Source: Candidatus Poribacteria bacterium
GTDB lineage: Bacteria > Poribacteria > WGA-4E > WGA-3G
Direction of reading: 5' to 3'
NCBI GenBank assembly: GCA_012270795.1
Contig: JAAXHO010000237.1
Location: 65,118 to 98,042 of the forward strand
Length of the DNA stretch: 32,925 bases
In this document: piece by piece, positions 1 to 32,925 of the stretch
Numbering within the stretch: the stretch's first letter is position 1
Layout: every line of letters starts with the position of its first letter
The notes under the pieces: model-generated
Told to the model about the DNA's origin: nothing
Database searches by the model: none
The model's input: only the letters and a program-made list of their open reading frames with translations
Program-made: the position numbers and the translations under genes

Positions 1-1323
1 ATCAATCCGTTTCAATGCTAATGCAGCGTTGAAACGAACATATCGGTTCTCATCTTCCAATTGTGCCAGCAGGTCTGGAAGTGCGGGTTCAGAAAGCGGC
101 CCCAAAATCGCCAAGGTGCGCGCCGCATTATACCGAACCCAATAATAGTCATCACGCAGACCTTCCGTTATCACACTTACCGTCTGGGATAAATCGGTCC
201 CCTCTTCCATCTGCTGTCCGATTATTCCCAACCCTTCAATCGCATGCCTACGCACCCAAGGCGATTTGTCTTTCGCAGCACGTGTTAACGCGGGCACTGC
301 TTCCTGTGCCACTTTACCCATATCTGCTAACGCGTATGCTGCAGTTGTCCGAACAGATTCATCTGATACCTGCAAACTATCAATGAGTGCCGAAACTGCG
401 GGAGAACCGACAAGGCTTAACGCATATCCCGCATAGTTCTGAATTGATGCGTTACCGCTGTGTAGAGCTTTCTGCAAAACTGGAACAGCAGCTGCACCGA
501 CTCTCCCCAAACGATACGCAGCATTTAACCGCATCTTTTCATTATCATGCTGCAAAGTATCAAGCAAATCAGTTACTTCGTCAGATGGAACACCGTTGGT
601 ACAACCGCTTTCATTTCCGTAATACCAATCCCACTGTGATTCCCACAGTTCTGGATGCTCAGGTTCTACGCCCTCTGCCACAGATTGCCAGTCAGCGTTT
701 TCACTTTGCCAAGTCGGTGTTCTCGGTTCATCAAGCCGTGAGAATAGAAACTTCAGCATATACCGCTTTTTATCACTCTCATTTGCCGTAGCACGATGCC
801 ACAAATCGTAGTGAACAATAGTTACAGTCCCCGCTTCACCGCACAGAGAAAGTTCTGGATGTTCATGTGCGCTTTCGCCGCTGTCGTAATATTGCGAACC
901 GGGCAGTACAGCAGTAGGTCCCATGTCTTCCGTCACATCCTGCGGGTAATAGAACCCCATCGTCCAACGGCATCGGTGACGACGAACTTGCTCATCACCT
1001 TCATAAGTATCCTTATGATGCCCTTGTCCACCCCCACCTATCGGATTGTAATGGCAGAAACGGTGCGGATGCATGATATAGTTTGTTCCAAGTACACCCC
1101 GCATTGCACCGTCAACTATTGGGTGGTCAAACACTTGCTGAATTTCAGGGATTAAGGGAAGGACATTGTTCCCCAAGTTGCCAGTTTGTTCAAACATAAC
1201 GTCTAAATGTTGGTAAATCTGCTCATGAAAACTTGGCGGAAAATCCGTTTTCACCTTGATGAATCCGTTGACGATAAAGTCTCGCATCTGTTCATCGGTG
1301 AGTGGTATCGATCGGTTTTGCAT
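1..1323 (-). CDS. PhyH-like dioxygenase fused to HEAT repeats (3' end beyond window)
   Basis: The reading frame is open for 441 codons from the ATG at 1323 to the left edge, so the C-terminus is missing. Residues 1 to about 200 look like the phytanoyl-CoA dioxygenase family of Fe(II)/2-oxoglutarate oxygenases: the HxD iron motif is H103-K-D105 (GHHKD), the distal histidine is H176 (HYDLWHRA), and R187 is a candidate for 2-oxoglutarate binding. From about residue 250 the protein becomes repeated helical units of roughly 30-35 residues (for example AAYRLGRVGAAAVPVL), typical of HEAT or PBS-lyase-like repeats, which usually bind proteins. The start is supported by AAGGAGGTG eight bases upstream and by a consensus promoter at 1352-1380. 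The substrate is unknown. No signal peptide is seen, so it is probably cytoplasmic. Small plus-strand frames over this region are shadows of this gene. Confidence 0.85.
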   Translation of the reverse strand, partial: MQNRSIPLTDEQMRDFIVNGFIKVKTDFPPSFHEQIYQHLDVMFEQTGNLGNNVLPLIPEIQQVFDHPIVDGAMRGVLGTNYIMHPHRFCHYNPIGGGGQGHHKDTYEGDEQVRRHRCRWTMGFYYPQDVTEDMGPTAVLPGSQYYDSGESAHEHPELSLCGEAGTVTIVHYDLWHRATANESDKKRYMLKFLFSRLDEPRTPTWQSENADWQSVAEGVEPEHPELWESQWDWYYGNESGCTNGVPSDEVTDLLDTLQHDNEKMRLNAAYRLGRVGAAAVPVLQKALHSGNASIQNYAGYALSLVGSPAVSALIDSLQVSDESVRTTAAYALADMGKVAQEAVPALTRAAKDKSPWVRRHAIEGLGIIGQQMEEGTDLSQTVSVITEGLRDDYYWVRYNAARTLAILGPLSEPALPDLLAQLEDENRYVRFNAALALKRID

Positions 1324-1351
1324 CTGATGCACCTCCTTATTTCATTTCATG

Positions 1352-1380
1352 AGTCTAACAAAATCATTTGAGAATGTCAA
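1352..1380 (-). promoter_or_regulatory. Sigma70-type promoter for the PhyH-HEAT gene
   Basis: Read on the minus strand, TTGACA (1375-1380) and TAGACT (1352-1357) are separated by exactly 17 bases. Transcription would start about 20 bases before the strong ribosome-binding site of the gene starting at 1323. Sequence match only. Confidence 0.65.
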
Positions 1381-1393
1381 TTCATATTAACCC

Positions 1394-1521
1394 TAGAGGT
1401 ATTCAATTGTCGGGTTTCGTTGTTGGAGGGGTTTCTAACCCCGAATTGAGATACACAGCAGCAGAAATCGGGGTTAGAAACCCCTCCAACAATGATACTT
1501 TGTGACAATTGAATGCCTCTG
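1394..1521. mobile_element. Palindromic MITE-like element, CAATTG-end family, copy 1
   Basis: A 128-bp imperfect palindrome. The outer arms are 1394-1409 and 1506-1521 (ending ATTCAATTG / CAATTGAAT). The inner arms are GTTGGAGGGGTTTCTAACCC and its complement, around 1422-1490. It is flanked by near-identical 10-bp direct repeats, ATATTAACCC (1384-1393) and ATATTACCCC (1522-1531), as expected for a target-site duplication. It encodes no protein. A second copy of the family lies at 20939-21057. Confidence 0.75.
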
Positions 1522-1544
1522 ATATTACCCCAAATAATTTCCAC

Positions 1545-1573
1545 TTGTTTACAGATTGTGTTAATGCTAAAAT
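1545..1573 (+). promoter_or_regulatory. Putative sigma70 promoter for the PhyH gene at 1607
   Basis: TTGTTT (1545-1550), a 17-base spacer and TAAAAT (1568-1573), 33 bases before the start codon. The -35 is only a partial match. It lies just outside the repeat element at 1394-1521. Confidence 0.45.
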
Positions 1574-1606
1574 AATCGCTTAAATGCATCTAATAGGAGA
1601 ACTCTT

Positions 1607-2488
1607 ATGAGACTAGCGCAAGAACAGAAAGACACTTACCGTACAACTGGCGTGCTGCTGGTCAAAAATACTTTGACAGATGAAGACACGCAACCGGTAA
1701 TAGATGAAATTGAAGATTGGATTTCTGAACGCGCCAACGATTTACATCAGCAAGGAAAAATCGAGAACCTATATGAAGATGAACCTTTTGATAAACGCTT
1801 CGGAAAACTCCTTGCACAGTCAGGTGAAATTGGACGCGGATTAGACATCATGCACTATCGGGGGAAAGCCATCTTTGATTTTATGAGAAACGATAATCTG
1901 CTTGATGCCATTGAGGGAATCGTCGGACCTGAGATCACATGCAACCCAATTCAACATGTCCGAGCGAAACCCCCGGTCGTTGATGGAAACGCAAGCTGGG
2001 CAGGCGGTGTGCCTTGGCACCAAGACGCTGGCGTAATGATGGAAGAAGCAGAAGGCTCAAATATCGTAACTTGTTGGCTACCATTAGGTGATAGCACCAT
2101 TGAAATGGGATGCCTTGAAGCACTGCCCGGTATTACCGAAGACATTGGATACCTCACACATCAGAAAGCTGGCGGCACCATGATTGTACCAGACCTAATG
2201 CCCGATGTTGAACCCATGATGTTGGAATGCTATCGTGGAGATATTATCTTACTCAGTCGTTTTACACCGCACCGTTCACAACCGAATAAATCTGACCGAT
2301 GTAGGTGGTCCTTAGACCTGCGTTTCCAAACAACTGGTCACCATACAGGCAGAACCGCACATCCTGATTTCATTGTCCGCAGCAGAAAAAATCCTGAAAC
2401 CGTCCTGACAGACCACGCTCAATGGTGCCACTTATGGGTAGACGCATTTGAAAACCCGCGCGGTTTTGCTGGACACCGTTCCATATAA
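1607..2488 (+). CDS. Phytanoyl-CoA dioxygenase family protein
   Basis: A 293-residue Fe(II)/2-oxoglutarate-dependent oxygenase of the PhyH family. All expected metal and cosubstrate residues are visible: H138-Q-D140 (VPWHQDAGVMM), distal H222 (FTPHRSQPN) and R233 in RWSLDLRF, which would bind 2-oxoglutarate. Length is normal for the family and the start follows AGGAG with good spacing. No signal peptide is present, so it is cytoplasmic. Members hydroxylate very different small molecules, including lipids, ectoine, halogenated compounds and phosphonates, so the substrate cannot be named. It is divergent from the PhyH-HEAT gene on its left, and each has its own promoter. Confidence 0.9.
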   Translation: MRLAQEQKDTYRTTGVLLVKNTLTDEDTQPVIDEIEDWISERANDLHQQGKIENLYEDEPFDKRFGKLLAQSGEIGRGLDIMHYRGKAIFDFMRNDNLLDAIEGIVGPEITCNPIQHVRAKPPVVDGNASWAGGVPWHQDAGVMMEEAEGSNIVTCWLPLGDSTIEMGCLEALPGITEDIGYLTHQKAGGTMIVPDLMPDVEPMMLECYRGDIILLSRFTPHRSQPNKSDRCRWSLDLRFQTTGHHTGRTAHPDFIVRSRKNPETVLTDHAQWCHLWVDAFENPRGFAGHRSI

Positions 2489-2524
2489 CAGAAGCTAAGA
2501 TGTATACACCGTAACACAATTTTG

Positions 2525-2553
2525 TTGCACGCTAATATCTTTTGTGATAGAAT
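2525..2553 (+). promoter_or_regulatory. Sigma70-type promoter for the LamG protein gene
   Basis: TTGCAC (2525-2530), 17 bases, then TAGAAT (2548-2553), about 90 bases before the start codon. The leader between holds an imperfect hairpin, TTATCAA (2585-2591) against TTGATAA (2602-2608). Confidence 0.5.
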
Positions 2554-2641
2554 AAACAAATTTTACAGGTCTAAACAGTGTTAAATTATCAACGAAACAC
2601 ATTGATAATTCTTTATTTTGTATATAAATAGGAGATAGATT

Positions 2642-3406
2642 ATGTTTAAATTTAGCACATGTGCCCTAAGTCTATTGCTTATATTGGGAATCAACATAGC
2701 CAGTTTGGCAGAGATTACTGATGATATGATTGTCGCAGCGTGGCTGTTTGACGGTGATGCCAAAGATATTTCAAAAAACGGATACCACGGTGAACTACAA
2801 GGTGGAAAATTCGTTGCAGGAAAGTTCGGACAAGCACTTGAATTAAACGGCTCCAGTGAATGGGTTGCCATTAATCAAAAGATGGGATCGTTTGAAGAGT
2901 TAACGTTCGCCCACTGGCTCAATTGCACAGGCAGAGACGGTCAATGGCGAACTTTCTTTAACAACAACGGTTGGAAAGGGGGAGATGTTCACTACCAGTT
3001 ACATCAGGACAATAGAGTAGAATTTTCAATCAATAACCCTGGTGATAATGATAGGTTTGCTACTTACAGGGTGACAGGTGGCGAATTGAATAAATGGACA
3101 CACATAGCAACCGTTTACAGTGGGAAGGAGGGCAAAGTCCGCTTTTGTATTGACGGTGAACTAAATATAGAACTCGACTGGGGAAACAATCTGGCTGTCC
3201 TTGATGTCGCACAAATCGGGGCATGGAAAAACAACGCAGGCAACCAAGAACGACACATGCAAGGACTTTTTGATGAGTTTGCCATCTTCAATACCGTATT
3301 GAGCCAAGATGAAATTAATTCTCTCAAAGACAGCGGTCTGGAAGGCGGACTCGCCGTTGATCCAAAAAAGAAATTGACTGTCACATGGGGTAGCCTCAAG
3401 AAATAA
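2642..3406 (+). CDS. Secreted LamG / concanavalin-like lectin domain protein
   Basis: A 254-residue protein with a Sec signal peptide (about 1-24, ending SLAE) and one LamG-type beta-sandwich domain (about 30-230). The domain follows the usual pattern: AAWLFDGDAKDISKNGYHG, a Trp-rich middle, then GLFDEFAIFNTVLSQDEI near the end. Such domains bind carbohydrate or glycoprotein; no catalytic motif is visible. The C-terminus, VDPKKKLTVTWGSLKK, closely resembles that of the unrelated CBM9-like protein at 4142-4928, which suggests a shared sorting or anchoring tag. The start follows GGAG at about nine bases. The ligand is unknown. Confidence 0.85.
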   Translation: MFKFSTCALSLLLILGINIASLAEITDDMIVAAWLFDGDAKDISKNGYHGELQGGKFVAGKFGQALELNGSSEWVAINQKMGSFEELTFAHWLNCTGRDGQWRTFFNNNGWKGGDVHYQLHQDNRVEFSINNPGDNDRFATYRVTGGELNKWTHIATVYSGKEGKVRFCIDGELNIELDWGNNLAVLDVAQIGAWKNNAGNQERHMQGLFDEFAIFNTVLSQDEINSLKDSGLEGGLAVDPKKKLTVTWGSLKK

Positions 3407-3439
3407 ACAATAATAGCTGCCTCCTCACTGTTACATAAT

Positions 3440-3567
3440 AGGACTTACGCATCCCACCTTGATAAGGAGTAGGGGGGTTAAATAGTGCGATATTCAGTGT
3501 TTTTAGTCTTTATTAACCCCTTAAATCCCCCTTATCAAGGGGACTTTAAGAGAAATGTGTAAGTCCT
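3440..3567. repeat. MITE-like inverted repeat with AGGACTTAC ends
   Basis: Near-perfect terminal inverted repeats, AGGACTTACGCAT (3440-3452) and ATGTGTAAGTCCT (3555-3567), enclose a second pair of arms around CCTTGATAAGG and CCTTATCAAGG. It is non-coding and is the first of several repeats between the LamG gene and the small membrane peptide. The rest of 3568-3700 shows only a weak hairpin (3654-3674). Confidence 0.65.
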
Positions 3568-3700
3568 GCATAATAGTCAATTCAATGGAAATCCTTTGCA
3601 AAGTGTAAACCCTAAAACCCCAACTGACGTTATTTTAGGTCAGACACACAACACTTTATCATCGTAAGATAAAGGTGAACATCACATTCTCCCTTATCTT

Positions 3701-3848
3701 ATACCATTTCTACTTTATAATATCCCATTTTTTCGTAGGTCGGGTAGAGGCACGAAACCCGACATGATAGCGACAATCAATACATGTCGGACTTCGTGCC
3801 TCTATCCGACCTACGGAAGAATCGTATTAAAATAATTGGAATTGGTAT
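3701..3848. repeat. ATACCATTTC-end palindromic element with CGTAGGTCGGG core
   Basis: Ends ATACCATTTC (3701-3710) and GAATTGGTAT (3839-3848) frame an inner hairpin at about 3732-3817 (CGTAGGTCGGGTAGAGGCAC and its near-complement). The same terminal family recurs at 4970, 8109, 14465, 27791, 30427 and 30641 with other cores. A broken relative of this exact combination lies at 24885-24929. Confidence 0.65.
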
Positions 3849-3918
3849 TACGCTAATAAAATTTCAGTTTTGTAGTATGCAAATCCTGCCATACTTCGTA
3901 ACGGATCCATATTGATAA

Positions 3919-4086
3919 ATGAATAACACTTTACAGATTATTTTAGGAATTATTATCGTAGTTGTCACTATAGCGATATTTGTTGAAGTCTTGCAGGTAC
4001 TTTTCACGCTCGTAATTTCTGTAGCATTGATAATAATTATCGTTGGCGGTGCTTACCTAATTCTTAGAAAAATCCTTAATGGATAG
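3919..4086 (+). CDS. Small hydrophobic membrane peptide, 55 residues
   Basis: A short frame, MNNTLQIILGIIIVVVTIAI..., with two predicted membrane segments (about 5-22 and 26-48) separated by VEV, and a basic C-terminus (ILRKILNG). This is a plausible small inner-membrane protein with its C-terminus inside. No clear ribosome-binding site is visible upstream, and composition-driven open frames occur in AT-rich DNA, so the call is tentative. It ends 55 bases before the CBM9-like gene. Function unknown. Confidence 0.4.
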   Translation: MNNTLQIILGIIIVVVTIAIFVEVLQVLFTLVISVALIIIIVGGAYLILRKILNG

Positions 4087-4141
4087 TCAACTAATTCTGT
4101 TGTTTAACATTTTAACGAAAATTTTCAAAAGGATTATTACC

Positions 4142-4928
4142 ATGAAAATACATGCCAAAACTCCAATCTCCATTCAAAACATAGTTGCCTTCATATCAGT
4201 TCTCGTGCTGATAGTTTGTATGATAAACCTGACTTATGCTGCTCGCGAAAAAACAATATATCGCCAAGCAAATTTCCAATTTTAGACCTGACGGGGACAT
4301 CAGTGAATGGGAACACGTTGAAGCTGTCCCGTTTGATCAACTAAAAGATGTAGGAAATGAACTACCAGCCCCAGGCGATTTTACCGGCAGTGGACGCGTC
4401 GCATGGAGCGCAAAAGAACCTAATATGATTTACTTCCTCGTCGAAATCACGGACGACATATTTCAAGATATTCACCCCGAAGATAGCAATTGGTGGAATG
4501 ACGACAGCGTTGAGTTTATGTTCGATTTTGACAACACGATGATCCGAGACGGACTCGTCCAATGGACACTCGGTGCAAATGGGTTAGATGTCTCCGCAGC
4601 AGCATCAGCAGATAATACGCTTTGGGCACTTTCAAGGAGTTTCAATAACTATATTTATGAAGTCGCAATTGACCCGACAGCACCGAGAGGACCAAGACCA
4701 GGAAACAATGATAGAGGAAAAGACTTCAGAGCTCATGACGGATTGACAATTGGATTAAGCTTTCACATGAATGATTGTGAAAATAATGTCCGTGAACATC
4801 AGATCGGATGGACAGCGGGGGGCGCATGGGACGCGCTTGCTTACGGTGACCTCATTTTTGACAAAGCATATTGGGGGGTGGACCCTTCAGGCAAACTCGC
4901 AACAACATGGGCAGAACTCAAGCAGTAA
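4142..4928 (+). pseudogene. Secreted CBM9-like (DOMON-type) sugar-binding protein, frameshifted in an A run
   Basis: An ATG at 4142 (AAAGGA upstream) opens a signal peptide, MKIHAKTPISIQN...INLTYAARE, that stops at 4285. The mature domain is in the +1 frame from about 4248 to 4928. The switch lies in six consecutive A's (4248-4253); with five A's the two halves join as AARE-KQYIAKQIS and give an intact protein of about 261 residues. The mature part resembles carbohydrate-binding module 9: RPDGDISEWEHV near the start, NWWNDDSVEFMFD in the middle and GWTAGGAWDALAYGDLIF near the end. The C-terminus, VDPSGKLATTWAELKQ, matches the tail of the LamG protein upstream. It may be a true frameshift, an assembly error or a gene rescued by transcriptional slippage. 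Without the upstream frame, the internal ATG at 4236 would give a protein with no signal peptide. Confidence 0.75.
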
Positions 4929-4969
4929 TCCCAACATAATAGTCCTATTGTGGTCCTAAGTATGTTATT

Positions 4970-5085
4970 ATACCATTTCAAATACATAATGTTTCGTTAC
5001 CATGTCGGCAAAACTTTCTTATCAATGGGGTTTTATCTCCCCTGCTTGCGGAGGATAAAGGGGAGTTCTCAAGTAGAAATGGTAT
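4970..5085. repeat. ATACCATTTC-end palindromic element with GGGG-rich core
   Basis: Ends ATACCATTTC (4970-4979) and GAAATGGTAT (5076-5085) frame an inner hairpin built from GGGGTTTTATCTCCCC and GGATAAAGGGGA. It abuts a different element starting at 5087. Confidence 0.6.
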
Positions 5086-5086
5086 T

Positions 5087-5236
5087 ACTTGTCTGAACTA
5101 GGATTTTCAGGATTATCAGATTTTCAGGATTTTCTCAATAGGTTCTATTCTCAAATTGACATCAAAGTGCATGAAAAAGCCTTGATAAGGTAATCCTGGT
5201 AATCTGGAAATCCTGAAAATCCTAGTTCAGACAAGT
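5087..5236. repeat. CTGAAC-family palindromic element, copy 1
   Basis: Perfect terminal inverted repeats of about 28 bp: ACTTGTCTGAACTAGGATT... from 5087 and its complement ending at 5236. Related copies lie at 19654-19822 and 22293-22487. Base differences among copies occur in both arms of the same copy, so pairing is preserved. Between this element and the WD40 gene end (5237-5344) nothing else is recognised. Confidence 0.7.
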
Positions 5237-5344
5237 GAAAACAACTTTACTCACAATTCATGCCAATAACTTTACACCCCCCCTCTTACATTGCAGCAAG
5301 TACATTTATTTATCGGTTTTCTGGCGTGTTTTATCACAAACCTT

Positions 5345-7240
5345 CTATTCAATAATGTCCCACAGATTCACAATCCAATCATCACTCCGACTCACAAGTT
5401 TTTTGCCATCCGCAGCAAACGCAACTTCGCGCACCTTATCCCAATGTGCCGAGCACCTCTGCAGAACCCTGCCAGAACGGACATCTATAATCTCCACAAT
5501 CCCACTCGTATTACCAGCCGCAAGACGTTCACCATCCGGACTGAAAGCAACACACAAAAAACTTGACCGATACCCACTGAACACCCCCTTTTGTCCACCT
5601 GTGCGCGTATCCCACAGATAGATTCTGCGCGTGTTATCTACGGCAGCGAGTGTTTCTCCATCCGGACTGAAGGCAGCACTTAAGACCTTTAAATTATGTC
5701 CTTTGAGAACTTTCTGTTCCTCACCTGTATCCGCATCCCACAGACGGAGCATATTATCCTGACCCCAGCTTGCCAACAGAGAACCATCCTGACTGAAAAC
5801 AACATTTCCGACAAGTGCCTCATGCCCCACGAGTGCTTTTTTTAATGCACCTGTTTCCACATCCCACAAACGAACAGTGGCATCCTGACAACCGCCAGCG
5901 AGTGTTTTCCCATCCGGACTGAAGGCAATACCATATAAACGTGTGTCATCCTCTTTTTCAAGGGATTTCAGTTCCTTGCCAGTGTCTACATCCCAGAGAT
6001 GGATAGGATCATCATAATGTGCAGTTGCGAGTGTTTTCCCATTCGGATGTAATACAAAGTTACTGACAAGATCTAACTGTAACTGATCTATTCGAAATGT
6101 TTTCTGTAGTGCGCCCGATGTTGTGTCCCATAAACAGATGTTCCTATCTCTACCCGTAGTTGCGAATGTATCCCCATCCGCTCTGACAGCAATTCGACCA
6201 AATACACCATAATGTTCGGTAAACATACCTATCTGTTCCCCGGAGGGAACTTCCCGAATAAGGATGTTCCCATCCTCACCACTACTTGCAATTGTCCGCA
6301 TATCCGGACTAAAAGCAACAGCACTCACTCTTCCATAATGTCCTTTAAGTGTTTTCCAGTGTTCACCTGTGTTTGCGTCCCACATACCAACAGTTCCGTC
6401 AGAGAAACCGCAGGCTAACAGACTCCCATCCGGACTTAAGACGACACTTCGAACACGCGTTAAATTTTCTGCAAATACATGTTTCTGTTTTCCCGTGTTT
6501 GTATCCCATAGACGGATGCTCCCATCCCAACTCCCGCTTATCAACGTCTTTCCATCTTGACTGAAGACGATACCGCGCTTACCAAAAGCTGCCTTGTGTC
6601 CTTCAAGTGTTTGTATGGGTGCCCTTGTAACCGTATCCCACAGAAAGATTGTTTTTTCGTGATTCGCACTTGCCAGTATCTTTCCATCCGGACTGTAGAC
6701 GAGACTGTAAGCTACAGGCTTAAGCATATTCTTTTGTATACCAGTGTTAACATCCCATAAATGGATATGGGGTCCACCGAAATAGGATGCTGCGAGTGTT
6801 CCACCATCCGGACTAAACGCAATACACCTAACATAGTTCCCAGTATAAAGTGTCTGCTTATGTTTGAGGGTGTCCGTATCCCAAAAATGTATGACACCTT
6901 TTTCATCACCGCTGGCGAAGGTGCTACCATCCAAACTAAACGCGAGGCAAATAACGGACGCTTTGTGCATTATCAACATGCGAAGCGGTTGAAAGTTGAT
7001 CGCATCATATAACCAAATACCAATTGAAGTTGCAACAACCAGACGCTTGCCATCTGAGGTATACTGCATATCGTGGACAAGCCCTTTACCGGGTTGGGCA
7101 ATAAGAAAATTTTCCATGGGAATATTTGGTGGAGAACCAGATCCCCAACCTACCCACGAATCAGTGAAAACAGTGGGAGCATAGAACATTGAAGCGAGAT
7201 AGAGTGTCAAAATGATTGAGAAACGGACTTTTCTTATCAC
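5345..7240 (-). CDS. Exported 14-repeat WD40 protein
   Basis: A 631-residue protein. The chosen start is the GTG at 7240: AGGAG lies eight bases upstream and the frame then opens directly into a Sec signal peptide (MIRKVRFSIILTLYLASMFYAP). An upstream ATG at 7309 would bury this signal. The mature protein is almost entirely WD40 repeats. Fourteen units can be counted by the FSPDGK.LA and LWD..TG signatures, enough for two seven-bladed propellers. WD40 propellers are protein-interaction platforms, and export outside the cytoplasm is the unusual point. No kinase, caspase or other effector domain is attached. It has its own promoter (7300-7328). Partner unknown. Confidence 0.85.
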   Translation of the reverse strand: MIRKVRFSIILTLYLASMFYAPTVFTDSWVGWGSGSPPNIPMENFLIAQPGKGLVHDMQYTSDGKRLVVATSIGIWLYDAINFQPLRMLIMHKASVICLAFSLDGSTFASGDEKGVIHFWDTDTLKHKQTLYTGNYVRCIAFSPDGGTLAASYFGGPHIHLWDVNTGIQKNMLKPVAYSLVYSPDGKILASANHEKTIFLWDTVTRAPIQTLEGHKAAFGKRGIVFSQDGKTLISGSWDGSIRLWDTNTGKQKHVFAENLTRVRSVVLSPDGSLLACGFSDGTVGMWDANTGEHWKTLKGHYGRVSAVAFSPDMRTIASSGEDGNILIREVPSGEQIGMFTEHYGVFGRIAVRADGDTFATTGRDRNICLWDTTSGALQKTFRIDQLQLDLVSNFVLHPNGKTLATAHYDDPIHLWDVDTGKELKSLEKEDDTRLYGIAFSPDGKTLAGGCQDATVRLWDVETGALKKALVGHEALVGNVVFSQDGSLLASWGQDNMLRLWDADTGEEQKVLKGHNLKVLSAAFSPDGETLAAVDNTRRIYLWDTRTGGQKGVFSGYRSSFLCVAFSPDGERLAAGNTSGIVEIIDVRSGRVLQRCSAHWDKVREVAFAADGKKLVSRSDDWIVNLWDIIE

Positions 7241-7299
7241 GATTGTGTCTCCTGAATTTGGATTGTGAGGGTAGGATTGTACATAAAACAAGTAAGAAT

Positions 7300-7328
7300 A
7301 GTATAACAAAACTATTTTGGGATTTCAA
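7300..7328 (-). promoter_or_regulatory. Sigma70-type promoter for the WD40 gene
   Basis: On the minus strand: TTGAAA (7323-7328), 17 bases, TATACT (7300-7305). The predicted transcript starts about 55 bases before the GTG at 7240, which supports that start over the ATG at 7309, since that ATG would lie upstream of the transcription start. Confidence 0.65.
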
Positions 7329-7409
7329 TGAGAGTTAAAACTGATATGAATTTTGTGGAGGGGTGTACACCTGATATTCTGTATGAATTGCGCGGTTTCT
7401 CGCTTTTTT

Positions 7410-8045
7410 TCATTCATCTTCTTTAAACCGAATAGGTCCGCCACGGTCTTGGACTGGGACAATTTTCGGTACAACTATGATAAGTTCTCGCTCAGCAGCT
7501 TCCCTGAATAATTTTATTTCTCGGAAGGGTATATGGTTTCTCGGTTGGACATTAACCGCTTGACTATTGCCAAACACCCAAATAGTACCATACCCAACTT
7601 TGCCAATACCTGCCGCTCTCCCTATATCCAAAACTTTGACAAATTGTTCATGTAACACTTCTCGACCTGAATGTATAAGCATCTTTACCTTATGTTCTGC
7701 TGGTAAGTCCCGAAGAATAAACAACATCTCATCATACTGCACATCCGCTTTACGTGCGGATGTGGAACTTACAAACAAACGCATTGTTTCCATATTGTTC
7801 CCATCAGTCGGATTGTCAATCTGTATAAATATTTTTCCTTCTGTATAATCATGTGTAGGACTGCCATGCGTCTCATAGTACACAGGAATTGCTCGAATTG
7901 GTACAAAACATTTAGACGCAATAATAATGAAAATCGGTAGTAATAACAGGCAATCAACCAGCGGAAGTAAGTAAAGTTTGGGTATTTTGTATTTCCGTCT
8001 TTGTAGTGTTATCAAAGATGATTTCCCTGTATCAGTTTTTTTCAT
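7410..8045 (-). CDS. ExbD/TolR-like biopolymer transport protein, orphan
   Basis: A 211-residue protein with a short basic cytoplasmic N-terminus, one membrane segment (about 24-44) and a periplasmic domain. The segment KLYLLPLVDCLLLLPIFII keeps the intramembrane aspartate (D31) that carries protons in ExbD and TolR. The later stretch VKVLDIGRAAGIGKVGYGT matches the conserved end of the ExbD fold. Family members work with ExbB/TolQ to drive TonB-type transport or envelope functions, but no ExbB or TonB gene lies in the window. The start at 8045 follows AAGGAG at six bases; an upstream ATG at 8069 precedes this site. It is somewhat longer than typical ExbD (about 140), with an added C-terminal region. 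Confidence 0.7.
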   Translation of the reverse strand: MKKTDTGKSSLITLQRRKYKIPKLYLLPLVDCLLLLPIFIIIASKCFVPIRAIPVYYETHGSPTHDYTEGKIFIQIDNPTDGNNMETMRLFVSSTSARKADVQYDEMLFILRDLPAEHKVKMLIHSGREVLHEQFVKVLDIGRAAGIGKVGYGTIWVFGNSQAVNVQPRNHIPFREIKLFREAAERELIIVVPKIVPVQDRGGPIRFKEDE

Positions 8046-8108
8046 CACCCGCTCCTTATGTAAAAGCATCTATATAGGTAACACTTGTCCAGACATAAAG
8101 TTGCTATT

Positions 8109-8266
8109 ATACCATTTTCCATTTAATATTGTCTCATTAAAGAATTCCACTGTTATTGCTGGTTAGAGGCCCTCTCTACGGTAGGAGCGACCTCCCGGTC
8201 GCGACCAGGAGGTCGCTCCTACCGGAACCCCGCTTCTAATGAGACATAATCAATTAGAAATGCTAT
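8109..8266. repeat. ATACC-end palindromic element with GTAGGAGCGACC core
   Basis: Ends ATACC (8109) and AGAAATGCTAT (to 8266), with second arms TGTCTCATTA / TAATGAGACA, frame a long GC-rich hairpin (GGTAGGAGCGACCTCC and complement, about 8180-8223). The same combination recurs at 30427-30855, and the core alone at 16717, 19510 and 25732. It lies in the divergent space between the ExbD-like gene and the sugar isomerase gene. Confidence 0.7.
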
Positions 8267-8409
8267 TACATCAAACCGTCTTGATAAGGATAATTGTTAT
8301 TCTTAGCAACAAATCATGATGCAGCGGTCTTTTTCGCGTCTTCCGTGTTTTCTGCGAATTCCGAGATTCCGCACACACTCAGCGTTTTCTGCGAATTCCT
8401 CCATTCCCC

Positions 8410-8438
8410 TTGACAAAAACACAATAACAGGTTAGAAT
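8410..8438 (+). promoter_or_regulatory. Sigma70 promoter for the sugar isomerase operon
   Basis: Perfect TTGACA (8410-8415), 17 bases, TAGAAT (8433-8438), 28 bases before the ATG at 8467. The sequence upstream (8330-8400) contains a direct repeat of GTTTTCTGCGAATTCC (about 8347 and 8384), whose role is unclear. Confidence 0.7.
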
Positions 8439-8466
8439 CCACTAAAAATACTGACTGGAGAAAAGA

Positions 8467-9276
8467 ATGAAACTTGCAATATGCAATGAGATGTTTGAAA
8501 AATGGAAAATAGAAGATGTCTTTACTTATGCCGCCCAACTCGGATACGATGCAGTGGAAATTGCACCATTTACTTTGGCAGACTCGGTTTTGGACATCAG
8601 CGAAACAGAACGGACGCGAATCCGCAAGGCAGCAAAAGATGCAAATATAGAAATCGCAGGACTGCACTGGCTACTTGTCTCACCCCCCGGGCTCTATATC
8701 AACCATCCAAACGCAGATATCCGGAATGAAACACGCGACTATCTACTCGCACTCATTGAACTCTGTGCAGATTTAGACGGTAACATATTGGTTTTCGGTT
8801 CACCGCAACAACGTAACGTCATGGAACCACTGACCTTCAAACAGGCTTGGGACTACGCACAAGAGACCTTCGCTGCAGGTGCGGAACTTGCTGGTGAAAA
8901 AGATGTGATCTTGTGCATGGAACCGTTGTCAAGCGACCAAACAGACTTTATATCCCATCCCGACCAAGCTGTTGAGATGGTCAACGCAGTCAACCATCTC
9001 AACTTTCAGATGATTTTGGATGCTTGCAGCACAGCGAAGGAAGGGTTAGACATGTCCACGCAAATCCGAAACTGCGCCAAACACCTTGCACATTTCCACT
9101 CTAATGACGACAACGGATACCTTCCCGGTTCTGGCAATGTGGACTATCCACCTATCATTGAAGCGTTGAAAGAAATTGATTATAGCGGTTATCTCTCAAC
9201 AGAGGTATTCGACTTTAAACCTGACCCGAAAACGATCGCGAAACAGAGCATTGAGTTTTTGAGATCCCTTATATGA
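8467..9276 (+). CDS. Sugar phosphate isomerase/epimerase (AP endonuclease 2-like TIM barrel)
   Basis: A 269-residue TIM-barrel protein of the xylose-isomerase-like / AP endonuclease family 2 superfamily. Four expected metal ligands are seen: E152 (CMEPLS), D185 (ILDACS), H211 (HFHSND) and E246 (STEVFD). These match D-tagatose/D-psicose epimerase, hydroxypyruvate isomerase and related enzymes, which act on keto-sugars through a divalent metal and an enediolate. No signal peptide, so cytoplasmic. The start follows TGGAG. The gene overlaps the next by four bases (ATGA), so the two are translationally coupled and probably act in one sugar-processing route. The exact substrate cannot be read from sequence. 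Confidence 0.85.
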   Translation: MKLAICNEMFEKWKIEDVFTYAAQLGYDAVEIAPFTLADSVLDISETERTRIRKAAKDANIEIAGLHWLLVSPPGLYINHPNADIRNETRDYLLALIELCADLDGNILVFGSPQQRNVMEPLTFKQAWDYAQETFAAGAELAGEKDVILCMEPLSSDQTDFISHPDQAVEMVNAVNHLNFQMILDACSTAKEGLDMSTQIRNCAKHLAHFHSNDDNGYLPGSGNVDYPPIIEALKEIDYSGYLSTEVFDFKPDPKTIAKQSIEFLRSLI

Positions 9277-10868
9277 AATCAGAAATCAGAGAATGTTATC
9301 AAACCTATAGCACGTTGAAGTCGGAGATGGGACGTTGGCTCAAACAGAGTATGCTGCTTGACCCACCCGGTCCAAACCAAGGTGGTGAAGATGAAGCGAA
9401 CTATGCACTGGCATGGTTTCCGCACTATTTGATCACAGGTGATACAACCGTCCTCAAACACTTTGATACGCTAAAAACAGCACTTCTCGGTTGGGTTGAA
9501 CGCGATTGTGTGCACGGCTATGAACCGAAAGCAGAAGCACATCACGGAACCGAACCGTTCCTGCTTTTCCTACCACGTTATATCGGATTAAAACCTGATG
9601 ATACCGAGGCTACCTCCATATTAACCGATGCAGCCGAACATATCGGCAATTGGGTACCCGAAATACCTCCTTGGTACGATTATGCACGTGACACCTTTAT
9701 CGGCTATAATATCGGGACGCGCTTTGTTGAGAATAGCGAAAAAGATGCTTATGAACTCGCGGAACATTTTCGCTTTATCCACATTGTCCTTGCAGCGTAT
9801 CGTGTCACTGGTGAAAAACGGTATGTAGAGTGGGCATTGCGGTATGGACGCAAACGGGCTGAACGTATCATCAATGCCCCGAACCCGATGCCACTTCTAT
9901 GGGACCTCAATGGAAATGGACTTGATGAAGCAGAAGTTAACGCAAAGAACCTACACCGACTCGTCGCCAGTTCCCACCACATTCCGGGTGATCCGTTAGC
10001 AGGAATTGAGAACCTGCTTGCCTCTGGTGCAATCTATGCATTAGGTGATCTCTACCTCTTATCTGGAGATAAGGTCTTTCAAGAAGCATCAAAACGTATT
10101 ATCCAACCGCTTATGGCATCGCTGAGCGACCCATATAACGATCCAGCCGCCGCCGCACTCAGCTATTATCGTTGGACCTTTGACGATACCTGCTTTGACA
10201 ATGCCCTGATTGAAGGTTTACAAGAACTCCCATCCAACTCACCTGAATTGCTGGCACTGATCTTCCCGCAAGAAAATAGACGCAGAGAGCCCGGTGTCGG
10301 CAAAAGAGCAGATATGGTATATTGGGGGGAGTGGTCCGATGACGGTTCGGTAAAACCGATACAGGAACCCTCAACCGCTACGTTAACGCTTGCTTACCAG
10401 TTAACAGGTGAGGTTACTTATGTCGTTAGGGCATTGCAGAATGCAGCTACACGCCTGAAGATGGCACGTCGTGTATTGCGCGGGGGGCGAGAGCATGCGG
10501 ATATGGGCGGGGCTGTCTGTTCGGTTGCTGCAGGGCACGGACGCAATTGGGGACAAGGTGCGGTCACCGCTTGTTACGGTCCTTTACTCCTTGGCACGCG
10601 GGAAATATTAGGTAAGGTTTCACCGCTTATAAATATAAAAAATGCAAACGGGAACAACCAAATACCATCAACACTGCTTTCCATAGTCCGACCTATTGTT
10701 GGCACAGAAAACACAGCAGAAATCGTCTTTTACAATAGCGGTGATTCTGCAATCACATTTTCTTGGCAACTACAAAATTGCACCAATTTGTCAGATAAGA
10801 AAATTGAAGATATGCAATGGAACGAGGCGTGCCTTCAGGCAAACCAAATTCAGAAGCAGATTTTGTAA
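9273..10868 (+). CDS. Uncharacterised protein, probable alpha/alpha-barrel (six-hairpin glycosidase-like)
   Basis: A 531-residue cytoplasmic protein with no signal peptide. It is rich in helical pairs with aromatic and acidic residues (EANYALAWFPHYLITGD, DTFIGYNIGTRFVE, AYRVTGEKRYVEWALRYG, LAYQLTGEVTYVVRAL). The repeated pattern 'Y..TG...Y...A' is characteristic of (alpha/alpha)6-barrel sugar-active proteins such as epimerases, lyases and six-hairpin glycosidases. Assignment to a specific GH family is not possible by eye. The start codon overlaps the stop of the TIM-barrel gene (ATGA), which supports a joint sugar pathway. The gene ends 11 bases from the convergent dockerin gene, with no obvious terminator between. 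Confidence 0.6.
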   Translation: MKSEIRECYQTYSTLKSEMGRWLKQSMLLDPPGPNQGGEDEANYALAWFPHYLITGDTTVLKHFDTLKTALLGWVERDCVHGYEPKAEAHHGTEPFLLFLPRYIGLKPDDTEATSILTDAAEHIGNWVPEIPPWYDYARDTFIGYNIGTRFVENSEKDAYELAEHFRFIHIVLAAYRVTGEKRYVEWALRYGRKRAERIINAPNPMPLLWDLNGNGLDEAEVNAKNLHRLVASSHHIPGDPLAGIENLLASGAIYALGDLYLLSGDKVFQEASKRIIQPLMASLSDPYNDPAAAALSYYRWTFDDTCFDNALIEGLQELPSNSPELLALIFPQENRRREPGVGKRADMVYWGEWSDDGSVKPIQEPSTATLTLAYQLTGEVTYVVRALQNAATRLKMARRVLRGGREHADMGGAVCSVAAGHGRNWGQGAVTACYGPLLLGTREILGKVSPLINIKNANGNNQIPSTLLSIVRPIVGTENTAEIVFYNSGDSAITFSWQLQNCTNLSDKKIEDMQWNEACLQANQIQKQIL

Positions 10869-10879
10869 ACGTGTTTTTA

Positions 10880-11692
10880 TCAATTACTGAAATTCTTTGC
10901 AACGAGCACCAAATCAAGGATATTCACAGTGCCATCGTTGTTCACATCCCCCTCCGTATTCGCCTCACCGAAACGGGCAGCCACAAAGACAAGATCGCTG
11001 ATGTTCACAACACCATCACCAGTTACATCATAAAGTAAATTAGAACTGACCAACTCATAGACTACATCTTGTGTATTCACAAACTTAACATGACCAAAAT
11101 TCGGTGCAAGCCATTGATAAGCAGTTGAACGGGTGATTGATAACGTGGAGACGGTTCTTGTACTTATTCGGACTTTTACGCAGTTCTCAAATGTGCCTGC
11201 AGGGGTTACAACATCCTCTATGGCTACAACTTCGCTCGTACTAATGAAGGTGATGGGGCCAACTAATAATATCTCTGATTCTGCCGTAAGCTCCCACGTG
11301 TCTCCAAGCTTCAGTGTCGCGGGATAAAAAAGCCCGGGCGGATATAAAACTGCAGTTGCCTCACCGAAGGTCTCATCAAGTTCAACTACTATTCTATAGA
11401 GTTTTATGCCATCTTCATCAAAATCTACATATAACTTTTGAGACGTAGAAACATCTGTCCCCAAGGTTTCATTCGTAATTTTGAGTAATGTTAGATCTAT
11501 ATCGTTAATGACTTCATCAGATTCCTCAACGGTATAAACGATATGTTCAGCTTTATCCTCACTTTCCAATATCCATGTATTACCGATACTTGTCGGATAA
11601 TAATTCTGCGATTCTGCTGAAGTGCTGAGACTAAAGGTGAACAAAGCTGCAAAAAGAAACACCGATACTAATTCAAAAAAATATTTTTTCAT
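10880..11692 (-). CDS. Exported protein with C-terminal dockerin type I domain
   Basis: A 270-residue protein. The start at 11692 is preferred because it opens with a normal signal peptide (MKKYFFELVSVFLFAALFTF...SAES); an ATG at 11707 adds five residues. Neither has a good ribosome-binding site. After the signal comes a domain beginning NYYPTSIGNTWIL and ending with YQWLAPNFGHVKFV, shared with the next two upstream genes. The last 50 residues are a dockerin: two calcium-binding F-hand repeats, DVTGDGVVNISD and DVNNDGTVNILD, each followed by a hydrophobic helix. Dockerins bind cohesin domains; a cohesin is encoded by the adjacent gene (11841-14057), so the two products may assemble outside the cell. 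The function of the shared domain is unknown. Confidence 0.8.
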   Translation of the reverse strand: MKKYFFELVSVFLFAALFTFSLSTSAESQNYYPTSIGNTWILESEDKAEHIVYTVEESDEVINDIDLTLLKITNETLGTDVSTSQKLYVDFDEDGIKLYRIVVELDETFGEATAVLYPPGLFYPATLKLGDTWELTAESEILLVGPITFISTSEVVAIEDVVTPAGTFENCVKVRISTRTVSTLSITRSTAYQWLAPNFGHVKFVNTQDVVYELVSSNLLYDVTGDGVVNISDLVFVAARFGEANTEGDVNNDGTVNILDLVLVAKNFSN

Positions 11693-11750
11693 AATGGGCC
11701 CAACCATTATTGTTTACTCAAATGCCTTTCTTCTACGACAAAAGAAAACA

Positions 11751-11808
11751 CCTTGATTTTATAGGTCGCAACACAATCTATAAATATCGATTGTGTGTGA
11801 AATCAAGG
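11751..11808. repeat. Nested inverted repeat between dockerin and cohesin genes
   Basis: Outer arms CCTTGATTT (11751-11759) and AAATCAAGG (11800-11808); inner arms CACAATC (11772-11778) and GATTGTG (11789-11795). It could act as a processing or termination hairpin between the two minus-strand genes, though there is no T run. Confidence 0.45.
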
Positions 11809-11840
11809 CGTTATCGTCCTACCTTGGAACTGCGAAAAAA

Positions 11841-14057
11841 TTATTTAAGAATTACCATGCGACGGGTAGCAGAAAAACCCTCAGTTTGGAGCGTATAGAA
11901 ATACACACCACTTGAAACATGTTCCCTTGTATCGTTTTTACCATCCCAATAAGCCGCAGTTGCACTGGTCATATATGAACCAATTGATTTACGACCCAAG
12001 TTCAGAGAACGAATTTTACTACCAGAAATATCGTAAATATTTATCATGACATTGCTATCACGACTGAGTTGATAAGGTATCCACGTTTCTGGATTGAACG
12101 GATTCGGGAAGTTCTGCCCCAGCACCGTTTCTTTTGGTCGTACATCCCCGACCCGCATTTGCACCGCAATATACGCGTTGTGAATATCAGATGTTTGGAC
12201 AGTACGTTGGAACGGTCCGGACACAATCGTGCCGCGTTCATCAAGAAGGACAATTTCAATCTTATCGCCGACTTCAACGACACTCTTGCGGTTCAGATCC
12301 GCCCAAACAGCAGAAACCTGTTCCTTATCAGTACTAACCTTTTTAGATGTGACAACACCTGTGCGTAGGTTTTTTGCCATCACGGTGTATGATGTATCTA
12401 CGGTTTTATCCTGTAAATCGGTTGTGACGACAAATGCCCACGCGCTCTTTGCAGTAGGAATCTTTGGTGTCGCAGCATCATCTTCTGCCGGTGCGTGCTG
12501 CCATGCCGTACCTGTGAATGTCGCACTGCCACCTTCGGGGGTGTTTACGATGTAACCACTCATGCCGTCAATTCCGAAACCATCATCTGCCTCAGCTGCA
12601 GAGTAACCCACGAAACTCTGTGTCGCAGCATCTAACTTGATGACAACTGTCGCACCTAACATCGCAGCAAGAGATTTGGCAGTGTAGGGTTCTGCCGGCA
12701 TCAGAGGAATAGAGATCATGTTTAAACCTGACGCAAGGGCAATATCAAAACTGGATTCCCCTGATGGTTGAATGGTCAGCACACTAAAGACGAATTCGTT
12801 GTTTTGACCAGCAACCGGAAGTGGCACGTCATTGACATCCGCAAGGTTCACATTCACTAAAGCCACAGCAGTCTGCTTTGCTTCAATAACCTCAAACGTG
12901 AGCGTAACAAGCGTACCATCACCATCCGCAGAAGTAAGATTACCTTCAGTATCAAGAGGGGATGAAGCAAGTATAGAGATCGCCTGATACGCCGCATCGG
13001 GCACTACAAAATCTACCGGTGGCGGCTCTGGAATCGCAAAGAAATAATCATCTACTGAGAATTCCCCAGGCCCAAGAAGAGGCGAACTAACCGTCTGCCC
13101 CGTATGTATCATATCACCGAGAACAAGCTTAAGTTCATAATCCCCATCACTACCTAACACAGGGCTTATCCATATACCTCCCTGAGGTAAGTAGTTACCA
13201 CTGGTTGAGCCAATATATTTCAAGACTGTTGAATCATAAGCAAAGAATGCTCCATACCCTGCAACGCCTGCACCACCCGTTATATTAACTTCAATTTTTA
13301 CCTGTTCCCCAACAACTGGAGAAGTGGTAGACGAAGATTTCAGGGATATAGTAGCACCGCTATCAACACCAGTTTCCGGTATGTCTACTGGCGGTGTTTC
13401 CCCAACTAAGTTGTAACCCTGCAATTCATACACAATACCCTGATCATCTTCGTATTTGACAGGACCAACATCAGGGGCTAACCACTGGTAAGAAGTGGTG
13501 CGAATCACCGCAAGTGCCGTAACCGATTTCCGCCGTATCTCAAGTTTGACGCAGTTTTCAAATGTACCTGCCGGGGTTTCAAGTGTCTCAGAAGCGACAA
13601 CTTCTATAGTACTTGTCGTTGTTGCTGTACCAACAAGATCGAGGTCTGCTACCGTCACGATATCCCAAGTACGCCCAACAGGTAAATCTGCGGGGAAGAA
13701 AAGGGCAGGCGGATCAAGCGTTGCATCTGCAATACCAAACGCCCCCTCTTCTGTCCTTATCCGGTGAAGATTCAGATCACCAGCATCATCAGAGATATAA
13801 TAGACATCGTTATCAACCGTGTCTGTCCCAACTGTCTCGGTATATATTCTCAGGATAATAATACCTTCGCCTTCATCCGTTTCAGGTGCCTCAATAGAAT
13901 AGGTCCTCTGTTCAGCACCATCAGCACTCAGGAAATACCACGTGTTGCCAACAACTGTCGGATAGTAATCTTGTGCTGCGGCTGTAAGCGCGAAACTACA
14001 GATAAGACTTAATGTTAAAATAAGTTTTAACCAATGTAAATTCCTCATCTTTTTCAA
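11841..14057 (-). CDS. Exported cohesin-domain protein with type-IX-like C-terminal tail
   Basis: A 738-residue protein starting at TTG 14057, six bases after AAAGGAG. Layout: signal peptide 1-29; the shared 'YYPTVVGNTW...YQWLAPDVGPVKYE' domain about 30-216; a cohesin-like beta-sandwich about 235-428 (GEQVKIEVNITGGAGVAGYG, AFFAYDSTVLKY, DGTLVTLTFEVIEA); a module with GLNMISIPLMP from about 440 that resembles domains of other exported bacterial proteins; and a C-terminal tail 644-738 with VLGQNFPNPFNPETWIPYQL ... YDISGSKI ... SSGVYFYTLQTEGF. That tail is the FlgD-like / type A sorting domain used by type IX secretion. The cohesin would bind dockerins such as that of the next gene. No enzyme domain is visible, so a surface scaffold or adhesin role is inferred. 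Confidence 0.8.
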   Translation of the reverse strand: MKKMRNLHWLKLILTLSLICSFALTAAAQDYYPTVVGNTWYFLSADGAEQRTYSIEAPETDEGEGIIILRIYTETVGTDTVDNDVYYISDDAGDLNLHRIRTEEGAFGIADATLDPPALFFPADLPVGRTWDIVTVADLDLVGTATTTSTIEVVASETLETPAGTFENCVKLEIRRKSVTALAVIRTTSYQWLAPDVGPVKYEDDQGIVYELQGYNLVGETPPVDIPETGVDSGATISLKSSSTTSPVVGEQVKIEVNITGGAGVAGYGAFFAYDSTVLKYIGSTSGNYLPQGGIWISPVLGSDGDYELKLVLGDMIHTGQTVSSPLLGPGEFSVDDYFFAIPEPPPVDFVVPDAAYQAISILASSPLDTEGNLTSADGDGTLVTLTFEVIEAKQTAVALVNVNLADVNDVPLPVAGQNNEFVFSVLTIQPSGESSFDIALASGLNMISIPLMPAEPYTAKSLAAMLGATVVIKLDAATQSFVGYSAAEADDGFGIDGMSGYIVNTPEGGSATFTGTAWQHAPAEDDAATPKIPTAKSAWAFVVTTDLQDKTVDTSYTVMAKNLRTGVVTSKKVSTDKEQVSAVWADLNRKSVVEVGDKIEIVLLDERGTIVSGPFQRTVQTSDIHNAYIAVQMRVGDVRPKETVLGQNFPNPFNPETWIPYQLSRDSNVMINIYDISGSKIRSLNLGRKSIGSYMTSATAAYWDGKNDTREHVSSGVYFYTLQTEGFSATRRMVILK

Positions 14058-14076
14058 AATGTTCTCCTTTATAAGT

Positions 14077-14222
14077 AACCTAAGTTGCCACTTACTTTAG
14101 AATACTCTTGTTGGAGGGGTTTCTAACCCCGATTTATGACAATTCGCATCAAAATTTGTTGTTTTTCTGTTATCAATCGGGGTTAGAAACCCCTCCAACA
14201 AATAATAGGTAGCAACTTGGGT
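14077..14222. mobile_element. AACCTAAGTTGC-end palindromic element, copy 1
   Basis: Terminal arms AACCTAAGTTGCCAC (from 14077) and GTAGCAACTTGGGT (to 14222) frame the core GTTGGAGGGGTTTCTAACCC and its complement (about 14110-14200). Flanking 8-mers TTATAAGT (14069-14076) and TTTTAAGT (14223-14230) match at 7 of 8, consistent with a target duplication. It lies just upstream of the cohesin gene start and is almost identical over its length to 14612-14756. Confidence 0.75.
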
Positions 14223-14226
14223 TTTT

Positions 14227-14288
14227 AAGTATTGAAATCTGTGTGATCAAAAATATTAAGTATTGAAATTTGTGTGATCAAAAATAAT
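14227..14288. repeat. Two tandem 31-bp repeats
   Basis: AAGTATTGAAATCTGTGTGA... at 14227-14257 is repeated with three differences at 14258-14288. The second unit overlaps the 3' end of the small reading frame ending at 14278. Confidence 0.6.
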
Positions 14289-14460
14289 GGTGGAACATCA
14301 CGTCAGCTGCCTGGAATACAGTATTGGGTGTTTTATCCCGTACATCATAGCGGATGTCGTCCTGTTCCGATATGTAACGATAACCTAACCACATACCGAT
14401 TGCCATAAACAGGATACCAATCGCTACAACAATTAATACTACTTTCCAGGGGGACACCAT
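14278..14460 (-). CDS. Small single-pass membrane protein, 60 residues
   Basis: From the ATG at 14460: MVSPWKVVLIVVAIGILFMA..., one N-terminal membrane segment (about 5-26) followed by a charged tail (YISEQDDIRYDVRDKT). No ribosome-binding site is visible; the sequence immediately upstream is the end of a repeat element (14465-14580). The frame can be extended to 14502, but only through repeat sequence. It sits between two near-identical repeat copies. Either a real orphan small protein or chance coding; function unknown. Confidence 0.4.
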   Translation of the reverse strand: MVSPWKVVLIVVAIGILFMAIGMWLGYRYISEQDDIRYDVRDKTPNTVFQAADVMFHHYF

Positions 14461-14464
14461 ATTA

Positions 14465-14580
14465 ATACCATTTCTAATTGAAAATGTCTTTTTTTGTAGC
14501 ACAAATTTTTAGTTTGGGTTTCCGTATTAGATTATATTTCACAAAAACCTGTAATGCGGCACCATTTTTACAAATGGTAT
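14465..14580. repeat. ATACCATTTC-end palindromic element, simple form
   Basis: Ends ATACCATTTCTAATTG (from 14465) and CAAATGGTAT (to 14580); interior includes TTTGTAGCACAAA and TTTCACAAAAACCTGTAAT. The same interior flanks a large inserted palindrome in the copy at 27791-28175, so this looks like the uninterrupted form of that element. Confidence 0.65.
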
Positions 14581-14611
14581 AAAATTCCAAACGTTATGTG
14601 ATCGTAATTAT

Positions 14612-14756
14612 AACCTAAGTTGTCACTTACTTTAGAATATTCTTGTTGGAGGGGTTTCTAACCCCGATTTATGACAATTCGCATCAAAATTCGTTGTTTT
14701 TTGTTATCAATCGGGGTTAGAAACCCCTCCAACAAATAATAGGTAGCAACTTGGAT
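14612..14756. mobile_element. AACCTAAGTTGC-end palindromic element, copy 2
   Basis: Almost identical to 14077-14222, with the same terminal arms and the same GTTGGAGGGG core. It is flanked by an exact 8-bp direct repeat GTAATTAT (14604-14611 and 14757-14764) directly abutting the ends, strong evidence of insertion by transposition. It lies just downstream of the 14774-15796 gene. Confidence 0.8.
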
Positions 14757-14773
14757 GTAATTATAGTTAATTG

Positions 14774-15796
14774 TTACCTCACATTGATCGTTACTGTAAT
14801 GGTTACTAAAGTTCTATCTATATTATTTTCCGCAAAAAGTGTTACTGTCCCGGTGATGGGAGCGTTTTCATATTTTCCAGCGACCCATAGGTCCTGTTTC
14901 TTTTCCAAATTGGTGGCAAACCCAGTGCCGTCACCCGGCTTAACTATGTCTCCAGTTACGCTTGCTATGCCTAAATTATGTCCTTCTGAAACGTAATTTT
15001 CAACATTCTCAAGTATCTTTGCATTGAGTATGCCGCCGAGGCGGGAGCCAGTAACTTGAAACGCTAAAGAGGGCAGCTGCCAAACTGGACGGTTCTTAGC
15101 CATTACAACCGGCTTATCAAACTTTTTGAAACTGATTATCTCAAAGATTTTTCCATCACTACCTTCATATTTAACAGGTCCGATATCAGGTGCTAACCAC
15201 TGATAAGACGTGGTTGGGTCAACATCAAGAAATGCACTCATGATTGATATTGTTAACTTTACTTTAGCACAGTTCCGAAATGTGCCAGATGGTGTCACAA
15301 CATCTTCAAAATCAACAACCTCAAAATCGCTGCTACTCTCTAAAGTAATATCAGTTCCTAATAGGTTTACTGTTATTTCGGAAGGTATCTGCCATTCATC
15401 TCCTTGCTCTAATACAATTGGAAAAAAAGAAACCGGGGTTGGAAAATTCGCTGATACGGTTGTTTCTTGATTAAAAATTTCGAATTCTAATTCAGTTTTG
15501 TGGAGTTTGAGTGCTTCCTCGTCAACAGACAAAAAATACTTATCTGTATCAACAATTTTATCGTTGTTAGTATTTTTTGTTTCAGTTTTCAGAAGAATAA
15601 GGTTTTGATCCGCCATGCCTTCTGGTTGTTCAAGTGAATAAGTAATCCTTCGTACGTTGTTAGTTCCATCTAAAACCCATTCGTTTCCAATAACAGCGGG
15701 ATAATAATTCTGTGCTATTGCTGTATGCATGAAGTTACAGATAAAACATAACACTAAAAGTGCCTTGAGCGAATTCCAAAATATTGTGTTTTTCAT
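14774..15796 (-). CDS. Exported paralogue of the dockerin and cohesin proteins
   Basis: A 340-residue protein with a signal peptide (1-29, ending TAIAQ), followed by the domain shared with the two downstream genes: NYYPAVIGNEWVLDG at the start, EDVVTPSGTFRNCAKVKL in the middle and TTSYQWLAPDIGPVKYE at the end (about residue 220). The remaining 120 residues are not a dockerin or a cohesin; they end in a beta-rich segment (KYENAPITGTVTLFAENN, LVTITVTINV) that may be an Ig-like fold. No good ribosome-binding site is seen before the ATG. This is the first of three tandem paralogues made by duplication and C-terminal swapping. Function unknown. Confidence 0.75.
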   Translation of the reverse strand: MKNTIFWNSLKALLVLCFICNFMHTAIAQNYYPAVIGNEWVLDGTNNVRRITYSLEQPEGMADQNLILLKTETKNTNNDKIVDTDKYFLSVDEEALKLHKTELEFEIFNQETTVSANFPTPVSFFPIVLEQGDEWQIPSEITVNLLGTDITLESSSDFEVVDFEDVVTPSGTFRNCAKVKLTISIMSAFLDVDPTTSYQWLAPDIGPVKYEGSDGKIFEIISFKKFDKPVVMAKNRPVWQLPSLAFQVTGSRLGGILNAKILENVENYVSEGHNLGIASVTGDIVKPGDGTGFATNLEKKQDLWVAGKYENAPITGTVTLFAENNIDRTLVTITVTINVR

Positions 15797-15971
15797 GATA
15801 GTGACATTCTATGCCTCGGTTATTTTGACTGTTGTGACACTATTGACTTTTTCTAAAATACGTGTAATAATGTTTAACATGTTACACAAATTACAATAGA
15901 ATTACAAGTTAAAACTACGAAAAGAACTTGTTTTTTCTGCTTATGCTAAAAAATAGGAAAGGAGAAGGTTG

Positions 15972-16703
15972 ATGCGGTTGGATGGACGCGTAGCAATTGT
16001 AACGGGGGGTGGCGGCGGTATTGGAAAAGCAACATGTTTAGCGTTTGCACGCGAAGGCGCAGATATTGTTATCCCAGAAGTAAATATGAAAAATGCTGAG
16101 ACAGCAGCAAAAGAGATAACCGCACTCGGGAGACGGTGTACCGTCATTGAGACAGATGTTGCAGATGGTGAATCTGTGCGCGCAATGATAAACAGAACCC
16201 GTGAGGAATTCGAACGGATTGACATTTTAGTTAACAACGCAGGCATCTTCAGCTATACCCGAATAGACGCATGCACAGAAGCAGAGTGGGATAGAATCAT
16301 GGCTGTTAACCTCAAAGGTCCTTTCCTCTGTTCACAGGCGGTAATGGAAACGATGAAGGCACAAAGGTTCGGTCGTATTATCAACCTCGGTTCATTAGCG
16401 GGACAGGTAGGCGGATTAGTTGCGTCTGCACCTTATTCCGCCTCAAAAGCAGGGGTCATGTGTCTAACGAAATCACTCGCAAGAGTCTTAGGGGAGTATG
16501 GTGTTACGGTCAACTCCATTGCACCAGGAATCGCAGCAACGGAGATGGCAAAAAATCATCCAGACATGACAGATCAAATTCCATTAGGACGCGTCGCAGC
16601 CCCATCAGAGGTAGCAAATGTTATCCTTTTCCTCGCATCAGAAGAAGGGCAATATATTACAGGGACTACATTGGATGTCAACGGCGGCATCCGAATGGCA
16701 TAA
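15972..16703 (+). CDS. Short-chain dehydrogenase/reductase (FabG-like)
   Basis: A 243-residue classical SDR. The nucleotide-binding motif TGGGGGIG is at 11-18, NNAG at 88-91, and the catalytic tetrad N113, S141, Y155, K159 is complete (Y155-x-x-x-K159 in PYSASKAG). The C-terminal pattern 'LASEEGQYITGTTLDVNGG' is typical of FabG-type and sugar or alcohol dehydrogenases. The arginines R54-R55 and the lack of an early acidic switch residue do not settle NAD versus NADP. The start is the ATG at 15972 after AAAGGAG; a TTG one codon earlier is possible. Cytoplasmic, and apparently a single-gene unit. Substrate unknown. Confidence 0.9.
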   Translation: MRLDGRVAIVTGGGGGIGKATCLAFAREGADIVIPEVNMKNAETAAKEITALGRRCTVIETDVADGESVRAMINRTREEFERIDILVNNAGIFSYTRIDACTEAEWDRIMAVNLKGPFLCSQAVMETMKAQRFGRIINLGSLAGQVGGLVASAPYSASKAGVMCLTKSLARVLGEYGVTVNSIAPGIAATEMAKNHPDMTDQIPLGRVAAPSEVANVILFLASEEGQYITGTTLDVNGGIRMA

Positions 16704-16716
16704 GAAACATAATCTT

Positions 16717-16799
16717 ATACCATTTCTAAAATTTAATTTCTCATTAGCTGCGGAGACTCGGTAACTTGGTAGGAGCGACCTTTGGTCGCTCCTACCAAG
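16717..16799. repeat. Truncated repeat with a perfect hairpin between convergent genes
   Basis: It begins ATACCATTTC and continues like the right half of the element at 30427-30639 read in reverse (CTCATTAGCT). It ends in a perfect 16-bp stem, CTTGGTAGGAGCGACC (16765-16780) with its complement (16784-16799), around a three-base loop. Only one terminal repeat is present. Placed between the convergent SDR and DUF1552 genes, the hairpin could serve as a two-way terminator, although no T run follows. Confidence 0.6.
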
Positions 16800-16856
16800 A
16801 GGTGTAAGGCAGTAAAAACCCCTTCTCTGTTTTCTGTGCTTCTGCGATTCAGACAA

Positions 16857-18203
16857 TTAAGACAAATCTTTTAAATTCCCCGTACTATCCCCTAATTGCC
16901 TCACATTCACATCCATTCTATTTAGCATAGAAACCCAAAGGTTGTTCAGCGGGGTTTCCTTCGGATACTTGATATGTCGTCCACTCTTGAGCGTGCCACA
17001 ACCTTGTCCAGCTAATAGAATTGGCAAGTCGTGATGACTGTGCCTATTCCCATCAGCGTTTCCGCTACCGTATAAAATCATAGAATGGTCAAGTAAGGAA
17101 CCTTCTCCTTCGGGAATGGAGTCAAGTTTCTCTAATAGATACGCCAGCTGTTCTGTATGGAAAACATTAATCTTCCGAATTTTCTCTATTTTTGCCTTAT
17201 CACCACCGTGGTGGGATAGGTTATGGTGTCCTTGCGTGACTTTGATAGAGGGATATGTCTTGTTGCTACCTTCGTTTGCCAATGTGAAGGTTACAATTCG
17301 GGTGACATCTGTTTGGAATGCAAGCACGATCAGGTCTAACATCAGACGCACATGCTCTTGGAAGTTTGCAGGAATCTTTTCAGGGGCAATATACTCAGGA
17401 TTTTCTAATGCCGGAAACTTTTCTGCAGATTCAATCCGCATCTCAATATCCCGAATAGCAGAGAAGTACTCATCAAGTTTTCGCGCATCGTTTCCGCTAA
17501 CTTTCTGGATGAGGTCTTTTGAATCCTGCTGCACAAAATCCAAAATGCTCTTTCGCTGTTCATCACGTTGCTGTTTCTGCGTGTTAGGTTCAATGGTGAA
17601 CATACGTTCAAAAGCAAGTTTCGGATTTACCTCTTTGGGTAGAGGTTGCGTAGCAGACTTCCATGCCATCGTTGCTGAATAAACGCAGCTATAACCTGAA
17701 TCGCAATTCCCCGCTCTGTACCCGGGCTCAATCCCAAGTTCAAGCGAAGGTAAGCGCGTTTGGTCACCGATATGTGATGCCGCAGCTTGGTCAACAGAAA
17801 TCCCAGCGTGAATATCAGTACCGCTGGTTTTTCTCGGTTGCGCGCCTGTAAGGAAAGCTGCCATGGCCCTTGCGTGGTCACCCCCGCCATTCCCATTCGC
17901 GCGTGCCTTGTCAGCTGTCAATCCGCTGAGAACCAACGTTTTTTCCTTTACGTTTGCAAGCGGTTGTAAGATGTTTGTGAGTTCATAGTCTGCCCCCACC
18001 TCTGTCGGTGTCCACTTCTCCATAATCTTTCCGTTAGGCACATAGAGAAATGCCATCCGATTCGGTATCATTTGCCCGGTCGCACCTTTCGTAGATGCAG
18101 TTGCCCAGCTTGTAAGGGGCCCCATTGTTTCTAACCACGGCAAAGCAATACTGACCCCCAACCCGCGTAAAAATGTTCGACGTGAAAGTCTTGGTGTTTC
18201 CAT
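16857..18203 (-). CDS. DUF1552 family Tat-exported protein
   Basis: A 448-residue protein opening with a twin-arginine signal (LSRRTFLRGLGVSIALPWLE, RR at 8-9). The remainder matches the DUF1552 family: NRMAFLYVPNGKI, GGGDHARAMAAFLTGAQP, the central stretch LDEYFSAIRDIEMRIESAE, and MILYGSGNADGNRHSHHDLPILLAG near the end. The last segment resembles alkaline-phosphatase-superfamily proteins such as DUF1501, with a His-rich motif. In planctomycetes and relatives this family is commonly encoded next to DUF1592-type cytochrome proteins; no such partner is in this window. The function of the family is not established. AAAGGAG lies about 15 bases before the start, slightly far. Confidence 0.85.
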   Translation of the reverse strand: METPRLSRRTFLRGLGVSIALPWLETMGPLTSWATASTKGATGQMIPNRMAFLYVPNGKIMEKWTPTEVGADYELTNILQPLANVKEKTLVLSGLTADKARANGNGGGDHARAMAAFLTGAQPRKTSGTDIHAGISVDQAAASHIGDQTRLPSLELGIEPGYRAGNCDSGYSCVYSATMAWKSATQPLPKEVNPKLAFERMFTIEPNTQKQQRDEQRKSILDFVQQDSKDLIQKVSGNDARKLDEYFSAIRDIEMRIESAEKFPALENPEYIAPEKIPANFQEHVRLMLDLIVLAFQTDVTRIVTFTLANEGSNKTYPSIKVTQGHHNLSHHGGDKAKIEKIRKINVFHTEQLAYLLEKLDSIPEGEGSLLDHSMILYGSGNADGNRHSHHDLPILLAGQGCGTLKSGRHIKYPKETPLNNLWVSMLNRMDVNVRQLGDSTGNLKDLS

Positions 18204-18326
18204 AACTATTGTTCTAAACTCCTTTTTGTAGCGTAAACTTTCAGTTTGCGTCCTTTTTTGTAGCGTAAACTTTCAGTATAATAGATTGCTAACTTCACTC
18301 CGTTTCTTGTTATATGTTATATATGT

Positions 18327-18479
18327 AACCCAAGTTGCTACCTATAAGTTTTTAAACCTGGAAACGCTGTCTTTAATGAAAAAATGCTGATAATTGACAC
18401 ATATTTGTAGCGTAAACTTCCAGTTTGCGTCCTTACGGCACAATCTGGAAGATTGTGCTACATAGATGGCAACTTAGGT
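18327..18479. mobile_element. AACCCAAGTTGC-end palindromic element abutting the methyltransferase stop
   Basis: Ends AACCCAAGTTGCTACC (from 18327) and GGCAACTTAGGT (to 18479) belong to the same terminal family as 14077 and 14612. The core is different, built from TTTGTAGCGTAAACTTCCAG and CTGGAAGATTGTGCTAC. Flanking 8-mers ATATATGT (18319-18326) and TTATATGT (18479-18486) are similar, though the exact boundary is uncertain by a base or two. Partial copies of the core (GTAGCGTAAACTTTCAG) lie at 18227-18275. It overlaps the 3' end of the methyltransferase gene. Confidence 0.65.
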
Positions 18480-19472
18480 TATATGTAGCAGAGAATTCTC
18501 TCCATCAATAATTGACCTTGCCAATGCCCAATCCAATCGGCGGCGATAATATCTATCGCGACGTATTCCCTTGAATGCAGTCAAAAATACATCGTGTGTT
18601 TTCTCACGAATGTCCATCAATTTCGCGTTGAGTCTATCTATATCCACATCCCACGGCACACCGATTTTCGTAATAGAACGGCATTGATTACGCACACGAT
18701 ACGCACCTAATTCTGCCGGCGGACAGAAACGGATAGAGGCAGAAACAGTGTTATCTATCGCGAAAAGCCCCAAATTTCCTTTCGGGTCATTGAACACAAT
18801 ACTACGATTTCGAGAAAGTGGTGGCAGGTATTTCTGCAGTTCACTGATTGTACCGAGGAATTGATTGTTACGCCACATCCTAACATCCGATGTTGTATGC
18901 GGGGCAAACAGCGCAAGACCTACCGGATGCTCAGTGTCCTCAAACATATAATTTGTATTTCTGGTTGTATTCTCCTGCGTTGTAGTTCCATTTTGCGTCT
19001 GCGGTACTAAAGAGATAAAATCACACAACCGTTGCAGAAACAACCCACTCCGAATAAATGCCTCAGGGATAATCGCTGCCACCCATTTACAATTTGTCAG
19101 GCACTGTTCAAGTGCATACTTGTAAAGATCATCGTACCGCGTTGCTTCAGGAAACGGCAAACCGCGTCGCGTCGCAGAGTTCCGAGCCAACCACGGCGGA
19201 TTGGTAATGCATACATTATATCCAGTTGGAAAATCCGAAAGTGTGTCCTGTTGCACAATCCCCTTTGCCCCTGGCTCAATGTCATAAAATTCCCAATTCT
19301 GACACGTTAAACCCGCTGAATCAATCAATTGTGGAATATCTTTAGCACCCGCAAAAGGCTCCAAAATAGTCTGTTGTTCTAAATTTACCGCTATTGCCCA
19401 TCCTTGGAACGGTTCCAACTTAAAAGGATTGCCACGCGTATAGTAGCGTCCATTTGCACGTTTTTTATCCAT
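18474..19472 (-). CDS. Orphan N6-adenine DNA methyltransferase
   Basis: A 332-residue amino-methyltransferase. The N-terminal YYTRGNPF resembles motif X, ILEPFAGAKD (36-45) is the S-adenosylmethionine-binding motif I, and NPPW (91-94) is the catalytic motif IV of N6-adenine methyltransferases. The order X-I-IV is that of the gamma or Eco57I-like groups. After the catalytic domain, residues about 200-320 would hold target recognition. No restriction nuclease gene is adjacent, so it is a solitary enzyme, or it could modify another nucleic acid or a protein. The stop codon (18474-18476) lies inside the end of a palindromic element, so the last residues (SLLHIT) may be element-derived. No ribosome-binding site is visible before the ATG. 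Confidence 0.75.
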   Translation of the reverse strand: MDKKRANGRYYTRGNPFKLEPFQGWAIAVNLEQQTILEPFAGAKDIPQLIDSAGLTCQNWEFYDIEPGAKGIVQQDTLSDFPTGYNVCITNPPWLARNSATRRGLPFPEATRYDDLYKYALEQCLTNCKWVAAIIPEAFIRSGLFLQRLCDFISLVPQTQNGTTTQENTTRNTNYMFEDTEHPVGLALFAPHTTSDVRMWRNNQFLGTISELQKYLPPLSRNRSIVFNDPKGNLGLFAIDNTVSASIRFCPPAELGAYRVRNQCRSITKIGVPWDVDIDRLNAKLMDIREKTHDVFLTAFKGIRRDRYYRRRLDWALARSIIDGENSLLHIT

Positions 19473-19509
19473 TGTTTATGTTATATGTTTATGGTGAATT
19501 ATTGAAATT

Positions 19510-19616
19510 ATACACATCTTCTGTAGGAGCGACCTTTGGTCGCGACCGTAGGTCGCTCCTACAACTCATAATGTCCAATTAATTGTATAATCTACCATAA
19601 TTTAGATAGATGTGTA
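19510..19616. repeat. Inverted repeat with GTAGGAGCGACC core
   Basis: Outer arms TACACATCT (19510-19518) and AGATGTGTA (19608-19616); core hairpin TGTAGGAGCGACC and complement (about 19522-19562). It shares the segment ATAATCTACCATAAT with the sequence just after the palindrome at 25732-25775. Confidence 0.6.
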
Positions 19617-19653
19617 AAATTTTTAGCATGAATTGCGTATAGCTATTTTAACT

Positions 19654-19822
19654 TGTCTGAACCAGGATTTTCAGGATTATTAGATTTACAGCATAAGAGT
19701 TTTGATCATCAAGGGACAATCCTTTATAGGAAAATTGTCGCAATATAACCAGTAAGAGTGTCCCTATTTGGAATGGAACGCCAATGCCTCAGACTCCTAT
19801 CCTGAAAATCCTGGTTCAGACA
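19654..19822. repeat. CTGAAC-family palindromic element, copy 2
   Basis: Perfect 24-bp terminal inverted repeats, TGTCTGAACCAGGATTTTCA... from 19654 and complement ending at 19822, seven bases from the end of the SMP-30 gene. Related to 5087-5236 and 22293-22487. Confidence 0.7.
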
Positions 19823-19829
19823 GATTCTC

Positions 19830-20870
19830 TTAAAACATTGGCGCGCCTTGCGCCTCCACAAATACCGAATAAAGCGATTGACTCGCAGTTATAAAGAGCC
19901 TATTTCTTTTAACGCCACCAAAGCAGATATTAGAACAAATTTCTGGTAGATGTATCTTGCCAATCAGTTTACCATCCGGTGCAAAGATATGCACACCATC
20001 AAAACCTTCACCAACCCAACCAGCACCAGCCCACACATTGCCATCGGTATCACACCGAAGCCCATCAGCAGCACCCGGTTTCATCTCGTGGAATACCTGT
20101 TTCTTACCTAACCGCTCACCATCCACCACATCAAAAACAACGATATTCTTAGGTGTTCCAGTGTCAGCGACATAAAGTTTATCATATTTCGGGGAAAAAC
20201 ATAACCCATTCGGTTTTTCAAGCACATCCGTAACCACTGTGGCTTTGCCAGTCTCAGGATTAAGACGATAAACATTTGTCGGCAGTTCAAATTCGGCTTT
20301 ATGGCCTTCATAATTGAACATGATGCCGTAACCTGGATCAGTAAACCAGATATGTCCATCGGGATGGACAACAGCATCGTTGGGCGCATTGAACGGTTTG
20401 CCGTTGAACTTGTCAATCAGGACAGTAATTGTACCATCATATTCGGTGCGTGTGACACGCCGTGTACCGTGTTCACAACTGACGAGCCTGCCCTGTCGGT
20501 CGCGTGTATGTCCATTGGTATAGTTTGATGGTTTGCGGTAGACGCTAACTTTTCCAGTAGCTTCCTGCCATTTCAGGATACGGTTATTGGGAATATCACT
20601 CCAAAGCAGAAACCCGCCATCACCAAACCAAACAGGCCCTTCCGACCAACGCGCACCTGTCCACAACCGTTCCACAACAGCGTTCCCGATCTTGATTTTT
20701 GAAAAACGCGGATCAATAACCTCTACTGCCGGATCAGGATACCGTTTGACTGTTTTACCATCAGGAAATGTGTCTGCCCAACCGGTCAATGTACCCAACA
20801 TCGGCAAGGCAGCACCCACCCCCAAGTGCCGTATAAATGATCGTCGTGAAAATTGTTCCGTTATCTTCAT
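19830..20870 (-). CDS. SMP-30/gluconolactonase family, Tat-exported
   Basis: A 346-residue six-bladed propeller hydrolase. The start at 20870 follows a GGTGGG-like site and opens directly into a twin-arginine signal (MKITEQFSRRSFIRHLGVG, RR at 9-10); an ATG at 20885 adds five residues. Expected metal and catalytic residues of SMP-30-type lactonases are present: E77 (SEGP), N164 (NAPND), N221 (KPNG) and D269 (AADG), with FTDPGYGI between. Family members hydrolyse sugar lactones such as gluconolactone in a metal-dependent way. Export by Tat suggests a folded metalloenzyme in the periplasm. It may serve uptake or processing of sugar acids together with the sugar isomerase genes, but the link is only by neighbourhood. 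Confidence 0.88.
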   Translation of the reverse strand: MKITEQFSRRSFIRHLGVGAALPMLGTLTGWADTFPDGKTVKRYPDPAVEVIDPRFSKIKIGNAVVERLWTGARWSEGPVWFGDGGFLLWSDIPNNRILKWQEATGKVSVYRKPSNYTNGHTRDRQGRLVSCEHGTRRVTRTEYDGTITVLIDKFNGKPFNAPNDAVVHPDGHIWFTDPGYGIMFNYEGHKAEFELPTNVYRLNPETGKATVVTDVLEKPNGLCFSPKYDKLYVADTGTPKNIVVFDVVDGERLGKKQVFHEMKPGAADGLRCDTDGNVWAGAGWVGEGFDGVHIFAPDGKLIGKIHLPEICSNICFGGVKRNRLFITASQSLYSVFVEAQGAPMF

Positions 20871-20938
20871 ATTGAATCCCACCATTTACGATTAGTGTAC
20901 CACACACAAATGCAATTGTCAAGCAAATTTACTTACCC

Positions 20939-21057
20939 CAAAGACATTCAATTGTCACAAAGCGTTGGAGGGGTTTCTAACCCCGATTTGAGATATACAG
21001 CAGTAGAAATCGGGGTTAGAAACCCCTCCAACGCTTTGTGACAATTGAATGTCTTTG
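20939..21057. mobile_element. Palindromic MITE-like element with 10-bp target duplication
   Basis: A 119-bp element, perfectly inverted over about 50 bp per arm: CAAAGACATTCAATTG..., then GTTGGAGGGGTTTCTAACCC, then the mirror image ending at 21057. It is flanked by an exact 10-bp direct repeat TTACTTACCC (20929-20938 and 21058-21067). The right-hand repeat is the last ten bases of the metalloprotease gene including its stop codon, so the element inserted exactly behind that gene. No coding capacity. Confidence 0.88.
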
Positions 21058-22119
21058 TTACTTACCCAACAACATATCAGGTGGCATATAACGTGTGCCA
21101 TACATTAGCATAATCCGATTGTGAATAAAATCATATTTCGCTTCGGAACAGGCACGAAGCTTGTCTGGATGGACAAGATAATATGCCAGACTTTCTGCCA
21201 TATCCTCATTCGGATTATTCTTATAAGCGTAATCTGTCACAAACTCTTTGCGATCTTTCGTCGTTGACCAACCTGTTCTACTATTTTTGTTCCGATACCA
21301 GCCGCCAAGTTTCGCCCAATCCTGCTTAAGCTGTACGGGAAAAAGATGCGACCATAAAAAATGTGTCTTTTCGTGTGCCAATATCAGCATAATTCCACTG
21401 TCAGGAGCATTATCAAGAATAGATTTTTTAAATTCAATAAAACTACTGCTTGTCCATGCCTTAGCCGCAGCACCACCACCTATGTTCTCATTTCTACTTA
21501 CAACATACCTTAATTGCGGCAGCTTGTGCAGGGCTTGAGGGAATGCCTCAAGGATTGAGATAAAGAGTATGAGGTCTTCGTTATCAATCTCACTAAAACC
21601 TTTTGGATGCACATTTGCCCTAGCATAAGTAGGCATTAGAATATAGCCTTTTACATCTTCTGTCACTTCTACGCTAATACCATACCTTTCTTGCAATATC
21701 CGCATTAACGCAGCTCTATTCGTCCCATTGTCTGATATAAATTGCACAGCAGCCTTAAACAAACGTTTATCAGATGGTAATGCCTGCTCAGACTCGCCAA
21801 CCACAAATACATCTCTGCTAACAGTAACGGATTTTATACCTGCTAGTGTTTCTATTTTTATATCGTCGTCTAAATCCTCATCGCTTAATTTCCACACGGA
21901 GTGATGGACAGGTTGGTCCGGGGATGTAGAATTAAATATCTTCAATAACTTCTGTGCTTTTTCTGGTGTCCACGTAGAATCTAAACGCACAGAATGTTTA
22001 TCTCCAAGTTGTGAAATAGGATCATCTCTCTTTGGCGCATATTGCAAATATGATAGACAACCCATTTGTAAAATAATGATTGGAATGAGTATAATTTGGA
22101 TTGTTTTTGCTTTTTTCAT
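21058..22119 (-). CDS. Lipoprotein with HExxH zinc metallopeptidase motif
   Basis: A 353-residue protein with a lipoprotein signal (LQMGC, lipid-bearing cysteine C21), so membrane-anchored and facing the periplasm or outside. The motif H249-E-K-T-H253 in LILAHEKTHFLW is the zinc-binding helix of a zincin. The later helix NEDMAESLAYYL supplies E309 as a likely third ligand, which fits a gluzincin layout. The C-terminal 'YYLVHPDKLRACSEAKYDFI' resembles the end of several extracellular peptidase domains. The N-terminal 200 residues are not recognised. Substrate unknown. No clear ribosome-binding site is seen. Confidence 0.75.
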   Translation of the reverse strand: MKKAKTIQIILIPIIILQMGCLSYLQYAPKRDDPISQLGDKHSVRLDSTWTPEKAQKLLKIFNSTSPDQPVHHSVWKLSDEDLDDDIKIETLAGIKSVTVSRDVFVVGESEQALPSDKRLFKAAVQFISDNGTNRAALMRILQERYGISVEVTEDVKGYILMPTYARANVHPKGFSEIDNEDLILFISILEAFPQALHKLPQLRYVVSRNENIGGGAAAKAWTSSSFIEFKKSILDNAPDSGIMLILAHEKTHFLWSHLFPVQLKQDWAKLGGWYRNKNSRTGWSTTKDRKEFVTDYAYKNNPNEDMAESLAYYLVHPDKLRACSEAKYDFIHNRIMLMYGTRYMPPDMLLGK

Positions 22120-22292
22120 AATATTTGAAATTCGGTTTGTGTTCTTGGGATTGAAAACCTTACCATGTCCGAAAATCCCTTACTATTTATGCCAAACCGA
22201 ATGTTGTATGCTTTAACTAATGTCACAAACATTATAATGTTGATTGCAAAAAAATGTCAACAAAAAAATTATATCGGATGTGTGAAGTTTTG

Positions 22293-22487
22293 CTTCTGTC
22301 TGAACCAGGATTTGCAGGATTTCCAGATTACCAGGATTAACCTCATCAATAGTTTTTGATACAGATTTATGTCAACTTATGAATAGGGCATCCTACCTCA
22401 AACTCATAATCCCGGGGAATGCCAAAAGGCATTCATACCGTTGATTTGAAAATCTGTAAATCCTGCAAATCCTGGTTCAGACAGAAG
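22293..22487. repeat. CTGAAC-family palindromic element, copy 3
   Basis: Perfect 30-bp terminal inverted repeats beginning CTTCTGTCTGAACCAGGATT (22293) and ending at 22487. The interior holds a second hairpin, GGGGAATGCC / GGCATTC, followed by CATACCGTTGATTTG, a motif that reappears inside the elements at 30427-30855. The only other content of 22120-22888 is the inverted repeat at 22658-22771 and the promoter at 22809-22837. Confidence 0.7.
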
Positions 22488-22657
22488 CGCGGATTTCGCG
22501 GAAGACACGGAAAAGATACCCATAATCAGAGCCAGTCAATTGCTACGAAACATCTTTCTTAGAGGACATTCCAACAATAGAATCCCAATAGATTATACAT
22601 GATATCTATTGTTCTCAAAACAAAAATACACAACACAAAAAAACAATAAAAGACCCA

Positions 22658-22771
22658 TTTAGTTGTTTTTTTCAAAATTCTGCAAATTCATAAAACCCTC
22701 ATAAACCCATACTACGACACAATCGAAAGCACTTGTGAAAAAATCACAAAATTCGCAAAAAAACAACTAAA
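22658..22771. repeat. AT-rich inverted repeat upstream of acs
   Basis: Perfect 15-bp arms TTTAGTTGTTTTTTT (22658-22672) and AAAAAAACAACTAAA (22757-22771), with partly complementary sequence inside (CAAAATTCTGCAAA / AAATTCGCAAA). It lies just upstream of the acs promoter. Confidence 0.55.
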
Positions 22772-22787
22772 AAATTTTATGACACAG

Positions 22788-22837
22788 TCAAGGGTTCAAA
22801 ATCAACCCTTGACACATTCCACGTCATGCTATAAAAT
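22788..22837 (+). promoter_or_regulatory. acs promoter with an operator-like inverted repeat over the -35
   Basis: TTGACA (22809-22814), 17 bases, TAAAAT (22832-22837); transcription would begin about 45 bases before the ATG. A perfect 9-bp inverted repeat with 7-base spacing, TCAAGGGTT (22788-22796) and AACCCTTGA (22804-22812), overlaps the -35. This is the geometry of a dimeric repressor or regulator site. The regulator is not identified. Confidence 0.6.
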
Positions 22838-22888
22838 AGAATTATAAAGAATGGAAGCACAGATACAGAATCATATAGGAGAGAATAG

Positions 22889-24832
22889 ATGGCTAATAAC
22901 GTTTTTCCACCGACAGAAACTGCATATCCAATCGGTGATGCACACGTCAACAGTTTAGAAACGTATCAGGAACGATATGCTGAATCAATTCAAGACCCAG
23001 AAACATTTTGGGAAAAAATCGCTGAACGGTTGACGTGGTATAAAAAATGGGATACAGTTCGGGATTATGACTTTGTTAAAGCACAGATAAAATGGTTTGA
23101 AGGCGGCACGTTGAACGCCTGTTATAACTGCCTTGACCGCCATGTAGAAGCAGGACATGGTGACGCAACAGCTATTATTTGGGAAGGCAATGATCCTTCC
23201 GAAGATAAGACATTCAGTTTCAACCAACTACTTGCAGAAGTCAAAAAATTTGCTAACGTATTAAAATCACTAAACGTTGAAAAAGGCGACCGTGTTTGCA
23301 TCTACTTGCAAATGGTGCCAGAATTGGCAATCGCAATGTTAGCGTGTGCAAGAATCGGTGCAGTCCACTCCATTGTTTTTGGTGCGTTTTCTGCAGAATC
23401 ATTGCAAGATCGAATCAACGACTCCGCCTGCAAACTACTAATCACACAAGACACAGCACTACGTGGCACGCGCACCGACATCCCAATGAAAGCAAACGCA
23501 GACGCAGCAGTAGAGAATTGTCCATCAATAGAAAAGGTTGTTGTCGTGAAGCGAACAGGGGACGAAGTCGATTTTGACACAGCCCACGATGTATGGTGGC
23601 ACGAAGCAATGAACACCGCAGAAACCGAATGTGAACCAGAAGCAATGAACGCAGAAGACCCGCTCTTCATACTTTATACATCCGGATCAACTGGAAAACC
23701 GAAAGGTGTATTGCATACCACAGGTGGTTATCTGGTATACACCTCATATACGCACCAACAGATTTTTGACTACCATGATGGGGATGTCTATTGGTGCACT
23801 GCCGATATAGGTTGGATTACTGGACATTCTTATATCATTTACGGACCCCTTGTGAATCGAGCAATTACCGTGATGTTTGAAGGTGTACCGAATTACCCAG
23901 ACTATGGTAGGTTCTGGCAAGTCGTAGAAAAACACAAGATAAATCTATTCTACACCGCGCCAACAGCACTACGTGCCTTAATGAAGGAAGGAGATACCTG
24001 GGTAGAAAAATATGATAGGTCTACACTCAGACTACTTGGCACAGTCGGTGAACCGATAAAAGAACCTGAATGGCTATGGTATTATAATATCGTCGGTGGC
24101 AAACGTTGTCCGATAGTTGATACGTGGTGGCAGACCGAAACGGGTGGTATTCTGATTACACCATTACCCGCAGCAACACCACTGAAACCCGGCTCCGCAA
24201 CGTTCCCATTCTTCGGCATTGAGCCTGTAATTTTAGACGAAGAAGGAAACGAAGTGGAAGGCAATCCCGCATCCGGTTATCTCTGCATCAAAACAGCTTG
24301 GCCCGGCATCATGCGCACTGTCTATGGTGATCATGAACGTTTCATTGATGTCTATTTCCGCAGATTCCCCGGTTATTACATGACAGGTGATGGCGTGTTG
24401 CGTGATGAAGATGGATATTACTGGATTACAGGACGTGTAGACGACGTGCTAAATGTCTCTGGACATAGGTTAGGCACAGCTGAAGTTGAAGGTGCAATTG
24501 GGCAACATGATGCTGTTGCAGAAGCCGCAGTTGTCGGATACCCACACGACATTAAAGGACAAGGTATCTATGCCTATGTCACCCTTATGACAGGTGAAAC
24601 CGCATCTGATGCCGTGGCAGCAGGCATCAAACTGGCAGTACGCCAACATATCGGACCTATCGCTACACCGGACAAGATTCAGTTTACACCTGCGTTACCG
24701 AAAACACGATCCGGGAAGATCATGCGCCGCATCCTACGCAAAATCGCCGAAGGCGACATATCCGATCTCGGTGATACCTCTACACTCGCCGATCCCACAG
24801 TCGTCGACACTTTGGTTGAAGGCAGACAGTAG
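22889..24832 (+). CDS. acs: Acetyl-CoA synthetase
   Basis: A 647-residue AMP-forming acetate-CoA ligase of normal length. It makes acetyl-CoA from acetate, ATP and CoA in two steps, in the cytoplasm. Landmarks: [11 protein letters not shown] (263-273), the P-loop-like adenylation motif; [24 protein letters not shown], the acyl-binding motif; [35 protein letters not shown]; and [11 protein letters not shown], where K610 is the catalytic lysine that is regulated by acetylation in the family. The N-terminal [18 protein letters not shown] and [16 protein letters not shown] are standard. The start follows AGGAGAGA. The upstream promoter carries an operator-like palindrome. Confidence 0.97.
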
Positions 24833-24884
24833 ATTTTGGAACAGTAAACAAACTTTATTGATTTGTGTTGTAGATTGCGATCTT

Positions 24885-24929
24885 ATACCATTCCGTAGGT
24901 CGGGTAGAGCGAAGCGAAACCCGATAAGT
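24885..24929. repeat. Fragment of an ATACC-end / CGTAGGTCGGG element
   Basis: ATACCATTCCGTAGGTCGGG from 24885 followed by a short hairpin ending in AAACCCGATAAG; the right half is missing. It is the remnant of an element like 3701-3848. Confidence 0.5.
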
Positions 24930-24947
24930 GTAAACTTAAGAAATGAA

Positions 24948-25028
24948 CCTCTTGTTGGAGGGGTTTCTAACCCCGATTTTATGCCGTTACCCTCTGCTAT
25001 CGGGGTTAGAAACCCCTCCAACAAGAGG
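24948..25028. repeat. GTTGGAGGGG-core palindrome between acs and the ThDP gene
   Basis: CCTCTTGTTGGAGGGGTTTC... (from 24948) and its complement (to 25028) around a short spacer. The core is the same as in 1394, 14077, 14612 and 20939, but without either of their outer frames. Flanks GAAATGAA (24940-24947) and GAAATGGG (25029-25036) agree at 6 of 8. Confidence 0.65.
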
Positions 25029-25061
25029 GAAATGGGTTGAGTAGTCGCTAAATTGACGCTT

Positions 25062-25087
25062 ATGGTGCGGTTTCCTAACCGCACCAT
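25062..25087. promoter_or_regulatory. Perfect 11-bp hairpin upstream of the ThDP gene
   Basis: ATGGTGCGGTT (25062-25072) and AACCGCACCAT (25077-25087) around a four-base loop, 30 bases before the GTG at 25118. There is no T run, so it is more likely a repeat or RNA-processing hairpin than an intrinsic terminator. Confidence 0.45.
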
Positions 25088-25117
25088 TCTGACCAATCGC
25101 ATGAATGAGGAACACTT

Positions 25118-25612
25118 GTGGCATCAGCACAAAAAATCGTAGATGCATTGAAAAAACAGAATATCACCCATGCCGTAGGGGTACCAGACAACGGCAGCGC
25201 ACGCATATATGAACTATTACGGGAAGATAAAGAAGTTGATGTTATCACTGTAACACGAGAAGGCGAAGCATTCGCGATCGCAGCCGGACTATATATTGGC
25301 GGAAAGAAACCCGTTATCATCATTCAAAATACAGGTTTCTTAGAATCTGGGGATGCATTCCGAGGCACCGTGTATAACATGCAAATACCTGTCGTTGTCC
25401 TCATCGGATATCGCGGTTATCACAACCGAGATGCTGATGGCAATTGGGTTGACTCTGTTGCTACCTTCCTTGAACCGACACTCAAAGCATGGAACTTACC
25501 GTATAAAATGTTAGAAACAGACGCTGATATTGAAAACATTGAGTGGGCTTATGGCAAATCTACGGAAACCTCTTTACCCGCTGCAGTACTCCTCATCGGA
25601 CATGCAAAATGA
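25118..25612 (+). CDS. ThDP-binding decarboxylase alpha-like protein (sulfopyruvate/phosphonopyruvate type), orphan
   Basis: A 164-residue protein equal to the pyrimidine-binding half of a thiamine-diphosphate enzyme. It resembles the alpha subunit of sulfopyruvate decarboxylase and the N-terminal half of phosphonopyruvate decarboxylase: THAVGVPDNGS, then VTREGEAFAIAAGLYIGG with the ThDP-activating glutamate E48, then VIIIQNTGFLESGDAFRG and VVVLIGYRG. In known enzymes a second subunit or domain with the GDG...N diphosphate-binding motif is required. None follows here: moeA is next, after a perfect palindrome. So either the partner is encoded elsewhere or the protein has another job. The start is GTG, after GAGGA. 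Confidence 0.75.
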   Translation: MASAQKIVDALKKQNITHAVGVPDNGSARIYELLREDKEVDVITVTREGEAFAIAAGLYIGGKKPVIIIQNTGFLESGDAFRGTVYNMQIPVVVLIGYRGYHNRDADGNWVDSVATFLEPTLKAWNLPYKMLETDADIENIEWAYGKSTETSLPAAVLLIGHAK

Positions 25613-25731
25613 AAAGAGAGAATCAGTTAAATTACTTGTGAATGTATCAAATATGGTGAAGTTTGAAAATAAGTTTACATTTCTACAATTTACCATATTG
25701 ACTGATATGTAAGTATTCTATTCTTCCATTC

Positions 25732-25775
25732 GGTAGGAGCGACCTCCCGGTCGCGACCGGGAGGTCGCTCCTACC
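25732..25775. repeat. Perfect 44-bp palindrome, GTAGGAGCGACC family
   Basis: GGTAGGAGCGACCTCCCGGT... is perfectly self-complementary around the centre TCGCGA, with no loop. It lies in the 220-base gap between the ThDP gene and moeA, 58 bases before the moeA start, and is followed by ATAATCCACCATAAT, shared with 19510-19616. It could form a strong RNA hairpin between the two genes. Confidence 0.7.
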
Positions 25776-25833
25776 TATGAAAGTGTGCAATTAATTCCAT
25801 AATCCACCATAATACTCAACTGGAGCAAATTAA

Positions 25834-27036
25834 ATGTTAAGTGTTGAAGAAGCACGTCAACAGATGTTAGACACCATCCCCGTTCTACCGACAGAAAAGC
25901 TCGGTATTCTCGACTGTGCAGGTTATGTACTCGCAGAAGCACTGCATGCAACTGAAAATATTCCTCCATTTGACAATTCTGCGATGGACGGTTTTGCACT
26001 CCGTTCAGCAGATGTTCAACAGGCATCAAAAGAGAATCCCGTTGCGCTTTCTGTCGTAGAAACAATCGCCGCAGGTTACGAACCCGAAAAACATGTTTCC
26101 TCTAGACAAACCTCGCGAATAATGACAGGCGCGATGATGCCTAACGGCGCAGACGCTGTCGTCATGCAGGAAATGACTGAACTCATCGGTGATGAAGTCA
26201 AAATCTTTGAAAGTGTTGAGAAAAACGAAAATGTTCGCTTCACTGGCGAAAGCGTCCAACAAGGAGATTGCGTCATGTCTCCCGGTAAAGTCCTGCGTCC
26301 ACCTGAGATTTCAATGCTCGCGTCACTCAATTGTGCCGAGGTAACAGTTCATCAAAAACCAACCGTTGCCATCGTCTCTACAGGTGACGAACTTACACCA
26401 ATCGGACAACCTTTGACACCCGGAAAAATTCGGGATAGCAATCGGTACGGTATTTATGCACAAGTCCAAAGTGCTGGTGGTATTCCAGTTGATATGGGAA
26501 TCGCCCCTGACGATGAAGTGGAAACTGAACATATCTTCCGAGAAGCCCTTACAAAAGCTGATGCACTCATCACAAGTGGTGGCGTTTCAGTCGGTGAACA
26601 TGATGTGGTGAAAAACGTCCTAACGAAATTGGGAAAGATGAACTTTTGGCGTGTCGCAATGAAACCGGGAAAACCACAAGTCTACGGCTTCATTGATGGA
26701 AAACCGATTTTTGGATTACCGGGCAATCCCGTATCTTCACTGGTAGTGTTTGAGTTGTTTGTCCGTCCCGCACTCCTGAAAATGGCAGGACATACCGACC
26801 TATTAAGACCTACATTCAAAGCAGTTCTGGCAACAGACGTTACGAACAGAGATGGACGCGTAAATTATATGCGTGCAATTCTCACGAAACAGAATGGAGA
26901 ATTCATTGCAAAAACAACCGGCCCGCAAGGATCCGGTATCCTCCATTCACTTGTATTAGCAAACGGCTTAATCACCATTCCAGCAGGGGCTACCTTACAT
27001 GTAGGTGAAACTGTGGAAGCACAATTCTTACACTAA
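25834..27036 (+). CDS. moeA: Molybdopterin molybdenumtransferase MoeA
   Basis: A 400-residue enzyme that inserts molybdate into adenylylated molybdopterin, the last step of molybdenum cofactor synthesis. Hallmarks: PPFDNSAMDGFALR (45-57), IMTGAMMPNGADAVV (96-110), VAIVSTGDEL (178-187), ALITSGGVSVGEHD (244-257) and FGLPGNPVSS (293-302). It has the normal domain order and length. The start follows TGGAG. It is followed after 11 bases by an alpha/beta hydrolase gene, probably in the same transcript. No other cofactor-synthesis gene or molybdoenzyme is in the window. Confidence 0.95.
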   Translation: MLSVEEARQQMLDTIPVLPTEKLGILDCAGYVLAEALHATENIPPFDNSAMDGFALRSADVQQASKENPVALSVVETIAAGYEPEKHVSSRQTSRIMTGAMMPNGADAVVMQEMTELIGDEVKIFESVEKNENVRFTGESVQQGDCVMSPGKVLRPPEISMLASLNCAEVTVHQKPTVAIVSTGDELTPIGQPLTPGKIRDSNRYGIYAQVQSAGGIPVDMGIAPDDEVETEHIFREALTKADALITSGGVSVGEHDVVKNVLTKLGKMNFWRVAMKPGKPQVYGFIDGKPIFGLPGNPVSSLVVFELFVRPALLKMAGHTDLLRPTFKAVLATDVTNRDGRVNYMRAILTKQNGEFIAKTTGPQGSGILHSLVLANGLITIPAGATLHVGETVEAQFLH

Positions 27037-27047
27037 ATAAAACTGAT

Positions 27048-27788
27048 ATGGAAAACACTAAAACACTCACATTGCAATGGGGAGGAATGGCTTTTGTTGA
27101 TTCAAACGGATCAAGCATTCCCTTGCTTTTCTTACACGGTACCGGATGTGATTCAGCAGATTGGACATCTGTAATGGAGAAATTACCGCAGAACCAACGG
27201 TATGTTACGTTGGATTTTCGCGGACATGGACAAAGCAGCACACCCACCGATCCGTTTACAATAGAAAACCTTGCTAACGATGTGCTGAAACTTGTAGATT
27301 CTCTCGGCATTCCAAAGTTAGTACTCGTTGGTCATAGTCTTGGCGGTATGGTCGCAATGGAAGTCGCAAAACGTTCATCCCATGTTATTGGATTGATTTT
27401 GCTTGAGGGATGGACGAGTCTGTCTAATGTTCGCAACGCTTTTGACAGAGGACGTTTTTACGGTTCACTTTCCCAAACGGATATCAATCAGATTCAACAC
27501 AAATCACAACAGACACGAACCCGTTTTGAACAGAACGTGTGGGAGCGTTTTTGGGCATATGTTAGAGCATTTGACGCATACACTTATCTTGAACAAACAC
27601 AAATTCCTATCTATGAAGTATTTGGCGAAATGGGCAGGAATGAATCGACAGAAAAGTTTTTACGCATACCACCTAATCCCAATATCCAGTGGAAATGGGT
27701 GCCGAATGCTGGGCATTATTTGCCACACGAATGCCCAGCAGAAGTGACAGAAATTTGTTGCAGTTTTATAAATACAATAGGGAAATAG
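27048..27788 (+). CDS. Alpha/beta hydrolase
   Basis: A 246-residue alpha/beta-hydrolase-fold protein. LLFLHGTGCDSADW forms the oxyanion region, DFRGHGQSS follows, the nucleophile elbow is G95-H-S97-L-G in LVGHSLGGM, and the likely catalytic histidine is H223 in NAGHYLPHE. The acidic member of the triad should lie near VFGEMGRNES (about 185-195) but is not obvious. Cytoplasmic; the substrate (ester, lactone or C-C bond) cannot be told. It starts 11 bases after moeA, and no strong ribosome-binding site of its own is seen, suggesting translation linked to moeA. Confidence 0.85.
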   Translation: MENTKTLTLQWGGMAFVDSNGSSIPLLFLHGTGCDSADWTSVMEKLPQNQRYVTLDFRGHGQSSTPTDPFTIENLANDVLKLVDSLGIPKLVLVGHSLGGMVAMEVAKRSSHVIGLILLEGWTSLSNVRNAFDRGRFYGSLSQTDINQIQHKSQQTRTRFEQNVWERFWAYVRAFDAYTYLEQTQIPIYEVFGEMGRNESTEKFLRIPPNPNIQWKWVPNAGHYLPHECPAEVTEICCSFINTIGK

Positions 27789-27790
27789 TA

Positions 27791-28175
27791 ATACCATTTC
27801 TAATTGGTAATGTCTCTTTTTTGTAGCACAAACTTTATGAAGATTAACTAAATAATTCGGTAATTTCTTTAGTCCCGTAGGGACGATATGTTTATAGAAA
27901 ACGGACTAACAAGGTCTCTTTAGTCCCGTAGGGACGATATGTTTATCTAAGGTTTTTGTTTTACACATATCGTCCCTACGGGACTAAAGAGGGGGGAGTC
28001 AACGTTTTTCTATAAACATATCGTCCCTACGGGACTGAAGAGCGTTTAACATGTTTCGAATATACTTACCAAGAAATTACCGAATTAAAAAATTAATCTT
28101 CATTTAGTTTGTGTCGTATTAGGTTACATTTCACAAAAACCTGTAATACGACATCATTTATTAGAATTGGCATTA
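27791..28175. mobile_element. Composite palindrome: ATACCATTTC-end element with a large nested palindrome inserted
   Basis: Outer ends ATACCATTTCTAATTGG (from 27791) and TTAGAATTGGCATTA (to 28175) with the interior of the simple element at 14465-14580. The interior is split by a palindrome bounded by ATGAAGATTAA (27837-27847) and TTAATCTTCAT (28093-28103), next AATTCGGTAATTTCTT and its complement, and at the centre four copies of TAGTCCCGTAGGGACGATAT: two direct (about 27870-27889 and 27921-27940) and two inverted (about 27967-27986 and 28016-28035). No reading frame is evident. Its right end overlaps the stop codon of the rhodanese gene (28173-28175). Confidence 0.75.
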
Positions 28176-29009
28176 CTTTTCCTCAGGAATTTCAACCGGC
28201 AAATCCAGCCGGTCGCCCCACTCTTTCCAAGACCCAATATAGTTGCTGACCTTCGGATAACCGATAAGCCTCAACGCTAAATAGGTTTGGGAAGAGCGGT
28301 ATCCGCCCTGTCAGTAGCACATCACCTGTTTTTCCGGGGTGATCCCCGCAGCTTCATACATGTGCCGAAGTTCAGCAGCAGGTTTGAAAGCACCGCAATC
28401 ATCAAGATTGTTGAGCCACTCTATATGTATAGAACCTGGAATTGCACCAGCGCGTTCTGCACGCGCCACTCTACCGTAATGTTCATCATCTGTCCGCGTA
28501 TCTAATGGGATAAAGTCTGTTTGGTTCAGCGAAGCATGTATCCTATCAGCGTCCATGTGTATATCGTGTTGTGCTTCAATCGGAAACTGAGGCACTTCAG
28601 GCGGTGCAACGCCTTCAGTACTGACAGGTCCGTCAGCTGCTAACCACGCTTTGTACCCTCCATCTAATACGCGCGTATTCGTATGTCCTAAATACTCACA
28701 AAACCACAAACCCCGAGAGGCACGAGTTCCAGAAATATCTTCATACCAAATAATCGTTTTCGTATGATCAATCCCGCGTTGTTGAAATAGGTAAGCGATC
28801 ATCCACATAAATGTATTGTATGTTTCTTGGCTCGTATTGATAAGACTCAACCCAAATAGATCAAGATGCAATGCACCTGGAATATGCCCGCGTGTGTATT
28901 CATGTGCCGGACGCGTATCCACTATACAAACCGTTTTATCATTAAGACTATCCTTCAACTCTCCCGCAGAAATTATTAGTTGAGGGTTATCATACCCTTT
29001 GTTCGTCAT
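28173..29009 (-). CDS. Two-domain rhodanese with in-frame TGA at the catalytic cysteine (probable selenoprotein)
   Basis: Thiosulfate sulfurtransferase-like protein with tandem rhodanese domains. Domain 1 (about 12-130) is the usual inactive one: [19 protein letters not shown], with D in place of the active cysteine in [12 protein letters not shown]. Domain 2 (about 155-278) has [15 protein letters not shown] and [12 protein letters not shown]. Its active-site loop reads QVMCY-TGA-QGGYRSS: residue 233, where the family has the persulfide-forming cysteine, is the TGA at 28311-28313. Translation continues in the same frame with [18 protein letters not shown] and [19 protein letters not shown] to a TAA at 28173. 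Reading TGA as selenocysteine gives a 278-residue protein of normal length; stopping there removes the active site. No textbook SECIS hairpin was found by eye. The start follows AAAGGTGG and lies two bases after the MATE stop. Confidence 0.85.
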
Positions 29010-29011
29010 TT

Positions 29012-30400
29012 TCAGACCACCTTTCTGGTAGAATCACTACCACCATTGTTTATAACCTTTTTTGTTTTCCATCTTCCAGTTCTATACCATAACCACATAG
29101 CACCCCCTTGAACCACGTTTGATAGGGCAATCCCAATCCAAACCCCTTTTAGACCGATATAATGTGATAATAGAATGGCCAGCACCAAACCAACTCCTAA
29201 CTGGGCAGCGAGGGTAATCATCATCGGTGAAAAGGTATCTCCTGCACCGTTGAGTGCCTTGCCTAATACTAAAGAGAACGCTATGAAACCAAATGTGGGC
29301 GACAACCATTGAAGAAAATCGGAACCAATCTCAATGACTCCTAAATCATCGGTAAAAATCCTAAGAAATATACTGGGGAAAATTAGGAATAGTGCCCCAA
29401 TCCCTGTCATGAGTGATGTCCCGATGATATTCCCCATCCTTGCTGTTTCTTCAGCCCGTCCTATCTGATCTGCACCTACATTCTGACCAACAACAGGTGC
29501 TACAGCATTAGCAATGCCAAAACCGGGATTCATGACCAATATACGTAGCCGCATACATATTATATACGCAGCACCAGCAAATTTGCCATAAGGATTTATT
29601 ACCCACAAAAAACCGAGCCGTGTAAAATGCCTCCAGAATCCCTGCATAGAACTATAAATCCCTAACCTTAAAATGTCAAGCATTTCAACAAGATCGGTGC
29701 GGAACTGAACATTACGTAAAGAGATAGGGGCACGTCCACTGAAACAGAGGACAAGTAGAATGACCACACCGACACCCCTGCCGATGAGTGTTGCATACGC
29801 TGAACCAGCGACACCTAATTTCGGGAAATGCCAAAGACCAAAAATCAGAAGTGGATCAAGTCCGATGTTTATCAACGTAGAGAAAATCAGCACAATCATG
29901 GGTGTAACGGCATCACCACCAGCACGAAAGATAGAACCGAGTGTCATTGATAGAAACATCGTGCTGATACCGACAAGGATGATATGCATGTAAGTTGTAC
30001 CGAGTTGTAGTACATCTTGTTCCGTTGTTCTTATCACACGTAAACCGAATTCTGCCAATGGGTACCCAACAATACTGATGCCTACAGAAAAGAAAAAGGC
30101 GAGTAGAATCGCCTGCATAGATACATAACTTGCTTGCGCATGATTTCTTGCACCGAGGTACTGTGCCACCATAATACCCGCACCCGTTGAGATACCAAGG
30201 GAAAATATACCGACCAATCTAAGCAAATTGCCACTATAACCTACTGCTGCAATCGCAGCAGGTCCTAATCTACCAACAAAAATCATGTCAACGATATTAA
30301 ACGCATCTTGTAAGATGTACCCACACGTTATCGGCACAGCAAGTTTTAGCAAGTGGTGTAGCAAACTACCTTGCGTCAAATCACTTCGAGGTTTATTCAT
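29012..30400 (-). CDS. MATE family efflux transporter
   Basis: A 462-residue inner-membrane protein with about 12 hydrophobic segments in two related halves, the form of multidrug and toxic compound extrusion transporters that use Na+ or H+ gradients. Recognisable pieces: LLKLAVPITCGYILQDAFNI, MIFVGRLGPAAIAAVGYSGN, SIFRAGGDAVTPMIVLI, and in the second half PVVGQNVGADQIGRAEETA and LGKALNGAGDTFSPMMITL. The start is the ATG at 30400 after AAGGA (a TTG lies one codon earlier). The downstream rhodanese begins two bases after the stop, so the pair is co-translated. The cargo is unknown. Transcription may come from a promoter formed by the end of a repeat element at 30424-30452. Confidence 0.92.
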   Translation of the reverse strand: MNKPRSDLTQGSLLHHLLKLAVPITCGYILQDAFNIVDMIFVGRLGPAAIAAVGYSGNLLRLVGIFSLGISTGAGIMVAQYLGARNHAQASYVSMQAILLAFFFSVGISIVGYPLAEFGLRVIRTTEQDVLQLGTTYMHIILVGISTMFLSMTLGSIFRAGGDAVTPMIVLIFSTLINIGLDPLLIFGLWHFPKLGVAGSAYATLIGRGVGVVILLVLCFSGRAPISLRNVQFRTDLVEMLDILRLGIYSSMQGFWRHFTRLGFLWVINPYGKFAGAAYIICMRLRILVMNPGFGIANAVAPVVGQNVGADQIGRAEETARMGNIIGTSLMTGIGALFLIFPSIFLRIFTDDLGVIEIGSDFLQWLSPTFGFIAFSLVLGKALNGAGDTFSPMMITLAAQLGVGLVLAILLSHYIGLKGVWIGIALSNVVQGGAMWLWYRTGRWKTKKVINNGGSDSTRKVV

Positions 30401-30423
30401 CAATATCCTTACTTTCTATCAAC

Positions 30424-30452
30424 ATTATACCAATTCTAATTAATATTGTCCC
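30424..30452 (-). promoter_or_regulatory. Outward promoter formed at a repeat element end, reading into MATE-rhodanese
   Basis: On the minus strand: GGGACA (30447-30452), 17 bases, perfect TATAAT (30424-30429). The -35 and spacer are inside the repeat, and the -10 straddles its terminal GGTAT and flanking ATT. The start codon at 30400 follows after a short leader with AAGGA. No better promoter is visible upstream. Confidence 0.5.
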
Positions 30453-30639
30453 ATTAAGGAATTTCACTGTTATCGTTGGTTGGCGATATCTCTTCGGTAG
30501 GAGCGACCTCCAAATCAACGGAATGAATCCTGGGGGATGCCATGCGCGCATTCGCCCAATGGCATCCCCGGGTCGCGACCAGGAGGTCGCTCCTACCCGA
30601 CTCTGTAGCTAATGAGAAATTATATTTTAGAAATGGTAT
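30427..30639. mobile_element. ATACCAATTC-end palindromic element, tandem copy 1
   Basis: Ends ATACCAATTCTAATTAATAT and TTTTAGAAATGGTAT, second arms CATTA / TAATG, and the GTAGGAGCGACC hairpin. That hairpin is itself interrupted by another palindrome (AAATCAACGGAATGAATCC, then GGGGATGCCAT / ATGGCATCCCC). It is followed after one base by a second copy. Confidence 0.75.
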
Positions 30640-30640
30640 T

Positions 30641-30855
30641 ATACCAATTCTAATTAATATTGTCCCATTAAGGAATTCCACTGTTATCGTTGGTTGGCGA
30701 TATCTCTTCGGTAGGAGCGACCTCCAAATCAACGGAATGAATCCTGGGGGATGCCATGCGCGCATTCGCCCAATGGCATCCCCCGGGTCGCGACCAGGAG
30801 GTCGCTCCTACCAGAACATTGCGACAAATGGCATCTTATTTTTTAGAAATGGTAT
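30641..30855. mobile_element. ATACCAATTC-end palindromic element, tandem copy 2
   Basis: Nearly identical to 30427-30639 over about the first 175 bases, then clearly different in the right arm (ACATTGCGACAAATGGCATC instead of the TAGCTAATGAG arm) before the same TTTTAGAAATGGTAT end. The pattern suggests tandem duplication or recombination between different family members. Confidence 0.75.
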
Positions 30856-30898
30856 TTATTATAATCACATCCAAATATTGCTAAATGAAAAATTGCAA

Positions 30899-31164
30899 GG
30901 GTGTGTAAAGTTTTTGTCATTAGATGTTTCTGATGGGTGTGTAAAGTTTTTGTTCAATATAAAATTCTATTTCGCTTTTTGCGTAGTGTAAATATCATTT
31001 TGCATGCAATTTTTCGTTAGCTCAGTTTTTGTATATATTATAAGTGATTTTTAGTGCATTTTGTAGTTTTTTGGGTGTCTGTTTATTGGGATTTCCAATA
31101 TATATCCAATAGGTTTGGGGTAAGGGTGAATCATACATGATTCAGACAAAAACTTTACACACCC
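30899..31164. repeat. Inverted repeat element with GGGTGTGTAAAG ends
   Basis: GGGTGTGTAAAGTTTTTGTC at 30899-30918, a second direct copy at 30935-30953, and a perfect inverted copy at 31145-31164. The 190 bases between are AT-rich and non-coding. Possibly the remains of an insertion sequence that lost its transposase, or a MITE. Confidence 0.6.
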
Positions 31165-31179
31165 ATTTTCAAAAAATAC

Positions 31180-31208
31180 TTGACATTGTTTGAGAATTAT
31201 AGTATACT
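31180..31208 (+). promoter_or_regulatory. Strong sigma70 promoter
   Basis: TTGACA (31180-31185), 17 bases, TATACT (31203-31208); two near-consensus hexamers at ideal spacing, just outside the repeat ending at 31164. It would drive the small-protein genes that follow, with a long leader. Confidence 0.7.
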
Positions 31209-31583
31209 ACTATTTTAGGAATTATGTTCTGTCATTTTCATTACACTTTTTAGTTTTTAGAAAATCTAATGAGAAACAAATCTGTAAATCGTTTACCATC
31301 TATGCAAATTATCAAATCACAATACACAGAAAATTTCATCTTAACTTGCCCCCCCCTCACACTTCATATCCGTTAATTATTTTTTTGCGTTCGTTGACTG
31401 CATCAAAAACATACAGCAGGATAACCTTAAAAAATCACAGGTTTTCTTGGTTACTATGTTCGTGCGCGTTTCGTTGTGACAGTGTGTTTTTCGCGAATTT
31501 TTGCTGTTGCAAGGGAGGAAGTGTGTTGTTTTGTGGAATAAGTCATATTGGAATTTTTAAAATTGCTGATTCATGATATAATA
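31209..31583 (+). other. Long AT-rich leader without a convincing gene
   Basis: About 375 bases between the promoter and the first plausible small gene. A weak open frame exists but has the composition of chance coding (runs such as FCCCKGG, no ribosome-binding site). AGCAGGATAAC occurs at about 31411 and again at about 31802, before two successive coding blocks. An untranslated regulatory leader is possible; no known riboswitch is recognised. Confidence 0.35.
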
Positions 31584-31754
31584 GTGAGGTGTGATGTAAA
31601 ACAAAACTATATAGTCCTTCTTACAATAATTACTGTTTTTACGTTAATGCTTGCAAGTGGTTTTATCTTGTTTGGTTCCACAGATGCCACTGAAAATATT
31701 TGCAAGCAAGCGGATCGGATTTGTGAGGGTATACCCCTGAAAAACTTAAACTGA
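31584..31754 (+). CDS. Small membrane protein, about 56 residues
   Basis: From the GTG at 31584 (a TTG at 31548 is an alternative): a short basic start, one membrane segment (YIVLLTIITVFTLMLASGFI) and a short outer tail with two cysteines (ENICKQADRICEGIP), which could form a disulfide. There is no strong ribosome-binding site and the start is uncertain. Function unknown. Confidence 0.45.
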   Translation: MRCDVKQNYIVLLTIITVFTLMLASGFILFGSTDATENICKQADRICEGIPLKNLN

Positions 31755-31835
31755 TTTGTCCGAATTTAATTTTTAACCTCTGCCCACCGGACACAGCAAA
31801 ATAGCAGGATAACTTTTTACAATAAGGAGATAGAA

Positions 31836-31937
31836 ATGGAAAAGAAAATTTTTTGGGGACTGGGAGTCCTCATCGTTATCTTTATTGCTTTTATGATTTA
31901 CATGCACTTTGATAACGTGAAGTTTAAGACCAAGTGA
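31836..31937 (+). CDS. 33-residue single-pass membrane microprotein
   Basis: MEKKIFWGLGVLIVIFIAFM..., one membrane segment (about 6-23) with a basic start, then a charged tail ending KFKTK. It follows a strong AAGGAG at seven bases. Its TGA overlaps the GTG start of the next gene in the sequence GTGA, so the two are translationally coupled. It may anchor or assist the next, soluble, protein. Function unknown. Confidence 0.65.
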   Translation: MEKKIFWGLGVLIVIFIAFMIYMHFDNVKFKTK

Positions 31938-32599
31938 ATGACTTCAAAGCGTTTCGCAAAAGCCTCCAACAAACGGAAGAAGTTGAAGTGAAGCAAGAGG
32001 AGGATTTGAATGAAACAGAAGGTAGCGATGATACAGATGATGTCCAATGGTCCGAAACAATACCCACTGAACCTGTTGTCAAAAAAACGCCTGAAGGTTA
32101 CAAAGTGTATCGTTTTGATGAGTTCAATAAACTACCGGGGGCTGAGCGAGATGAGGCGTATCGTCAATGGCGTGAAGATTACAAAAAGCGGATGGGTATA
32201 GAAGCTGCACCACTTGGTGAACACTATAACCACGTCAAAGATGCAGATGGCAACGTCTATAGGGTGTATCCGAATACTGTTACCTTCTTAAAACCGAAAA
32301 AGATGAAAATCGGTTACGCGCCGACTGTTGAACAACATAAGCGGATGCTCAACCTGCATGCACAATGGCATGAAGCCAAAGATGAAGGAAACACCGCAGA
32401 AGTCAAACGTCTGGAAGAAGAAATGGATAAACTCGAACAGGAAGCACAAGGCGAAATTCCTACACTGGGGCCTTGGGTCTACACTGGTGTAGTTGGTGAA
32501 GGCACTTCAGAAAATAGAGATCGACAGATAGCAGCATCGTTACGTCAAGCTTATATTGATATGAACTTAGAGCATATTATGCCAACTAACTTAAAATAA
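31934..32599 (+). CDS. Uncharacterised hydrophilic protein, 221 residues
   Basis: Starts with GTG overlapping the previous stop. The N-terminal 50 residues are very acidic and probably disordered (EEVEVKQEEDLNETEGSDDTDD). The middle has FDEFNKLPGAERDEAYRQW and GNVYRVYPNTVTFLKPKKMK. A charged coiled-coil helix follows (AKDEGNTAEVKRLEEEMDKL), then GPWVYTGVVGEGTSENRDRQ. No known domain is recognised and there is no signal peptide. With the membrane microprotein before it and a secreted protein after it, an envelope-associated role is possible. An alternative is that the two frames are one membrane-anchored protein split by a frameshift. Confidence 0.7.
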   Translation: MNDFKAFRKSLQQTEEVEVKQEEDLNETEGSDDTDDVQWSETIPTEPVVKKTPEGYKVYRFDEFNKLPGAERDEAYRQWREDYKKRMGIEAAPLGEHYNHVKDADGNVYRVYPNTVTFLKPKKMKIGYAPTVEQHKRMLNLHAQWHEAKDEGNTAEVKRLEEEMDKLEQEAQGEIPTLGPWVYTGVVGEGTSENRDRQIAASLRQAYIDMNLEHIMPTNLK

Positions 32600-32616
32600 T
32601 AAGGAGATAATTCCCG

Positions 32617-32925
32617 ATGAAAAAGTTTTTATTTTCAAGTCTATTATGCCTATTTTTATTAATGTGTTTCAATGTTTATGCGTCTATTCAATCGTATGAT
32701 GCCTATATTACTGCAACAGATATCGGTAAAGGCGGTGGTGATAAGACGTATACAGGTTCGATGAAGGTTAAGTATTGGGGTTCTAATAATGCACTCGGAT
32801 GCCAAACCTATGATGCCCAATGGACACCGAATGCACCACCGGAAAAGGTTGCTGTCATAGCCAGAGTCGAATTTCGCGGTTTTGGCTACATCTCTGGTAA
32901 TATTAACGACTTGTGCCAGTTAATT
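32617..32925 (+). CDS. Secreted protein, N-terminal part (runs off window)
   Basis: 103 codons to the right edge. It opens with a Sec signal peptide (MKKFLFSSLLCLFLLMCFNVYAS); the mature part begins IQSYDAYITATDIGKGGGDK and contains two cysteines within 45 residues (ALGCQTYDAQW, INDLCQL). The strong ribosome-binding site, AAGGAGATAA, is nearly the same as that of the gene at 31836, suggesting one operon. Not recognised. Confidence 0.75.
   Translation, partial: MKKFLFSSLLCLFLLMCFNVYASIQSYDAYITATDIGKGGGDKTYTGSMKVKYWGSNNALGCQTYDAQWTPNAPPEKVAVIARVEFRGFGYISGNINDLCQLI

Follow-up and report, generated by a model that had tools for sequence, protein, structure and literature searches.

Rhodanese-related sulfurtransferases that contain selenocysteine (Sec) have been described from several data sets. 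Selenoproteins of the COG2897/cd01449 type were first described in data from the Sargasso Sea (2005; PMC1088965) and then from the GOS (2008; PMC2398784), and a 2026 review (PMC13188914) lists Sec rhodaneses under 'form 2' and 'form 4' (UxxG). In bacteria, the RNA element that directs Sec insertion is a stem-loop in the coding region after the UGA. The published model of this element (bSECIS) allows a loop of 3-9 nt, a stem of 4-16 bp, a minimum free energy (MFE) of -7.5 kcal/mol or lower, and a distance of 16-37 nt between the UGA and the loop. According to the same review, some of the putative bacterial SECIS elements do not conform to the consensus model, which indicates distinct classes (PMC13188914). 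Archaeal and eukaryotic SECIS elements act at a distance from the UGA, but they are located in the 3' UTR and their cores are different. No long-range or composite bacterial SECIS was found in the openly licensed literature searched. At the locus described here, the protein is of a kind known since 2005, and a long-range composite SECIS would be the new part.

The DNA analyzed (hereafter, the window) is a stretch of 32,925 nucleotides from a Candidatus Poribacteria assembly of 5.18 Mb (298 contigs, 95% complete). A gene for a tandem rhodanese of 278 amino acid residues lies on its minus strand at 28173..29009, from ATG to TAA. The minus-strand translation (29009..28173) begins with MTNKGYDNP and is interrupted by a single TGA at codon 233 (28311..28313, read 28313..28311), which is followed by 45 sense codons and the TAA. 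Two stretches of the read-through translation matched the Pfam Rhodanese profile (E 1.4e-36). When the protein was aligned with Azotobacter RhdA (1e0c), codon 233 was placed opposite the loop cysteine (ycqggyrss versus hcqthhrsg), so that the catalytic loop CQTHHRS of RhdA corresponds to UQGGYRS of the rhodanese. The first-pass annotation had placed the TGA at the catalytic cysteine of the second domain, with an open frame behind it, and both the translation and this alignment bear it out. In the AlphaFold model (mean pLDDT 93.6), residue 233 is located between the strand 228-232 and the helix 237-248. The corresponding loop of the first domain has no cysteine in its sequence, and residue 233 is therefore the only expected catalytic position.

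Among solved structures, the best relatives are thiosulfate sulfurtransferases such as RhdA, and Foldseek searches with this model returned the same enzymes, with a TM of about 0.8. These Cys enzymes (Azotobacter RhdA 1e0c, Thermus rhodanese 1uar, and mycobacterial CysA 3aax and 3hwi) share with the rhodanese the fold, the tandem domains, and a single active site in the second domain. They differ in having Cys where the rhodanese has Sec, in a different loop, and in sequence, with only about 30% identity. No NCBIfam family scored above its own cut-off. The profile of 3-mercaptopyruvate sulfurtransferase (NF008557) scored 103.6, with a cut-off of 250. The loop of 3-mercaptopyruvate sulfurtransferases is of the CG[S/T]GVT type and not UQGGYRS, and the rhodanese thus agrees with this identity in neither respect. 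The reported Sec rhodaneses have Sec at the position of the catalytic Cys and the UxxG motif, as does the protein described here; compared by description, it very probably belongs to the same family. As differences, Poribacteria are not named in the portions of text searched, and no long-range element is given for the reported proteins. The source genome additionally encodes a distant Cys rhodanese with the loop CRIGERSS.

The machinery for Sec insertion, for which the first-pass annotation had suggested a search, was largely found in the source genome. The tRNA-Sec gene (78.5 bits, anticodon TCA) lies directly 3' of selB, at a distance of about 20 nt, and is followed by a lipA-like gene (L012:2928-5057, minus strand, contig C275). 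The selB gene was recognized by its SelB wing domain (68.1 bits) in a frame of 671 amino acid residues. SelD (371 bits; L013:2713-3759, minus strand, contig C161) itself contains one in-frame TGA (CAGUASK), and the same was observed in the SelD genes of the 30 relatives examined. The missing part is SelA, which a Pfam search did not detect in the source assembly, although 57 of the 60 genomes searched encode it, among them that of the closest relative (G013). The selA-bearing segment of G013 has no intact counterpart in the source assembly, where its neighbours gave only weak, paralogue-like matches. An assembly gap is the likeliest, though unproven, explanation of this absence. The tRNA-Sec was present in all 15 further genomes checked, with Sec and Cys forms alike. 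SelA and SelB have been reported as enriched in sponge-associated lineages (PMC5649159).

The TGA at codon 233 was conserved in 45 complete homologues and one fragment from the 60 genomes searched, down to 67% identity. Among the 85 distinct homologues in the named genome collection, 77 carry TGA at this codon, and the other eight have TGC (Cys), as the alignment with cysteine-containing homologues proposed in the first-pass annotation brought out. The TGA-bearing homologues come from Poribacteria and from Latescibacterota, Gemmatimonadota-labelled, and Nitrospinota genomes, the last three groups at 51-60% identity. At least two changes between the Sec and Cys states are needed on the homologue tree. 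Selection continues past the TGA, with a dN/dS of 0.056 after it compared to 0.078 before it (13 pairs). The machinery, the TGA shared across phyla, the Cys homologues, and the selection past the TGA together leave little doubt that UGA 233 is read as Sec, and from these sequence comparisons residue 233 is almost certainly selenocysteine. A selenocysteine rhodanese had been the central proposal of the first-pass annotation, to be abandoned if the genome had no machinery or if the gene decayed after the TGA; neither is the case, given tRNA-Sec, SelB, and SelD in the genome and the low dN/dS after the TGA. Two other readings of the codon have to be considered. A nonsense mutation, a pseudogene, or a sequencing error has a negligible probability, because dozens of independent assemblies, single-contig genomes included, have this TGA, and because the frame behind it is intact and under the selection described above. 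The conservation of the TGA thus rules out a pseudogene or error, and the chance nonsense mutation that the first-pass annotation had argued against is dismissed with them. Programmed readthrough without selenium, in which a downstream structure would stimulate the insertion of an ordinary amino acid at the UGA, is very improbable. Downstream RNA structures can indeed stimulate readthrough in other systems. However, the genome encodes tRNA-Sec, SelB, and SelD, with SelD being a Sec gene itself; Cys is the sole alternative meaning of codon 233 among the homologues, and the RNA structure described below is lost in the Cys genes.

For the description of the RNA, the U of the UGA is numbered 1, so that the window base equals 28314 minus the position, and all features lie on the minus strand. 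Covariation was analyzed in 47 non-redundant Sec genes, 37 from Poribacteria and 10 from other phyla. The UGA (positions 1-3) is followed by a spacer of 11 nt (positions 4-14, 28300..28310), which is expected to lie inside the ribosome when the UGA is in the A site. The spacer is followed by the 5' strand of a predicted long-range helix, CCGCUCUU (positions 15-22, 28292..28299), the 3' strand of which is AAGAGUGG (positions 89-96, 28218..28225). This helix has 8 bp, of which two are doubly covarying pairs, and is 99.7% paired in the 47 genes. The segment looped out by it contains a further stem (positions 39-43 with 68-72, 28242..28275), also with two doubly covarying pairs; with 92.8% of the cells paired, this stem is weaker than the long-range helix and the distal hairpin. 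A linker of 3 nt joins the long-range helix to the distal hairpin, GACCGGC-UGGAUUU-GCCGGUU (positions 100-120, 28194..28214), which is 97.6% paired and which we propose as the SelB-binding hairpin. It has 7 bp and a 7-nt loop, with a folding energy of -13.1 kcal/mol for the commonest sequence and -11.5 kcal/mol for that of the window. The loop reads UGGAUYU in nearly all Sec genes, with GG at loop places 2-3, and is closed by C-G. Along the sequence, 103 nt separate the UGA from this loop; the distance is about 23 nt only when the closed segment 16-95 is skipped.

The RNAalifold consensus of the 47 Sec genes contained the pairings 15-22 with 89-96 and 100-106 with 114-120. In the long-range helix, third codon positions change in concert (codons counted from the UGA). 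Codon 5 is CGC with GAG at codon 30, and CGU with GAA (12 genes) or, via G-U, with GAG (3 genes); codon 6 is UCU with AAA at codon 29, and UCC with AAG in 5 of 5 cases. Both pairs are free of mismatches. Of the 378 third-position pairs, they have the highest and second-highest mutual information, and they changed jointly 9 and 3 times on the tree, respectively; these changes are fewer than the cells because the 47 sequences are related. In the distal hairpin, exchanges of C-G with U-A and of C-G with A-U were observed at 102-118 and 103-117. When the pairing partners were slid by 1-3 columns as a register control, the paired cells dropped from 97% to 30-54%. The same long helix and hairpin were obtained from Poribacteria alone (37 genes) and from the other phyla alone (10 genes), whereas the Cys genes gave neither. 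Synonymous diversity reaches its minimum for the gene (ratio 0.30) at codons +34 to +38, which lie at the distal hairpin and not beside the UGA; the other stretch of low diversity spans codons -1 to +8.

The genes were also folded with positions 1-14 held unpaired, as they would be inside the ribosome, and compared with synonymous shuffles. Under this constraint the long helix was predicted in 47 of 47 Sec genes, with a mean z of -4.4, whereas ten other segments along the gene gave z between -0.43 and +0.35. The separate signals in a finer shuffle scan are explained by the long-range fold. In seven of the eight Cys homologues, z was between -0.6 and +1.2. The eighth (L110; z -2.8) has kept the long helix and has one hairpin pair broken, which is the state to be expected if Sec was replaced by Cys recently. 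This gene, which still has most of the RNA structure, appears to be a natural relict of such a change. L110, L111, and L116 are Cys versions in genomes with tRNA-Sec, and L202 is likewise a Cys version. A later search of 64 genomes of the phylum around L108 yielded six previously unseen UGA genes, all of which have 8 of 8 helix pairs and 6-7 of 7 hairpin pairs. In the unseen TGC gene from this search (L202), the hairpin loop is changed and only 4 of 7 pairs can form. The 20-nt hairpin motif occurred once per genome, in the rhodanese gene, in 17 of 18 Sec-form genomes, with a variant base in the remaining one (G002), and in none of three Cys-form genomes; a reversed control motif was found once in all 21. 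Comparison thus shows that a predicted composite RNA structure in the 120 nt after the UGA accompanies the UGA and decays in Cys homologues. It is very likely that this structure is real and serves Sec insertion. A role of the distal hairpin as a DNA site is disfavoured by the paired exchanges, by the G-U pairs tolerated on the mRNA side at 100-120 (13 of 47 genes), and by its degradation in Cys genes, and a terminator is disfavoured as no U run follows the hairpin.

The distal hairpin resembles canonical bSECIS elements as a coding-region stem-loop after the UGA with a small loop, a G in the first two loop places, and a stable stem, and it fits the published model in loop size, stem length, and MFE. 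It falls outside the distance rule, at 103 nt compared to 16-37 nt, and is joined to the UGA region by a separate helix. It is also unlike the element in SelD of the same genomes, which is a local, ordinary-looking hairpin (GCUC-CGGGU-GAGC), 16 nt from the UGA and common to the 30 relatives examined. Action at a distance is shared with archaeal and eukaryotic SECIS elements; the rhodanese element differs from them in its position in the coding region and its bacterial-type loop, and the SelB of the source genome is of the bacterial type. About 11 nt of mRNA are covered in the tunnel of the ribosome (PMC4513850), which is the length of the spacer 4-14. In a ribosome positioned on the UGA, the mRNA tunnel would be filled by the spacer and the helix 15-22/89-96 would lie just outside. 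The helix would bring the distal hairpin to an effective UGA-loop distance of about 23 nt, within the usual 16-37 nt, and SelB with Sec-tRNA-Sec would bind the GG-containing distal loop and decode the UGA. The proposal that SelB binds there follows from the C-G-closed loop with GG at places 2-3, as in the local SelD hairpin (C[CGGGU]G in SelD and C[UGGAUYU]G in the distal hairpin). The Escherichia coli fdhF hairpin has the same loop features as the local SelD hairpin. The composite structure would thus be the SECIS of the rhodanese gene. Conservation and loop likeness make specific binding of SelB at the distal hairpin reasonably probable, and we hold with similar, moderate confidence that this is a bacterial SECIS acting at a distance, with its SelB-binding hairpin located ~100 nt downstream and brought to the UGA by the conserved long-range helix. 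The explanation as a whole, a Sec233 tandem rhodanese with a composite long-range SECIS and SelB at the distal hairpin, is likely.

Two other arrangements of the same RNA were weighed. In the first, the large 15-96 hairpin would be an extended SECIS with SelB at its apex, and the distal hairpin would only help, for example, by stacking or pausing. The segment 15-96 does fold as one long stem in predicted folds, and its apex contains the Gly-Tyr codons GGN UAY, which could put a G in the loop. This arrangement is nevertheless unlikely, as the apex codons show ordinary synonymous diversity, whereas the distal loop is almost invariant; moreover, the distance from the UGA to the apex, about 50 nt, is also outside 16-37 nt, and the mid stem is paired in fewer cells than the other elements. 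More doubtful still is an ordinary local SECIS formed by a hairpin at positions 5-21, with the long-range pairing being secondary. Many Sec genes can form such a hairpin (5-11/15-21) locally, and codon 4 is always UAC, but none of the hairpin pairs is changed on both sides, pair 5-21 is broken in each of the five genes with UCC, and the hairpin loop begins only about 8 nt after the UGA. It also requires bases that are inside the ribosome during decoding, and it leaves the distal hairpin unexplained. The 5-11/15-21 hairpin is an alternative fold when the spacer is free and competes for the same bases as the long helix; it may form before the ribosome arrives and would be unable to form while the UGA is read. 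The conventional SECIS that the first-pass annotation had anticipated in the 60 bases after the TGA was therefore not borne out, the conserved element being long-range and the local hairpin lacking covariation.

Judged from the chemistry of the family, the role of the protein is most likely sulfane-sulfur transfer with Sec233 as the nucleophile and an Se-S intermediate. Sec233 would attack a sulfane-sulfur donor (thiosulfate or a persulfide), and the sulfur would be carried as Se-S on Sec233 and then passed to a thiol acceptor. A role of the rhodanese in selenium delivery is less likely; the ability of ordinary rhodaneses to carry selenium in perselenide form is cited in PMC11327102 and PMC9369223.

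A gene for a MATE efflux transporter (29012..30403, minus strand; MatE 1.8e-56) lies directly upstream of the rhodanese gene, separated from it by 2 nt, and the two are probably co-transcribed. The link to a MATE exporter made in the first-pass annotation holds to this extent only, since other Poribacteria keep the adjacency only if they belong to the same family; it is of little help in assigning a function, and MATE was rejected as a general functional partner. Elsewhere, the upstream gene encodes seryl-tRNA synthetase (SerRS), an oxidoreductase, or other proteins, and a sulfatase is found among the neighbours, none of them consistently. Seryl-tRNA synthetase, the first charger of tRNA-Sec, is encoded directly upstream of the Sec rhodanese in two other Poribacteria (L097:1553-2947 and L100:488-1822), possibly by coincidence. 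Two repeats were observed in the window around these genes. Between a hydrolase gene and the rhodanese gene, a nested inverted repeat (27827-28113) has 43-nt arms that are 86% complementary; it contains four GTCCCGTAGGGACGATATGTTTA-like palindrome copies and resembles a small mobile repeat. At 30393-30991, two short ORFs share MRAWHPPGFIPLIWRSLLPKRYRQPTITV, and its presence in both indicates that the stretch downstream of the MATE gene start region has been duplicated.

The rhodanese element offers a concrete example of a non-consensus SECIS, with covarying pairs in several phyla and with Cys genes as natural controls for the loss of Sec. If the explanation is correct, it would represent a second bacterial SECIS architecture, found in several phyla and kept with the Sec form of one enzyme, and searches for SECIS elements that stop about 60 nt beyond the UGA would overlook genes of this type or pick an incorrect hairpin. 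As rules for bacterial Sec insertion, nearness in space and a position directly after the UGA in the sequence would then be separate things. For the sponge-associated lineages, the rhodanese adds a conserved selenoenzyme.
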